Notes under the pieces: generated by a model
Database searches by the model: none
What the model was told of the DNA's origin: nothing
The model's input: the letters and a program-made list of their open reading frames with translations, nothing else
Shown here: positions 1-64,000 of the stretch, one piece after another
How positions within the stretch are numbered: position 1 is the stretch's first letter
How the letters are laid out: each line of letters begins with the position of its first letter
Assembly (NCBI RefSeq): GCF_000722635.1
Contig: NZ_JOKH01000008.1
Coordinates: forward strand, 32,063 to 96,062
DNA: 64,000 nucleotides
DNA from: Endozoicomonas numazuensis
GTDB taxonomy: Bacteria > Pseudomonadota > Gammaproteobacteria > Pseudomonadales > Endozoicomonadaceae
Direction: 5' to 3'
Made by a program: the position numbers and the translations under genes

Positions 1-210
1 GCCTCTGACGGACAATAACAACTATGAACGAAAGAGACGGTTTTGCACATCAATGAGTGCTAAACCTCTCTATCAATCATTCCAGCTTCTGAAAGTAGCA
101 AATTTATCGATCACGTAAACCAGAGTTTGGCCTGTCAAATAACAACAATATAATAAGGGCGGGCTTGGTGTTATTCACTGCAGGTGATCTTCCAGATTCA
201 TCATTAATGG

Positions 211-233
211 AAAGTCATACAATATGACTTTTA
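211..233 (+). terminator. Terminator-like hairpin before the SPOR gene
   Basis: A 9-bp perfect stem (AAAGTCATA / TATGACTTT) with a 3-nt loop is followed by a short T run. It probably ends the gene left of the window, which in related genomes is often coaX. The first 210 bases hold no coding sequence I can identify. Confidence 0.6.
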
Positions 234-249
234 AAATTCGGTTTTTAGT

Positions 250-948
250 ATGCGCTGGATCTTTCTAGTACTTCTGTTTGCCAATGCCGGCTATTTTGTC
301 TGGGGCTATTATCATCAGTCACATAAGCCCTACCGGACAGTGAAAGCTATTTCTGAAGTGCCTGTTCAAGCAGGTAAAAGATTGATGTTGTTGTCAGAAA
401 TGTCGACAGCTCCATCCAGGCAGACCGCTGCAAAAAAAAATCAAAAGCAAACCCCTGAAGCTCAGTGCCTGGTGGTGGGACCCTTTGAATCTTCCACGAA
501 GGCAGATCAGTTACAGCAAAAACTGTTTTCGCTTGGCGTTTCCAGTAGAGAGCGTTCTGATAATGAAGTGGTTTTGGCTGATTATTGGGTGCATATCTCG
601 CCAAGAAGTAATCGTCAGGCAGCAATAAGGTTATTAAGAGAGTTGCAGGGACAGGGTATAGACAGTTTCGTGATCACTCAGGGTGAGTTAGCAAATGGCA
701 TATCACTGGGGTTGTTCAGCAAAGAGGCTTCGGCAAATGAAGTCAGTCGTCGTGTGCAGGAAGCCGGATATGAGCCGTCTATTAAAAAATTGCCCAGGGA
801 GCCTGAAACATTCTGGTTGGAAATGGCCGATTCAGAAGCAGACAAACTGAGTGCTGATTTTTGGGAGAAACAGGCCGACGAATACAATGATTTGAAAATG
901 CTGGAAAAAAACTGCAAAAGCGTTGCATCCGGCGATTCGATTCACTAA
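250..948 (+). CDS. SPOR-domain membrane-anchored protein
   Basis: A 232-residue protein with an N-terminal hydrophobic anchor (about residues 4-20, WIFLVLLFANAGYFVWGYY) and a periplasmic remainder. Residues from about 73 (CLVVGPFESSTKADQLQQKL) to about 175 have the alternating pattern of SPOR repeats, which bind denuded glycan strands of septal peptidoglycan. A second SPOR-like half starts near residue 150 (GISLGLFSKEASANEVSRRV). In Pseudomonas and relatives a gene of this type sits between coaX and the tRNA-Tyr cluster, as here. The role is inferred from the fold pattern and position only. No strong Shine-Dalgarno precedes the ATG. Confidence 0.75.
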   Translation: MRWIFLVLLFANAGYFVWGYYHQSHKPYRTVKAISEVPVQAGKRLMLLSEMSTAPSRQTAAKKNQKQTPEAQCLVVGPFESSTKADQLQQKLFSLGVSSRERSDNEVVLADYWVHISPRSNRQAAIRLLRELQGQGIDSFVITQGELANGISLGLFSKEASANEVSRRVQEAGYEPSIKKLPREPETFWLEMADSEADKLSADFWEKQADEYNDLKMLEKNCKSVASGDSIH

Positions 949-1016
949 TATACGCCTGCGCTTCGGGGGCAGCAAAACAAAGCAAGCTTCCTGCTCAGCC
1001 AGTAGGAATAACAAGC

Positions 1017-1044
1017 TTGACATTGTTAAGCTCCTGAATAAAAT
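1017..1044 (+). promoter_or_regulatory. Sigma-70 promoter of the tRNA cluster
   Basis: A perfect -35 TTGACA (1017-1022) is separated by 16 bp from the -10 TAAAAT (1039-1044). A GC-rich stretch (GCGCAGC) follows, like the stringent-response discriminator of stable RNA promoters. Transcription would begin just before tRNA-Tyr. Confidence 0.85.
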
Positions 1045-1056
1045 AGCGCAGCACTT

Positions 1057-1140
1057 GGTGGGGTTCCCGAGCGGCCAAAGGGATCAGACTGTAAATCTGA
1101 CGCGAAAGCTTCGCTGGTTCGAATCCAGCCCCCACCACCA
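1057..1140 (+). tRNA. tRNA-Tyr (GTA)
   Basis: An 84-nt class II tRNA with acceptor GGTGGGG pairing CCCCACC, a long variable arm, T-loop GGTTCGAATCC, encoded CCA and anticodon GTA. It is first of a Tyr-Gly-Thr cluster. Confidence 0.97.
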
Positions 1141-1207
1141 GTTTCCTAAGTCTTCTTTCTTGTAAGTTGGCTTGAGAAGTGGGCATGCATGATGCAGCTC
1201 CTGCTTT

Positions 1208-1281
<74 letters not shown>

Positions 1282-1298
1282 GTAAATTCTGATTAAGT

Positions 1299-1374
1299 GC
1301 TCTTGTAGCTCAGTTGGTAGAGCGCACCCTTGGTAAGGGTGAGGTCGGCAGTTCAAATCTGCTCAAGAGCTCCA
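1299..1374 (+). tRNA. tRNA-Thr (GGT)
   Basis: A 76-nt tRNA with acceptor GCTCTTG/CAAGAGC, anticodon loop TTGGTAA (anticodon GGT) and encoded CCA. In many gammaproteobacteria tufB follows directly; here a terminator follows. Confidence 0.97.
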
Positions 1375-1379
1375 GATAA

Positions 1380-1410
1380 AAAGGGAGGCTTGTCTTCCCT
1401 TGTTTTTTTT
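1380..1410 (+). terminator. Intrinsic terminator after tRNA-Thr
   Basis: A hairpin (AAGGGA / TCCCTT) is followed by eight T residues. It closes the Tyr-Gly-Thr transcript where tufB is usually found. Confidence 0.75.
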
Positions 1411-1442
1411 GCCTCTTAAAAGAGGTTTAAAAAGAATAAGAC

Positions 1443-1471
1443 TTTTCAGCTTGATCAGGGTCGATTATAAT
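1443..1471 (+). promoter_or_regulatory. Candidate promoter for tRNA-Trp/secE/nusG
   Basis: A perfect -10 TATAAT (1466-1471) lies 17 bp after a weak -35 TTTTCA (1443-1448). It sits between the tRNA-Thr terminator and tRNA-Trp, where a restart promoter is needed. Confidence 0.5.
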
Positions 1472-1520
1472 TGATCGTTCCTTGTATCGGGATGAGTGTC
1501 AAAAGACTGCTCAAAGATAC

Positions 1521-1596
1521 AGGCCAGTAGTTCAATTGGTAGAGCACCGGTCTCCAAAACCGGGGGTTGGGGGTTCGATTCCCTCCTGGCCTGCCA
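1521..1596 (+). tRNA. tRNA-Trp (CCA)
   Basis: A 76-nt tRNA with acceptor AGGCCAG/CTGGCCT, anticodon loop CTCCAAA (anticodon CCA) and an encoded 3' CCA. It lies 61 nt before secE, the usual arrangement. Confidence 0.97.
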
Positions 1597-1657
1597 TTTC
1601 TAGATTTGTGTCAGCTTAGTTTCTGGCAAAGCTTTTCCGAATAGAGATAGTCAACTG

Positions 1658-2029
1658 ATGAGTGGAAAACCTGAAGTAGCACCTAAAGGACGCATGGATG
1701 GGCTTGTTTGGGCTCTAGTGGCGGTTCTGCTGGCTGCTGGTGTCGGTGGGAATGTGTACTTTGGTGAGTACTCTGTTCTCTATAGGGCGTTGGCTTTGGT
1801 GGCTCTGGCTGTAATAGCTGGATTTGTTGCGCTTCAAACTGTTAAAGGTGAGGCTTTTTGGACGCTCGTCAAAGAAGCTAAGGTTGAAATTCGTAAGGTA
1901 GTCTGGCCGACTCGTCAGGAGACCATTCAAACCACACTTATTGTTGTGGCTGTGGTCGTGATTATGGGGCTCATTTTGTGGGCGCTTGATTCTCTGCTAG
2001 GCTGGATCATCAGTAGCCTGATTGGATAG
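1658..2029 (+). CDS. secE: Preprotein translocase subunit SecE
   Basis: A 123-residue inner-membrane subunit of the SecYEG channel, which clamps SecY during protein export. Like the E. coli protein (127 residues) it has three membrane segments: about 15-36, 41-62 and 90-120. The conserved amphipathic hinge VEIRKVVWPTRQET (about 75-88) precedes the last one. nusG follows after 9 nt, the near-universal secE-nusG pair. The C-terminal segment and hinge are the essential part in other bacteria. Confidence 0.97.
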   Translation: MSGKPEVAPKGRMDGLVWALVAVLLAAGVGGNVYFGEYSVLYRALALVALAVIAGFVALQTVKGEAFWTLVKEAKVEIRKVVWPTRQETIQTTLIVVAVVVIMGLILWALDSLLGWIISSLIG

Positions 2030-2038
2030 GGATTAATA

Positions 2039-2572
2039 ATGGCGAAACGTTGGTATGTGGTTCATGCCTACTCCGGCTATGAAAAGCAGGTGATGCGTTC
2101 GCTGATCGAGCGCGTAAAGCTTCATAGCATGGAAGATCTCTTTGGTGAGATTCTGGTTCCCACAGAAGAAGTGGTCGAGATTCGAAACGGCCAAAAGCGC
2201 AAAAGTGAGCGTAAGTTCTTTCCTGGATACGTGTTAGTCCAGATGGAAATGAACGAAGATAGCTGGCATCTTATTAAAGATACTCCTCGAGTGATGGGTT
2301 TTATTGGTGGCACGGCAGACAAGCCTGCTCCTATCACTGAAAAAGAGGCGGACGCTATATTGCAGCGTGTGCAGGAAGGTGTTGAAAAGCCTCGTCCTAA
2401 AACGTTGTTTGAGCCTGGTGAAATGGTTAGAGTCATTGATGGGCCGTTCGCGGACTTCAATGGTGTGGTGGAAGAAGTGAATTATGAAAAGAGTCGCTTG
2501 CATGTTGCGGTGATGATTTTTGGTCGCTCTACACCTGTTGAGCTGGAGTTTGTCCAGGTCGAAAAAGTCTGA
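2039..2572 (+). CDS. nusG: Transcription termination/antitermination protein NusG
   Basis: A 177-residue factor that binds elongating RNA polymerase and couples it to Rho or to ribosomal protein S10. The N-terminal NGN domain begins [16 protein letters not shown] and includes the [10 protein letters not shown] strand (about residues 60-70). The KOW domain covers about residues 125-175 ([19 protein letters not shown]). Length and motifs match the family throughout. It is the last gene before a terminator-like hairpin. Confidence 0.98.
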
Positions 2573-2596
2573 GTTTAAAGGCTTTAAGAATTCAAG

Positions 2597-2628
2597 ACCC
2601 TGTCCTGCGTAAGCGGTACAGGGTTTTT
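2597..2628 (+). terminator. Hairpin terminator/attenuator after nusG
   Basis: Complementary arms ACCCTGT and ACAGGGT are followed by a T5 run. It separates secE-nusG from the rplK operon. Confidence 0.75.
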
Positions 2629-2727
2629 ATCTGAAGGGCGAAAGTCCAGAATGGGTAGCTAGCACTGAAGGTTGTTAACGAAAGTTAATGAGCTTGGTTG
2701 AGGCGGTGACCCAATGTTGAGGTTGAT

Positions 2728-3162
2728 ATGGCTAAGAAAGTCGAAGCTTACATTAAACTGCAGGTTCCTGCAGGTAAAGCTAATCCTTCACCACCTGTTG
2801 GTCCTGCACTGGGTCAGCACGGCGTGAACATCATGGAGTTTTGTAAGGCGTTTAACGCTAAAACTCAAGAGATGGACGCGGGTATGCCAATTCCGGTAAT
2901 TATTACCGTATACGGTGACCGTAGTTTCACTTTTGAAACCAAAACTCCGCCTGCATCTGTTCTGCTGAAGAAAGTTCTGAAGCTGAAGAAAGGTTCTGGC
3001 CGTCCTAACACTGAAAAAGTGGGCACTGCTACTCGCGAGCAGCTGCTGGAAGTTGCCAAGATCAAGGAACCTGATCTGACTGCAGCAGACGAAGATGCGG
3101 CCATCCGCACCATCGCTGGTTCTGCTCGTTCCATGGGTATCAACGTGGAGGGTGTAGAATAA
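2728..3162 (+). CDS. rplK: 50S ribosomal protein L11
   Basis: A 144-residue protein of the GTPase-associated centre that binds 23S rRNA helices 43/44 and supports factor binding and RelA activation. The N-terminal domain ([27 protein letters not shown]) and the C-terminal rRNA-binding domain ([12 protein letters not shown]) are intact. Its TAA stop shares one base with the ATG of rplA, so the two are translationally coupled. In E. coli L1 represses this pair. Confidence 0.98.
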
Positions 3163-3857
3163 TGGCTAAGATGACTAAGCGCGCCAAAATGATTGCTGAG
3201 AAGGTTGTTGCTGAAAAAGCATACTCCTTCGAAGAAGCTGCAAGCGTCCTGAAAGAAGTATCCAGTGTCAAGTTCAAGGAATCTGTTGAGATTGCTGTGA
3301 ACCTGGGTGTGGATCCTCGTAAATCCGATCAGGTTGTTCGTGGCTCTACTGTTCTGCCAGCTGGTACTGGTAATGACGTTCGCGTTGCTGTGTTTACACA
3401 GGGTGCTAACGCAGAAGCAGCTAAAGAAGCTGGTGCTGATATCATTGGTATGGATGACCTGGCTGCTCAGGTTAAAGCGGGCGAAATGAACTTTGACGTA
3501 GTTATCGCTTCTCCTGATGCGATGCGCGTTGTAGGTCAGCTGGGCCAGATTCTGGGTCCACGCGGCCTGATGCCTAACCCTAAGGTTGGTACTGTTACTC
3601 CAAATGTTGCTGAAGCAGTTAAAAATGCTAAAGCCGGTCAGGTGCGTTTCCGTACTGACAAGAACGGTATCATTCATGCAGGTATTGGCAAGATTGATTT
3701 TGAAGCGGGCTCTCTGCAAGAGAACGCTGAAGCACTGCTGGCTGAACTGAAGAAGCTGAAGCCTTCTTCCAGCAAGGGTGTTTACATGAAGAAGGTAACT
3801 CTGTCCTCTACTATGGGCCCGGGTCTGACCATCGACATGAGCTCCCTGAATATCTAA
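3162..3857 (+). CDS. rplA: 50S ribosomal protein L1
   Basis: A 231-residue protein of the L1 stalk, which moves deacylated tRNA out of the E site, and the autogenous repressor of rplKA in E. coli. The two-domain pattern is intact: [12 protein letters not shown] at the start, the domain II motif [21 protein letters not shown] (about residues 124-144) and the C-terminal [13 protein letters not shown]. Codon use is strongly biased, as for all ribosomal genes here. Confidence 0.98.
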
Positions 3858-4203
3858 TATTCGCGGCTTTTGCTGAAAGCAGTCTTGAGTTGATAAAGCT
3901 TGGGGCTGTTAAGTAGACAATGGAATGCTGCAGACCGGATGTCTGCAGGTATCCGAAAGACTTTGGGGTCTCCGGTTTTCGGAGACCGTCAAAGATCGTA
4001 GGTGTTGAGATCTGTGCCTGTTAAATCAGGGTTGGGCCAGGAGGCCTGACAAAAAGATCAATGCTTAATTTCCTGCGTAGACGGTGAGCAATAGGAAAAA
4101 CTGATTCAGTATTTTGCTATTTGACCCTTCACCGTATTGTAAGTGCCCAACTAATCAGTGGCTGAATAGTTGGGTGTTAACTTCATAAATTGGAGTAAAG
4201 CCA
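3858..4203 (+). promoter_or_regulatory. rplJ leader (L10 leader-like)
   Basis: This 346-nt gap has no open frame of note. It carries two perfect 8-bp hairpins: CTGCAGAC/GTCTGCAG (3928-3948) and GGTCTCCG/CGGAGACC (3967-3987); the second is extended by flanking CTTTG/CAAAG. A weak promoter-like TTGATA-18-TAGACA lies at 3890-3919. In related bacteria the L10-(L12)4 complex binds the structured rplJ leader and represses its translation. Position and structure fit, but I cannot fold or align it here. Confidence 0.65.
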
Positions 4204-4734
4204 ATGGCGTTAGGACTCGAAGACAAGAAGGCGATTGTCGCCGAAGTCAGCGAGGCTGCACAAAGCGCTCTGTCGGCTGTAATCGCGGACTACCGTGGTC
4301 TCACGGTTGACCAGATGACTCAACTGCGTAAGCAGGCTCGTGATGGTGGCGTATACCTGAAGGTTGTACGTAACACCCTGGCCAAGCGCGCTGTTGAAGG
4401 TACTGATTTTGAGTGCCTGCAAGAGTCTCTGGTTGGTCCAACTGTGCTGGCTTTCTCTCAGGAAGACCCAGGCGCGGCAGCGCGTCTGATGAAGGACTTC
4501 GCTAAAGAGAATGATGCTCTGGAAGTTAAGGCTCTGTCCATCTCTGGACAGGTTCTGGGTGCAGAACAGATTGATGTTCTGGCCAAGATGCCTACTCTGG
4601 ATCAGGCTCGCGCGATGCTGATGAGTGTAATGATTGCACCTGTAACCAAGCTTGCAAGAACTCTGAACGAGTTCCCTGCCAGCATTACACGTGTAGTGGC
4701 AGCTGTTGCCGACGAGAAGAAGAAAGCCGCATAA
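4204..4734 (+). CDS. rplJ: 50S ribosomal protein L10
   Basis: A 176-residue protein that forms the base of the L7/L12 stalk. The rRNA-binding N-terminal domain ([34 protein letters not shown]) and the C-terminal helix that carries L7/L12 dimers (about residues 140-172) are present. It is 10 residues longer than the E. coli protein. A TGGAGT Shine-Dalgarno precedes the ATG. A C-rich attenuator-like region of 114 nt separates it from rplL. Confidence 0.98.
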
Positions 4735-4848
4735 GCCCCTTGGCAGGCGAAGCCCTTAACCGGGTAAAAAAAGCCTGCTGGCTGGTTTTTCTTTCTTATT
4801 TAATGAATTCCGGGTTTATACCCAACAAAAGATTTTTGGAGACATACA

Positions 4849-5226
4849 ATGGCTCTGTCTAAAGAAGATATCCTGAATGCAATCGCTGAAATGTCCGTAA
4901 TGGACGTTGTTGAGCTGGTTGAAGCTATGGAAGAGAAGTTCGGCGTTACTGCTGCTGCTGCAGTTGCTGCTGCTCCTGCTGCTGCTGGCGACGCTGGCGC
5001 TGCTGCTGCTGAACAGACTGAATTCGACGTAGTTCTGACTTCTGCTGGCGACAAGAAAGTAAACGTAATCAAGGTTGTTCGCGCTGCGACTGGCCTGGGT
5101 CTGAAAGAAGCTAAGGCTGTTGTAGACGCTGCTCCTGCTCCCCTGAAAGAAGGCGTGAGCAAGGACGAAGCTGAAGAACTGAAGAAGCAGCTGGAAGAAG
5201 CTGGCGCTTCCGTAGAAGTTAAGTAA
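4849..5226 (+). CDS. rplL: 50S ribosomal protein L7/L12
   Basis: A 125-residue acidic stalk protein that recruits translational GTPases. The N-terminal dimerisation domain (about 1-32), the Ala/Gly-rich hinge (about 37-55) and the C-terminal factor-binding domain with [20 protein letters not shown] are all recognisable. It is followed by an attenuator that reduces read-through into rpoBC. Confidence 0.98.
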
Positions 5227-5277
5227 TTCTACGACAGCGTTGAAATATCCAGAGCCTATTGCATAATAGACTCAGGT

Positions 5278-5307
5278 GGCTGGTGCCTTTATGGCACCGG
5301 CCTTTTT
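5278..5307 (+). terminator. rplL-rpoB attenuator 1
   Basis: A 10-bp stem (GGCTGGTGCC / GGCACCGGCC, one G-T pair) with a 5-nt loop ends in T5. It corresponds in place to the partial terminator in the E. coli rplL-rpoB gap, which adjusts polymerase subunit to ribosomal protein output. Confidence 0.85.
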
Positions 5308-5634
5308 CCGTTGTATGAGCTATATCGTTCCATGCTGGATGGCTGTGATCGATAGCTCAGTAAATTGATGGAGTCACCCGGTTGAAACACAGGCTATATG
5401 TGTTCCTGCCGTAGTAGTAAACCTCCTTCAATCTGAGAAAGTTGCAGTGTCATTGGCAGGAAGTGGATGAAAGTATGACTTTCGTTCTGGACGCTAAAGC
5501 TCATGCAACGGTAACGGTTGAAATCACCGTTTTTTAATTGGGTATCAAAAGGGGGCCACCCGCCCTCAATAAACCTAGATGGCCAGACCAGACGGTCTGA
5601 TGCCAGAACCAGGTGACCAAGCTGGGGAACGCTG
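5308..5634 (+). promoter_or_regulatory. rpoB leader with a second attenuator-like hairpin
   Basis: This gap holds no gene. A second hairpin AACGGT/ACCGTT (5513-5531) followed by a T run to 5535 lies about 100 nt before rpoB. Two hairpin-plus-T signals in series suggest stepwise attenuation of rpoBC. The rest shows no motif I recognise. Confidence 0.5.
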
Positions 5635-8600
5635 ATGGCATACTCGTATACAGAGAAAAAACGCATCCGCAAAGACTTCGGCAAATTGCCGCATGTCATG
5701 AATGTGCCCTATCTTCTGGCGATTCAGCTTGATTCATATCACAAGCTGCTGCAGTCCGGAAAAGAGCCGGCCGCACGTGAGGACATTGGTCTTCATGCTG
5801 CATTTAAATCCGTATTTCCAATTGTAAGTTATTCTGGAAATGCGGCACTGGAATACGTGAGCTACAGGCTCGGTAATCCAGCATTCAATGTCAAAGAATG
5901 TCAACTTCGTGGTGTGACTTACGCAGTGCCTCTGCGTGTTAAAGTGCGCCTGATCATTTATGACAAAGAATCGTCGAACAAAGCAATTAAGGATATTAAG
6001 GAGCAGGAAGTGTACATGGGCGAAATTCCGCTCATGACTGAGAATGGTACCTTTGTAATCAATGGTACTGAACGTGTAATCGTTTCTCAGCTTCACCGTT
6101 CTCCGGGTGTGTTCTTTGACCACGATCGTGGTAAGACTCACTCCTCAGGCAAGCTGCTGTACTCTGCCCGTGTAATTCCTTACCGTGGCTCATGGCTTGA
6201 CTTCGAGTTTGATCCGAAGGACATGCTGTACGTACGTATCGACCGTCGTCGTAAGCTGCCTGCTACGATCCTTCTTCGTGCCCTGGGCATGAGTAATGAA
6301 GAGATCCTGAACTACTTCTTCGATACTGTTGACTTCGAAATCAGTGCTGACAGTGTAAGCACTGAATTCGCTCCTGAGCGTCTGCGTGGTGAAGCTGCAA
6401 GCTTTGACATTAAGGACGGTGAAGGCAATGTTCTGGTTGAGCAGGGTCGTCGTGTCACTGCACGTCACATCCGTCAGCTCCAGAAAGCCAGTATCGACCA
6501 GCTTGACGCTCCGATTGATTATATTTTCGGTAAGGTTCTGGGCAAGACCGTTATTCATTCTGCTACCGGTGAAATCATTGTTGAATGCAACACTGAAATT
6601 ACTCCGGAAGTCTACGAAAAACTGATGGTTGCCGGGATCAAACAGATTGAAACTCTGTACACCAATGAGCTGGATTGCGGTTCATACATTTCCGATACCC
6701 TGCGTACTGACACTACTACGAATCGTCTGGAAGCACTGGTAGAAATCTACCGTATGATGCGTCCTGGTGAGCCACCTACTCAAGAAGCAGCAGAAACCTT
6801 GTTCGGTAATCTGTTCTTCTCTCCAGAGCGCTATGACCTCTCTGCAGTAGGTCGTATGAAGTTCAACCGTCGTCTGGGTCGGGAAGCTGACACTGGTTCT
6901 GGTGTTCTTGATAACTCCGACATTGTTGACGTTCTGAAGACACTGGTAGACATCCGTAACGGTAAAGGTATCTGTGACGATATCGACCACCTCGGTAACC
7001 GTCGTGTCCGTTCCGTTGGTGAGATGGCTGAAAACCAGTTCCGTGTAGGTCTGGTTCGTGTTGAACGTGCCGTTAAGGAGCGTTTGAGCCTGGCAGAATC
7101 TGAAGGCCTGATGCCTCAGGATCTGATTAATGCCAAACCTGTTGCAGCTGCTATCAAAGAATTCTTTGGTTCCAGTCAGTTGTCCCAGTTTATGGATCAG
7201 AACAATCCGCTGTCCGAGGTTACTCACAAGCGTCGTGTATCTGCGCTTGGCCCAGGCGGTCTGACCCGTGAACGTGCCGGTTTTGAAGTTCGAGATGTAC
7301 ACCCAACTCATTACGGTCGTGTATGTCCTATCGAAACGCCTGAAGGACCCAACATCGGTCTGATCAACTCTCTGGCGACCTATGCTCGTACTAACGATTA
7401 CGGTTTCCTGGAGTCGCCATACCGCAAGGTAGTGGATGGTAAGGTCACAACTGAAATCGATTATCTGTCAGCCATCGAAGAAGGTGAGTATGTTATTGCT
7501 CAGGCTTCTGCCAAGATGGACAACAACAAGACCCTGACAGAAGAGCTGGTAAACGTACGTCACCGTAACGAATTTACCCTGATGGGGCCAGAAAAAGTCC
7601 AGTATATGGACGTATCCACCAAACAGGTGGTTTCTGTAGCGGCTTCTCTGATTCCATTCCTGGAGCACGATGACGCCAACCGTGCTTTGATGGGATCGAA
7701 CATGCAGCGTCAGGCTGTTCCAACACTGCGTGCCGACAAGCCTCTGGTAGGTACCGGCATGGAGCGTAATGTAGCCTCTGACTCCGGTGTGTGTGTTGTT
7801 GCTCAACGTGGCGGTGTCATCGACACTGTAGACGCAGCCAAAATCGTTGTGCGTGTAAACAATGATGAACTGCAGCCTGGTGAAGCAGGTGTGGATATCT
7901 ACAACCTGACTAAATACACTCGTTCTAACCAGAACACCTGTATCAATCAGCGCTCACTGGTACGTGCCGGTGAAACGATCGCCCGTGGCGATATTATGGC
8001 TGACGGTCCATCCGTTGATATGGGTGAGCTGGCTCTGGGTCAGAATATGCGCGTAGCGTTTATGCCCTGGAACGGATACAACTTTGAGGATTCCATCCTC
8101 ATCTCCGAGCGTGTTGTACAGGAAGACCGCTTCACCACGATCCACATTCAGGAACTGACCTGTGTGGCGCGTGACACCAAGCTGGGATCAGAAGAAATTA
8201 CTTCTGACATTCCTAACGTAGGTGAGTCCGCACTGAACAAGCTGGATGAAGCCGGTATTGTTTATGTAGGTGCTGAGGTTGGTGCTGGTGACATTCTGGT
8301 AGGCAAGGTAACCCCTAAGGGTGAAACCCAGCTGACACCAGAAGAGAAGCTGCTGCGTGCGATCTTTGGTGAGAAGGCTTCTGACGTTAAGGATACTTCT
8401 CTGCGCGTACCTACCTCTGTGAAGGGTACCGTAATCGACGTTCAGGTATTCACCCGTGACGGTGTTGAGAAAGACACCCGCGCCCAGGCCATCGAAAAGG
8501 CGGCTCTGGACGAATACCGTAAAGACTTGAACGAAGAGTTCCGTATTGTTGAAGAAGATACCTTCGATCGTCTGCGTGAAGCTCTCCGTGGTCAACCTGT

Positions 8601-9711
8601 TGATCGTGGTCCAGGTCTGAGCAAGGGCAATACGATCACTGACGAGCTCCTGAATGGTCTGGAACACGAGCAGTGGTTCCGTCTGTCCATGTCTGATGAA
8701 GCTCTGAATGAACAGCTTGATCTGGCTAGAGAACAGCTGAAAGAACGTCGTGCACAGCTCGACGAGCGCTTCGAAGACAAGAAGAAAAAGCTGCAAACCG
8801 GTGACGACATGGCGCCAGGCGTCTTGAAAATCGTCAAGGTTTATCTGGCTATCAAACGTCGTATCCAGCCGGGTGACAAGATGGCGGGACGTCACGGTAA
8901 CAAGGGTGTTATCTCCATCATCATGCCTGTTGAAGACATGCCATACGATGAAGAAGGTAACCCGGTTGATATCGTACTGAACCCACTGGGTGTACCGTCT
9001 CGTATGAACGTTGGTCAGGTACTTGAAACTCACCTGGGTGCAGCAGCACGCGGTCTGGGTCATAAGATCAACCGCATGATCGAGTCTCAGAAGAAAGTCG
9101 CTGAAATCCGTGAATTCCTGGATCAGGTTTATAACGGTGTGGGTGGCGGTCGCGTTGAAGAGCTGGACAAGTTCTCTGATGAAGAAGTCATGGAACTGGC
9201 CAAGAATCTGCGTGGCGGTGTTCCTATGGCCACTTCTGTATTTGACGGTGCTAAAGAGTCTGAAGTGAAGGAACTGCTGCGTCTGGCTGATATCAGCGAC
9301 ACAGGTCAGGTAAGACTTCACGACGGTCGTACAGGCGACGCCTTTGACCGTCCAGTCACTGTTGGATACATGTACATGTTGAAGCTCAACCACTTGGTTG
9401 ATGACAAGATGCACGCACGTTCAACGGGTTCTTACTCTCTGGTTACCCAGCAGCCGCTGGGTGGTAAAGCCCAGTTCGGTGGTCAGCGTTTCGGTGAGAT
9501 GGAGGTATGGGCACTGGAAGCATATGGTGCCGCCTACACCCTGCAGGAAATGCTGACTGTTAAGTCTGATGATGTCGCTGGCCGAACCAAGATGTACAAG
9601 AACATCGTCGATGGTGATCATCGAATGGAAGCCGGGATGCCCGAATCCTTCAACGTATTGTTGAAAGAGATTCGTTCTCTGGGTATCGACATTGAGCTGG
9701 ACACCGAATAA
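5635..9711 (+). CDS. rpoB: RNA polymerase subunit beta
   Basis: A 1358-residue catalytic subunit (E. coli 1342). The rifampicin region (about residues 511-545, [17 protein letters not shown] then [13 protein letters not shown]) has the susceptible wild-type sequence at the usual resistance positions. The [13 protein letters not shown] motif (about 1079-1091) contributes to the active centre, and the C-terminal [20 protein letters not shown] contacts beta prime. It lies 66 nt before rpoC in one transcript. Confidence 0.99.
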
Positions 9712-9777
9712 CGAAAACGTGAGGTTTGATGGCCGGGTTGAATACCCGGTCATCAGGCTGCACGAGGAGATGCGATC

Positions 9778-13989
<4,212 letters not shown>

Positions 13990-14011
13990 TAGTTTACGCT
14001 ATCCGATACTA

Positions 14012-14040
14012 AAGAAAGGCTGCCTTGTGCAGCCTTTCTT
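14012..14040 (+). terminator. Terminator of the rpoBC operon
   Basis: A 12-bp perfect stem (AAGAAAGGCTGC / GCAGCCTTTCTT) with a 5-nt loop, 23 nt after rpoC. The T tract is short and interrupted (TTCTT). Confidence 0.8.
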
Positions 14041-14105
14041 GCGTTTGGAGCATCGAAAACAATTTGCAGATGACTCATCTGTACGGATAGATGCAGACTG
14101 TACTT

Positions 14106-14133
14106 TTGAGATACATCCCTGCGGTAATATAAT
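14106..14133 (+). promoter_or_regulatory. Candidate nhaA promoter
   Basis: A -35 TTGAGA (14106-14111) and perfect -10 TATAAT (14128-14133) are 16 bp apart. Transcription would start near 14140 and give a leader of about 165 nt. Confidence 0.7.
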
Positions 14134-14134
14134 A

Positions 14135-14304
14135 TTGCACTCTTAAGGTGCAAAAAATTGTCATGCACCGGCTAAAGGGAAAGAAAAGGTACAGTACCAA
14201 AGTGGGTGCTGTGAGAAAATGATGAGTAATAAAAAATACAGATACATCCACTGACGCATGATGTAGGCTACGGTGTCAGTGCTGGACACTCGCAAGGAGT
14301 CGCT
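14135..14304 (+). promoter_or_regulatory. Structured nhaA leader, possible riboswitch
   Basis: The leader shows a 6-bp hairpin TTGCAC/GTGCAA (14135-14153). Next is a closed element GCACC (14165-14169) with GGTGC (14205-14209) around an inner GGTA/TACC hairpin (14188-14198) and purine-rich single strands. A CACTGAC/GTCAGTG stem spans about 14249-14281. Finally ACTC/GAGT (about 14287-14299) pairs the Shine-Dalgarno of nhaA. Proteobacterial nhaA genes are known to carry nhaA-type riboswitch candidates (class I reported to sense Li+). I cannot confirm a consensus match by eye. Confidence 0.45.
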
Positions 14305-15708
14305 GTGGCGGAGAATAATTTTAAAAAGTTTATTGGTAAGAAAGGCAAAGTTTATAACGCTCGCTGGGAGGAGGCATTTGATCGCATCCTCACGCCTTTT
14401 GAAGAGTTCATTCATCGTCAGACAACCAGTGGCATCCTTCTGATGATTTGCGCGGTCATTGCTTTGGTGATTGCGAATTCGAATCTTTACCCTGCCTATG
14501 AACACATTCTGAAAACCTATGCAGGCATTTCCATAGGCGATGGTGGCCTGAAAATGTCCATTCACCATTGGGTTAATGATGGTCTGATGGCATTTTTCTT
14601 TTTCCACGTCGGCCTGGAACTCAAGCGTGAATTTCTGGTGGGTGAGCTGTCGGATCTGAAGCATGCTGTACTGCCGATCATGGCAGCCATTGGTGGAATG
14701 GTAGTGCCTGCTCTGATCTATGCAGGTTTGAATCCGGAAGGGGTTGCCGCCGATGGCTGGGGAATCCCGATGGCAACAGACATTGCCTTCGCCGTTGGTA
14801 CTTGTGCACTTTTAGGTGGCCGAGTCCCTAATAGTCTGATCACTTTCCTGGTAGCTCTAGCGATTGTGGATGACCTGGGTGCCATCGCTATTATTGCCAT
14901 TTTTTACACTAATGAAATTAACCAGGTTGCACTGATGTGGGCCGTTGGCTTTATAGCACTTTTATCAGTGCTTAATGCTTCTGGAATTCGTAACCCATTG
15001 CCGTACTTACTGGTGGGTGCCGGGCTCTGGTTCCAGCTTTACGAAGCCGGTATCCATGCAACATTGGCTGGTGTCATCACTGCCTTTGCCGTACCCGCAA
15101 AACCGAAATATGATCCTGTGGCGTTCAGTGACCAGATAAAAAGTCTGATCCGTCGATTTGATAGCAGTTACCGACCCGGTGAAAACGTTTTGCGCAATGA
15201 AAAAATGCGTGCGTATGTCCGTGCTTTGGGAGACGGTAGTCGGTTAGCAGAAGCCCCTCTGCAACGGATCGAGACGGGTTTACATTTGCCGGTCACCTAT
15301 ATCGTCATACCTATTTTTGCCCTGGCTAATGCCGGCATTCCCTTTAATGTATTTTCAGGGGATACGGAGATCTTTAACAACATCACGTTGGGGGTCACCC
15401 TGGGACTGGTATTGGGCAAGCTGATTGGTATTGCCGGAGCTACCTGGGTTGGCTGGAAGCTGGGTTGGGGAGAGTTGCCCCATAAATGCAACTTTATGCA
15501 TATCATCGGTGTCGCCTTCCTCGGAGGTATAGGCTTTACCATGTCGATCTTTATATCAGAACTGGCATTTGCCGGAAGTCCTAACGATCTGGTGCTGGCA
15601 AAAGCGGGTGTTCTGGTTGCTTCTCTGATTGCAGGTATTGCAGGGTTTATTTGTCTTGCAAAAGCTTCGCCCAAACCGGTGGAAGAGGAAAACTCAGTAC
15701 AAGCATAA
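14305..15708 (+). CDS. nhaA: Na+/H+ antiporter NhaA
   Basis: A 467-residue inner-membrane protein that expels Na+ (or Li+) in exchange for protons, important for salt and pH tolerance. The paired aspartates of the ion site are in LAIVDDLGAIAII (about residues 186-198), and about a dozen hydrophobic segments fit the NhaA fold. It exceeds E. coli NhaA (388) through an N-terminal extension of about 30 residues and a loop of about 50 residues (about 270-330, SYRPGENVLRNEKMRAYV). GTG start with AAGGAG upstream. Single-gene transcript with its own promoter and terminator. Confidence 0.95.
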   Translation: MAENNFKKFIGKKGKVYNARWEEAFDRILTPFEEFIHRQTTSGILLMICAVIALVIANSNLYPAYEHILKTYAGISIGDGGLKMSIHHWVNDGLMAFFFFHVGLELKREFLVGELSDLKHAVLPIMAAIGGMVVPALIYAGLNPEGVAADGWGIPMATDIAFAVGTCALLGGRVPNSLITFLVALAIVDDLGAIAIIAIFYTNEINQVALMWAVGFIALLSVLNASGIRNPLPYLLVGAGLWFQLYEAGIHATLAGVITAFAVPAKPKYDPVAFSDQIKSLIRRFDSSYRPGENVLRNEKMRAYVRALGDGSRLAEAPLQRIETGLHLPVTYIVIPIFALANAGIPFNVFSGDTEIFNNITLGVTLGLVLGKLIGIAGATWVGWKLGWGELPHKCNFMHIIGVAFLGGIGFTMSIFISELAFAGSPNDLVLAKAGVLVASLIAGIAGFICLAKASPKPVEEENSVQA

Positions 15709-15731
15709 AGGCAGATTGTGTTTGCCTAACG

Positions 15732-15768
15732 AAAAATGCCCGTAGCATGCTCCGGGCATTTTTTTACT
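15732..15768 (+). terminator. nhaA terminator
   Basis: A stem AAAAATGCCCG / CGGGCATTTTT closes on a 9-11-nt loop and ends in T7. Confidence 0.85.
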
Positions 15769-15842
15769 GAATTTTTAACCAAATTTTAAAATATACGTTA
15801 CTCACCAATATCTTATTGCGCACTCTAAGAAGTTATTCCTTG

Positions 15843-15884
15843 TGTCACAAATGTCATCAAACAGTCATCTGCAACCGTTATAAA
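15843..15884 (+). promoter_or_regulatory. Candidate Pho box and promoter
   Basis: TGTCAT (15852-15857) and AGTCAT (15863-15868) are spaced exactly 11 bp apart, as in PhoB half-site tandems, with a further TGTCAC at 15843. A -10-like TATAAA (15879-15884) follows 10 bp after the last half-site, as when a Pho box replaces the -35. This is a motif-level inference. Confidence 0.5.
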
Positions 15885-15919
15885 AAACCCTGATTAAATT
15901 ATTAGAATCAGGAACCTCG

Positions 15920-17632
15920 ATGGAACTGAAACTTGCCCGCAACGTCTTTCTTCTGGCTGCCCCTTTTGTCTTGGCTGGTTGTTCAACGGTTCAGGAGACC
16001 ACTGAAATCACTCACCCCACTATGGAACCTATCGGTCGTTATGCGTCGGGCAGTTTTCATAAAGGTGCGGCGGAGATTGTGGCCTGGCATAACGCCAGTC
16101 AGTCTATCTACGTTGTGAATGCCAGTGATAAGACCGTCGATATTCTCAGTGGTAAATCCCTTAAAGGTGAGCCTCTGGCTAATCCAACACAAGATTCGAA
16201 TCTGTTGAAGATAGGCAAGATCAATCTTCAATCCAGTGTGGATGAAATGGAGCTGGGCGCTGCTAACAGTGTCGCCGTTTATGGTGATTTGCTGGCGGTA
16301 GCTGTTGAGAACAGTAACAAACAAAAGAAGGGCGTCATCATACTTTATAAGTTGGACGCTGAAGGTGGGGCGGTATTCAGTGATTATAAAGTCGTCGGTG
16401 CACTGCCAGATATGGTCTCATTCACTCCAAACGGACAGTATCTCCTGAGTGCAAATGAGGGGGAACCTTCATTTGATTACAAGCATGACCCGGAAGGTTC
16501 AGTCAGTGTTATCAAGGTGACATCGGAAGGCAAGCTGGAAGAGCCCCGGCATGCCACTTTCACGGCTTTCAATAAAGGCCACTCCAGAAACAGTGAGCTG
16601 CCTGATGATGTTAGGGTATTCGGTCGTGATGCTTCTGTAGCTCAGGACCTTGAGCCTGAATACATTGCTGTTTCTGATAATTCAAACATCGCTTACGTTT
16701 CTCTTCAGGAAAATAATGCTCTTGCTGTGATTGATATTGCCAATGCCCGGGTCGATTCTATAGTGGCTCTTGGCTACAAGGACTATGGGCAGTCCCCGAT
16801 CGATGCCAGTAATAAAGATGGCGGTGTAAACCTCCAGAAGTGGAGTGGTGTTTATGGCATGTATCAGCCAGACACGATTGCTACCTATTCTGTAGAAGGT
16901 AAAACCTATGTAGTGACAGCAAATGAAGGTGATGCTCGAGACTACTGGTACAAAGCAGCTTCAGAAGACCAGTGTCTGGCATCCGGTGGTCTGAAATACG
17001 ACGACGAAGACGGTTGTCTGGGTTTCTCAGAAGAAGTTCGTACCAAAAAGGTCAAAGTGGATCTGGAGCATCCGAATGCCGATGCGGCAAAAGACAAGAA
17101 AAAGCTGGCTCGTCTGAAGATCACCAATACCCTGGGTGACATCGATAACGATGGTCAATTTGAACAGCTCTATTCATACGGTGCACGTTCATTCTCTATC
17201 TGGAATGAAGAAGGTGAACTGGTTTATGACTCTGGTAGTGATTTTGAAGAAGTGACCGCTGCTGTTCTTGGTGAAAACTTTAACAATAACGATGAAGAGA
17301 CCAAAGGGGATAATCGCAGTGATGACAAAGGTCCAGAGCCTGAAGCATTGGCTTTAGGTGAGGTGGATGGACGTCAGTATGCCTTTATTGGTTTAGAAAG
17401 AACCGGTGGTGTTCTTATGTATGACGTAACAAATCCTGCTGAAGCTGAGTTTATCAGTTACGTCTACAATCGAGATTTCTCAGTGGATACTGAAAAAGAA
17501 CCCCAAAAAGCAGGTGATGTCTCTCCAGAGGGCATGAAGTTTGTGGATGCCGGTGAAAGCCCCACAGGAAAGCCTCTGTTGATCATCGGCCATGAAGTAT
17601 CGGGTTCTACACTGGTTTACCAGATCGACTGA
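15920..17632 (+). CDS. Choice-of-anchor I family lipoprotein
   Basis: A 570-residue exported lipoprotein with a lipobox (LAGC, Cys about 20) after a hydrophobic signal. The body has repeated propeller-like strands typical of the choice-of-anchor I family: HNASQSIYVVNASDKTVDIL, ANSVAVYGDLLAVAVEN, GALPDMVSFTPNGQYLLSA and PDTIATYSVEGKTYVVTA with NEGDARDY. Relatives have been annotated as alkaline phosphatase-like, and the Pho-like box upstream would agree with phosphate control, but no phosphatase active site is evident. Its 3' end overlaps convergent kdgK by 16 bp. Confidence 0.85.
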   Translation: MELKLARNVFLLAAPFVLAGCSTVQETTEITHPTMEPIGRYASGSFHKGAAEIVAWHNASQSIYVVNASDKTVDILSGKSLKGEPLANPTQDSNLLKIGKINLQSSVDEMELGAANSVAVYGDLLAVAVENSNKQKKGVIILYKLDAEGGAVFSDYKVVGALPDMVSFTPNGQYLLSANEGEPSFDYKHDPEGSVSVIKVTSEGKLEEPRHATFTAFNKGHSRNSELPDDVRVFGRDASVAQDLEPEYIAVSDNSNIAYVSLQENNALAVIDIANARVDSIVALGYKDYGQSPIDASNKDGGVNLQKWSGVYGMYQPDTIATYSVEGKTYVVTANEGDARDYWYKAASEDQCLASGGLKYDDEDGCLGFSEEVRTKKVKVDLEHPNADAAKDKKKLARLKITNTLGDIDNDGQFEQLYSYGARSFSIWNEEGELVYDSGSDFEEVTAAVLGENFNNNDEETKGDNRSDDKGPEPEALALGEVDGRQYAFIGLERTGGVLMYDVTNPAEAEFISYVYNRDFSVDTEKEPQKAGDVSPEGMKFVDAGESPTGKPLLIIGHEVSGSTLVYQID

Positions 17633-18570
17633 TTATCTTTTCCTTTCAGCTGACTATTCTTGGGCAAGTATCTGGGAATGATCGCACCAGGGTAGGAAAC
17701 AACGATAGATGCCATTTGCTGTGCACAGTGAATGGCATTTTCTATTGATTTGTTGGCTATCCTGGCAGCCAGATAGGCGCCATTAAAAGCATCACCTGCG
17801 GCAGTGGTATCCAGGACGTTTTTTACAGGGATTGCAGGTATCTGTTTCTCCACTGTAGTGGATCTAACAAAACACCCCCTTTCACCCTGCTTAATAACTA
17901 CTTCAGGAATGTTCTCCAGACGTTTGAGTATCTGAGATAGCTCTGTACCGCCATACAGTGCTGCTTCGTCATCCTGTGAAAGCAGAGCGGTATGGGTCAG
18001 AGAAAGTACTTCTGCGATGCATTGTTGAGCCTCTTCAGTGGACGACCAGAGTGTGGGTCGATAATTGCTGTCAAAAGCAATTTGGGCTCCGCGACGTTTT
18101 GCTTGCTGCAGAATATCCAGTAATAACCGACGACTGTGGTCATCCAGAATAGCCAGAGTAATACCTGAAAGGTAATAGAGGTCAAAAGACTGCTGTAGCT
18201 TTACTCGTTGTTCCGGCTCAAGGCCTGCTGTGAACATATAGCGAGCTGCTGAGTCGTCTCTGTTGTAACTGAAGCTTCTTTCCCCATCAGCTGTCAGGTG
18301 TATCTGGTACTGTCCGGGCTGCTTGCCTTCTACACAACCCACTAACTCGCAGTCAATGTCTTCTTTTTGCCATTCGCCCAATAAAGTTGAGCTAAGAGGA
18401 TCATGTCCCAGTGCTGTGATAAAGCTGATCTTTCCCCCATTGTGCAGGGAACGTTTCATATAGACAGCAGTGTTATAAACATCACCTCCGCATCTGAACG
18501 GTTCGTTAAACGATGGCTGGGAGTGTTGTTCTTCCATGCACTCTCCGATGCAGGCAATGGCCTGAATCAT
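17617..18570 (-). CDS. kdgK: 2-dehydro-3-deoxygluconate kinase (KdgK)
   Basis: A PfkB-family sugar kinase (317 residues) that phosphorylates KDG to KDPG, the last step of the hexuronate route before the aldolase. The PfkB signature DTTAAGDAFNGAYLA (from about residue 254) includes the catalytic Asp. The N-terminus IACIGECMEE resembles KdgK. I place the start at 18570 because AGAGGT lies 6 nt upstream. The in-frame ATG at 18585 lies inside uxuA and has no ribosome site. It is the final gene of the operon, 4 nt from the uxuA stop. Confidence 0.92.
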   Translation of the reverse strand: MIQAIACIGECMEEQHSQPSFNEPFRCGGDVYNTAVYMKRSLHNGGKISFITALGHDPLSSTLLGEWQKEDIDCELVGCVEGKQPGQYQIHLTADGERSFSYNRDDSAARYMFTAGLEPEQRVKLQQSFDLYYLSGITLAILDDHSRRLLLDILQQAKRRGAQIAFDSNYRPTLWSSTEEAQQCIAEVLSLTHTALLSQDDEAALYGGTELSQILKRLENIPEVVIKQGERGCFVRSTTVEKQIPAIPVKNVLDTTAAGDAFNGAYLAARIANKSIENAIHCAQQMASIVVSYPGAIIPRYLPKNSQLKGKDNQSIW

Positions 18571-18574
18571 AAGG

Positions 18575-19789
18575 TTACCTCTCATTACTCAGGCTTAGTG
18601 AGTGCTCTATACCTGTCATCAGGCCTCGTAACTCAGCCAGTCCCCTCATTCTGCCAATGCAAGAATAACCGGGGTTGGTCTTTTTATTCATGTCATCCAA
18701 CATTTGGTGTCCGTGATCAGGACGCATGGGAATGCAGTGGTCTGAGCGACCTTCCTGTTTTCTTCTACGCTGTTCAAGCAACAAATTGCGGACAATGGGA
18801 AACATATTGTGGTCGCCCTGAAGGTGATCGGCTTCATGGAAACTCTGTGAGTCAGTTTCCCGTGAGATATTCCGTAAATGCACAAAACCGATGCGGTGCC
18901 CCAGCCTTTCTACCAGCCCTGCCAGATCAATGCCTTTCACAGGCCCCAGAGAACCGCAGCAGAGTGTGATGCTATTCGCCGGAGAATCGACCATCTCAAG
19001 AATGTCTGAAAGATCCGTTTCAGTACTGGCGATGCGCGGTAATCCCAGTAATGGCCAGGGAGGATCATCAGGATGTATAGCCATGCAGATGTCGTGTCTT
19101 TGGGCAACAGGTATGACCTGTTTCAGGAAGAAAGCCAGATTTTCTTTTAACTGTTTACTGCTGATTGTCTGATATGGGTCAATGGCGCTCTGGAGTTGGT
19201 GGACGGTGTAATCTTCTTCAGAACCAGGTAGTCCTGCAATAATGTTAGCTGTGAGTCGTTTAATGGATTCAGATGACAAGGACTTGAAACGTTGCTGAGC
19301 TTTATCGTAAAGCTGAGCGTTGTAGTCTTGCTTTGCTGTCGGTCTTTTAAGGATAAAGAGATCAAAGGCTGCAAAGTCGACCGCATCAAAACGCAGGGCT
19401 CTGGAACCGTCGGGCATTTCATATGCCAGATCGGTGCGGGTCCAGTCGAGAACCGGCATGAAGTTATAACAAACGGTTTTGATGCCGCATTGGGAGAGGT
19501 TTTCGAGTGTCTTCTGATAATTCTCTATATGTCTGAGGTAATCGCCATTACGAAGCTTTATAGCTTCGGTCACGGGGACACTTTCTACCACTGACCAACT
19601 CAGTCCGGTTGGCTGGTCGTTGTTGAATTCAATCTCCCGACAACGTCTCTGGATTTCTTTAAGCGACCATACCTCTCCATTAGGAATATGATGCAGGGCT
19701 GTAACTATGCCAGTAGCTCCCGTTTGTCGAATATCATTGATTGTCACTGGATCATCAGGGCCGAACCAGCGCCAGGTTTGCTCCATCAT
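18575..19789 (-). CDS. uxuA: Mannonate dehydratase
   Basis: A 404-residue enzyme (E. coli 394) converting D-mannonate to 2-keto-3-deoxygluconate. It has the UxuA N-terminus MEQTWRWFGPDDPVTINDIRQ and the metal-site segments AIHPDDPPW and FVHLRN with DHGHQ near the C-terminus. The start ATG overlaps the uxuB stop in an ATGA arrangement, with AGAGGT upstream, so translation is coupled. A second ATG one codon later is an alternative. Confidence 0.96.
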   Translation of the reverse strand: MMEQTWRWFGPDDPVTINDIRQTGATGIVTALHHIPNGEVWSLKEIQRRCREIEFNNDQPTGLSWSVVESVPVTEAIKLRNGDYLRHIENYQKTLENLSQCGIKTVCYNFMPVLDWTRTDLAYEMPDGSRALRFDAVDFAAFDLFILKRPTAKQDYNAQLYDKAQQRFKSLSSESIKRLTANIIAGLPGSEEDYTVHQLQSAIDPYQTISSKQLKENLAFFLKQVIPVAQRHDICMAIHPDDPPWPLLGLPRIASTETDLSDILEMVDSPANSITLCCGSLGPVKGIDLAGLVERLGHRIGFVHLRNISRETDSQSFHEADHLQGDHNMFPIVRNLLLEQRRRKQEGRSDHCIPMRPDHGHQMLDDMNKKTNPGYSCIGRMRGLAELRGLMTGIEHSLSLSNER

Positions 19790-21294
19790 AATGAACCTCT
19801 TTCCGCCAGAGATATGACCGCTGCTTCAGCCCCACTTTCCAAGAGGATGTGATAAGCGTTGCTTATAACTTTCTTGAACTCAGTGTTTACGATCAAGTCC
19901 TCACCAAACACCGTTTCCAGGTTCAACATATTGGCCAGAAAATGGTCTGGATCATCTGGGTAGCGGTTATGGATTTTCAGAAATTCATGTTTGAGAGGGT
20001 CGAGGACTTCGATCCTCTCTCCCAGAAGGTTTTGGCCACTGGCGTATTGTATCCATGCAGCGATCCCCAGACCCAGAAAGTTGAAGGAAGATTTTTGTTT
20101 CAGGTGCCAGCGCACAGTATTGAGCCATCGCTGTGGGATTTTCTGACTGCCGTCCATGGCTACCTGCGAGGTTTTATGTTTCAGACAGGTATTACTGAAT
20201 CGACTCAGAATTTGATCGGCATAGGCATGCAGATCCACTCCCTCTGGCATACTCAGAGATACCATGGCTTCTTCATAGAGCAGGCGTCGAGCTGCAAGAC
20301 GGTAGCCACTGTGGCTCATAACCTGTGCAATGGTTTGAAAGCCTCCAAGGTAGCCCAGATAAGCCAGAAAAGAGTGGCATCCATTGAGCATCCTCAGTTT
20401 CATCGTTTCATAAGGTCTGACATCGTCAACAAACTTGGCACCATCAATCAGATCCCAGTCGGGCCGCCCCATAGGAAAGTTGTCTTCGACAACCCACTGA
20501 CGAAAGTTCTCTGTGAGTAGGGCGGCAGAGTCATAAAAACTGTTTTGTTCAGCGAGGTCAGCAAGATCACTGTCTGAAACAGAGGGAACGATACGGTCTA
20601 CCATCGTGTTTGGAAATGCAACATTCTGCTCTATCCAGTTGGCCAGTTCAGGGTCTGAAAGCTTTGCCAGCTGTAAAACAGCACTTCGGGTGCGCTGGCC
20701 GTTTTCCGGAATGTTGTCGCAACTCAGAACCGTGAAGGCGGGTCTGCTCTTCTGTTGTCGTATTTTAAGCGCCTGAATAATAAATCCCATCGCGGTGACA
20801 GGGTGTTCAGGATGATGAATATCATTCTGTATATCGGGATGATCTGTCAGTAGCTTGTCGGATGAAGGATCAAGGCAATAACCTTTCTCAGTGATGGTTA
20901 AAGAAACAATACGAGTTTCTAACTCTGCCATTTGTTGAATCAGAGGCACTGGATCAACTCGGGCAAACAAACATTTCACCAGTGCCCCACAAATGGAGAC
21001 CGAGCGGTGACCTTTTGCATCGACTTCGGTCACTGAGAACAGGTTGTCTTGCTGATCAAGCGCTTCAACCAGCTTTAGATTACTGCGGATATTGGCTGCA
21101 CAAATCCCCCAGGCTTTTTCGTCACCGGCACTGAGTGTTTCACAGGTATATAGTGCCTGATGCGCTCTGTGAAAGGCGCCCAGTCCCAGATGAATAATGC
21201 CTGTTTTTAACTGACTACGATCATAGCTGAAGGCATTCATCCAGGGTTCTATTGTCAGGTCACTGTTGAGTCTTTTGGCTACAGAGTTATCCAT
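19786..21294 (-). CDS. uxuB: Fructuronate reductase (mannonate oxidoreductase)
   Basis: A 502-residue member of the polyol-specific long-chain dehydrogenase family that reduces D-fructuronate to D-mannonate with NADH. The N-terminal Rossmann segment IIHLGLGAFHRAHQALY and the catalytic KLRMLNGCHSFLAYLGYL (Lys, Asn, His positions) are conserved. The start ATG shares one base with the uxaC stop (TGATG). Within this family the substrate is assigned from the neighbours uxaC and uxuA; tagaturonate reductase UxaB is a related alternative. Confidence 0.93.
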   Translation of the reverse strand: MDNSVAKRLNSDLTIEPWMNAFSYDRSQLKTGIIHLGLGAFHRAHQALYTCETLSAGDEKAWGICAANIRSNLKLVEALDQQDNLFSVTEVDAKGHRSVSICGALVKCLFARVDPVPLIQQMAELETRIVSLTITEKGYCLDPSSDKLLTDHPDIQNDIHHPEHPVTAMGFIIQALKIRQQKSRPAFTVLSCDNIPENGQRTRSAVLQLAKLSDPELANWIEQNVAFPNTMVDRIVPSVSDSDLADLAEQNSFYDSAALLTENFRQWVVEDNFPMGRPDWDLIDGAKFVDDVRPYETMKLRMLNGCHSFLAYLGYLGGFQTIAQVMSHSGYRLAARRLLYEEAMVSLSMPEGVDLHAYADQILSRFSNTCLKHKTSQVAMDGSQKIPQRWLNTVRWHLKQKSSFNFLGLGIAAWIQYASGQNLLGERIEVLDPLKHEFLKIHNRYPDDPDHFLANMLNLETVFGEDLIVNTEFKKVISNAYHILLESGAEAAVISLAERGSL

Positions 21295-22706
21295 CAGAGT
21301 TTATAGGCCTCTTTAGGGAGTCGATACGTCAGGTCATGAGCTGTTTCTATAGCTTCGTCTAACGTCATTCTGTGTTCACAGACCAGGTCAGCCAGGAAGC
21401 GACTGTCCATCCTTCGTGCAACATCATGGCGGGCCGGAATAGAGAGAAATGCACGAGTATCGTCGTTAAATCCCACGGTGTTGTAAAAGCCGGCTGTTTC
21501 TGTGGTTTGTTGTCGGTAGCGAAGCATGCCTTCAGGGCTGTCATGAAACCACCAGGGTGGGCCCAGTTTCATGGCTGGATAGTGACCAGCCAGTGGCGCT
21601 AACTCTCGACTGTAAGTGGACTCATCGAGGGTGAAGACAATCAGGGTAAGCTCAGGATGGTTGCCTGCGTCATTCAGCAGAGGTTCTAATCCTTCAACGA
21701 AATTAACAGGGCGAGGAATGTCACAGCCTTTATCCATTCCAAAGCGATCGAATACGTGTGCATTATGGTTGCGGCAGGAGCCTGTATGAAGCTGCATAAC
21801 CAATCCGTCCTGGAGGCTCATGCGAGCCATTTCTACCAGCATATGGCCTCTGAATTGTTCTGCCTCACCTGCAGAAAGGGTTCCTTCCAGTGCTTGGGTA
21901 AGAAACCTTTGGCACTGAGATTCTGAAAGTATTGTCGTATAAGGTGTCGGGAACCCATGATCGGTGGCTGTTGCGCCGGACTCCGCAAAAAAACGACGGC
22001 GAACCCTCAGGGCTTCAAGGTACTGGTGCCAGTTGTGAGGATCTTGCCCGGTGAGTTCGGCCAGTTTCTGCATGTCTTGCTGGAAGTCAGGGTGTTCAGG
22101 GTTGGTCACACTGTCTGGCCGGAAGGTAGTGATGACCCGCCCTTTCCATTCTGACTGATTCAAATGTTGGTGGTATGTCAGCGAATCTACGGCTGACTCA
22201 GTGGTTGCCAGTACTTCTATGTTAAAGCGCTCGAATAAGGTTCTGGGAAGAAAGGCCGGTGTGCTGAGTTTATGACTGATTTCATCGTAGATTTGATCGG
22301 CAGTGGTTGCATTCAGTGAGTGTGAAACCCTCAGGACTTCATGGAGTGCGTGATCAATCCAGAGTCGAGTGGGTGTGGCACGGTAGAGTTGTTGGTAGTG
22401 TTGGGCAAAAGTGTGCCAGATTTTTCTTGGGTTGAGTTCAGTGGCTCCGGATGCATCAGGTACACCCAGGTTTTCCATGGGAATTCCCTGACTGTAGAGC
22501 ATTCTGAAGACATAATGATCTGGTGTGATGAACAGGGCTGAAGGATTTTCGAAAGGCAGGTTTTCAGCAAACCATCTGGCTTCGGTATGCCCATGTGGGC
22601 TGATGATAGGTAACGCTTTTATGGTTTGATAAATCTCTCGGGCTACCTGCCGGACTGCAGGCTCTACAGGGAACAGTCTGTCAGGGTGCAGGAGCTCACT
22701 GGTCAT
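21294..22706 (-). CDS. uxaC: Glucuronate isomerase
   Basis: A 470-residue enzyme, the same length as E. coli UxaC, that isomerises D-glucuronate to D-fructuronate (and galacturonate to tagaturonate). Metal-site residues are seen in ISPHGHTEARWFAENLPF, and the C-terminal part has VGFNDDTRAFLSIPARHDV. TGAGGTGA precedes the ATG. It follows the transporter genes by 74 nt with no terminator, so the transporter and enzymes probably share a transcript. Confidence 0.97.
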   Translation of the reverse strand: MTSELLHPDRLFPVEPAVRQVAREIYQTIKALPIISPHGHTEARWFAENLPFENPSALFITPDHYVFRMLYSQGIPMENLGVPDASGATELNPRKIWHTFAQHYQQLYRATPTRLWIDHALHEVLRVSHSLNATTADQIYDEISHKLSTPAFLPRTLFERFNIEVLATTESAVDSLTYHQHLNQSEWKGRVITTFRPDSVTNPEHPDFQQDMQKLAELTGQDPHNWHQYLEALRVRRRFFAESGATATDHGFPTPYTTILSESQCQRFLTQALEGTLSAGEAEQFRGHMLVEMARMSLQDGLVMQLHTGSCRNHNAHVFDRFGMDKGCDIPRPVNFVEGLEPLLNDAGNHPELTLIVFTLDESTYSRELAPLAGHYPAMKLGPPWWFHDSPEGMLRYRQQTTETAGFYNTVGFNDDTRAFLSIPARHDVARRMDSRFLADLVCEHRMTLDEAIETAHDLTYRLPKEAYKL

Positions 22707-22780
22707 AACGTCACCTCAAAAAGACCTGTCGAATGGATTCATCAGTGTAGTCTGGAAAACACTGTGTGCCGGGCGTTCTG

Positions 22781-24085
22781 TTAATTCAAGCCAAATAGAT
22801 GTGGCAGAAATAATGAGATCTGAGGGACAAAGGAAATGATCATTAGCAACAGAAAGAGAACCACGTAAAACGGCAACATGGGGCGGATGACTTGATGAAT
22901 ATCCACCTTGCCAACGCTGCAACCAATAAACAGGGCATTACCCACGGGTGGGGTAATCAGGCCAATGCAGAGATTGAAAATCATCATGATGCCAAAATGC
23001 AGGGGGCTCATACCCAGTTCTGTAGCAATAGGCAAAAAAATAGGCGTAAACACCAGCACTGCAGGCGTCATATCCATAAATGTGCCTATAAATAGAAGTA
23101 ACAGGTTGATGGCGAGAATAATCAGAATTGGGTTATCTGACAGTTTTAGAAGATGGGTGCTGATCAGGTTGGGCAAGTCTGCTGATGTTAACGCCCAGGA
23201 CATGCTGACAGAGACAGCAACCAACAGAAGAACAATTGAGGTCGTGATGACAGACTCAAGAATAATGGACGGCAACTGTTTAATAGTGATCTCTCGATAG
23301 ATGAAAAAGGCCAGAATAAAACTGTAGGCAACAGCAAAAGCGGAAGCCTCTGTCGCTGTAAATATGCCGCTTAGAATGCCTCCCATAACAATAATGATCA
23401 AAGAGAGGCAGGGCATGGCTTCCAGAAAAGCGCGGAAGATTGTTTGTACCGGTGGGCGTTTATTTCGAGGGTAATGACGTCCAGCCGCAATCCAGGCTGT
23501 TACGGCCATCAGGCAAAGTCCCATCAGAATACCTGGCAGGTATCCCGCCATAAACAGCGCAGCAATCGATACTGAGCCACTGGTCAGAGCATAAACAATC
23601 ATCACGTTGCTGGGAGGAATCAACAGACCTACCGGACAGGACGCCGCATTAACGGCAGCTGAAAAGGCCGGATTGTAACCTTCCTTTTTTTGCACCGGGC
23701 TGATAATGCTGCCAACAGCAGCGGCCGATGCAGCGCCAGAGCCTGAAATTGAGCCAAAAAGCATATTAGCCATGATGTTTACATGAGCCAGAGAGCCGGG
23801 GAGTGTGCCGACCAATACCTGAGAAAAGTTAATGAGCCGGCGGGCAATGCCTCCCTGGTTCATTAACACGCCCGCAAGAATAAAAAAGGGGATCGCCAGC
23901 AGGGAAAAACTTTTCAGACCTGTACTCAATCTCTGGGCAATAAGAATCAGAGACGTTTCAAAAGGCAACATGGTCATCACAGATAGCAATGTTGCAATGC
24001 CTATGGCAAAGCAAATGGGTACCCCCAGAAACAGTAGTAATAGGAAACATCCAAAAAGAATCGTTATAGCGAGTATTTCCATCAT
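22781..24085 (-). CDS. TRAP transporter large permease (DctM)
   Basis: A 434-residue inner-membrane protein with about 12 hydrophobic segments, the large subunit of a tripartite sodium-coupled carrier. Typical DctM segments include LFGSISGSGAASAAAVGSI and CPVGLLIPPSNVMIVYA, plus GLITPPVGNALFIGCSV near the C-terminus. Its ATG overlaps the dctQ stop by 4 bases. Given the operon, the substrate is probably a hexuronate such as glucuronate or galacturonate (inference). Confidence 0.94.
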   Translation of the reverse strand: MMEILAITILFGCFLLLLFLGVPICFAIGIATLLSVMTMLPFETSLILIAQRLSTGLKSFSLLAIPFFILAGVLMNQGGIARRLINFSQVLVGTLPGSLAHVNIMANMLFGSISGSGAASAAAVGSIISPVQKKEGYNPAFSAAVNAASCPVGLLIPPSNVMIVYALTSGSVSIAALFMAGYLPGILMGLCLMAVTAWIAAGRHYPRNKRPPVQTIFRAFLEAMPCLSLIIIVMGGILSGIFTATEASAFAVAYSFILAFFIYREITIKQLPSIILESVITTSIVLLLVAVSVSMSWALTSADLPNLISTHLLKLSDNPILIILAINLLLLFIGTFMDMTPAVLVFTPIFLPIATELGMSPLHFGIMMIFNLCIGLITPPVGNALFIGCSVGKVDIHQVIRPMLPFYVVLFLLLMIISFVPQISLFLPHLFGLN

Positions 24086-24630
24086 GGGTTCCTGACTATG
24101 GGTTTCAGAGGGTTTTTGTTATTCGGGGTTTTGTTAAGAGGCGTGTGACGTGTTCCTCTGAGATGTTCAGATATAAATAGAAGGCTATAGAACACAATGA
24201 AACAGCCTGCGACAGGGATGACGAAGTAAACCACTCCAATGGGGATGTCGAGTCCCGGTGCCATTTGTCCTAGTGCCAACGTTCGCATGGCAAACAATAG
24301 TCCGCCAGACACCATAACCAGCAACGCAAACAGAGCAACCGATGAGTGATAAAGCAGGTCAGCAAAGCGTTTTTTGTTTCCTTTCCATTGCCCACTAAAC
24401 AGATTGATAGCGAGGTGTTTCTTTAAGCCTGTTGTGTAGGCGGCACCCAGCATAGCGACAGCGAGCATCAGGTGACGAGCCAATTCTTCAGTCCATGTAC
24501 TGGGGGTGGTAAAAGGCAGAAATCGACTGATGGCTTGCCAGAGCACTGACAGTACTAATACGACCATGGCAGTAACAGTAAGAAAAGCAAGAAATCGATC
24601 AACAGGACGTTTGATTTTTTCGATATTCAT
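24082..24630 (-). CDS. TRAP transporter small permease (DctQ)
   Basis: A 182-residue protein with four hydrophobic segments, the small membrane subunit of the TRAP carrier. The family pattern FTTPSTWTEELARHLMLAVAMLGAA (about residues 36-60) is clear. The final 25 residues are polar and Asn/Pro-rich. It overlaps dctM and lies 33 nt after dctP. Confidence 0.92.
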   Translation of the reverse strand: MNIEKIKRPVDRFLAFLTVTAMVVLVLSVLWQAISRFLPFTTPSTWTEELARHLMLAVAMLGAAYTTGLKKHLAINLFSGQWKGNKKRFADLLYHSSVALFALLVMVSGGLLFAMRTLALGQMAPGLDIPIGVVYFVIPVAGCFIVFYSLLFISEHLRGTRHTPLNKTPNNKNPLKPIVRNP

Positions 24631-24663
24631 AAATAGCGAACCAGTGGATGTCGAGTGCCATTA

Positions 24664-25734
24664 TTATGGTTGGGTAGAGAACGTAGGTTGATTTGTCAAA
24701 GTGGGTCCGGGTATTGGAATCCCCTGAGCTTCTGACTGAATCTTTGCGAGCAATGTTGCCTGTCTGGGATGGCGGGTAAACTGCTGGTACAGAGGTTGAA
24801 TGGCTTCCCGAAAAGGTTGCTTGTCGACCTTGATAAACGTGACACCGGATTTTTTAGCGGTTTCCCGGGCTGCGTTCAATGTTTCGTTCCAGAGTGTCTT
24901 TTGATAGTTCTCTGAACGTTCTGCGGCTTCCCGAATCATTTTTCTCTGTTCTTCGGTCAGCTTGTTTTTCCAGGTATGGGTCGAAATCATCAGATAGTCT
25001 GGAATGCTGCTGTGCTGATCTTCTGAAAAGAAACGGGCTACTTCATGGTGACGGGTATCGATATAGGAAGGTTCATTGTTCTCTGCCATATCCACCACAC
25101 CCTGCTGCAGAGCTGTATAGGTTTCTCCAAATGGAATAGGGGTTGGCATTCCTCCCATCAGTTTGATCATTTCTATGGTGGTTGGGCTGGGCTGTACACG
25201 AACCTTCATCCCCTTGAGATCCTTGGGGCTGTGAATAGGTTTGCGAGCATAAAAACTTCGAAAGCGGGTCTCATAGGCAGCAATGGCAAACAGGCCTTTG
25301 TCGGTAGGTGATGTCATAATGGCCCTGCCTACAGGGCCATAGACCACTCTGTTGAAATGTTCGGGGCTTTCAAATAAGTAGGGCAGGTTGAAGATAGCGA
25401 AGGTGTTATCGAACAGCTCTAGATCGCTGGCCGATCCTTTGGTCATATCAATGATGCCATGTTGCAGCATTTGCAGTGTATCTACAGCGTCTCCCATCTG
25501 TCCTCCAGGATAGATTCGGATTCTAAGTGTTCCTTGAGACAGGGTATCCAGTTGTTGATCCATATAGATCAGTGCTTTGTGAACCATGTGTTTCTGGTTC
25601 AGGTTATGGGCGAGCTTGAGAGAGACGGTCTTGTCTGACCAGGACAGCGAGGCTGAAGCGCAGAGGGTGAGACTGAATAATACTTTCAGATGCTTAGAGC
25701 CTATCGTACGAATCGAAGAGAGGAGTGTTCTCAA
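24664..25734 (-). CDS. TRAP transporter solute-binding protein (DctP)
   Basis: A 356-residue periplasmic binding protein. A signal peptide (about 1-33, ending near CASASLSWS) precedes the DctP fold. The substrate-carboxylate arginine lies in LKGMKVRVQPSPTT, and GETYTALQQGVVDMAENN is the usual specificity segment. The apparent start is TTG: AGGAG lies 10 nt upstream and no ATG is nearby. It is the first gene of the uptake-catabolism operon. Sugar-acid binding is inferred from the neighbours. Confidence 0.92.
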   Translation of the reverse strand: MRTLLSSIRTIGSKHLKVLFSLTLCASASLSWSDKTVSLKLAHNLNQKHMVHKALIYMDQQLDTLSQGTLRIRIYPGGQMGDAVDTLQMLQHGIIDMTKGSASDLELFDNTFAIFNLPYLFESPEHFNRVVYGPVGRAIMTSPTDKGLFAIAAYETRFRSFYARKPIHSPKDLKGMKVRVQPSPTTIEMIKLMGGMPTPIPFGETYTALQQGVVDMAENNEPSYIDTRHHEVARFFSEDQHSSIPDYLMISTHTWKNKLTEEQRKMIREAAERSENYQKTLWNETLNAARETAKKSGVTFIKVDKQPFREAIQPLYQQFTRHPRQATLLAKIQSEAQGIPIPGPTLTNQPTFSTQP

Positions 25735-25832
25735 TTTATGTTGCTCCTGAATGAGACATCTGGGCTACAGGGCAACACTAAAAGTAGTTAGGAATTGGAG
25801 ATGTGACTGTAATTTTTGTTTTCCACGGACTT

Positions 25833-25863
25833 AAGGGCTGCTGGTGTCATGCCTGCAGCCCTT
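25833..25863 (-). terminator. Hairpin after the YgiW-like gene
   Basis: A 9-bp perfect stem AAGGGCTGC/GCAGCCCTT, 20 nt beyond the stop of the gene to its right. The T tract on the minus strand is poor, so termination may be weak. Confidence 0.55.
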
Positions 25864-25883
25864 CTTTTGGAATGAATGTCTGT

Positions 25884-26240
25884 TCAGATAATGGATATTT
25901 TCTCGACTTCAATTTCTGTGGTTTCGAAAGAGCCGGCTTCCACTTCTCCAGAAATCTTGACCTGAGTCTTTTCATTGATTGAGACATGAGGCAAATCTTC
26001 CGAATCAATTTCTACCTGAATACTGTCTTTGCCATCTGAGAACAGATAGGTTTCCTTGTCGATTTTCTTGGTCAGGTAACCGGTCAGTTCCACCTGCGTG
26101 TCATCAATCGGATTCTTATTGATAGACGCTACATCACTGATCTTAGGTGTACTGCCTGGACCGGTGTATTCAGCAAAAGCATTACCCGTGGTCAGTGCGA
26201 TGGTAGATGCAGCAAGGAAAGCAGTCAGTGTTTTGTTCAT
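25884..26240 (-). CDS. YgiW/YdeI family periplasmic OB-fold protein
   Basis: A 118-residue exported protein with a signal peptide ending NAFA (about residues 1-23). The rest matches the bacterial OB-fold (BOF) family of YgiW and YdeI: VELTGYLTKKIDKETYLFSD, then IQVEIDSEDL and the final EVEKISII strand. E. coli relatives are induced by stress and bind cationic compounds. Transcribed alone. Confidence 0.88.
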   Translation of the reverse strand: MNKTLTAFLAASTIALTTGNAFAEYTGPGSTPKISDVASINKNPIDDTQVELTGYLTKKIDKETYLFSDGKDSIQVEIDSEDLPHVSINEKTQVKISGEVEAGSFETTEIEVEKISII

Positions 26241-26429
26241 GGGTTGTATCTCCGGTTTTCTTTCGCTGTGAGCATGTGTTTAAAAGATGGACATAGAATA
26301 ATCAGAAGCAGATAACCGGAAGATGAGTGAAACATTAAACTTTTTTCATTTAAGCGCTCGTGGTTTTTCGTGCGCTGTGAGCCGTGCTTTGGAGGTATAC
26401 TTGCTCCATTTCCCAATACGGTTATCAGA

Positions 26430-27188
26430 ATGGAAAGAGTGGATCGTCTGCTGGTAGATCAGGACCTTGCTGCTTCACGTACCCAGGCTCAGAAGTATAT
26501 TTCTGAAGGTAAAGTACAAGTGTTGCATTCCGGTAATTGGCAGACTGTAAAGAAGCCCAGCGAGAAGTTTGCCGGGGACGCAGAACTGAAAGTGGCTCTG
26601 GATGAGTCGGACCGGTTCGTTTCCCGTGGTGGACTGAAACTGGCCGGGGCTTTGGAGAGAATCAGGCTTGATATCACGGGCATGACAGTGATTGATGTCG
26701 GTCAGTCGACAGGAGGCTTTACAGACTGTGCCTTGCAGTCAGGGGCAGCAAGAGTAGTTGGTATTGAAGTGGGTCATGATCAACTCGTTGAAAAACTGAG
26801 AAAAGATGAGCGAGTCATCTGTCTGGAAGGTGTCAATGCCAGAGAATTGAGTCCGACGTTGATCGAGAATACAGAAAACAGTGCCGGGTTCGATCTGGCG
26901 GTGATGGATGTTTCTTTTATTTCCCAGACCAAGATTATTCCTTCATTAGCCCCTTTGATTAAAGAGGGTGGCTTTTTGATCAGTCTGGTAAAACCGCAGT
27001 TCGAAGTGGGGAAAGCGGGCTTGAGTAAAGGAGGCATTGTTCGGGATGACAGCCTCTATCCTGAAGTGGAGTCGTCCATTCGAAACTGTCTCGAAAAACA
27101 GGGTCTGAAAACAACAGACTATTTTGACAGTCCAATCAAAGGGGGCGATGGCAATCGGGAGTTTCTGATTATTGCCAGAAAGGCATAA
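26430..27188 (+). CDS. tlyA: TlyA family rRNA 2'-O-methyltransferase
   Basis: A 252-residue protein with an N-terminal S4 RNA-binding domain (about 1-60, RVDRLLVDQDLAASRTQAQK) and an FtsJ-like methyltransferase domain (DVGQSTGGFTDCALQSGA from about residue 92; LAVMDVSFIS about 168). TlyA enzymes methylate cytidines of 16S and/or 23S rRNA. The chosen ATG gives the standard TlyA start MERVDRLLV. A GTG 60 nt upstream is in frame but adds an unconserved segment. It converges with uxaA. Confidence 0.9.
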   Translation: MERVDRLLVDQDLAASRTQAQKYISEGKVQVLHSGNWQTVKKPSEKFAGDAELKVALDESDRFVSRGGLKLAGALERIRLDITGMTVIDVGQSTGGFTDCALQSGAARVVGIEVGHDQLVEKLRKDERVICLEGVNARELSPTLIENTENSAGFDLAVMDVSFISQTKIIPSLAPLIKEGGFLISLVKPQFEVGKAGLSKGGIVRDDSLYPEVESSIRNCLEKQGLKTTDYFDSPIKGGDGNREFLIIARKA

Positions 27189-27192
27189 TCAT

Positions 27193-27251
27193 ACTTAGGA
27201 ATAGTCCGGAAATAATTGCATTATTTGACCAACCCCCGTTCACCCTGAGCC
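27193..27251. repeat. Solo end of the 325-bp MITE-like element
   Basis: This stretch starts ACTTAGGAATAGTCCG and continues to the CACCCTGAGCCT of the palindromic arm. It matches the left end of the element at 53478 with few differences, but the rest is missing. It lies between the convergent tlyA and uxaA stops. Confidence 0.8.
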
Positions 27252-27286
27252 TATTTTTATTCGAGAATTTATTTCGAGACAAATCC

Positions 27287-28783
27287 TTAAAGTGTTACGC
27301 CATGCTTCCAGATGGCCAGCTCTCGAAAGCCCTGTTCTTCGTTTCGGGTTGGCTGGCCACTGACTACCCTGGCCAGCTGGTCTATGAGTTCATCACAGAC
27401 TATTTCCAAAGACTTTTCTTCAGAGATCAGCTGACCGGCATCAAAGTCGATCCAGTGCTTTTTCTTTTTTGCCAGTTCGCTGTTCGTAGCCAGCTTGAAA
27501 GTAGGGACAAAACCACCATAAGGTGTTCCTCTGCCAGTGGTAAAGAGAACCATCTGACAACCTGCAGCAGCCAATGCGCTGGTGGCTATTGCATCATTAC
27601 CAGGTGCATGAAGAAGGTTTAATCCCGTTGTGACTATAGATTCTCCGTACTTAACGACACCTGTCACCGGACTTAAGCCGGACTTCTGAGTGCAGCCGAT
27701 GGATTTCTCTTCAAGGGTACTGATACCGCCCTGTTTGTTACCAGGCGATGGGTTTTCATAGATTGGCTGATTGTGGCTCAGGTAGTATTGCTTGAACTGA
27801 TGGATCATGGCGACAATCTGATGAAAGACGGTTTCATTGACAGCTCTCGCCATCAGTTGCTCTTCCGCTCCAAACATTTCTGGTACTTCAGTTAATACAG
27901 TTGTGCCACCTAGAGTTGTCAGCCTGTCAGAGAGCATGCCCAGAAGAGGGTTGGCAGTGATACCAGAAAGCCCGTCACTGCCACCGCACTCAAGCCCAAA
28001 ACGGATTTCGGACAGTTTGCCGGATACTCTTCGGTCTTTTCGCATATGCTCATAAAGCTCGTGTATAAGCTGCAGACCCTCCTCTATTTCATCTTCGGAT
28101 TCCTGGCTGGATAGAAATCGGATGCGAGTCTGGTTGGCCTGATCAAAAGCTTTCTGAAATTCGCTGATCTGATTGTTTTCGCAGCCCAACCCGATGATTA
28201 AAACGCCGCCTGCATTGGGGTGCTGTGCCATGGTTTGCAGTAGCTTTCGGGTATCTTGGTGATCGTCCCCCAGCTGTGAGCAGCCAAATTGATGTGAAAA
28301 TGCATAAACGCCATCGATATCGTTGCAGGGATGTATAGCCATAAACTGCTCAACCAGAGTTCTGGCAATTCCGTTTACGCATCCTACGGTTGGGATAATC
28401 CATAGCTCGTTTCTTATGCCTGCTGTGCCACTACCACGACGGTATAGTTCTACGGCTCTGTCAGTGTTACCAGCAAATGAACTGTTTGATGCCAGCTTAG
28501 GTGAGTACTGGTAGGATACCTGATCCTTAAGGTGTGTCCTGATATTGTGACAATGCACCCAATCTCCTGCAGTGATGACTTCTGTCGTTTTTCCAATTGT
28601 GCTGCCATATTTGACGACCTGTGCATCTAGCGCAAGATCTCTTAAAGCCACTTTGTGAAAGGCTGGGACATCCTGCTTCAGAGACAGTCTGTCGTTACCT
28701 TCAGTAATGAGAGTGCCTTTTTTAAGAGACTTCAGGCTTATCAGTACATTGTCGTTCGGGTGGATCTTTAACCAGGCTTTCAT
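27287..28783 (-). CDS. uxaA: Altronate dehydratase (UxaA)
   Basis: A 498-residue enzyme (E. coli 495) that dehydrates D-altronate to 2-keto-3-deoxygluconate in the galacturonate branch. The N-terminal SAF-like domain (IHPNDNVLISLKSLKKGT ... VHCHNIRTHL, about 1-90) and the catalytic GLECGGSDGLSGITANP (from about residue 262) are characteristic. The tagaturonate reductase needed to make altronate is not in the window. Its product joins the pathway at kdgK. Confidence 0.94.
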   Translation of the reverse strand: MKAWLKIHPNDNVLISLKSLKKGTLITEGNDRLSLKQDVPAFHKVALRDLALDAQVVKYGSTIGKTTEVITAGDWVHCHNIRTHLKDQVSYQYSPKLASNSSFAGNTDRAVELYRRGSGTAGIRNELWIIPTVGCVNGIARTLVEQFMAIHPCNDIDGVYAFSHQFGCSQLGDDHQDTRKLLQTMAQHPNAGGVLIIGLGCENNQISEFQKAFDQANQTRIRFLSSQESEDEIEEGLQLIHELYEHMRKDRRVSGKLSEIRFGLECGGSDGLSGITANPLLGMLSDRLTTLGGTTVLTEVPEMFGAEEQLMARAVNETVFHQIVAMIHQFKQYYLSHNQPIYENPSPGNKQGGISTLEEKSIGCTQKSGLSPVTGVVKYGESIVTTGLNLLHAPGNDAIATSALAAAGCQMVLFTTGRGTPYGGFVPTFKLATNSELAKKKKHWIDFDAGQLISEEKSLEIVCDELIDQLARVVSGQPTRNEEQGFRELAIWKHGVTL

Positions 28784-29105
28784 TTCAGACTCGTAAATAT
28801 GGGTGGTAACACAGAGAAGATAGTGTGCTCACAATGATCTGTTGGTTTAATCCGCTGAGAAAATCTTTGGCAGCTTTCGGATGGAACTGTCGTTTGTGTG
28901 GTATGAGAAAAGAGAATAAACAGAAAGCCATCTTGCTTAATGGTCTTCAGGAAAGATAAAGGAAACTGAGATAAACCTATACTGAGAATATTAGACATTT
29001 TTCATGGAAGGCGATAAAGCCAGAAAGCATTCGTCGAAAAGTACTATTTCGGGCGATGAAACTACGCTGAAAAAGAAACAATCGACCAAGAAAAAAACTT
29101 CTGCT
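28784..29105. other. Intergenic region upstream of uxaA
   Basis: A 322-nt gap with the presumed uxaA promoter on the minus strand. I find no consensus promoter, UxuR or KdgR palindrome by eye. A short Lys-rich frame on the plus strand (29004-29138) has no ribosome site. Confidence 0.4.
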
Positions 29106-29501
29106 TTAGGGCCCGAGCTTCCAGGTGGTAACCGGTAGTTGGTAGTGGTCAACTACTTGCTGTAAGCGGTCCCAATGCGCCTGATCAGATGACTTTTTTA
29201 AAATTAAGACAATACCTGCCTGTTTTTTCGTCAGCATCGCATAATCAAGAGACTGGCCTATAGCTTCTGGCCATTTATTCGCAAAATCCATTTCAATGGC
29301 ATGGCTATCGGTAACGCAATCAACTCTTCTTCCATCATTTAGTCGTTCTTCAACTTTCCCATTGTTACCTTCGCACCAGACTTTCTGATACCAGAATTCG
29401 GGTTCAGCCGCTTTAGCTGAGCCAAAAAGCAGAGCGAAGGTAAGATACAAGAAAGGTGGAAGTAGCGTGATGGCCATGATCACAATCCTTTGAGTCAACA
29501 C
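29106..29501 (-). CDS. Small exported protein with nuclease-like motif
   Basis: A 131-residue protein with an apparent signal peptide (about 1-32, ending SAKAA). The mature part has C..., R.VDCVTDSHAIEMDFANKWPEAIGQSLDYA and then KKQAGIVLIL. The Asp/Glu-x-Asp...Lys/Gln spacing resembles minimal PD-(D/E)XK folds, but the activity is not established. The GTG start at 29501 has GGGAGG upstream and gives a charged N-region; an ATG at 29477 with AAAGGA is the alternative. I do not recognise a named family. Confidence 0.65.
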   Translation of the reverse strand: MLTQRIVIMAITLLPPFLYLTFALLFGSAKAAEPEFWYQKVWCEGNNGKVEERLNDGRRVDCVTDSHAIEMDFANKWPEAIGQSLDYAMLTKKQAGIVLILKKSSDQAHWDRLQQVVDHYQLPVTTWKLGP

Positions 29502-29537
29502 TTAAACGCTACCTCCCACAGGTATGGGATGCAATGA

Positions 29538-29801
29538 TTACTTGATGCCCCGGGCCTTTAACAAAGCGGCCTTGAAATCGGGCTCTGCATCTTTCTCTAT
29601 GCCAGGAATCATGGCATCGCTCTTTTCGCCTTTCATTTTCAGGTGATAAATCAGGGTGTCATCAGTCAGGGAGCTCAGATCCCCTTTGTGACCCGCTTCT
29701 TCAGCCAGTTTCTGAAGAACTTCAACCAGATTCAGATGGGCATCTTTATTCCATTCAGGTCCAAGAAGCTCAAACAGTTCGTTAATTTTGTGACAGCTCA
29801 T
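29538..29801 (-). CDS. yihD: YihD family protein
   Basis: An 87-residue cytoplasmic protein of the YihD/DUF1040 family. The characteristic core SLTDDTLIYHLKMKG and the C-terminal IPGIEKDAEPDFKAALLKARG are clear. The function is unknown in the family. It lies between glpX and the small exported protein on the same strand. Confidence 0.93.
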   Translation of the reverse strand: MSCHKINELFELLGPEWNKDAHLNLVEVLQKLAEEAGHKGDLSSLTDDTLIYHLKMKGEKSDAMIPGIEKDAEPDFKAALLKARGIK

Positions 29802-29878
29802 AGTGACTACAGCTATTAATGAGGGAGAGGGGGAGCCATCACTCGTGCAGATAATGGCTCAGGAAAAGGCAGGCAATC

Positions 29879-30889
29879 TTAAAGAATGACGCCTTTGATA
29901 TCGTCGTCTTTACGGTCCAGATAATGGATAGACTTGATACGACGGATGGTACGGGACTTGCCCCGAATCACCAGAGTTTCTGTTTCAGCGATATTACCCT
30001 TGCGGGAAATACCTTCCAGCAGGTCGCCTTTGGTGATTCCGGTGGCCGAGAACACTACGTTATCAGAGCTGGCCATGTCATTCAGACGTAACAGAGTGCC
30101 TGGCTCAATACCCATTTCTTTACAGCGACTGCGCTCAATTTCGCCCGCTGCCTTGTTTTCCGGGGAATCGCCCTTGGCTTCATCGCGTGTGAGCAGGCGA
30201 CCCTGCATATCACCTCCCAGAGCACGGATAACCGCTGCTGAAATAACACCTTCAGGCGCGCCGCCAATGCAGTACATCATGTCTACTTCGCTGTCAGGCA
30301 TGCAGGCGAGGATCGATGCCGCTACGTCTCCATCAGGAATCGCGAACACCTTGACGCCCATTCTCTGCATCATTTCTATAGCGCTGTCGTGACGCGGTTT
30401 GGCCAGGGTGATAACCGTCAGGCTTTCAATGGATTTATGCAGAGCCTTGGCAACGTTATGTATGTTTTCTTTCAGGCCTAGATTGAGGTCAATGGCATTT
30501 TTTGCACCAGGACCTGTGACCAGCTTTTCCATATACATATCGGGCGCTTTCAGGAAAGAACCTTTTTCACCTGCAGCCAGCACTGCAACAGCATTATTCT
30601 GACCCATAGCGGTCATACGGGTGCCTTCAATGGGGTCAACCGCTATATCAACGCTCTCTCCCTGACCTTTACCCACTTTTTCTCCGATATAGAGCATAGG
30701 GGCATCATCGATTTCGCCTTCACCAATGACTATCTCGCCGTCCATCTCAACTTTATTGAGCATGGCTCTCATAGCTTCAACAGCTGCGCCATCAGCCGCA
30801 TTCTTATCGCCCCTGCCAAGCCACTTATAGCCAGCCAGAGCTGCCGCTTCAGTCACACGTGAGAATTCAATCGCCAATTCGCGTTTCAT
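29879..30889 (-). CDS. glpX: Class II fructose-1,6-bisphosphatase
   Basis: A 336-residue cytoplasmic enzyme of gluconeogenesis that dephosphorylates fructose 1,6-bisphosphate, same length as E. coli GlpX. Metal and phosphate ligands are in VIGEGEIDDAPMLYIGE (about residues 55-71) and VDPIEGT (about 85-91); CIGGAPEGVISAAVIRALGG is the later signature. It reads away from the str operon, with a 431-nt divergent gap. Confidence 0.97.
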   Translation of the reverse strand: MKRELAIEFSRVTEAAALAGYKWLGRGDKNAADGAAVEAMRAMLNKVEMDGEIVIGEGEIDDAPMLYIGEKVGKGQGESVDIAVDPIEGTRMTAMGQNNAVAVLAAGEKGSFLKAPDMYMEKLVTGPGAKNAIDLNLGLKENIHNVAKALHKSIESLTVITLAKPRHDSAIEMMQRMGVKVFAIPDGDVAASILACMPDSEVDMMYCIGGAPEGVISAAVIRALGGDMQGRLLTRDEAKGDSPENKAAGEIERSRCKEMGIEPGTLLRLNDMASSDNVVFSATGITKGDLLEGISRKGNIAETETLVIRGKSRTIRRIKSIHYLDRKDDDIKGVIL

Positions 30890-31320
30890 GGTAATCCTGA
30901 TGGTGATCTAGGGTATCGCGGGACTTTAGCATAACTCGGCTATCTGGGGTGACATGCAATAATGAAGAAACTTTATAATATGATTACAAACTTTCGAAAA
31001 TTCTTTCAAGCGTCGCTGCAGCCCCTGTAACTTCGTTTATTTTCATAGTAATATGCGATTACTGCTATGAAGAACTGTACAAAAGTCCAGCTTTTCCATC
31101 CTACGATCTCTTCCCTTATACGATTTGTGTTATCCACAGGCTTGACGCCATTTCCTGCATTCCGTAAAATTTCGCGGCTTTATATTGCCCCGAGCTGTAT
31201 TTGCAAGGGCAGGTGGATGCCGGTTTTTACGCCGGCTTTTGCCGTTGAAGCAAAGAATTGTCTGTGCACTCCTCTGACGCAGATGATTCTAATTTACTTA
31301 GAAACGACTGGAGTTCGCCA
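30890..31320 (+). promoter_or_regulatory. str operon leader / glpX upstream region
   Basis: A 431-nt divergent gap without a credible gene. TATAAT at 30974-30979 follows a GTGACA at 30949 by 19 bp, a possible but poorly spaced promoter. A terminator-like hairpin GCCGG/CCGGC plus T4 (31219-31240) lies 80 nt before rpsL and may be an attenuator. No S7-binding site could be recognised. Confidence 0.4.
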
Positions 31321-31695
31321 ATGGCAACAATTAACCAGCTGGTTCGCAAGCCTCGTAAGCGTAAGGTCAAAAAGACCGACGTTCCTGCGCTGCAGGCCTG
31401 CCCACAGCGTCGCGGTGTGTGCACCCGTGTATACACCACTACCCCTAAGAAGCCTAACTCTGCGCTGCGTAAAGTATGTCGTGTGCGTTTGACTAACGGC
31501 TTTGAAGTGACTTCCTACATCGGTGGTGAAGGTCACAACCTGCAAGAACACAGTGTTGTTCTGATCCGTGGCGGTCGTGTAAAAGACTTGCCAGGTGTTC
31601 GTTATCACACCGTTCGCGGTAGCCTGGATACTCAGGGTGTTAACGACCGTAAGCAGGGCCGTTCCAAGTACGGTACCAAGAAGCCTAAGTCCTGA
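31321..31695 (+). CDS. rpsL: 30S ribosomal protein S12
   Basis: A 124-residue decoding-centre protein. The start [12 protein letters not shown] is standard; longer frames upstream are not conserved. The streptomycin-resistance region [17 protein letters not shown] has wild-type lysines, as does the second region [15 protein letters not shown]. First gene of the str operon. Confidence 0.99.
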
Positions 31696-31785
31696 TCGAC
31701 TCTTTGTCAGGACAGGGTTTCTCAAGCTGGTGGCCTGAGGTCGCCAGAAAAAGCGGGTGTTATTCCCGAAAGAATTCAACAGTAG

Positions 31786-32319
<534 letters not shown>

Positions 32320-32337
32320 GTATCAGAGGATTGAGTC

Positions 32338-34440
32338 GTGGCCCGTAAAACCCCTATTGACCGCTATCGCAATATTGGTATCTGTGCCCATGTTGACGCG
32401 GGTAAGACAACGACTACAGAACGTGTGCTTTTTTACACGGGTCTGAGCCACAAAATTGGTGAAGTTCATGATGGCGCAGCCACCATGGACTGGATGGAGC
32501 AGGAGCAGGAGCGTGGTATTACTATCACCTCTGCGGCTACCACCTGTTTCTGGCGCGGAATGGATGCTCAGTTTGAGGACCATCGTGTCAACATTATCGA
32601 TACGCCTGGGCACGTTGACTTTACTATCGAAGTAGAGCGTTCGTTGCGAGTACTGGATGGAGCTGTTGTAGTTCTGTGTGGTTCTTCTGGCGTACAGCCT
32701 CAGACTGAAACCGTATGGCGTCAGGCTGACAAGTATGAAGTACCTCGTATGGTGTTCGTCAACAAGATGGACCGTACGGGTGCTGACTACCAGATGGTTG
32801 TTGATCAGCTGCGTGAGCGCCTGAACGCGACTGCTGTGCCAATGCAAATGACTATTGGTGCAGAAGACGAGTTCAAGGGTGTTGTTGATCTCGTTAAGAT
32901 GAAAGCGATCATCTGGAACGAAGCTGACCAGGGTATGACCTTCAAGTACGAAGACATTCCTGCTGATATGGCTGATGTTTGTGCAGAAATGCATGAATAT
33001 ATGGTTGAAGCTGCTGCTGAAGCCTCCGAAGAGCTCATGGATAAATACCTTGAAGAGGGTGAGCTGACAGAGGAAGAGATCAAGGTTGGTATTCGTACGC
33101 GTACGCTGGCTAACGAGATCATCCCTGTATTTGGTGGTTCTGCCTTTAAGAACAAGGGTGTTCAGGCTGTTCTGGATGCTGTCATCGAATATATGCCTTC
33201 TCCGAAAGAAGTTAAGGCTATTGAAGGTGTTCTGGACGACGGTAAAGAGACTGTTGAAACCCGTGAAGCTGACGACAAAGCTCCGTTTTCTGCACTGGCG
33301 TTCAAAATCGCTACCGACCCATTTGTAGGCACTCTGACCTTTGTTCGTAGCTACTCCGGTACTCTGAACTCTGGTGATACTGTTTATAACCCTGTTAAGA
33401 GTAAGCGTGAGCGTGTCGGCCGTATGGTTCAGATGCACTCCAATAACCGTGAAGAACTCAAAGAGTGCCTGGCGGGTGACATTGTTGCCTTGATCGGCAT
33501 GAAGGATGTGACCACGGGTGATACTTTGTGTGCCCTGGATAACGTGATTACCCTCGAGCGCATGGAGTTTCCGGAGCCGGTAATCTCTGTTGCTGTTGAG
33601 CCTAAAACCAAGGCTGACCAGGAAAAAATGGGTATCGCTTTGGGTAAGCTGGCTCAGGAAGATCCTTCTTTCCGCGTTCACACCGACGAAGAGAGTGGTC
33701 AGACCATTATCTCCGGTATGGGTGAGCTGCATCTGGATATCCTGGTTGACCGTATGCGTCGCGAGTTCAACGTTGAAGCTAACATCGGTAAGCCTCAGGT
33801 TGCTTATCGTGAGAAGCTGAAAGGTACCGTTGACGCTAACCACAAGTTTGCCAAGCAGTCTGGTGGTCGCGGTCAATATGGTCACGTTGTTATCGAGTTC
33901 TCTCCTGCTGCTGCGGGTGAAGAGGGTCTTGAATTTATCAACGAGATCGTGGGTGGTGCTATTCCTCGTGAATATATCCCGGCTGTACAAAAAGGTCTGG
34001 AAGAGCAGATGCAGAACGGTGTTATCGCCGGTTATCCTCTGCTGGGTCTGAAGGCTCGTTTGTATGATGGTTCATATCACGATGTTGACTCTAATGAAAT
34101 GGCGTTTAAAATCGCTGCTTCTCAGTGTCTGAAGAAATATGCCCCTCAGGCTCAGCCTGTGTTGATGGAGCCTATGATGCAGGTTGAGGTGGTAACACCT
34201 GAAGACTACATGGGTGACGTTATGGGTGACCTGAGTCGTCGTCGTGGCGTTCTTCAGGGTATGGAAGATACCCCTTCCGGCAAAACAATTAATGCTCAGG
34301 TGCCGCTGGGTGAAATGTTCGGCTACGCCACAGATCTGCGTTCAGCAACTCAGGGGCGTGCTACATACTCTATGGAATTCGCAGAGTATGCCGAAGCGCC
34401 CGCCAGCATTGCTGAAGCGGTCATTAAAAACCAGGGTTAA
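32338..34440 (+). CDS. fusA: Elongation factor G
   Basis: A 700-residue translocation GTPase. G motifs: AHVDAGKTT (about 17-25), DTPGHVDF (88-95) and NKMD (142-145). Domains II-V are complete to the C-terminal [16 protein letters not shown]. It starts at GTG 18 nt after rpsG. Confidence 0.99.
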
Positions 34441-34536
34441 TATACGCTGACAGTGTTCTAACGGTCTGAAATGGCTGTTAGAATGCTGCGTCGAGTATCA
34501 CTACCCCCGAACCATTGATATCAAAGGTCTAGAGAA

Positions 34537-35730
34537 ATGGCTAAGGAAAAATTTGAACGTTCGAAGCCGCACGTAAACGTCGGCACCATTGGTCACGTTG
34601 ACCACGGTAAAACAACTCTGACTGCTGCGCTGACTCGTGTATGTGCTGAAGTTTGGGGCGGTGAAGCTAAAGACTTCTCCCAGATCGATAATGCTCCTGA
34701 AGAGCGTGAGCGTGGTATTACCATCTCTACTGCTCACGTAGAGTACGATTCTCCAAACCGTCACTACGCTCACGTAGATTGCCCAGGTCACGCTGACTAC
34801 GTTAAGAACATGATCACTGGTGCTGCTCAGATGGACGGCGCTATTCTGGTATGTTCCGCTGCTGATGGCCCCATGCCTCAGACTCGTGAGCACATCCTGC
34901 TGTCTCGTCAGGTTGGTGTACCATACATCGTGGTATTCCTGAACAAAGCTGACATGGTAGACGACGAAGAGCTGCTGGAGCTGGTTGAGATGGAAGTTCG
35001 TGAGCTTCTGGACATGTATGAGTTCCCAGGCGACGACACTCCAATCATCATCGGTTCTGCACTGATGGCTCTGGAAGGTAAAGACGACAACGAAATGGGT
35101 ACTACTGCTGTTAAGAAGCTGGTAGAAACCCTGGACGAGTACATTCCTCAGCCAGAGCGTGCTATCGATCAGCCGTTCCTGATGCCTATCGAGGACGTAT
35201 TCTCCATCGCAGGTCGTGGTACCGTTGTAACTGGCCGTGTTGAGCGTGGTATTGTTACCGTTGGTGAAGAAGTAGAAATCATTGGTATCAAAGAGACTAC
35301 CAAGACTACTGTTACCGGTGTTGAAATGTTCCGTAAGCTGCTCGACGAAGGTCGTGCAGGTGAGAACATTGGCGCGCTGCTGCGTGGTACCAAGCGTGAA
35401 GACGTTGAACGTGGTCAGTGTCTGGTTAAGCCAGGAACTGTAACACCTCACACCAAGTTCGAAGCAGAAGTTTACATTCTGTCCAAGGACGAAGGTGGTC
35501 GTCACACTCCATTCTTCAAGGGCTATCGTCCACAGTTCTACTTCCGTACCACTGACGTGACCGGTGCTGTAGAACTGCCTGAAGGTGTTGAAATGGTAAT
35601 GCCAGGTGACAACATCAACTTCGTAGCTACTCTGATCAACCCGGTAGCGATGGAAGACGGTCTGCGCTTCGCTATTCGTGAAGGTGGTCGTACTGTAGGT
35701 GCTGGTGTTGTAGCTAAGATCATCGAGTGA
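34537..35730 (+). CDS. tuf: Elongation factor Tu
   Basis: A 397-residue GTPase that delivers aminoacyl-tRNA. G motifs [15 protein letters not shown] (about 19-33), [12 protein letters not shown] (81-92) and NKADMVDD (136-143) are intact, and the C-terminus ends [14 protein letters not shown]. It is the only tuf in this window; the other customary site, after tRNA-Thr, has none. A strong terminator follows, so the str transcript stops here. Confidence 0.99.
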
Positions 35731-35763
35731 TAAATTTTCGCTGACGCGATAATTTATAAGTCG

Positions 35764-35803
35764 AACCCCAAAAACCCTGAGCTTTGCGGCTTGGGGTTTT
35801 TTT
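35764..35803 (+). terminator. Terminator of the str operon
   Basis: AACCCCAA pairs TTGGGGTT and is followed by seven T residues, 34 nt after tuf. Confidence 0.9.
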
Positions 35804-35976
35804 ATTTAGAGGGATGTAATGTATCCCGGCAATGCAGGAGCAATTGCAGGGATATGGTTGTTTTGAGCGGGGAGGATGCATTGGTGTTGCTGACTGAATT
35901 CCTTTAAACGTCAATGCTATTTCGATAGATTCACCGAACGTCAAAAAAGTAAAGCAGTGAAGTAAAGGGAATTATC

Positions 35977-37302
35977 ATGGGTGTCAGCCAAGCATTGAAT
36001 CGATATAATATTCAGTCGCAATTGTATGAAGGTGGTTTTCTACTCTTTGATCAGGATGCAGATGGCCGTTGTGGCAAGCGCATCTTGATCGATGCTCGTC
36101 TCACTCATAAATTCTCAGCATTGGTGACTAATGACAGCAAAGGCTTGCTGGTGATTCATGGCATCAAACAGCTCAAGTCGCGGGGCGGTGGGGTCAACAG
36201 TTACAGCAGCAATGTCAAAGCCCACAAACATATGGATGTTATTGGTCACGTGGTGGTGGCCTATGAAATTCACCAGTCATCACCCGATGATCCTTACGGC
36301 GGTATTCGCATTACCGATATTGATCTGGCGGATTTTGCGGGTGGAAAGGAGCTGGGGTTTTATCATGTGCGGCGAGATGGAGGTGAGTGGGATGCTTCTG
36401 GTAAGTCTTCAAATGCAATTTTTACTCAAAAAGCCACTATCAATGGTTTGTCTCAAAACTTTGAAGAAGCGGCTAAAAGTTTGATGCCGGAAATGCTGGC
36501 ACTGGCCTATGGGCCTGTTGATGCTCGAGGTTTTGATTTTTTCTTCCAACCGGAATCCCTGCTCTATAATGGGTCAAGGTTCAGAACCCCGGCCCAGAAA
36601 CGGGTCAATATTCATGTCGCCAGTCAGTGGTTAGCGCAAGGACTGTTGAAGGCTCAAAAGCGCCAGCAGCCGGTAGAGTGGTTGATTCATGGCGACGGTA
36701 TCTGGTTGTTTGATCGTGCCCTGGATTTGCTGGAAGGGCAAAAGATGGATCAGCACACGATTTTGATCGCCGGATTGTCCCGTTCATTCCTGGCACCGAA
36801 GATCGCGCGCATGAAGCGGATGGGGTTCCAGTTCCATGACGATGTGGTGAAGGTCAATAGCCATGACTGGAACTCGGTACGGAATCGTCTGGATATTCGG
36901 GGGCGACTGCATCAGGCCGTGGAGTCTCTGGGTGACGATTTTCAGGACCGAGCCGGTGAGTTAAAGCATCAGGTCAGGGACGACCGGCTTAAAGCTCTGA
37001 ATGGTCTCATTGGCTCGACCACGCCCGGTTTTCTGACCTATGGGTTGATGACAGGTTCCACCCACCCTGAAGCCTTGCTTCCTGCCAGTGTGGGGGCCGC
37101 CGCCTACGGTCTTTATACAATGGCCCACAAGTTGCGTTCTCTGCGCAATGTAGCAGGCAACTTGCGAAACGATGCCAACCTTAACCCCCACATGCACCCC
37201 TTTAAAAGCCCAGCCCGTTTTAACAGCCATATAGAAAAAACCTACGGTGGCGATGGCAAAAGTTTCCAGGCTCTGCTGGGCATTAAAACCAACCGATATT
37301 AA
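35977..37302 (+). CDS. Uncharacterised 441-residue protein in the tuf-rpsJ gap
   Basis: I do not recognise this protein. It has no signal peptide. Residues about 1-130 are a mixed alpha/beta region (YEGGFLLFDQDADGRCGKRI, HMDVIGHVVVAYEIH). A central segment about 225-305 (VEWLIHGDGIWLFDRALDLL then TILIAGLSRSFLAPKIARMK) looks like an alpha/beta fold. A Gly/Ala-rich hydrophobic stretch (about 341-385, LLPASVGAAAYGLYTMAHKL) could insert in a membrane. Codon use lacks the strong bias of the ribosomal genes on both sides. The next gene starts 14 nt downstream, so the two form a pair. An effector-immunity relationship is possible but unsupported by any motif. Confidence 0.75.
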   Translation: MGVSQALNRYNIQSQLYEGGFLLFDQDADGRCGKRILIDARLTHKFSALVTNDSKGLLVIHGIKQLKSRGGGVNSYSSNVKAHKHMDVIGHVVVAYEIHQSSPDDPYGGIRITDIDLADFAGGKELGFYHVRRDGGEWDASGKSSNAIFTQKATINGLSQNFEEAAKSLMPEMLALAYGPVDARGFDFFFQPESLLYNGSRFRTPAQKRVNIHVASQWLAQGLLKAQKRQQPVEWLIHGDGIWLFDRALDLLEGQKMDQHTILIAGLSRSFLAPKIARMKRMGFQFHDDVVKVNSHDWNSVRNRLDIRGRLHQAVESLGDDFQDRAGELKHQVRDDRLKALNGLIGSTTPGFLTYGLMTGSTHPEALLPASVGAAAYGLYTMAHKLRSLRNVAGNLRNDANLNPHMHPFKSPARFNSHIEKTYGGDGKSFQALLGIKTNRY

Positions 37303-37316
37303 TTGAGGTAGTAGGG

Positions 37317-38030
37317 ATGTTGTGGCTAAAACGGTTGTTTGCCTCAAGAAAAAGACTGGTGGGTATGCCCAATTTCAGACGGGCTCCCTGGCGTACTTTA
37401 AATATTTCGGGAGCTGTTGTTCGTTTTAAAAGCCCGCGCCAGACTGCGATAGTCTCTAATCGATTCTGGCCTGAAAAGGTGGATCTTTACAAGGAGGATT
37501 ATAAGGAATGGCATAATGGGAGGGGGATGTCTAAAGATATCTTCAAAAACTCTTGGTCATTTTCCAGTCATCTGCTGTGGGGTAAAGCTTATGAAGGTGG
37601 GTGTAGTATCTATATGTATATAGAGCGTCGGCACCCTCATAACTGGAGCATCCAATCTATGTTGTCTAGGAATGATTGTCTGACGTGGATTCTTGCGGGT
37701 TGTCAGTTGACCAATAAAATATCTCCCGGTCGGCGAAAGCCAGGCACACTAGAAGGAATTAAAACAGTTATCTTTAATGATTTGCCTTTCTATTTTTTCA
37801 GAAGCTGTGAAAAACAAGGCTGGGAAGACTTTTATAGTACACCGATCTCAGACGACCACCTGTTGACCTTCTATTTTATGCCTAGTGGTGGCCAAGGCTA
37901 CCTCGTCAACGATGCCAACAACGTCGAAGCCGAGGCAGAAAAACTGATCCAGTCGTTTATGGAGAACCTGCATATTACCCTGTCGCCAGAGACTCAAAAA
38001 CGGCTGGAAGAGATTGAGAAGGGTAAATGA
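37317..38030 (+). CDS. Uncharacterised 237-residue protein, pair partner
   Basis: Not recognised. It is soluble in appearance, with no signal or membrane segment, rich in Trp and aromatic residues (SFSSHLLWGKAYEGG, WILAGCQLTNKI), and ends in a charged helix (VEAEAEKLIQSFMENL). GAGGTAG precedes the ATG, 14 nt after the previous stop. The tight spacing and unusual location suggest it was acquired with its neighbour. Confidence 0.7.
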   Translation: MLWLKRLFASRKRLVGMPNFRRAPWRTLNISGAVVRFKSPRQTAIVSNRFWPEKVDLYKEDYKEWHNGRGMSKDIFKNSWSFSSHLLWGKAYEGGCSIYMYIERRHPHNWSIQSMLSRNDCLTWILAGCQLTNKISPGRRKPGTLEGIKTVIFNDLPFYFFRSCEKQGWEDFYSTPISDDHLLTFYFMPSGGQGYLVNDANNVEAEAEKLIQSFMENLHITLSPETQKRLEEIEKGK

Positions 38031-38122
38031 CTTTTTGGAGGTTTGCAGTCAGTTAGTGATTATGAAAGAATGGCTGGGCCGTTTGGCGCAGTAACCCGAT
38101 AAGAATCACTGGATTTTTTGTT

Positions 38123-38821
38123 ATGGCTGAATTGTTGTTTTATAGCGAGCCTACTCTTCTTAATCGTGAGATACACAAAACCCTTCGATTTTCCGCTTCT
38201 CCTGATTACTCGTTTACCAAGGAGGTAAATTCAGTGCCGCTTGCGGGTATTGAATTCTTCGAAGCCAGTCGGGATATGCCTGTGCTCTTTGGTAAAGATG
38301 GGGAGGAGGGGTATTTTCCGTTGGTTATGTTGTCGTTGATGGATGGTGGTCATCGTCAACTGGATGAAGAGGGTGGTTGGGGTGATAGTTATGTGCCAGC
38401 TTTTATCAGAAGGTATCCATTTGCCCTGACAGATGATGGAACAGTTTGTTTTGATCAGAAGGCGGTGCAACTAAAATCTGAAGAAGGTGATCTGCTTTTT
38501 GATGGAGAGGGTGAGGGGACGCAAGTGCTTCAAAACATTATTCAGTTTCTGAGTAGTTTTGAACAGCAGTACAAAGAAACCCGACGTTATTGTGATCAGT
38601 GTAAAGAGTTTGATTTGTTTGCGCCGTTTAATCTCAAGGTGATGGTGGGTGGTGACAAGCCGTTAAAGTTGGATGGCTTGTATGTAATTGATGAAAAAAA
38701 GTTAAACGATATTCCTAAGTCTGCAGTTTCAGAGTGGTTTGAAGCTGGATGGTTGGCGTGGAGTTATGCGCACTTGCACTCCATTGGAGCCCTGAATCGT
38801 TTGATAAAAAAACAGAGTTAA
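38123..38821 (+). CDS. SapC family protein
   Basis: A 232-residue protein matching the SapC family (named after a Campylobacter S-layer locus; biochemical role uncertain). The pattern includes LNREIHKTLRFSASPDYSFT, NSVPLAGIEFFEASRDMPV, SYVPAFIRRYPFAL, LFDGEGEGTQVLQNIIQFL and LDGLYVIDEKKLNDIP, ending WLAWSYAHLHSIGALNRLI. It lies 92 nt after the previous gene, third in the tuf-rpsJ insert. Confidence 0.85.
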   Translation: MAELLFYSEPTLLNREIHKTLRFSASPDYSFTKEVNSVPLAGIEFFEASRDMPVLFGKDGEEGYFPLVMLSLMDGGHRQLDEEGGWGDSYVPAFIRRYPFALTDDGTVCFDQKAVQLKSEEGDLLFDGEGEGTQVLQNIIQFLSSFEQQYKETRRYCDQCKEFDLFAPFNLKVMVGGDKPLKLDGLYVIDEKKLNDIPKSAVSEWFEAGWLAWSYAHLHSIGALNRLIKKQS

Positions 38822-39038
38822 TAATATTTTGTTTTAAATTGGTTCTATCGTACAAGAATACTATGGTGCTGCCGCCCATTTTTTAGTGTGATTTTAGAAG
38901 GTGGGTTGGCGGCCTGCTCTACTCTCCTCAGCAGTTTTCCTTATCTCATTACTCATCTTATTGCGCTATCATGCTGCCTTTATTATGCGTGCGGTGGCTG
39001 AAGCAAGTGGCGGTGTGGTTTTTCATCTGGCACTTGTG

Positions 39039-39067
39039 TTGACTTTAAGTTTTGTGCTTAGTAGAAT
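39039..39067 (+). promoter_or_regulatory. S10 operon promoter
   Basis: A -35 TTGACT (39039-39044), 17-bp spacer and -10 TAGAAT (39062-39067) form a near-consensus sigma-70 promoter about 70 nt before rpsJ. It makes the S10 operon independent of str and of the inserted genes. The remainder of 38822-39137 shows only a weak hydrophobic frame that overlaps this promoter. Confidence 0.85.
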
Positions 39068-39086
39068 TCCGCGTCCTTTTGTCTAG

Positions 39087-39452
<366 letters not shown>

Positions 39453-39553
39453 TAGCGGCGCGGGCGGCCATTCAGTGTGCACAATACTTTTGTGTAACGC
39501 TCTGGAATGAGCGGCCATAGTGGGTGAAAGCCCCGTACACGAGAGAGGTTGAA

Positions 39554-40192
39554 ATGACTATTGGATTAGTCGGTAAGAAGTGCGGTATGACCCGTATCTT
39601 CACAGAAGACGGTGCTTCAGTACCAGTTACTGTAATTGAGGTTGATCCTAACCGTATTACCCAGGTTAAGAGCCAGGAGCAAGACGGTTACAGCGCAGTT
39701 CAGGTGACTACAGGTGCTAAAAAAAGCAGCCGTGTTCGTAAGCCAGAAGCTGGCCACTTTGCGAAAGCAAAGGTAGAGGCTGGTCGTGGTCTTTGGGAAT
39801 TCCGTGTTGACGATTCTGCTTCTTTCGAGCTGGGTCAGTTGATCGGAGTAGACCTGTTCGAGCAAGGTCAGAAAGTAGACGTAACTGGTCAGTCCAAAGG
39901 TAAGGGCTTCCAGGGTGGCGTAAAGCGTTGGAATTTCCATATGCAAGACGCTACACACGGTAACTCTCTGTCTCACCGTGCTCCTGGTTCCATCGGTCAG
40001 TGTCAGACCCCAGGTCGTGTCTTCAAAGGTAAGAAGATGGCTGGACATATGGGTGCTGAGAAAGTGACTGTTCAGTCCCTGGAAATCGTTCGCGTTGACG
40101 CTGAACGTAACCTGCTGCTGGTAAAGGGTGCAGTGCCTGGTGCTACTGGTGCTGACGTTATCGTTAAAGCTGCGGTTAAAGCGCGCGCCTGA
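39554..40192 (+). CDS. rplC: 50S ribosomal protein L3
   Basis: A 212-residue protein that reaches the peptidyl transferase centre through its extended loop ([21 protein letters not shown]). I start at 39554, where GAGAGG lies upstream and the product begins [16 protein letters not shown]. An in-frame codon 30 nt earlier adds an unconserved leader. Confidence 0.98.
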
Positions 40193-40204
40193 GGGGATTA
40201 GACG

Positions 40205-40807
40205 ATGGAATTGAATGTAACAGGTGCTGGTACGGTTCAAGTCTCTGACGTGACCTTCGGTACTGAATTCAACGAAAGCCTGGTTCACCAGACTGTAGTT
40301 GCTTTCATGGCCGGTGCTCGTCAAGGCACCCGTGCTCAGAAAACCCGCAGCGAAGTAAGCGGCGGTGGACGCAAGCCCTGGCGTCAAAAAGGTACTGGCC
40401 GTGCTCGTGCCGGTACAATCCGTAGCCCACTGTGGCGCGGGGGTGGCAAATCTTTTGCTGCTAAACCACAGGATCATGCTCAAAAGCTGAACAAGAAGAT
40501 GTATCGCGGTGCGCTGCGTTCTATCTTGTCTGAACTGGTTCGCCAGGAGCGTTTGGTTGTTGTTGAGAGCCTGGCTGTCGACACTCCAAAGACCAAGCTG
40601 ATGGTAGCCAAGCTGAAAGAGTTGAATGTAGAGAAAGGTCTGATTGTTTCTGATGAAGTTGATCAGAACCTGTATCTGGCTACTCGCAACATTCCCCATG
40701 TGGATACACGTGACGTACAAGGCGTTGACCCTGTCAGCCTGATCGCTCATGAGAAAGTCGTGATGACTGTTGCAGCCATCAAGAAATTCGAGGAGATGCT
40801 GGGATGA
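40205..40807 (+). CDS. rplD: 50S ribosomal protein L4
   Basis: A 200-residue protein of the exit tunnel and, in E. coli, repressor of the S10 operon. The tunnel loop [20 protein letters not shown] is intact. Its stop overlaps rplW by 4 bases. Confidence 0.98.
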
Positions 40808-41100
40808 ACCAGGAACGTATATACAAAGTTCTGCTTGGTCCGCACATTTCCGAGAAGGCGACAGTGGTTGCTGAAGAGCATGGCCAGTACGTCTTCAAGG
40901 TAGCCAAGGACGCAACCAAGCTTGAAATTAAAAAAGCGGTAGAGCAACTGTTCGAAGTCAGTGTTGATGCTGTTCGTACAGCGGTTGTTAAAGGTAAGAC
41001 CAAACGTACTCGTTTCGGAATGGGCAAGCGCTCAGACTGGAAAAAAGCGTACGTGAGTCTGGCGCAAGGTCAAGAGATTGACTTTGCCGACGCGGAATAA
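40804..41100 (+). CDS. rplW: 50S ribosomal protein L23
   Basis: A 98-residue protein at the exit of the polypeptide tunnel, docking site for trigger factor and SRP. It shows [16 protein letters not shown] at the start and [20 protein letters not shown] later. ATGA overlap with rplD. Confidence 0.98.
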
Positions 41101-41111
41101 GGAGTTACAGG

Positions 41112-41939
41112 ATGGCCGTTATTAAGTGCAAGCCGACTTCTCCGGGTCGTCGCTTTGTAGTCAAGGTTGTAAACCCTGACCTCCACAAGGGTCGCCCTCA
41201 CGCGCCTCTGGTGGAAAAGAAGAGCAAGACTGGTGGTCGTAACAACGCTGGTCGTATCACTACTCGTCATCGTGGTGGTGGTCACAAGCAGCACTACCGT
41301 CTGGTCGACTTCCGTCGTAACAAGGATGGCATTCCAGCTGTCGTTGAGCGTCTGGAGTACGATCCAAACCGTACCGCTCACATTGCTCTGCTGAAGTACA
41401 TGGATGGTGAGCGTCGTTACATTATCGCACCTAAGGGTGTGAAAGCTGGTGACGAGCTGTACTCTGGTGTTGATGCTCCTATCAAACCAGGCAACACACT
41501 GCCTCTGCGTAACATTCCGCAGGGTTCTGTAGTTCATTGTGTTGAGCTCAAGCCAGGTAAAGGTGCGCAGATGATGCGCAGTGCTGGTACTTCCGCTCAG
41601 GTCGTAGCGCGTGATGGTGCATACGTAACCTTGCGTCTGCGTTCCGGTGAAATGCGTAAAGTTCTGGCTGACTGTCGTGCAACTCTGGGTGAAGCCTCTA
41701 ACAGCGAGCACAACTTGCGCTCTCTGGGTAAGGCGGGTGCCAAGCGTTGGAGAGGCGTGCGTCCAACCGTTCGTGGTGTTGCCATGAACCCGGTTGATCA
41801 CCCACACGGTGGTGGTGAAGGTCGTACTTCCGGTGGTCGTCACCCAGTGACACCATGGGGTGTTCCGACTAAGGGTCGTAAGACTCGTTCCAACAAGCGT
41901 ACGGATAAAATGATCGTACGTCGTCGCAGCGCGAAGTAA
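41112..41939 (+). CDS. rplB: 50S ribosomal protein L2
   Basis: A 275-residue protein essential for subunit association and peptidyl transfer. The invariant [18 protein letters not shown], including the functional His, is present near residue 220, and the protein ends [19 protein letters not shown]. Confidence 0.99.
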
Positions 41940-41960
41940 GCCTAGAGAGAGGATACGACA

Positions 41961-42239
41961 GTGCCACGTTCTTTGAAGAAAGGCCCATTTATCGACCTTC
42001 ACCTGTTGAAGAAAGTCGAAGATGCGGCTGAAAGCGGCAACAAGCGTCCGATCAAGACCTGGTCACGCCGCTCAATGATCCTGCCAAACATGGTAGGTCT
42101 GACCATCGCCGTTCATAACGGTCGCCAGCATGTGCCTGTTTTCGTTAGCGAAGACATGGTAGGCCATAAGCTGGGTGAGTTTGCTGCTACCCGCACCTAT
42201 CGCGGTCACGCTGCAGACAAGAAGGCCAAGAAGCGCTAA
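41961..42239 (+). CDS. rpsS: 30S ribosomal protein S19
   Basis: A 92-residue protein of the 30S head near the A-site finger. It starts at GTG after GAGAGAGGA and reads [20 protein letters not shown], ending in a basic tail. Confidence 0.98.
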
Positions 42240-42250
42240 GAGGGTAAGAA

Positions 42251-42586
42251 ATGAAAGAAGTAGCTGCTATACATAAAGGCGCTCGCATTTCTGCCCAGAA
42301 AGCGCGCCTGGTTGCTGACCAGATTCGAGGCAAAGCCGTTGGCGACGCCCTCGAACTACTGGCATTCAGTCCTAAAAAGGCTGCAGAGCTGGTCAAGAAG
42401 GTGTTGGAATCTGCGATTGCTAATGCAGAGCACAACGAAGGCATGGACATCGATGAGCTGAAAGTCACTACTATCTTCGTTGACGAAGGTATGACCATGA
42501 AGCGCATTCGTCCACGTGCCAAGGGCCGTGCCGATCGCATACTGAAGCGGTCTTGCCATATCACGGTTAAGGTTGCAGAGGTCTAA
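42251..42586 (+). CDS. rplV: 50S ribosomal protein L22
   Basis: A 111-residue tunnel protein with the macrolide-associated hairpin [19 protein letters not shown] in its wild-type form. 11 nt after rpsS. Confidence 0.98.
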
Positions 42587-42597
42587 GGAGCGATCAC

Positions 42598-43290
42598 ATG
42601 GGTCAGAAAGTTCATCCAAATGGGATCCGACTGGGCATCGTAAAGCCCCACAGATCTGTATGGTTTGCTGAAGGTCAGGAATACGCTGACAAGCTGATTA
42701 CAGACCTGGAAGTTCGTGATTTCCTGCAGAAGAAGCTGAAAAATGCTTCTGTAAGCCGCATCGACATCCAGCGTCCTGCTCAAAGCGCTCGCGTTACCAT
42801 TCACACTGCCCGTCCTGGTATCGTGATTGGTAAAAAAGGCGAAGACGTTGAAAAGCTGCGCCAGGCTGTAACCAAGATGATGGGCGTACCTGTTCATATC
42901 AACATTGAAGAAGTTCGTAAGCCTGAACTTGACGCAATGCTGGTTGCACAGTCCATCGCTGGTCAGCTGGAGCGTCGTGTGATGTTCCGTCGTGCCATGA
43001 AGCGTTCTGTACAGAATGCTATGCGTCTCGGCGCCAAGGGCATCAAGGTGCAAATCGGTGGTCGTCTTGGCGGCGCTGAAATTGCTCGTACCGAATGGTA
43101 TCGTGAGGGACGCGTACCTCTGCACACTCTGCGTGCAGACATTGATTACGCAGCTTATGAAGCCCTGACTACCTACGGTATCCTGGGTGTTAAAGTATGG
43201 ATCTTCAAAGGCGAAGTGATTGGTGGAGTGGTTCCTGAAGAGCCCAAAGAGCCAGCCAAACGTCCTAAGAAGAGACAGGCTAAGAAGTAA
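42598..43290 (+). CDS. rpsC: 30S ribosomal protein S3
   Basis: A 230-residue protein of the mRNA entry channel. The KH domain signature [16 protein letters not shown] and the C-terminal [18 protein letters not shown] are conserved, followed by a basic tail. Confidence 0.98.
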
Positions 43291-43301
43291 GGAGCGCGGT
43301 A

Positions 43302-43715
43302 ATGTTACAGCCAAAGCGTACGAAATTTCGTAAGCAACAAAAAGGTCGCAATCGCGGCTTGGCACACCGCGGCTCCACTGTTAGCTTCGGTGAATACGCA
43401 TTGAAAGCAACGGGTCGTGGACGTATAACTGCTCGCCAGATTGAAGCAGCACGTCGTGCCATGACTCGTCACATCAAGCGTGGTGGTAAAATCTGGATTC
43501 GCGTCTTCCCTGACAAGCCGATCTCCAAGAAACCTCTCGAGGTTCGTATGGGTAAAGGTAAGGGTAGTGTTGAGTACTGGGTAGCACAGATCCAGCCGGG
43601 TCGTGTCCTGTACGAAATGGAAGGTGTGTCCGAGGAACTGGCTCGCGAGGCATTTGCCCTGGCCGCAGCCAAGCTTCCTGTGGAAACTGCCTTCGTTAAG
43701 CGGAGCGTGATGTGA
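43302..43715 (+). CDS. rplP: 50S ribosomal protein L16
   Basis: A 137-residue protein near the A-site tRNA elbow. It has [19 protein letters not shown] and [20 protein letters not shown]. Its TGA shares one base with rpmC. Confidence 0.98.
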
Positions 43716-43906
43716 TGAAAGCTGCTGAATTGCGTGAAAAAACTGTTGAACAGCTCAACGAAGAGCTGGTCACACTGCTGCGGGATCAATTTAATTTCCG
43801 TATGCAGAAAGCGACTGGTCAGCTGAGTCAAACTCATTTGCTGAAGCAGACCAGACGCGACATCGCCCGTATTAAGACGGCGTTGAATGAGAAGGCAGGT
43901 ATTTAA
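43715..43906 (+). CDS. rpmC: 50S ribosomal protein L29
   Basis: A 63-residue protein at the tunnel exit, beginning [20 protein letters not shown] choose the ATG at 43715 (TGATG overlap with rplP), which gives the E. coli length; a GTG one codon earlier is possible. Confidence 0.97.
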
Positions 43907-43908
43907 CG

Positions 43909-44172
43909 ATGGCTGAAGACAAGAAAGTCCGTACTCTGACCGGTAAGGTTGTGAGTGACAAGATGGACAAGACCGTCACCGTTCTTATTGAGCGCCGTGT
44001 TAAACATCCGCTCTACGGTAAGATCGTTAAGCGGTCCACCAAGTTGCACGCTCACGACGAAAACAATGACTGCCGTATGGGTGACATTGTTACAATCAAG
44101 GAAACACGTCCTTTGTCTAAGTCCAAGACATTTGAACTGGTTTCCATTGATGAGCGTGCTACTCAAATATAA
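43909..44172 (+). CDS. rpsQ: 30S ribosomal protein S17
   Basis: An 87-residue OB-fold protein binding the 5' domain of 16S rRNA, with [20 protein letters not shown] and [16 protein letters not shown]. Last gene of the S10 operon; 130 nt separate it from the spc operon. Confidence 0.98.
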
Positions 44173-44302
44173 GGCCACGGTGCCTGGGGTCTGAGTAGTG
44201 TCACTGCTGAAAGGCACTGGCAGCGAATGACCGGTCTTTGGGTCGGTCGCTCTTACTTTGATCGACGGGTACTCGTCTGCAGTTTGGGCTTGGAGAATAA
44301 GC

Positions 44303-44671
44303 ATGATCCAGACAGAATCTCAACTCGAAGTAGCCGATAACTCCGGCGCTCGTCGAGTACAGTGTATCAAGGTGTTGGGTGGATCCCATCGCCGCTACGC
44401 CCACATTGGCGACATCATTAAAGTTACCGTTAAGGAAGCAATTCCTCGCGGTAAGGTCAAAAAAGGCCAGGTGATGAACGCAGTTGTAGTGCGTACTAGA
44501 AAAGGTGTTCGTCGTCCAGACGGTTCCGTAATCCGCTTCGATGGCAATGCTGCTGTTCTGCTGAACGCTAGCAATCAGCCAATCGGTACCCGTATCTTTG
44601 GGCCAGTGACTCGTGAATTGCGCGGTGAGCAATTTATGAAGATCATTTCCCTGGCACCAGAAGTACTGTAA
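44303..44671 (+). CDS. rplN: 50S ribosomal protein L14
   Basis: A 122-residue protein at the subunit interface and first gene of the spc operon. The start [20 protein letters not shown] is standard, with TTGGAG upstream. A longer in-frame start 45 nt earlier is not conserved. Confidence 0.98.
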
Positions 44672-44682
44672 GGGAGCAGGAA

Positions 44683-45000
44683 ATGAAAAAGATCCGTCGT
44701 GACGACGAAGTTATCGTCATTGCAGGCAAGGACAAAGGTAAGCGCGGCAAAGTGCAAACCGTTCGTGCCGATGGCAAGTTGATTGTTTCCGGGATCAATA
44801 TGATCAAGAAACATCAAAAGCCTAACCCAATGTTGGGCGCCCCTGGTGGCATCGTTGAAAAAGAAGCGCCTATTCAGGCTTCCAACGTTGCAGTCCTGAA
44901 CACAGAAACCGACAAGGCTGATCGTGTTGGCATTGCTATCTCCGAAGATGGCAAAAAGCAACGCGTGTTCAAGTCTAGCGGTAAGCCGGTTGACGCGTAA
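44683..45000 (+). CDS. rplX: 50S ribosomal protein L24
   Basis: A 105-residue assembly-initiating protein with the KOW motif [20 protein letters not shown] at its N-terminus. 11 nt after rplN. Confidence 0.98.
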
Positions 45001-45011
45001 GGGGTGGCATA

Positions 45012-45551
45012 ATGGCAAACTTCAAGACTCAATATCGTGAAGAAATCCTGCCTAAGCTCAAAGAAGAGCTGGGTGTGAGTAATGTTCACGAAGTTCCTCG
45101 CATCACCAAGATCACTCTGAATATGGGTGTAGGTGAAGCGATTGGTGACAAGAAAGTCATCGAAAGCGCTGTTGCTGACATGGAAAAAATTGCCGGTCAG
45201 AAAGCAGTAGTTACCAAGGCACGTAAATCCGTTGCAGGCTTCAAGGTTCGTGAAGGCTGGCCAATCGGTGTTAAAGTGACCCTGCGTGACGAACGTATGT
45301 ACGAATTCCTGGAACGTCTGGTTGATATCGCTCTGCCTCGTGTCCGTGACTTCCGTGGTATCAGCCCGAAGTCATTCGACGGCCGTGGCAACTACAGCAT
45401 GGGTGTCAAAGAGCAGATTATCTTCCCGGAAATCGATTACGATAAAGTCGACGCTCTGCGTGGTCTGGATATTACCCTGACTACTACAGCCAAGACTGAC
45501 GACGAAGGCCGTGCTTTGCTGAAAGCCTTCAACTTCCCATTCCGTAACTGA
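45012..45551 (+). CDS. rplE: 50S ribosomal protein L5
   Basis: A 179-residue 5S rRNA-binding protein. It shows [20 protein letters not shown] and the P-site loop [18 protein letters not shown]. Confidence 0.98.
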
Positions 45552-45566
45552 TTAAGGTACGAGCCC

Positions 45567-45872
45567 ATGGCAAAAGTATCCATGAAGCAGCGGGAGTTGA
45601 AGCGTCAGCGCACCGTTGCCAAGTTTGCAGAGAAGCGCGCTGCGCTGAAGGCGATCATCAGCAACCCAAACAGCTCTGAAGACGAGCAGTGGGAAGCTCA
45701 GGTTGCACTGCAGAAGCAGCCACGTGATGCTAGCTCATCTCGTCTGCGTAACCGCTGTCGTGTAACAGGTCGCCCTCACGGCTACCTGCGTAAATTCGGC
45801 CTGAGCCGCATCAAGTTGCGTGAAGCAGCTATGCGTGGTGACGTTCCGGGTCTGGTTAAAGCCAGCTGGTAA
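45567..45872 (+). CDS. rpsN: 30S ribosomal protein S14
   Basis: A 101-residue protein of the zinc-free (C-minus) long type: the N-terminal insert and [19 protein letters not shown] are present without the CxxC pairs. This type is usual in gammaproteobacteria. Confidence 0.98.
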
Positions 45873-45901
45873 GCGCGATTGATCTTCTGGAGAGATAGAT
45901 A

Positions 45902-46294
45902 ATGAGTATGCAGGACCCGTTAGCAGATATGCTAACTCGTATCCGTAATGCCCAAATGGCAGAACATGCATCTGTCGAAATGCCCTCTTCCAAAGTAAAG
46001 GCTGCTGTAGCCAAAGTACTGAAGGAAGAAGGTTATATTACTGATGCACGTGTTGAAGGCGAAATTCAGAAAACTCTGATCATCGACCTGAAATACTATG
46101 AAGGCAAGCCAGTTATTGAAAACCTGAAGCGCTCTAGCCGCCCAGGTCTTCGTACTTATGCCGGTAAAGAAGGTCTGCCTAAAGTTAAAGGCGGCCTTGG
46201 TATTGCCATCGTTTCTACCAACAAAGGTGTAATGACCGATCGTGCTGCTCGCGCAGCCGGTGTTGGTGGCGAAATTCTTTGCACCGTATTTTAA
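45902..46294 (+). CDS. rpsH: 30S ribosomal protein S8
   Basis: A 130-residue central-domain 16S rRNA protein and, in E. coli, repressor of the spc operon. It reads [20 protein letters not shown] and ends [20 protein letters not shown] precedes the ATG. Confidence 0.98.
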
Positions 46295-46306
46295 GGGAGG
46301 GGTGAG

Positions 46307-46840
46307 ATGTCTCGAGTAGCAAAAAGCCCTGTAGCAATCCCTGCTGGTGTAGAGATCAAGCTTGATGGTCAGCACATTGCTGTCAAGGGCGGCAAAGGTC
46401 AACTGGAGCTGAGCATTCACTCTAATGTTGAAGTAAAGCAGGAAGAAAATGTCCTGACTTTCGAAGCCCGTGACGGCGCCAAGCACTCTCGTGCACTGGC
46501 CGGTACTACACGTGCGCTGGTAAACAACATGGTTACTGGTGTGACCGCTGGTTTCGAAAAGAAACTGAAGCTGGTTGGTGTAGGTTATCGTGCGCAGGCT
46601 AAGGGCAAGAGCCTGAATCTGAACCTCGGTTTCTCTCATCCGGTTGACTACAGTCTGCCGGAAGGTGTAACTGCGGAAACCCCCAGCCAGACTGAGATCC
46701 TGATTAAGGGTATCGATAAGCAGTTGGTTGGACAGGTTGCAGCGGAAATCCGTGAATTCCGTCGCCCAGAGCCATATAAAGGCAAGGGTGTCCGCTACGC
46801 TGACGAACATGTTCGTCGTAAAGAAGCCAAGAAAAAGTAA
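46307..46840 (+). CDS. rplF: 50S ribosomal protein L6
   Basis: A 177-residue two-domain protein near the sarcin-ricin loop. The C-terminal signature [20 protein letters not shown] is intact. Confidence 0.98.
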
Positions 46841-46852
46841 GGTAGGGTGATC

Positions 46853-47203
46853 ATGATTGATAAAAATTCTGCTCGCCTGCGCCGTGCCCGCCGTGCACGG
46901 ATGAAGATGCGTGAACTGGGCGCGAACCGTCTAAGCGTTCATCGCACACCGCGTCATATTTATGCGCAGGTGGTTGCCCCTGAGGGTGACAAGGTGCTGG
47001 CCTCTGCCTCCACCGTCGAGAAGGAGCTGCGTGGCGAAGCTACCGGTAACGTTGATGCTGCTAAAAAAGTGGGTGCTCTGATTGCTGAGCGCGCAAAAGC
47101 AGCGGGTGTTGCCAAGGTCGCTTTCGACCGCTCCGGTTACAAGTATCACGGTCGTGTTAAGGCTCTCGCCGATGCAGCCCGTGAAGCCGGTCTGGAATTC
47201 TGA
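46853..47203 (+). CDS. rplR: 50S ribosomal protein L18
   Basis: A 116-residue 5S rRNA-binding protein. It begins [20 protein letters not shown] at the ATG at 46853, with GGTAGGG at 5 nt; a GTG two codons earlier is an alternative. It ends [17 protein letters not shown]. Confidence 0.97.
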
Positions 47204-47214
47204 GGGTAGGCATC

Positions 47215-47727
47215 ATGGCGAAAGATGAGCGTAAACCGCAAAACAATGACGAAGGTCTGATTGAAAAGCTGGTACAGGTTAACCGTGTAGCCAAAGTGGT
47301 GAAAGGTGGTCGTATCTTCGGTTTCACAGCCCTGACCGTTGTTGGTGATGGTAAAGGTAAAGTAGGCTTCGGTCGTGGCAAGGCGCGTGAAGTGCCAGTT
47401 GCCATCCAGAAGGCTATGGAAGCTGCCCGTCGCAACATGATTCAGGTAGACCTGAACGGTGACACCCTGCAGTACCCTGTGAAAGCCCGTCACGGAGCTT
47501 CCAAGGTATACATGCAGCCTGCTTCTGCGGGTACTGGTGTAATTGCCGGTGGTGCAATGCGTGCCGTTCTGGAAGTAGCGGGTGTACATAACGTACTGGC
47601 CAAATGCTACGGTTCCACCAACCCTGTGAACGTTGTTAACGCAACGTTCAAGGGCCTGCGCGACATGCGTTCTCCTGAAGACATTGCTGCCAAGCGTGGC
47701 AAGTCTGTTGAGGATATCCTGGGGTAA
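47215..47727 (+). CDS. rpsE: 30S ribosomal protein S5
   Basis: A 170-residue fidelity protein at the mRNA entry. The N-terminal domain motif [20 protein letters not shown] and the C-terminal fold [20 protein letters not shown] are complete. Confidence 0.98.
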
Positions 47728-47730
47728 GTC

Positions 47731-47916
47731 ATGGCTGAGAAGAAGATCAAAGTGAAGCTCGTAAAGAGCACTAACGGTCGCCTCGAAAGCCACAAGGCTT
47801 GCGTCCGTGGCCTGGGTCTGCGTCGCATCAACCATACGGTTGAAGTGGAAGACACTCCTTCCGTTCGCGGCATGATCAACAAGGTATCTTACCTCGTTAA
47901 GGTCGAAGGAGAATAA
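47731..47916 (+). CDS. rpmD: 50S ribosomal protein L30
   Basis: A 61-residue protein with [20 protein letters not shown] and [20 protein letters not shown]. 3 nt after rpsE. Confidence 0.97.
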
Positions 47917-47917
47917 A

Positions 47918-48352
47918 ATGCGTCTGAATACTCTGAGTCCTGCTGAAGGCAGTCGTAAAGAGCGCAAGCGTGTTGGCCGTGGTATCGGCTCTGGTCTGGG
48001 TAAGACTGGTGGTCGTGGTCATAAAGGTCAGAAGTCCCGTTCCGGTGGTTCTGTAAGACCAGGTTTCGAAGGCGGTCAACAGCCTTTGCAGCGTCGTCTG
48101 CCAAAGTACGGCTTTAGTTCTCGCAAGGCGCGTTTCTCTGCAGAAATTCGTCTGCATGAACTGGCCAAGGTTGAGTCCGATGTGATCGATCTGGCAGCTC
48201 TTAAGGCTGCAGACCTGATCAACGGTAGCATCCTGCGTGCGAAAGTGGTACTGTCCGGCGAACTGAACAAGGCCGTAACACTGAAAGGTGTGGCAGCTAC
48301 CAAGGGCGCTCGCGCCGCGATCGAAGCTGCTGGTGGTAAGATCGAGGACTAA
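47918..48352 (+). CDS. rplO: 50S ribosomal protein L15
   Basis: A 144-residue late-assembly protein. The glycine- and basic-rich N-terminal extension ([20 protein letters not shown]) is typical. Its TAA is followed immediately by the secY ATG. Confidence 0.98.
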
Positions 48353-49678
48353 ATGGCTAAGACACTACCTGTTGGGAATCAAAGCGGGTTGGGCGAGTTA
48401 ATTTCTCGCCTCAAATTCGTATTTCTGGCGATCCTGGTATATCGGATCGGTGCTCATATTCCTGTGCCCGGCATCAACCCTGATGCCCTGGCCCGGATGT
48501 TTCAACAAAATGAAGGGACTATTCTTGGCCTGTTTAACATGTTCTCCGGTGGTGCATTGGAGCGTATGTCTGTACTGGCGCTTGGGATCATGCCTTACAT
48601 TTCGGCGTCCATCATCATTCAGTTGATGACCGTGGTTAGTCCGCAGTTGGAACAGCTGAAAAAGGAAGGTGAGTCGGGTCGACGTAAGATCAGTCAGTAT
48701 ACGCGTTACCTGACGGTGTTGCTGGCGTTCGTCCAAGGCATGGGCATGACCGTAGGTCTGGCCAACCAGGGCGTCGCATTCAATCCTGATATCAGCTTCT
48801 ATGTAGTCGCTGTTGTGACCTTCGTAACCGGTGCCGTCTTTATGATGTGGCTGGGTGAGCAGGTGACTGAACGCGGGATTGGTAACGGCATCTCTATCTT
48901 GATTTTTGCAGGTATTGTCGCTGGTTTACCTAGTGCGATTGGGCGGTCTTTCGAGTCCGCCCGTCAGGGTGACATTAATATCCTGGCATTGCTCGCAATT
49001 GCCTTGTTGGCAATCGCAATTATCGCGTTCGTTGTGTTCATTGAACGTGGTCAACGCCGTATAACTGTCAATTACGCCAAACGTCAGCAAGGGCGTAAAG
49101 TGTTTGCGGCACAGAGCAGCCATCTTCCACTGAAAGTGAATATGGCGGGTGTAATTCCTGCTATCTTTGCATCCAGTCTTCTGCTGTTCCCTGCATCCAT
49201 TGCTCAATGGTTTGGTCAGGGTGAAGGTTGGGAGTGGCTTCAGGATATTGCACTGGCACTAGGCCCGGGCCAGCCGCTGAACATAGTTCTGTTCTCGGCA
49301 GGGATCATCTTTTTCTGCTTCTTCTACACTGCACTGGTCTTCAATCCGAAGGACGTTGCAGACAACTTGAAGAAGTCAGGAGCTTTCATCCCGGGTATTC
49401 GTCCTGGTGAACAGTCAGCTCGATATATTGATGGTGTCCTGACTCGTCTGACCATGTTTGGCGCTCTCTATATGACAGCGGTATGTCTGTTGCCTCAGTT
49501 CCTGGTAGTGTCGGCCAATGTGCCTTTCTACCTAGGCGGTACCAGTCTGTTGATCGTGGTAGTGGTCGTCATGGATACCATGTCTCAGGTGCAATCTCAC
49601 CTGATGTCACATCAGTACGAGTCACTGCTGAAGAAATCCAATCTTAAGGGCTACGGTGGTGGTGGCCTGATCCGCTAA
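48353..49678 (+). CDS. secY: Preprotein translocase subunit SecY
   Basis: A 441-residue pore subunit with ten membrane segments. It shows [20 protein letters not shown] (helix 2 region), the long cytoplasmic loop [13 protein letters not shown]-like segment [20 protein letters not shown], and [20 protein letters not shown]. Located in the spc operon as in E. coli. Confidence 0.99.
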
Positions 49679-49709
49679 CACCGGTTCTGCAACGATTGTG
49701 GAGTGAATA

Positions 49710-49823
49710 ATGAAAGTACGTGCATCGGTTAAGAAAATCTGCCGTAACTGCAAGATTATCAAGCGCAAAGGCACTGTTCGTGTGATCTGCGTTGAGCCAC
49801 GTCACAAGCAGCGTCAAGGCTGA
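49710..49823 (+). CDS. rpmJ: 50S ribosomal protein L36
   Basis: A 37-residue zinc-binding protein beginning [20 protein letters not shown], with Cys11, Cys14, Cys27 and His32 as ligands. GTGGAG lies before the ATG. Last gene of the spc operon. Confidence 0.97.
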
Positions 49824-49887
49824 TTGTGTTATGGGGTCTTTCGGATTTTTCCGGGCTGTTTAGGTCTGACCTCATAAGGCTACAGAC

Positions 49888-49927
49888 AAATACAACCGCT
49901 CATGAGTATCATGAGCGATTGTATTTT
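49888..49927 (+). terminator. Terminator of the spc operon
   Basis: A long hairpin: outer AATACAA/TTGTATT and inner GCTCATGA/TCATGAGC around a 3-nt loop, with 2-nt internal mismatches, ending TTTT. It lies 65 nt after rpmJ. Confidence 0.8.
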
Positions 49928-50206
49928 GTCGTTGGTGGGATTAAAATTTCCGCCTTTCGACCTGTTAGTTGTGTAAGCATCTAATAATGAGTCAGATGAG
50001 AATGCCTGAAAGTATTCTCTACAGCATCTTCAGGTGCTGGTACGACTCAATGTTATCTGTCTATAGATAGCGAAGTGATTAAGCATCGCAAGACCCACTG
50101 AAAGGTTGGTTGAAGAAGTCTACAGGCGAAAATAACCGTGAACCCGAAATGTCCTTGTCCTGCTGGACCTGGATGAACTCACGGAGAAACAAACGGAGAC
50201 GATTGA
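49928..50206 (+). promoter_or_regulatory. alpha operon leader
   Basis: No gene. A closed structure GAGTC/GACTC (49989-50048) contains GAGAAT/ATTCTC, while GCCTGAA in its loop can alternatively pair TTCAGG downstream, giving mutually exclusive or pseudoknotted forms. In E. coli S4 represses the alpha operon by binding a pseudoknot in this gap, though nearer to rpsM. No consensus promoter is obvious. Confidence 0.4.
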
Positions 50207-50563
50207 ATGGCCCGTATTGCTGGCGTCAACATCCCGGATAACAAACATGCTGTTATCTCGTTGACCTACATATTCGGCATCGGTAAGACCACAGCTAAGC
50301 AGCTGTGCAATACCACTGGCGTTAAGCCAGAAGCCAAGATCGCTGATCTGAGCGAAGAGCAACTGGAGTCTCTGCGTGGCGAAATCGCCAAGCTGGACGT
50401 TGAAGGTGATCTGCGTCGTGAAATCAGCATGAACATTAAGCGCCTCATGGATCTGGGTTGCTACCGTGGTATTCGCCACCGTCGCAGTCTGCCGGTTCGT
50501 GGTCAGCGTTCCAAGACGAATGCTCGCACCCGTAAGGGTCCTCGCAAGCCTATTCGTAAGTAA
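50207..50563 (+). CDS. rpsM: 30S ribosomal protein S13
   Basis: A 118-residue head protein bridging to the 50S subunit. It has [20 protein letters not shown] and the basic tail [20 protein letters not shown]. First gene of the alpha operon. Confidence 0.98.
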
Positions 50564-50615
50564 GTATCAATTAAGAATGGTTATACCGTTCTTATGAAAC
50601 AGGATTTATTCTGAT

Positions 50616-51005
50616 ATGGCAAAGCCAGGTACTCGTTCACGTAAGAAGGTTAAAAAGCAGGTTGTTGACGGTGTAGCTCACATCCACGCTTCTTTTAACA
50701 ACACTATCGTGACCATTACCGATCGTCAGGGCAACGCTCTGGCCTGGGCCACAGCCGGCGGTTCCGGTTTTCGTGGTTCTCGTAAGAGCACGCCGTTTGC
50801 AGCACAGGTTGCTGCCGAGCGTGCAGGTCAAGCTGCCGCTGAATACGGTCTGAAGAATCTGGATGTCTGCGTGAAAGGACCTGGTCCTGGCCGCGAATCC
50901 GCTGTACGCGCACTGAACGCTTGTGGTTATAAGATCACTAACATCACTGATGTTACCCCGATCCCCCACAACGGTTGTCGTCCGCCTAAAAAGCGTCGTG
51001 TATAA
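50616..51005 (+). CDS. rpsK: 30S ribosomal protein S11
   Basis: A 129-residue platform protein at the mRNA exit. It reads [20 protein letters not shown] and ends [18 protein letters not shown]. Confidence 0.98.
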
Positions 51006-51021
51006 GCAGGAGTCGGTATAA

Positions 51022-51642
51022 ATGGCTAGATACATTGGTCCTAAGTGCAAACTGTCTCGTCGTGAAGGCACCGATCTCTTTCTGAAGAGCGGTGTGCGTC
51101 CACTCGAGTCAAAGTGCAAAGCAGAAATTCCTCCAGGTCAACACGGACAACGTCGTGGTCGCTTATCCGACTACGGTGTACAGCTTCGTGAAAAGCAGAA
51201 AGTTCGTCGTATCTACGGCGTACTGGAGAAGCAGTTCCGTAACTACTACAAAGCAGCTGATCGCAAGAAAGGTGCAACAGGTTCAAACCTCTTGCAACTG
51301 CTTGAAGCTCGCCTTGATAATGTAGTTTACCGCATGGGATTCGGTTCCACCCGTGCCGAAGCACGTCAGCTGGTAAGCCACAAGGCCATCCTGGTGAATG
51401 GAAAGACTGTAAACATTCCTTCCTATCAGGTTCAGCCAGGCGATGTTGTCGCTATTCGCGAAAAGGCGCAAAACCAGCTGCGTATCAATGCAGCACTGGA
51501 GCTGGCAGCTCAGCGTGGGTTCTCTACCTGGGTTGAAGTTGATGCCGGCAAGAAGGAAGGTACCTTCAAGGTGCTGCCCGAGCGGAGTGACCTGTCAGCA
51601 GACATCAACGAAAACTTGATCGTCGAGCTGTACTCCAAGTAA
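51022..51642 (+). CDS. rpsD: 30S ribosomal protein S4
   Basis: A 206-residue assembly-nucleating protein with an S4 RNA-binding domain ([20 protein letters not shown]). In E. coli it represses the alpha operon. Confidence 0.98.
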
Positions 51643-51673
51643 GGGATAGACAGTTAGGTGGGGTGTAACATCC

Positions 51674-52675
51674 ATGCAGAATTCGGTTACTGAATTTCTA
51701 ACTCCAAGACACATTGATGTCGAGGAAATTAGCCTGACGCGCGCTAAGGTAACTCTGGAACCGCTTGAGCGTGGTTTTGGACATACCTTGGGCAATGCTT
51801 TGCGTCGTATCCTTCTTTCTTCCATGCCCGGCTGTGCCGTGACGGAAGTAGAGATCGATGGCGTACAGCATGAATACAGTGCGATTGAAGGTGTTCAGGA
51901 AGATGTTATTGACATCCTGCTGAACCTCAAAGGTCTTGCTATTCGCATGGCTGGCCGTGACGAAGCAACACTGAGTCTGACCAAAAAAGGTTCTGGCCCT
52001 GTGACTGCTGCGGATATCCAGCTGGACCACGATGTTGAAATCGTTAACCCGGATCATGTGATCGCTAATCTCAATGAGAAAGGCGACCTGAACATGAAGC
52101 TGAGAATAGCTCGTGGCCGTGGTTATGAGTCTGCTGACAGCCGTCATCAGGATGAAGAAGAGACCCGTGCTATTGGCCGTCTGCAACTGGATGCCACCTA
52201 TAGCCCTGTTTACCGCGTCTCCTATGTCGTTGAAAGTGCTCGTGTTGAGCAGCGTACCGACCTGGATAAGCTGGTTCTTGATCTGGAAACCGACGGTACT
52301 CTGGATCCTGATGAAGCCATTCGCCGTGCTGCAACAATTCTGCAGCAACAGCTGGCTGTATTTGTGGACCTGGAAGGTGAGGCAGAGCCAGAGCCAGTTA
52401 AGGAAGAGGATGAAGTTGATCCGATCCTGCTGCGCCCTGTGGATGATCTCGAACTGACTGTACGTAGTGCTAACTGCTTGAAAGCAGAAAACATCTACTA
52501 CATTGGTGACCTGATCCAGAGAACTGAGGTTGAATTGCTCAAGACCCCGAACCTGGGTAAGAAGTCCTTGACTGAAATCAAGGATGTTCTGGCCTCCCGT
52601 GGTCTGAGCTTAGGTATGCGTCTCGACAACTGGCCACCGGCCAGCCTGAAGGGCGACGACAAGATTTCTGCTTAA
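51674..52675 (+). CDS. rpoA: RNA polymerase subunit alpha
   Basis: A 333-residue subunit. The N-terminal dimerisation domain ([20 protein letters not shown]) is linked by an acidic segment (about 235-248) to the C-terminal domain that contacts UP elements and activators such as FNR ([39 protein letters not shown]). Confidence 0.99.
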
Positions 52676-52693
52676 AGCAGCCATTAGCTTTTT

Positions 52694-52716
52694 CACTCAC
52701 TCCAAAAGAGTGAGTG
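52694..52716 (+). promoter_or_regulatory. Hairpin between rpoA and rplQ
   Basis: A perfect 9-bp stem CACTCACTC/GAGTGAGTG with loop CAAAA and no T run. It may be a processing or stabilising structure rather than a terminator, since rplQ follows. Confidence 0.6.
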
Positions 52717-52749
52717 TAAGGCAAATGGTAGAATGAGGAAGTTTGTGCC

Positions 52750-53136
52750 ATGCGTCATCGTAAGAGTGGCCGCAAGCTCAACCGGAACAGTTCTCATCGC
52801 AAGGCGATGTTTAAGAACATGACTGCTTCCCTGGTAGAGCATGAAGTAATTAAAACAACACTGCCTAAGGCTAAAGAGCTGCGCCGTGTTGCTGAACCGC
52901 TGATCACCCTGGCTAAGGAAGATAGCGTAGCTAACCGTCGTCTGGCGTTTGATCGTCTCCGTAACAAAGCGACTGTTGGTAAGCTGTTCTCCGATCTGGG
53001 TCCTCGCTTCAAAGAGCGTCCAGGCGGTTACATCCGTATCCTGAAGTGCGGATTCCGTAAGGGTGATAATGCGCCTATGGCTATCGTTGAACTGCTGGAT
53101 CGTCCAGTTGCTGATGCGGAAGCTACTGAAGAGTAA
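52750..53136 (+). CDS. rplQ: 50S ribosomal protein L17
   Basis: A 128-residue tunnel-exit protein: [20 protein letters not shown] and [20 protein letters not shown]. Last gene of the alpha operon and of the ribosomal block. Confidence 0.98.
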
Positions 53137-53154
53137 GTTTTACTCTTTCAGAAT

Positions 53155-53183
53155 AAAAACCGGATCTTGTGTCCGGTTTTTTT
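53155..53183 (+). terminator. Terminator of the alpha operon
   Basis: AAAACCGGA pairs TCCGGTTTT and ends in seven T residues, 18 nt after rplQ. Confidence 0.93.
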
Positions 53184-53247
53184 ATGTCTGTAATAAACAG
53201 AGAGCTGTCAGCGGAACTACTCATTTCTTGTACATGAATCAGTATTC

Positions 53248-53377
53248 CTATACCCATCGCCTTTCAAGATGCTACGTTGTTGCCAGCGTTCGCTCACCCT
53301 GATCACCTACTACTTGTAGGCTCACAGGGGTTCGCTCACTTGTCGCCTGGTAGCATCTTGAAATCCAATGGGTATAG
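53248..53377. repeat. ERIC-like intergenic palindrome
   Basis: A 130-bp imperfect palindrome with ends CTATACCCAT and ATGGGTATAG. Inner arms are TTTCAAGATGCTA and TAGCATCTTGAAA; the body contains GCGTTCGCTCACCC and GGGGTTCGCTCACTTG. Length, ends and these internal blocks closely follow the 127-bp enterobacterial ERIC (IRU) consensus as I remember it. Confidence 0.8.
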
Positions 53378-53477
53378 AGTAGCTAAGCGTTTTATTCCAT
53401 ACCGTTCACTCCTTCCTTAGAAAAATAGGGAAGCAGCTTTACGAAAGGGGGGGGCTTCTAAATGTTAGGGGAGAGTG

Positions 53478-53802
53478 ACTTAGGAATAGTCCGTAAATAA
53501 CTTCCTTATTTGACCACCCCCCGTTCGGGCTGAGCCTGTCGAAGCCCAGAGCCACCACCCTTCGACAGGCTCAGGGTGAACGGAGTTCATGTTTTAATCG
53601 GGAAGTTATTTCAAGCCACTTAATAGCCGGAATTATCTTCCGGCTATTAAGGATTTGCCCCAAAATAACTTCCCGATTTTCACCCGGACTCCGTTCGCCC
53701 TAAGCCTGTCGAAGGGTTATAGCATTGGGCTTCGACAAGCTCAGCCCGAACGGATTTTGAGCAGATTTGAATAAGGAAGTTATTTTGGGACTATTCCTAA
53801 GT
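53478..53802. mobile_element. MITE-like nested inverted-repeat element
   Basis: A 325-bp element with about 32-bp terminal inverted repeats (ACTTAGGAATAGTCC...CTTCCTTATT) differing at two positions. Inside are a palindrome with TGAGCCTGTCGAAG arms (53521-53583), AATCGGGAAGTTATTT (53596-53611) mirrored at 53663-53678, a central 13-bp hairpin TTAATAGCCGGAA (53620-53650), and a second TGTCGAAG-type palindrome (53691-53753). It has no coding capacity. The whole element can fold as one long cruciform. Confidence 0.8.
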
Positions 53803-53826
53803 GGCTTGAATGGATAAGTAAATCGG

Positions 53827-55233
53827 TCAACGTTTTTGTTCTGGGGAAATCTTTATAATCCCGGCATTACTCCCTTGCCAGAAAGTTTGTTTGAATCCCA
53901 TGTTGCCAGCCAATTGTTGGGTGTCATACATAAACCCGGAACCGATCTTTTCTTTCTTGACTGTTTCTCCTGATAGGAAGTCAATGACAGTGTAATAGTA
54001 CTGCTCGTCAATGCGTTCGAAGGTATAGATATAGTCATCAGATACTGACAGTTTTGGTACGGCAGAGGACTGTACTGGATTTGACCAAATCAGTTCACAC
54101 TGGTTTCCTTTTGACTTCTTGTTTCCAGAGACCACATCTACTCTGTACATCCCTTTACCCAGTGGTGCTGTTGCTGGTATTGCTGGAGGTAAGGTATCTT
54201 CTATTGGGAACGGGTAGCCATAACTGGAGGTAAGAATGACTGAATTGCCTACACCGATCGGTGAGTTTTCACTACCAAATACTTCATTTGATGGCAGTTC
54301 AACTTTACAAACTAAAGGTGATTTCTTGTTTTCTGTATTGAAAATCAACAGATTGTCGCCACTGTCAGCATTATCTGCAATAGTAAGATATTCGGTGCCT
54401 TTGATTGGGCCAAAGAAGGTTGGGCTGGAACCTGTGCCGTGAGATAACTTTCCAGGCTTTCTGTGCGAACCTGAATCGTATTTCTGGCGCCAGATTTCCT
54501 TTATCTTCTTTTTGTATTCGAGCAGATACACTGCGTTATTTGTAGCTACTGCCACTTTGCCATCACCGGAGTTTGCGAACGAGTTATTGACGGTCTCGCC
54601 ACGCTTTAACCTGTGTGTATCAACTTTATAAATCTCTGGATCGAAGCGACCAACAAGCCCCTGATCTGTCACAAACCAGATACTTCCATCAGCAGCCGGG
54701 TTGACTGCATTTATGGCTTCGCCTTTGGGAATATAGGGAGATAGATTAATACGGCGTTCGTTGGATAATGCCCAATTACCCTCTTCATCCTTAGTGTTAA
54801 GGATCAGTAGGGCAGAAGTGCCATCAGCAATCACAACTTGGTCAAGTTGGTTTATATAAGCATAGATGCCACCCATCACAGAGCCATCTCCGATAATGAG
54901 TCGATCAATAACGGTATGCTCATCTGGGTCGATAATGCTGACAACAGGAGAAAGTGTCGAGTAGTCTGTACAAATTGAGATGGGGAAGCCATCTCTAGTT
55001 AATACAACGGTTGCACAAACACCGTTTAGGTTGATTAACTCAGACTTAAAGTTTCCATTTCCTGTGCCTGGCAGATAAGTCGTATCCGATGCAGCAGAAT
55101 CACTGTGCATAGCGGCTGAACCATCAAGACCAATAGAAGGGTTTACAGGAGGGCGTGGTCCTGCTGCATATGCTTGGGTTGCAAGTAGGGTAGAGAGTGT
55201 CAGTGTATGCAGCAAATTTGGAGCAATCTTCAT
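53827..55233 (-). CDS. Secreted propeller-like protein, FNR-controlled
   Basis: A 468-residue exported protein of unknown function. A signal peptide (about 1-23, ending AYAA) precedes repeated beta-strand blades (VVSIIDPDEHTVIDRLIIGD, GSIWFVTDQGLVGRFDPE, YLTIADNADSGDNLLIFN, YYYTVIDFLSGETVKKEK) like a YncE- or PQQ-type propeller. No lipobox, catalytic motif or Trp-docking pattern stands out. An FNR box at class II distance to a TATATT -10 lies about 100 nt upstream. Confidence 0.75.
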   Translation of the reverse strand: MKIAPNLLHTLTLSTLLATQAYAAGPRPPVNPSIGLDGSAAMHSDSAASDTTYLPGTGNGNFKSELINLNGVCATVVLTRDGFPISICTDYSTLSPVVSIIDPDEHTVIDRLIIGDGSVMGGIYAYINQLDQVVIADGTSALLILNTKDEEGNWALSNERRINLSPYIPKGEAINAVNPAADGSIWFVTDQGLVGRFDPEIYKVDTHRLKRGETVNNSFANSGDGKVAVATNNAVYLLEYKKKIKEIWRQKYDSGSHRKPGKLSHGTGSSPTFFGPIKGTEYLTIADNADSGDNLLIFNTENKKSPLVCKVELPSNEVFGSENSPIGVGNSVILTSSYGYPFPIEDTLPPAIPATAPLGKGMYRVDVVSGNKKSKGNQCELIWSNPVQSSAVPKLSVSDDYIYTFERIDEQYYYTVIDFLSGETVKKEKIGSGFMYDTQQLAGNMGFKQTFWQGSNAGIIKISPEQKR

Positions 55234-55306
55234 TTTTAATCCATTATTATTTTTATATTTTTGGGAACTTGGAGCAGTGAAAAGTGACTGCTTGTCCCTG
55301 AGGTGA

Positions 55307-55349
55307 AATATACCTATCTCGTTGGTGTTGAATAATTGATCTAAATCAA
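55307..55349 (-). promoter_or_regulatory. FNR-dependent promoter of the propeller gene
   Basis: A perfect FNR/ANR palindrome (55336-55349; TTGATTTAGATCAA on the minus strand) lies 23 bp upstream of a TATATT -10 (55307-55312). This is within 1 bp of class II FNR geometry (box centred near -41.5). Confidence 0.75.
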
Positions 55350-55450
55350 CTGGAATCTATATAAACAATAAATGTCGTATAAATACATTGGTTTGGACTA
55401 GTTCGTTTGACTGAATCTGAGGGAAGGATATAGATGTTAAGGTGTGTGAC

Positions 55451-56020
55451 TTAATTTTTTTGGTGTTCTTCAAGTGCATTAATAATCATATTGATACTCT
55501 TCATAAATTGGTCACGGTGTGAGGCCACTTTTTCGCTATCTTCCTCTGCTGTAATTCTATCCAGCGAATTTTGAATGGAAGCTGCTCCAATAACGGTGTG
55601 AATGATGGCAAAGTAACCATCGGTTGCCTGTTGCTCAGAGAAATCAGAAACAGTCAGCTTTGCTATAAAGTGTGCTAAAACCTCTTTAGCTAAAGGGCCT
55701 CTTTTTATTGAGCCAAATACGGGTAGCCAGCTGATTTCTCCACAGAGTGCTGTGAACATACGATCCGCCGTATGGCGCACCCAGTCCTGCCAGCTAATAT
55801 CTTCATTTTCCGGATAAACAGAGGACTCAGCAATAAAAGCATCCAGACAGGCTGAAACCAGTTCATCCTTGTTGGAGAAATGTTTATACATTGCCATAGC
55901 ACTGACGTTTAGCTGGGAAGCTACTTTTCTCATAGACAGCTTTTCAGCACCTTCTCTGGCTATCACTGTGAGTGCAGCTTTCACATAATCGGCTCTGTTA
56001 TATTTTTTTCCTTGTGCCAT
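55451..56020 (-). CDS. TetR family transcriptional regulator
   Basis: A 189-residue repressor. The N-terminal helix-turn-helix is clear: ADYVKAALTVIAREGAEKLS then MRKVASQLNVSAMAMYKHFS and NKDELV (about residues 9-55). The C-terminal ligand domain is variable. I place the start at 56020 (MAQGKKYNRADYV), where AAGG lies at a suitable distance; the frame extends 51 nt upstream without conservation. It lies downstream of the P450 gene on the same strand and is the likely repressor of it. Confidence 0.9.
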   Translation of the reverse strand: MAQGKKYNRADYVKAALTVIAREGAEKLSMRKVASQLNVSAMAMYKHFSNKDELVSACLDAFIAESSVYPENEDISWQDWVRHTADRMFTALCGEISWLPVFGSIKRGPLAKEVLAHFIAKLTVSDFSEQQATDGYFAIIHTVIGAASIQNSLDRITAEEDSEKVASHRDQFMKSINMIINALEEHQKN

Positions 56021-56031
56021 ACAAGACCTTG

Positions 56032-56082
56032 TCAGACTTCGAATATTATTTTCGGATGAAGTATACGTCATTCAAAGTCTGA
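56032..56082 (-). promoter_or_regulatory. Inverted repeat upstream of tetR
   Basis: TCAGACTTCGAA (56032-56043) and TTCAAAGTCTGA (56071-56082) form a 12-bp inverted repeat with one mismatch and a 27-bp spacer, just upstream of the regulator start. It may serve autoregulation. Confidence 0.45.
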
Positions 56083-56113
56083 AATATTGCAGTGGAGGAT
56101 CGTCCTGTAAGTT

Positions 56114-57541
56114 TTAAGCGACTGCAGACTCTTTAAGGCGGTGGTTGGAATTATTATGCTTTTCCGATTTCAATGTGACCGATATGGGTAGTCGAAGCAG
56201 TGTGTGGGCAAACATGGACGCTACAAATGGAGTTTCTCCAGCTTGGGATAGATTTTCTGTTCTCTCCAGTAGCATTCGGATGGCCATAATGATTTCCATT
56301 CTTGCCAGCTCACGGCCAATACAGGCATGAATGCCATGGCCAAACGTCAGGTGCTTTTTACCATTTTTGCGTTCCAGGTTGATCAAGTCCGGGTCGTCCC
56401 AAAAACGTTCGTCACGATTGCCAGATGCCCACATCAAAAAGATTCTGCTCTCTTTGGGTAATCTGACCCCCTGTATTTCAGTGTCTTTTTTGGTCCAGCG
56501 GAAATGTCCCTGGAATGCTGTCTCGAGCCGAAACACTTCCTCAACAAAGGCTGTGATTTTTTCTGGGTCGTCACGTAGCTGTTGCTGGACATCGGGATTT
56601 TCAATTAAAAGTTTTACTGCATTTCCCATGGAGGTAGCTGATGAATCACTGCCGGCCATCAATAATTGAAAGATCAGACTAATGGCCAGACGGTCGGTAA
56701 ATTCAGACTCCGGGTCGTCAGCAAACTGTGCAAACAGTTTGGTCATATTCTGTTCGGGCTGTTTTTTTAATTTCAGAAACTGTTTCCAGCAATACCGTAT
56801 AAATCTCAGGCTGGCAATATGACTTTTTGCGAGACTTTGTGGGTTGCTGATTCCACTTTGTGTTTCCAGAATTCGCTCACACCATGTTTTTATTTTTTCG
56901 TAATCATCTGCTGGAAGACCGAGTAACTGGATAATAACGGAGAGTGGGAAGCGCCAGGCAAAGTCGTGCATAAAATCAAACTCTCCTTTGGCCAGTATTT
57001 CATCCATAAGCTTCTGGCAGCGTTCTTTCAGCTCGGGCTCGAGGCTTTTTACATAATGTGCATTCAGTCCCTTATGGCCTACCTTCCTGTGAGTTTTGTG
57101 CTCAGGTGGATCGGAAACAGCCATGACATCGGTGGGAACCAGTCCCAGTCTGGCCAGTGAGTGCATTTTGTTGCCTTCTTGTATGATGCTTTGTCCCTTT
57201 TTAAGGCTGGCTATAGAGCCTTGGTGGGTGGAGGAAAAGCAGTCAGTGTCTCGACTGACTTTAACAATGTCCTCATAGCGGGAAATGCAATAAATACCAT
57301 TGGGTAACTGGTAGACAGGGTGTTCATCCCTGATCATTTTGTAGAAGGCATAGGGGTTTTGAAAGCAGCTATTTTCCAGTGGGCGGAAATCTTCCGGGCA
57401 AACAGGATTTTTGGGGATCTCGTAAGCGTCTTTCGTTGCACTGGAGGAATCTGTTCTGGTGCGTCTGGCCTTGAGTGATATTAATCCTTCCAACGTGTGT
57501 GAGAGTAGCTGTCGTCTCAGATGGTAAAAGGTACGTTCCAT
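56114..57541 (-). CDS. Cytochrome P450
   Basis: A 475-residue soluble heme monooxygenase. Key motifs: I-helix AGSDSSA, ExxR in EEVFRLE, and the heme loop FGHGIHACIGRELA with the ligand Cys at about 407. There is no membrane anchor, as usual for bacterial P450s. Substrate unknown; redox partners are not adjacent. I choose the ATG at 57541, with GGAG 6 nt upstream; another ATG 12 nt earlier lacks a ribosome site. The N-terminal 40 residues are basic and poorly conserved. Confidence 0.95.
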   Translation of the reverse strand: MERTFYHLRRQLLSHTLEGLISLKARRTRTDSSSATKDAYEIPKNPVCPEDFRPLENSCFQNPYAFYKMIRDEHPVYQLPNGIYCISRYEDIVKVSRDTDCFSSTHQGSIASLKKGQSIIQEGNKMHSLARLGLVPTDVMAVSDPPEHKTHRKVGHKGLNAHYVKSLEPELKERCQKLMDEILAKGEFDFMHDFAWRFPLSVIIQLLGLPADDYEKIKTWCERILETQSGISNPQSLAKSHIASLRFIRYCWKQFLKLKKQPEQNMTKLFAQFADDPESEFTDRLAISLIFQLLMAGSDSSATSMGNAVKLLIENPDVQQQLRDDPEKITAFVEEVFRLETAFQGHFRWTKKDTEIQGVRLPKESRIFLMWASGNRDERFWDDPDLINLERKNGKKHLTFGHGIHACIGRELARMEIIMAIRMLLERTENLSQAGETPFVASMFAHTLLRLPISVTLKSEKHNNSNHRLKESAVA

Positions 57542-57572
57542 GATGATCTCCATGATTTTTTATTGTTATGGA

Positions 57573-57606
57573 GCTACTATAATTCTCTTGGTTTACACTG
57601 TAAACC
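57573..57606 (-). promoter_or_regulatory. P450 promoter with operator palindrome
   Basis: On the minus strand TTTACA and TATAGT are 17 bp apart, a good sigma-70 promoter. The -35 lies in a perfect 17-bp palindrome GGTTTACACTGTAAACC (57590-57606), a size and place typical of TetR-family operators. Confidence 0.65.
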
Positions 57607-57707
57607 TGTTTTTGATTCATCTCAGAAAGAAGATTGAGGGATGAAATCATTGGAGACTTTCACTGTCTATACTGCATAAGCATTGCGATTCAGCAGTTCG
57701 AGGGTCT

Positions 57708-59006
57708 ATGTCTAATCAGGGTATTGAAGCTAAACGTTCCATTGATAAATATTCCAAATCAGAATGGACTGCCAAGGACACAGGTTGGATGTTCAGTCAC
57801 ATAGGTACAGGCATTGGTGCAGGTCTACTTTACTTGCCAATAGCAGCTGGCAGTGGCGGTATATGGCCTCTTTTCTTTATGATTCTGGTCAGTGGACCCA
57901 TGGTGTTTCTGACTCATAGGGGATTGACGCGATTTTGTTTGTCTTCACAAAAGCCTGAGAGTGATATCGGTAGCATTGTAAGAGAGCGCTTTGGCGAAAA
58001 AGTGGGCCACTGGTTGATGCTGGTGTGTTTTCTATCCATGTTTCCTGTTTTACTGCTCTACACGATTGGTATTTCAAACGTTACTGAAAGCTTCTTATTA
58101 CACCAGCTTGAATGGGAAGGTGAGCTCAACAGGCCGCTGCTGGTATTTATACTGGTTGTGGGTATGATTGCTCTATTCTGTGGTTCAGAGCAAAAGCTGT
58201 TAAAGCTAATCAGTAGTCTTGTTTTTCCGTTAACTGTGATCCTGCTCTGCATGGGGTTGTATCTGATACCGCAGTGGAGAATGGACTTTATTCAGCAGGA
58301 AGTCATGGCGATAGATGTCGTCAAAACCTTTCTTCTGACTCTGCCTGTACTAGTCTTTTCCTTCTATCATGCGCCAATTTGTTCGTCTTTTGCTCAATCC
58401 TATCGACGTCGAATTCCTGAGCTTCATCAATGCATTGCCAAGACAGATAAGATTCATTTTAAAAGCTCTATGATCTTGTTGATGATCACATTATTTTTTG
58501 TACTGTCATGTATCTTGGCTTTGACGCCAGAGCAAATAGAGCAAGCCAGGGTTCAAAATCTGCCAACCCTCTCAATCCTGGCTAACCAGCCTGGAAATCG
58601 TTTCTTTTCGAGCCTGGCTCCAATTATTGCTTTTGTAGCTATTTTGACTTCTTTCTTTGGATTCTTTCTGGGAACCATTGAGGTATTGAATGGCTTTATT
58701 GGAGTGGGGCTTGAAAAATTCAGGCCGGGACAGTTAACGACCCCTTCTTTCAGGCCCAGAAGGCTGAGTCTTTTTCTGGTCGCTTTTGGGTGTTGGATTG
58801 CCGGGGTGGGTAACTGGAGTGTTTTGATGATTCTGGATGCTATCGTAGCACCTATGATGGCGATCATCCTGTTCTTTATTCCTGTAATAGGACTCTATAA
58901 CTCAAATACTCTCAGACAATATAGAAATACCCGGAACGATCTCTTCGTCGTTGTTATGGGGGGGGTGGTCGTGGCAGGATTTCTGGTGTCGCAGGTATTA
59001 AAATAA
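57708..59006 (+). CDS. HAAAP/SdaC family amino-acid transporter
   Basis: A 432-residue inner-membrane protein with 11 hydrophobic segments. The N-terminal HIGTGIGAGLLYLPIAAGSG is the signature of the hydroxy/aromatic amino-acid permease family, nearest to serine carriers such as SdaC. FYHAPICSSFAQSYRRR in the middle is also typical. Substrate inferred as serine or threonine. It is divergent from the P450 gene and ends in a terminator that also works for the minus strand. Confidence 0.88.
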   Translation: MSNQGIEAKRSIDKYSKSEWTAKDTGWMFSHIGTGIGAGLLYLPIAAGSGGIWPLFFMILVSGPMVFLTHRGLTRFCLSSQKPESDIGSIVRERFGEKVGHWLMLVCFLSMFPVLLLYTIGISNVTESFLLHQLEWEGELNRPLLVFILVVGMIALFCGSEQKLLKLISSLVFPLTVILLCMGLYLIPQWRMDFIQQEVMAIDVVKTFLLTLPVLVFSFYHAPICSSFAQSYRRRIPELHQCIAKTDKIHFKSSMILLMITLFFVLSCILALTPEQIEQARVQNLPTLSILANQPGNRFFSSLAPIIAFVAILTSFFGFFLGTIEVLNGFIGVGLEKFRPGQLTTPSFRPRRLSLFLVAFGCWIAGVGNWSVLMILDAIVAPMMAIILFFIPVIGLYNSNTLRQYRNTRNDLFVVVMGGVVVAGFLVSQVLK

Positions 59007-59134
59007 AAAAACCGGGTCCCCTCAAACCCGGTTTTTATGCTGACTTAGACTCTGATTCTTCTATAGGCATCTCCCTGAATGTATTATTCGTTTTTTTATT
59101 ATTGCTCTAAACGACAGTGCTTTCTGAGCTCCTA
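59005..59134 (-). ncRNA. Candidate FNR-regulated small RNA, unit A
   Basis: Predicted transcript of about 130 nt from the FNR promoter at 59141-59182 to the hairpin at 59005-59036. The terminator stem is ACCGGGT/ACCCGGT, extended by A-T pairs, with loop TTGAGGGG and T6 on this strand (T5 on the other). An A/U-rich stretch in the middle could bind Hfq. No credible ORF. The hairpin is shared with the convergent transporter gene. Confidence 0.65.
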
Positions 59135-59140
59135 GAATCA

Positions 59141-59182
59141 AATATAGGTAATTATGCCTATTTGTTTTTTGATCTAAATCAA
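59141..59182 (-). promoter_or_regulatory. FNR class II promoter A
   Basis: FNR box at 59169-59182 (TTGATTTAGATCAA on this strand), a 22-bp gap, then -10 TATATT (59141-59146): exact class II spacing. ACCTACC lies upstream of the box, as in units B and C. Confidence 0.8.
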
Positions 59183-59233
59183 TAATTTGGTAGGTGGTAA
59201 TACTTATTTCGGCTTTTGGGTTTTTGACAGACG

Positions 59234-59378
59234 AAAAAAAACCGGGCCCCCTCAAACCCGGTTTTTTCTGCTGGCTAAGGCTCTGACTGTTAAACGTATA
59301 AGCTTTTCTCCTGCTGCAAAAATTAAATATAGCTGACTGAACTTTGGAGCAACTTCTTACTGTTGCTGCCTTGCTTGT
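59234..59378 (-). ncRNA. Candidate FNR-regulated small RNA, unit B
   Basis: Predicted transcript of about 145 nt ending in a hairpin at 59234-59267 with the same stem and loop as unit A and T8 on this strand (T6 on the other). The sequence before the terminator, TTAGCCAGCAG, recurs in units C and D as TAGCCAGC. Confidence 0.7.
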
Positions 59379-59384
59379 GACTCA

Positions 59385-59426
59385 ACTATAAGTAAAAGCA
59401 CTTATCTTGTTTTTGATCTGGATCAA
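59385..59426 (-). promoter_or_regulatory. FNR class II promoter B
   Basis: FNR box TTGATCCAGATCAA (59413-59426), a 22-bp gap, then -10 TATAGT (59385-59390). Confidence 0.8.
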
Positions 59427-59556
59427 TAAATGGTAGGTATTAACACTTATTCTTCTGTTTTAGATACAGGTCTCTGAAGAGCATGGATTGGTTAGCGTTG
59501 AACATTATTGGAAGAAAACAGTGATAAGAAAAAAGAGATTTGTAAACGAAAGGCAT

Positions 59557-59691
59557 AAAAAAACCAGGTCCCCTCAAACCTGGTTTTTTCATTGGCTGGC
59601 TACATCAAGTCTTATGATTTTTATACTTGGTTCCTTGTATTAATTTTTATTATGTCTTTGTTTTTATTCTACATTCGCCCTCGCTCCTGTG
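59557..59691 (-). ncRNA. Candidate FNR-regulated small RNA, unit C
   Basis: Predicted transcript of about 135 nt, ending in a hairpin (59557-59589) with ACCAGGT/ACCTGGT stem, the same TTGAGGGG loop and T7. Compared with units A and B both strands of the stem changed together (CCGGG to CCAGG), which preserves pairing. Confidence 0.7.
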
Positions 59692-59697
59692 GTTTCC

Positions 59698-59739
59698 ACT
59701 ATACGTAGGAACGCCTATTAAGGGATTGATCCAGATCAA
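59698..59739 (-). promoter_or_regulatory. FNR class II promoter C
   Basis: FNR box (59726-59739, TTGATCTGGATCAA), a 22-bp gap, then -10 TATAGT (59698-59703). Confidence 0.8.
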
Positions 59740-60040
59740 TATTTTTGTTTTTGGGTAGGTGTTTTTCGCAAAAAAGTTGGCTCGAACTTCGCATTCGTTC
59801 GTTGATGTTCGTTTGTTGTCTTAGGTGTTTCGAGTATCCAGAAAAGGAACCAAGCTGATCGCACTAGCGTGTTAAGAATAGATAAGAAGGACGTTAAGTG
59901 AAGTCGTCCATTACACAAGTGGGTTTATGTTTTTGCTGCAACAATCCTGGAAATTGCTCCTCGGCTCGGGCGTCCTGCTTCGCCCTAACTCCTACATCCT
60001 GTAGTCGTGCATTTCTAGGATACCGTATATCCCTATACAT

Positions 60041-60203
60041 AAAAAAAAACCGGGTTCCCTCAAACCCGGTTTCTATTGGCTGGCTATGTGACTGATCCCG
60101 CTTATTATTCTTTTATCCATGCTCGAAGCAGATTGAATGGTCTGGCGTGGCTAGTAACTCGCTGACTTATTGTTATTAACTCGTTGTTGCCAATCGCGCT
60201 CAC
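60041..60203 (-). ncRNA. Candidate FNR-regulated small RNA, unit D
   Basis: Predicted transcript of about 160 nt, ending in a hairpin (60042-60073) with CCGGG/CCCGG stem and T9 on this strand but only T3 on the other. This is the best evidence that the array reads leftwards. TAGCCAGCCAAT precedes the terminator as in unit C. Confidence 0.7.
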
Positions 60204-60209
60204 AACTTC

Positions 60210-60250
60210 ATTGTACGTACATCCACCTAAATAGCTTTGATCTGGATCAA
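60210..60250 (-). promoter_or_regulatory. FNR class II promoter D
   Basis: FNR box TTGATCCAGATCAA (60237-60250), a 21-bp gap, then -10 TACAAT (60210-60215). Confidence 0.78.
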
Positions 60251-60325
60251 TTTAATTCGGTATGTACCTATCTTTGCGTCAGTCATTCTGCCTATTAAGG
60301 AAGAATCGCACCTTCCCTGATAATC

Positions 60326-61723
60326 TTACAGGCCACGCGCCTGACACATCGTTTTGTATTCATCTTCATAGAAGAACTTCTCTTCACCAAATGCAGGCTT
60401 GAGATCGTCCAACCAGGTTGCTGCTTCATCGTATTGGGCAAAGAAGGGTTTGTAGCACCAGTCGGGATTACGACCCTGAAGGAAACGAAGTACGAACACC
60501 TTTTCTCCATTCACTTCGGCGACTCCGGTAATTTCGACCTTACCGGGTCCTGCGCTCATAGATGGGCCGCGTACCGTTCTTCCCAGTCCGGACATCTGAG
60601 TGATAGCTTCCTGATAAATGCTGTAGGCTCGAGCCAAAGGAATTTCAAAGTAGTGCTTTGCACCGGTGTCGCGTGCTACGAAAAAGTAGTAAGGAATGAT
60701 TCCCAGAGAAAGCTGGGTCTTCCAGTTTTTAACCCAGACAGATGCATCGTCGTTGATGTGTCGAGTCAGTGGTGCCTGTGCGCGAATGTTGGCGCCTGTT
60801 GCACGGATACGCTTAATGGCTTCTTTGCAGACATCGGTTTTGAGCTCTGCGTAGTGATCGAAATGAGCCATAAAAGCCAGGTGCTTGCCAGAGTCAGCAA
60901 TCTTTTTGAACAGCGCCATGAGTTCTTCAGCATCATCATCCTGGGTAAAGCGGTATGGCCAGAAGGTCAGTGTTTTAGAACCAATACGAATGTGACGAAT
61001 ATGATCAAATTCTGGTTCGAGCAGGGGCTCAAGATAAGCTTTTAGAATCTTGGTCTTCATCACCAGGGGGTCGCCACCCGTAAACAGCAAGTCGGTGATT
61101 TCTGTGTGGGCCTTCAGATAGGCATGCATGGTAGCTGCATCGGTAGAAGCCATTTTCAATTCACTGTCGCCAATGAACTGGGCCCAACGAAAGCAGAAGG
61201 TGCAATAGCTATGGCAGGTTTGTCCCTGGCTGGGGAAGTAGAGAGCTGTTTCGCGGTATTTGTGTTGCATACCTTCTACAGGCTCACCTTCCAGCATGGG
61301 AGAGTTCATGACTTGTTGGCCCGCTGGGTGAGGGTTCATGCCCAGCTGAATTTCCTTCGCTGCTTTTTTAATCGTGTCCCGGCTTTCTGCTGCTCTGTGC
61401 AGTTCTGCCATAAAGTTAAAGTCAGCCGCTTTCAGCATTTCTTTCTGTGGAAACATCAGCCTGAAGATCGGGTCCGCAGGAATGTTATTCCAGTCAATCA
61501 ACTCATTAATGACGTACTCGTTAACACGAAACGGCATGACACTGGCCACGACTTTGATGTCGAACTGCATAGCTTCGGGCAGTTGTCGGAACTGTTCAAT
61601 GCTATCGATATTTCTTTCAGTAAAAACTTTATAGGGACGATCAGAGTTGTCAGTAGAAGTGATCAGCGTTTCAGCAGGAGTCGAGTCAATCAAGGAGTAT
61701 CCTCTTAAATGGGCTTGAGCCAT
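60326..61723 (-). CDS. KamA family radical SAM aminomutase
   Basis: A 465-residue radical SAM enzyme. The iron-sulfur motif CHSYCTFCFRW (about residue 170) and DLLFTGGDPLVMKTKILKAY are those of lysine 2,3-aminomutase relatives, which also use PLP and move an amino group from C2 to C3. The exact substrate (lysine, glutamate or other) is not decided. It lacks a strong ribosome site. The [4Fe-4S] chemistry is oxygen-sensitive, which fits its location beside an FNR-controlled array. Confidence 0.88.
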   Translation of the reverse strand: MAQAHLRGYSLIDSTPAETLITSTDNSDRPYKVFTERNIDSIEQFRQLPEAMQFDIKVVASVMPFRVNEYVINELIDWNNIPADPIFRLMFPQKEMLKAADFNFMAELHRAAESRDTIKKAAKEIQLGMNPHPAGQQVMNSPMLEGEPVEGMQHKYRETALYFPSQGQTCHSYCTFCFRWAQFIGDSELKMASTDAATMHAYLKAHTEITDLLFTGGDPLVMKTKILKAYLEPLLEPEFDHIRHIRIGSKTLTFWPYRFTQDDDAEELMALFKKIADSGKHLAFMAHFDHYAELKTDVCKEAIKRIRATGANIRAQAPLTRHINDDASVWVKNWKTQLSLGIIPYYFFVARDTGAKHYFEIPLARAYSIYQEAITQMSGLGRTVRGPSMSAGPGKVEITGVAEVNGEKVFVLRFLQGRNPDWCYKPFFAQYDEAATWLDDLKPAFGEEKFFYEDEYKTMCQARGL

Positions 61724-62189
61724 TAGGTTCTTTGTTGAAGAACTACAGAAAGAAATGGCTGCAATGCTGAGCGTTCTATTTCAGTTGTTGATCTGGATAA
61801 CTGATGAACAGCATTGATAAGAATTCAGCCAGAATTTTTTCATAAACTCGTCTTGCAGAGCATCCGATATCACCGTGAGATGGTCAGGGTCAGGTAGGGG
61901 ATTCAGGCAGGTCAATAAGGGCAGTTGAAGAGGAGATGACTGAAAATGTGATGAAGATGCTTCTCGCTGGGTCTTCTGAGGTGTCAACGAAGGTATTTTT
62001 CTGCAACAGTGCAATTGAGCGCTAAACACCATTCCGTTCGCACTGAGCTTGTCGAAGTGCATTAGCAGCATCCTTCGACAAGCTCAGGATGAACGGAGTA
62101 GGTATACACATTAACGATAAGCTGCACTGGCTTCTATTGACTTAAAAGACTGTTTCTTTGCACTCTGTCTACCTGTAATCGAAAGAGTG
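61724..62189. other. Intergenic region between kamA-like gene and IS
   Basis: Contains the presumed promoter of the KamA-family gene, a degenerate FNR-like half site (TTGATCTGGATAAC at 61788), and the palindrome at 62033. The frames here are not convincing as genes. Confidence 0.5.
62033..62097. repeat. TGTCGAAG-type palindromic repeat
   Basis: Arms TCCGTTCGCACTGAGCTTG and the mirrored CAAGCTCAGGATGAACGGA surround CGAAG/CTTCG and a 14-nt loop. The same unit is found twice within the element at 53478-53802. Confidence 0.8.
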
Positions 62190-62211
62190 CTCCCTGCGAC
62201 CTAGCAGGGAG
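62190..62211. mobile_element. Left-end hairpin of the IS200/IS605 element
   Basis: A subterminal hairpin CTCCCTGC/GCAGGGAG with loop GACCTA. The sequence GCGACCTAG recurs at the last bases of the window, consistent with matching IS ends. A second hairpin TCAGCCC/GGGCTGA (62222-62239) overlaps the tnpA stop. Confidence 0.65.
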
Positions 62212-62229
62212 GTGAATTTCGTCAGCCCG

Positions 62230-62634
62230 TCAGGGCTGATCTTGGTTCTCGATATACTCCTTAATTACATCCAATGGTGCGCCCCCGCAGCTTCCGGCAA
62301 AATATGATCTCGACCATAAGACAGGCTTTCGATAAGCACCCGCAATATCACAAAACTCTTGCCTTAGTCTTCTGGACGAAACAGCTTTTAAACTGTTTAT
62401 CAGTTTGGAAATAGACGGGGTTTTGGGCGTAAACTCAACCAGCAAATGCACATGGTCTGCTTCACCGTTAAATTCAACCAGCTCAGAATCAAAGCTCCCG
62501 CAAATTTCAGAAAAAATATCTTTCAGTCTTGTTAAGTGCAAAGCTCCCAGAACTTTCTTTCTGTATTTTGTGACAAAAACAATGTGGCAATGCAGGCTGT
62601 AAGCACTGTGCCGACCTTTCTTTATTTCCTGCAT
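62230..62634 (-). CDS. tnpA: IS200/IS605 family transposase TnpA
   Basis: A 134-residue Y1 single-strand transposase. The HUH metal motif (ADHVHLLVEF, about residues 59-68) and the catalytic Tyr (VIKEYIENQ, Tyr127) are intact, so it looks active. The N-terminus HSAYSLHCHIVFVTKYRKKV is typical. It is divergent from tnpB with a 69-nt gap. Confidence 0.95.
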   Translation of the reverse strand: MQEIKKGRHSAYSLHCHIVFVTKYRKKVLGALHLTRLKDIFSEICGSFDSELVEFNGEADHVHLLVEFTPKTPSISKLINSLKAVSSRRLRQEFCDIAGAYRKPVLWSRSYFAGSCGGAPLDVIKEYIENQDQP

Positions 62635-62703
62635 ACTGATATTTTATAATCCGTATTATGGGCTATTATATATAGCATATAAGATATCACACTGATTGCA
62701 TAA

Positions 62704-63975
62704 ATGAAGATTATCAAGGCATATAAGTACAGACTGGACGTAACGCCAGAGCAGCATGAAAGGCTTATGCAGCTCTGCGGTACATGTCGTTTTGTCTGGA
62801 ATAAAGCCCTGAGCATCTGCAATGAAAAATGGAAGTCTGGCGAAAAAATTCCATCCTCTTACACCATGCACAAATGGCTTCCTACATGGAAAAAAGAAGA
62901 GGAAACCAGTTTTTTAGCCCAAGGTAACGCTGTAGCTTTGCAGCAAAAATTAAATGACCTTGGAGCTGCTTGGGGGAAGCATTTTGATGATCTTGCAAAG
63001 CTCAAAGCAGGAAAAATGAAAGAGGTTAAGTTTGAGAAGCCTTGCTTCAAACAGCGCAACAAAGACTCCCATAATTCCATTCGTATCATGCAGTTTTCAA
63101 AATACTGTAGAATAGAAAACCGCAGGGTGAAGCTCCCCAGTAAGTTAGGCTGGGTAAGATTCCGCAAATCCCAAGAAATTTGTGGGGAAATCAAAAACTG
63201 TACAATCACCCGTAAATCAGGACACTGGTTTATCAGTTTCCAGACTGAGCAAGAGCGGCTTGATCCGGTACACCCCTCTGAAAAGATTGTGGGTCTTGAT
63301 ATGGGGGTTAAGAAATTCGTAACCCTTTCGACTGGCGAGCAATATAAACCCTTAAACTCGTACAGGAAGCATGAGAAAAAGCTTGCCAGTGAGCAAAGGA
63401 AGCTTTCTCGAAAGGTGAAATTTTCTGAAAACTGGAAAAAGCAGAAACGTCGTATTAACAGGATTCACAGCAAGATAGCTAATTGCCGATCCGATTACCT
63501 CCATAGAGCCTCATACGAAATCAGCAAAAACCACGCAATAATCGTCATTGAGGATTTAAAGGTGTCGAATATGTCAAAATCAGCAAAAGGCAATGCTGAG
63601 AATCAGGGTAAAAACGTAAAGGCAAAATCGGGTCTTAATAAGTCTATTCTTGATCAAGGATGGTATGAGTTCAGACGACAGCTCGAATATAAGCAGGCTT
63701 GGCGAGGTGGTGAGGTTATCGCTGTAAACCCGGCATACACAAGTCGAACCTGCCCTGAAGAGTCCTGTCGTTACGAGTCAAAAGAAAACAGACCGAATCA
63801 AGAAACATTCAGGTGCGTTAAGTGTGGGTATGAAAATAACGCCGACATTGTTGGCGCACTGAATGTATTAAGTATTTGGGAGCTGGGTCACAGCTTGTCA
63901 GCCTGTGGAGAGGGTTCGTTGGAGTCCTCTGAGAAACAGGAACCACGGCGAAATCGTAAGAGAGTAGCCGCCTAG
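62704..63975 (+). CDS. tnpB: IS605-type RNA-guided nuclease TnpB
   Basis: A 423-residue ancestor-type nuclease of Cas12. The RuvC triad is complete: Asp199 in GLDMGVKKF, Glu283 in VIEDLKV and Asp381 in NNADIVGALN. The zinc ribbon has CPEESC and CVKCG. TnpB uses an omega RNA from the IS right end to cut the empty donor site. All expected domains are intact. The C-terminal tail is basic (RRNRKRVAA). Confidence 0.95.
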   Translation: MKIIKAYKYRLDVTPEQHERLMQLCGTCRFVWNKALSICNEKWKSGEKIPSSYTMHKWLPTWKKEEETSFLAQGNAVALQQKLNDLGAAWGKHFDDLAKLKAGKMKEVKFEKPCFKQRNKDSHNSIRIMQFSKYCRIENRRVKLPSKLGWVRFRKSQEICGEIKNCTITRKSGHWFISFQTEQERLDPVHPSEKIVGLDMGVKKFVTLSTGEQYKPLNSYRKHEKKLASEQRKLSRKVKFSENWKKQKRRINRIHSKIANCRSDYLHRASYEISKNHAIIVIEDLKVSNMSKSAKGNAENQGKNVKAKSGLNKSILDQGWYEFRRQLEYKQAWRGGEVIAVNPAYTSRTCPEESCRYESKENRPNQETFRCVKCGYENNADIVGALNVLSIWELGHSLSACGEGSLESSEKQEPRRNRKRVAA

Positions 63976-64000
63976 TAATAGGAATCCCCCAGCGACCTAG
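63900..64000 (+). ncRNA. Probable omega RNA scaffold, truncated by window
   Basis: In IS200/IS605 elements the guide RNA overlaps the tnpB 3' end and runs to the right end, with the guide in the flanking DNA. The segment from 63900 shows GGAGTCCTCTGAG and ends with GCGACCTAG, the sequence of the left-end loop. The guide itself is outside the window. Confidence 0.45.

Follow-up and report, generated by a model that had tools for sequence, protein, structure and literature searches.

The window analysed here, a stretch of 64,000 nucleotides of the Endozoicomonas numazuensis genome, carries an array of four minus-strand units (U1 to U4), each composed of a perfect FNR box, a -10 element and a near-identical terminator. 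The array is found between a convergent tdcC-like gene and an upstream gene of the KamA family, and its features are the following:

57708..59006, plus strand: gene for a tdcC-like serine/threonine transporter; it converges on the array and marks locus II (TIGR00814, 353 bits, below the model cut-off)
59005..59134, minus strand: U1, predicted sRNA of about 130 nt; presumed start 48 nt from the box start, terminator at 59036-59007
59169..59182, minus strand: FNR box of U1, TTGATTTAGATCAA; TATATT 22 bp downstream, at about 59146-59141
59191..59206, minus strand: TAAGTA/CACCTA pair, second promoter element, upstream of the U1 box
59234..59378, minus strand: U2, predicted sRNA of about 145 nt; terminator not listed by the generic scan
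59413..59426, minus strand: FNR box of U2, TTGATCCAGATCAA; TATAGT 22 bp downstream, at about 59390-59385
59434..59449, minus strand: TAAGTG/TACCTA pair, second promoter element, upstream of the U2 box
59557..59691, minus strand: U3, predicted sRNA of about 135 nt, with a compensatory stem change
59726..59739, minus strand: FNR box of U3, TTGATCTGGATCAA; TATAGT 22 bp downstream, at about 59703-59698
59756..59761, minus strand: CACCTA, second promoter element reversed, upstream of the U3 box
60041..60202, minus strand: U4, predicted sRNA of about 162 nt; sole array copy with the locus-I motif AAGCGGGA
60237..60250, minus strand: FNR box of U4, TTGATCCAGATCAA; TACAAT 21 bp downstream, at about 60215-60210
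60265..60270, minus strand: TAGGTA upstream of the U4 box, within ATAGGTA, which matches a NarL-type half-site perfectly
60326..61723, minus strand: gene for a radical SAM protein of the KamA family, lying upstream of the array (TIGR00238 at 137 bits, which is below cut-off)

The end of U1 abuts the stop codon of the tdcC-like gene. This gene adjoins units also in G006, the nearest relative of the window's species, and in G002, G004 and G009, while the KamA-family gene does so in G006 and G009, with a fragment in G001. The initial annotation had described four TTGAT-N4-ATCAA boxes and their spacing to the -10 elements, and both descriptions hold exactly. Five such boxes occur in the window against 0.15 expected from shuffled sequence, a number reached in none of 100 shuffles. 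The terminators share the loop TTGAGGGG, present in U4 as TTGAGGGA, and the compensatory change reported for one stem was found in U3 (CCAGG/CCTGG). The T runs of the minus strand count 7/8/7/9, correcting the first of the figures given before (6) and agreeing with the other three. The limits originally drawn for the array leave out the elements upstream of each box, as well as a fifth copy found elsewhere in the genome.

The region had been regarded as devoid of credible proteins. ORFs of 60-65 aa are present there, none of which was judged credible; no small ORF is conserved over the 35 copies compiled below, where the longest ORF reaches at most 40 aa and may be absent altogether, and a protein-coding role of the units was rejected for want of a conserved ORF. 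A generic terminator scan of the region detected three of the four terminators (shuffle mean 1.2). A generic sigma-70 promoter scan found three promoters where shuffles gave a mean of 3.0, nothing beyond chance, as expected because the FNR box replaces the -35 region in such promoters. Folding relative to shuffles gave z-scores of -1.6 (U1), -1.8 (U2), -3.0 (U3) and -0.43 (U4), the last being no better than shuffled sequence. The genome has 46 perfect boxes, 40 of which were scanned by script in both directions (one other was inspected by eye and five were left out; the stretch L186 missed its box). A TANNNT sequence at 20-24 bp combined with a terminator-like hairpin within 400 bp was found only at the four array units, at the fifth copy and at the U2 box read backwards.

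A covariance-model search of related genomes, proposed with the initial annotation, was carried out with a model (R1) built from the units and their relatives, which itself contains the box and the loop. It identified the fifth copy in the window's own genome (G000; C3:562816-562986) and relatives across the bacterial family. The compiled set comprises 35 box-bearing copies from 22 genomes; G000 and G006 have five each, counted by sequence, whose transcription is presumed. Copies were selected by script for an FNR-type box together with either the loop or a single degraded variant observed before, so that boxes in 35/35 copies reflect selection and the loop TGAGGGG, kept in 31/35, does so in part. 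Five copies read twice, owing to an alternative upstream box, were each counted once (40 readings to 35 copies), and the copies are kin, so counts over them are not independent. The gap was no selection criterion: TANNNT follows the box at 21-22 bp in all 35 copies (29 at 22, 6 at 21). The stem below the loop covaries, with 90.2% of cells paired against 75.9% when shuffled and seven of eight pairs changed on both sides.

Several R1 matches were left out: G016 (only the 3' half, with the loop; no FNR box found by the same pattern in 3.1 kb), G027, G021 and G011 (full length, other terminators), G037, second matches in G025, G027, G029, G031, G035 and G036 (most were inspected and proved to be FNR-box RNAs with other terminators), a short match in G006 contig 96, and reverse-strand matches. 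Plus-strand matches in the array were rejected as reverse readings, which also score because the boxes are palindromic and the terminators are inverted repeats. Outside the bacterial family, where stricter filters were used and genomes were drawn evenly, matches in 19 genomes at no more than 38 bits were rejected, 16 of them stopping short of the promoter part of the model. An Rfam scan of the array matched no family. Judged by sequence comparison, the family is real and conserved, and could be matched to no known one.

Each unit has an orphan promoter with its predicted FNR site in class II position, the arrangement of an FnrS-type gene. The own genome encodes FNR (313.6 bits, above the curated cut-off, with three N-terminal cysteines spaced C-X2-C-X5-C), NarL (298.5 bits) and Hfq (97 bits), the latter two also above their curated cut-offs. 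A second promoter element, TARGTR, precedes the FNR box, in most cases by 20-24 bp, and resembles NarL half-sites. It or its complement is present in 31/35 copies, against 4.2 in shuffles and 3/70 readings of the other boxes of the own genome. NarL half-sites with one mismatch allowed are not specific (30/35 versus 38/70), and a TACGTAT at the -10 carries G at a position for which the NarL consensus calls for C or T. Hfq-type ARN runs exceed dinucleotide shuffles at p < 0.05 in only 4/40 readings, with all four array units above this threshold (0.08-0.54), and were rejected as proof of Hfq binding; binding of the array RNAs by Hfq is suggested by their U-tailed terminators and by the presence of hfq.

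The copies fall largely into two genomic contexts. At locus I, all 19 copies are followed by a co-oriented epimerase gene or, in G001 and G009, by a shorter ORF of the same cluster, at 25-298 bp in 17 of them. Three genomes of another genus have a different co-oriented gene at 72-85 bp (SDR-like by eye in two), and in G000 the open frame of the epimerase extends back to a GTG within the RNA. These arrangements would fit an FNR-driven leader RNA whose terminator attenuates the next gene, the array being a set of duplicated leaders. Locus II (13 copies in 7 genomes) speaks against it. An opposite-strand gene comes first in all genomes but G001, which has a doubtful co-oriented ORF of 115 aa 142 bp on; for the other copies the nearest co-oriented ORF (at least 110 aa) is at least 732 bp away. 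Locus-II units nonetheless retain promoter and terminator, with a loop that is exact or has one change in 11/13 copies. No known leader was matched by Rfam, and no co-oriented gene was found downstream of the units in the window's genome. We consider a leader role improbable, and favour independent sRNA genes.

The array units have counterparts in G006 in the same order (U1-d, U2-c, U3-b, U4-a). A tree of 33 of the 35 copies (G033 and G035 were left out for long insertions) groups U3 in one clade with G006 b and with the locus-II copies of G002, G003 and G004, which have one each at this locus (support 98). Probably, the single copy in front of the epimerase gene is ancestral, and the second locus arose beside tdcC and had grown to four copies by the time the window's species and G006 diverged. 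The RNAs of U3 and U4 are 94.8% and 91.2% identical to their counterparts, far above the spacers that follow U4 (46%) and U3 (50%). Those of U1 and U2 (73.6% and 77.1%) scarcely exceed the 70% identity of the 51-nt spacer that separates them. This near-equal divergence, together with loop degradation at locus II in G003 and G004, could indicate relics: cassettes of promoter and terminator that were duplicated and, even if transcribed, serve no function. This would concern at least U1 and U2; a function of U3 and U4 is compatible with it. Boxes, -10 elements, loop and terminator are however intact in U1-U4 and in the four G006 counterparts, and the strong conservation of U3 and U4 also argues against relics, a reading that we regard as unlikely. 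Functional sRNA genes remain our preferred explanation.

In most relatives a core motif, AAGCGGGA, is located about 62-68 nt before the end of the locus-I RNA; U1-U3 combine other bodies with a promoter and 3' end of the same type. The conserved elements are purine-rich (AAGCGGGA, GAGGGG), unlike anti-Shine-Dalgarno seeds, and Rsm RNAs are known in multicopy. The RNAs could accordingly titrate a protein (CsrA/RsmA via GGA, or Hfq via A-rich stretches) instead of pairing with mRNAs, a proposal to which a weak RsmY score at U1 (14.2 bits, E 1.2) would add. Over 40 box readings, in which five transcripts are counted twice, ANGGA was found 43 times against 33 expected and GGA 109 times against 90. 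GGA occurs once or twice per body in U1-U4 and is missing from some loops (GAGGGGGC in U2). Neither the many GGA motifs nor the Rfam match that mark Rsm/Csr membership were observed, and a CsrA sponge was dropped as lead reading with GGA barely above shuffles. Titration has little probability in our assessment when set beside RNAs that pair with mRNAs. An antisense role of the loop through exact pairing was likewise rejected: in 5 genomes TCCCCTCAAA occurs 34 times, including 7 times within the sRNA genes themselves, as against 35 for the reversed control, and exact complements of the loop gave no target-like set, with no shared 5' region among 30 inspected loci.

An analogy to FnrS had been drawn in the initial annotation. 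FnrS is a single gene in enterobacteria, whereas the window's genome has four or five diverged copies. The analogy stands for function only, as predicted FNR-driven sRNAs, and not for sequence kinship: the FnrS covariance model (RF01796) had no match in any of the 38 family genomes searched and recognized E. coli alone among 14 controls, a permissive scan of the array found no FnrS, and homology was rejected for lack of a model match. FnrS represses more than 30 mRNAs that are dispensable without oxygen (PMC8139620). RNA-family scans returned no family named PhrS among their matches. PhrS carries a small ORF, a difference in description, not sequence, from the present family, which has no conserved one. 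PhrS of Pseudomonas aeruginosa base-pairs with its target, and PaiI of the same species is an anaerobic sRNA under NarL (PMC5703892), comparable to the second input proposed for the array units; it differs in that the effect of ANR on PaiI is thought to be indirect, via NarL (PMC8139620). DicF of enterohaemorrhagic E. coli, compared by description and not by sequence, has four copies and accumulates at low oxygen, but the account of it in that source does not describe it as FNR-driven or tandem (PMC8139620). Sibling sRNAs, defined by at least two homologous sRNA genes per genome, as found here by sequence with transcription presumed, include OmrA/OmrB (shared ends and differing middle, as here), PrrF1/2, AbcR1/2, csRNAs and Qrr, some of them tandem (PMC4211561), and also LhrC1-5. 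They respond to other signals, and the text of that review makes no mention of FNR (PMC4211561).

The comparison best supports the sibling FNR-controlled sRNAs first proposed, through the 35 copies in 22 genomes, the order shared with G006, the conservation of U3 and U4 and the presence of FNR and Hfq. The units are thus likely to be FNR-activated, perhaps nitrate-modulated, independent genes of trans-acting sRNAs. The architecture, its conservation, the unit order matching G006 and the stem covariation are seen directly in the sequences, and from them we infer activation by FNR and NarL, use of Hfq and action in trans. Each unit would encode its own non-coding sRNA, about 130-160 nt long; FNR, which is active in the absence of oxygen, would bind at about -41.5 and switch the unit on from a class II promoter, while NarL (most likely) or a relative would probably tune it via half-sites at about -64, and possibly also over the -10. 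Transcription would end at the strong terminator, whose hairpin loop TGAGGGG seems to be itself under selection. Action of the RNAs would be in trans, most likely through base pairing with the help of Hfq, and would lower the output of proteins dispensable without oxygen. Since only U4 keeps AAGCGGGA in the array, one signal may now drive several different guides. More tentatively, one may conceive a lineage-specific anaerobic sRNA family in which the loop would be the working part on a rebuilt stem, the promoter would join oxygen (FNR) and nitrate (NarL), and duplication would have kept promoter and loop while swapping the body, giving separate target sets.

The fifth copy, the single-copy locus of relatives, the conservation of the loop across genera and the second promoter element are new relative to the initial annotation. 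To our knowledge, FNR-driven sRNAs are for the most part encoded by single genes. In the present family successive stages can be traced, first one copy, then a second locus, and finally an array of four genes with matching units in a relative's genome, and the family offers a ready test of sibling sRNAs gaining new targets under one shared signal. The conserved terminator loop is unusual and raises the question of what it binds. The nearest named relative lives in marine animals; if these bacteria do so as well, low oxygen likely matters to them.

The simplest account of the four minus-strand units found at 59005-60250 by sequence inspection (U4, U3, U2 and U1 in transcription order) is that they would form a set of FNR-activated trans-acting sRNAs. 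In every unit, a perfect TTGAT-N4-ATCAA box is followed 21-22 bp on by a -10 hexamer, then by a body of ~90-120 nt without a credible gene and by a terminator hairpin that is almost identical in all four; every element of this layout claimed in the initial annotation was found in the sequence. The window holds five perfect boxes versus 0.15 in shuffles. The fifth (55336-55349, minus strand) precedes a 468-aa gene (53827-55233), has TATATT ~23 bp on, and looks like an ordinary FNR promoter. The U1 terminator runs into the stop codon of a convergent tdcC-like gene (59005-59007), as it does in G002, G004 and G006 (the nearest relative with a four-copy array), and may therefore end both transcripts. 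Divergent 134-aa and 423-aa ORFs at 62230-63975 resemble, by eye, an IS200/IS605-type tnpA/tnpB pair.

A terminator search in 76 genomes pointed to units built alike within the genus and the wider bacterial family. The covariance-model search of related genomes proposed initially was run with a model built from 20 units (R1) and found relatives (E <= 0.001) in 27 of the 38 genomes of the family, 11 giving no match; among 293 genomes of the order, 19 outside the family matched, all at 38 bits or less. The compiled set, made up of copies that have box and loop together, numbers 35 from 22 genomes: five each in G000 (the genome of the window) and G006, two each in G001, G002, G003, G004 and G009, and one each in 15 others. 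The claim of sibling sRNAs gains from this recurrence of one layout, which is not a local repeat; the sRNAs themselves are predicted. G016 has a 3′ half with the loop in a stretch without an FNR-type box. The fifth G000 copy (C3:562816-562986, outside the window; E 2e-20 with R1) also has, in a script listing, an open frame that starts at a GTG within the RNA and continues into the epimerase gene downstream. When 40 of the 46 perfect boxes of G000 were scanned by script in both directions, the four array units, the C3 copy and the U2 box read backwards were the ones to combine a -10 20-24 bp on with a terminator-like hairpin no more than 400 bp away. Rfam gave no match to the array at the gathering score, and no convincing match to it or to eight related loci at a permissive score. 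The best named relative of the KamA-type neighbour gene is from Parendozoicomonas callyspongiae (78% identity), which suggests that G000 belongs to the Endozoicomonadaceae; in the P. callyspongiae genome R1 has no match. No such four-copy FNR-sRNA array is described among the matches listed, which are titles and abstract openings on FNR-controlled and sibling sRNAs and on Endozoicomonas, with few subscription papers covered.

The terminator loop is TGAGGGG in 31 of the 35 copies and TGAGGGA in two more, a count favoured by the picking of copies with the loop in mind and by its presence in R1; degraded loops are found in the locus-II copies (see below) of G003 and G004. Both sides have changed at seven of the eight stem pairs across the 35 copies, a count reached in 7/500 shuffles. 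Stem cells are paired in 90.2% of cases versus 75.9% in shuffles (0/500 reach 90.2%), and pairing drops to 64.8% when one side is shifted by one column. Three genomes of another genus have the same loop on quite different stems, and such replaced stems are stronger evidence for loop conservation than the loop count. As plain terminator loops need no conservation, the loop probably binds something. Sequences exactly complementary to it show no enrichment in five genomes, and motif counts lend little support to the RNAs acting as a protein sponge.

Copies occupy two loci, whose genes were named by eye from translations. Locus I is flanked by an epimerase/ABC/queF cluster and, in many genomes, by sugar-uptake genes on the other side; all 11 genomes of the genus have a copy there, as do members of two other genera. 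Locus II has uvrA/bactofilin/kamA-type genes on one side and tdcC/rplQ on the other; G000 and G006 carry four copies each at this site, and G001, G002, G003, G004 and G009 a single one. The remaining four genus members have a single R1 match each, at locus I. The main rival reading, a leader or attenuator RNA for the gene behind, draws on the locus-I copies, which sit upstream of the co-oriented epimerase gene, and fits badly at locus II, where an opposite-strand gene comes first in six of seven genomes.

In a tree of 33 copies, three array units each have a G006 copy as partner: U1 has d (support 99), U2 has c (99) and U4 has a (96). A further clade (98) unites U3 with b and with the single copies of G002-G004; inside it, b is closer to those single copies than it is to U3 (90), so that U3 and b are taken as counterparts by their position and identity. 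The U3 clade is grouped with U1 and U2 (90), and U4 has no firm joining point. The order U4-U3-U2-U1 is identical in both genomes. Whole-unit identity is 75-91% between counterparts versus 54-60% between siblings in the window; the array thus looks older than the G000/G006 split and free of homogenisation. In rpoA, rpsD and rplQ these genomes are 96.5% identical and mutually nearest among the seven compared (support 77). Between the U4 and U3 counterparts, G006 has a 247-aa ORF on the opposite strand (L162:4211-4954) where G000 has ~300 bp without a credible gene.

Conservation between G000 and G006 differs along the array.

Identity between G000 and G006
U4 RNA: 91.2%; spacer after U4: 45.6%
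U3 RNA: 94.8%; spacer after U3: 50.0%
U2 RNA: 77.1%; spacer after U2: 70.0%
U1 RNA: 73.6%

These values point clearly to selection on U3 and U4. For the U1 and U2 RNAs, identity is not clearly above that of the intervening 51-nt spacer, in which an upstream promoter element lies, and it is possible that these two units are relics. Folding energy is of little help in judging selection (z, terminator included: U4 -0.43, U1 -1.6, U2 -1.8, U3 -3.0).

By our reckoning, a 22-bp gap to the -10 centres the box at about -41.5, where the FNR site of the E. coli nrf promoter also lies; that promoter has a NarL/NarP site at -74.5 as well (PMC5434802, available text) and is a known parallel. FNR (313.6 bits), Hfq (97 bits) and NarL (298.5 bits) are all encoded in the G000 genome (6.34 Mb, 31 contigs), each of them scoring above its curated cut-off; the FNR protein sequence has C-X2-C-X5-C cysteine spacing near the N-terminus and the helix ETVSR. 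In 31/35 copies the 35 bp ahead of the FNR box contain TARGTR or its complement, starting mostly 20-24 bp upstream (shuffles 4.2, maximum 11; 3/70 for 35 other G000 boxes read both ways), and TAC[GCT]TA overlaps the -10 in 30/35 versus 1/70 control readings, contrasts that fall short of formal tests, given the shared ancestry of the copies and control boxes most of which may not be promoters. The NarL/NarP heptamer in the form TACYYMT (PMC4886647, available text) occurs upstream without mismatch in 16/35 copies versus 3/70 controls; with one mismatch it is not specific (30/35 versus 38/70). NarL would be the best candidate for regulator at the second promoter element. At locus I, G010, G005, G008, G002 and G020 have a further FNR-like box, 58-113 bp upstream of the main one.

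Second FNR-like boxes
L169:4101, plus strand
L115:1395, minus-strand numbering
L118:1388, minus-strand numbering
L158:3524, plus strand
L170:4121, minus strand

Of the 19 locus-I copies, 17 contain AAGCGGGA or AAGCAGGA in the RNA body, in 16 of them 62-68 nt from the end. The motif is kept in U4 and its counterpart and, as AAGCAGGA, at locus II of G001 and G009. It is lacking in the G002-G004 copies at locus II and in U1-U3 with their counterparts, U2 having only GCAGGA at another place. The array therefore consists of one copy of the common kind and three, U1-U3, whose promoter and 3′ end are of that same kind but whose bodies differ. In G033 and G035 (L133 and L171) the AAGCGGGA segment is duplicated inside the locus-I RNA, giving predicted RNAs of ~265 nt.

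An element in another bacterial family (G104, L184:1750-1930; R1 33.8 bits) has an FNR-like box, TTGATTTGTATCAC, 22 bp, TATACT in the context TACGTATACT and then a very A-rich stretch; it is possibly a distant relative, or merely a similar promoter. Another genus has further candidate FNR-driven sRNAs with an FNR-type box, 22 bp, a TACGTA-type -10, an A-rich stretch and a terminator-like hairpin with a different loop.

Candidate FNR-driven sRNAs in another genus
L178:1300-1600
L179:1300-1600
L180:1300-1620
L181:1300-1550
L182:1400-1650
L183:1150-1450
L172:3340-3640

The bacterial family as a whole may make regular use of FNR-driven sRNAs.
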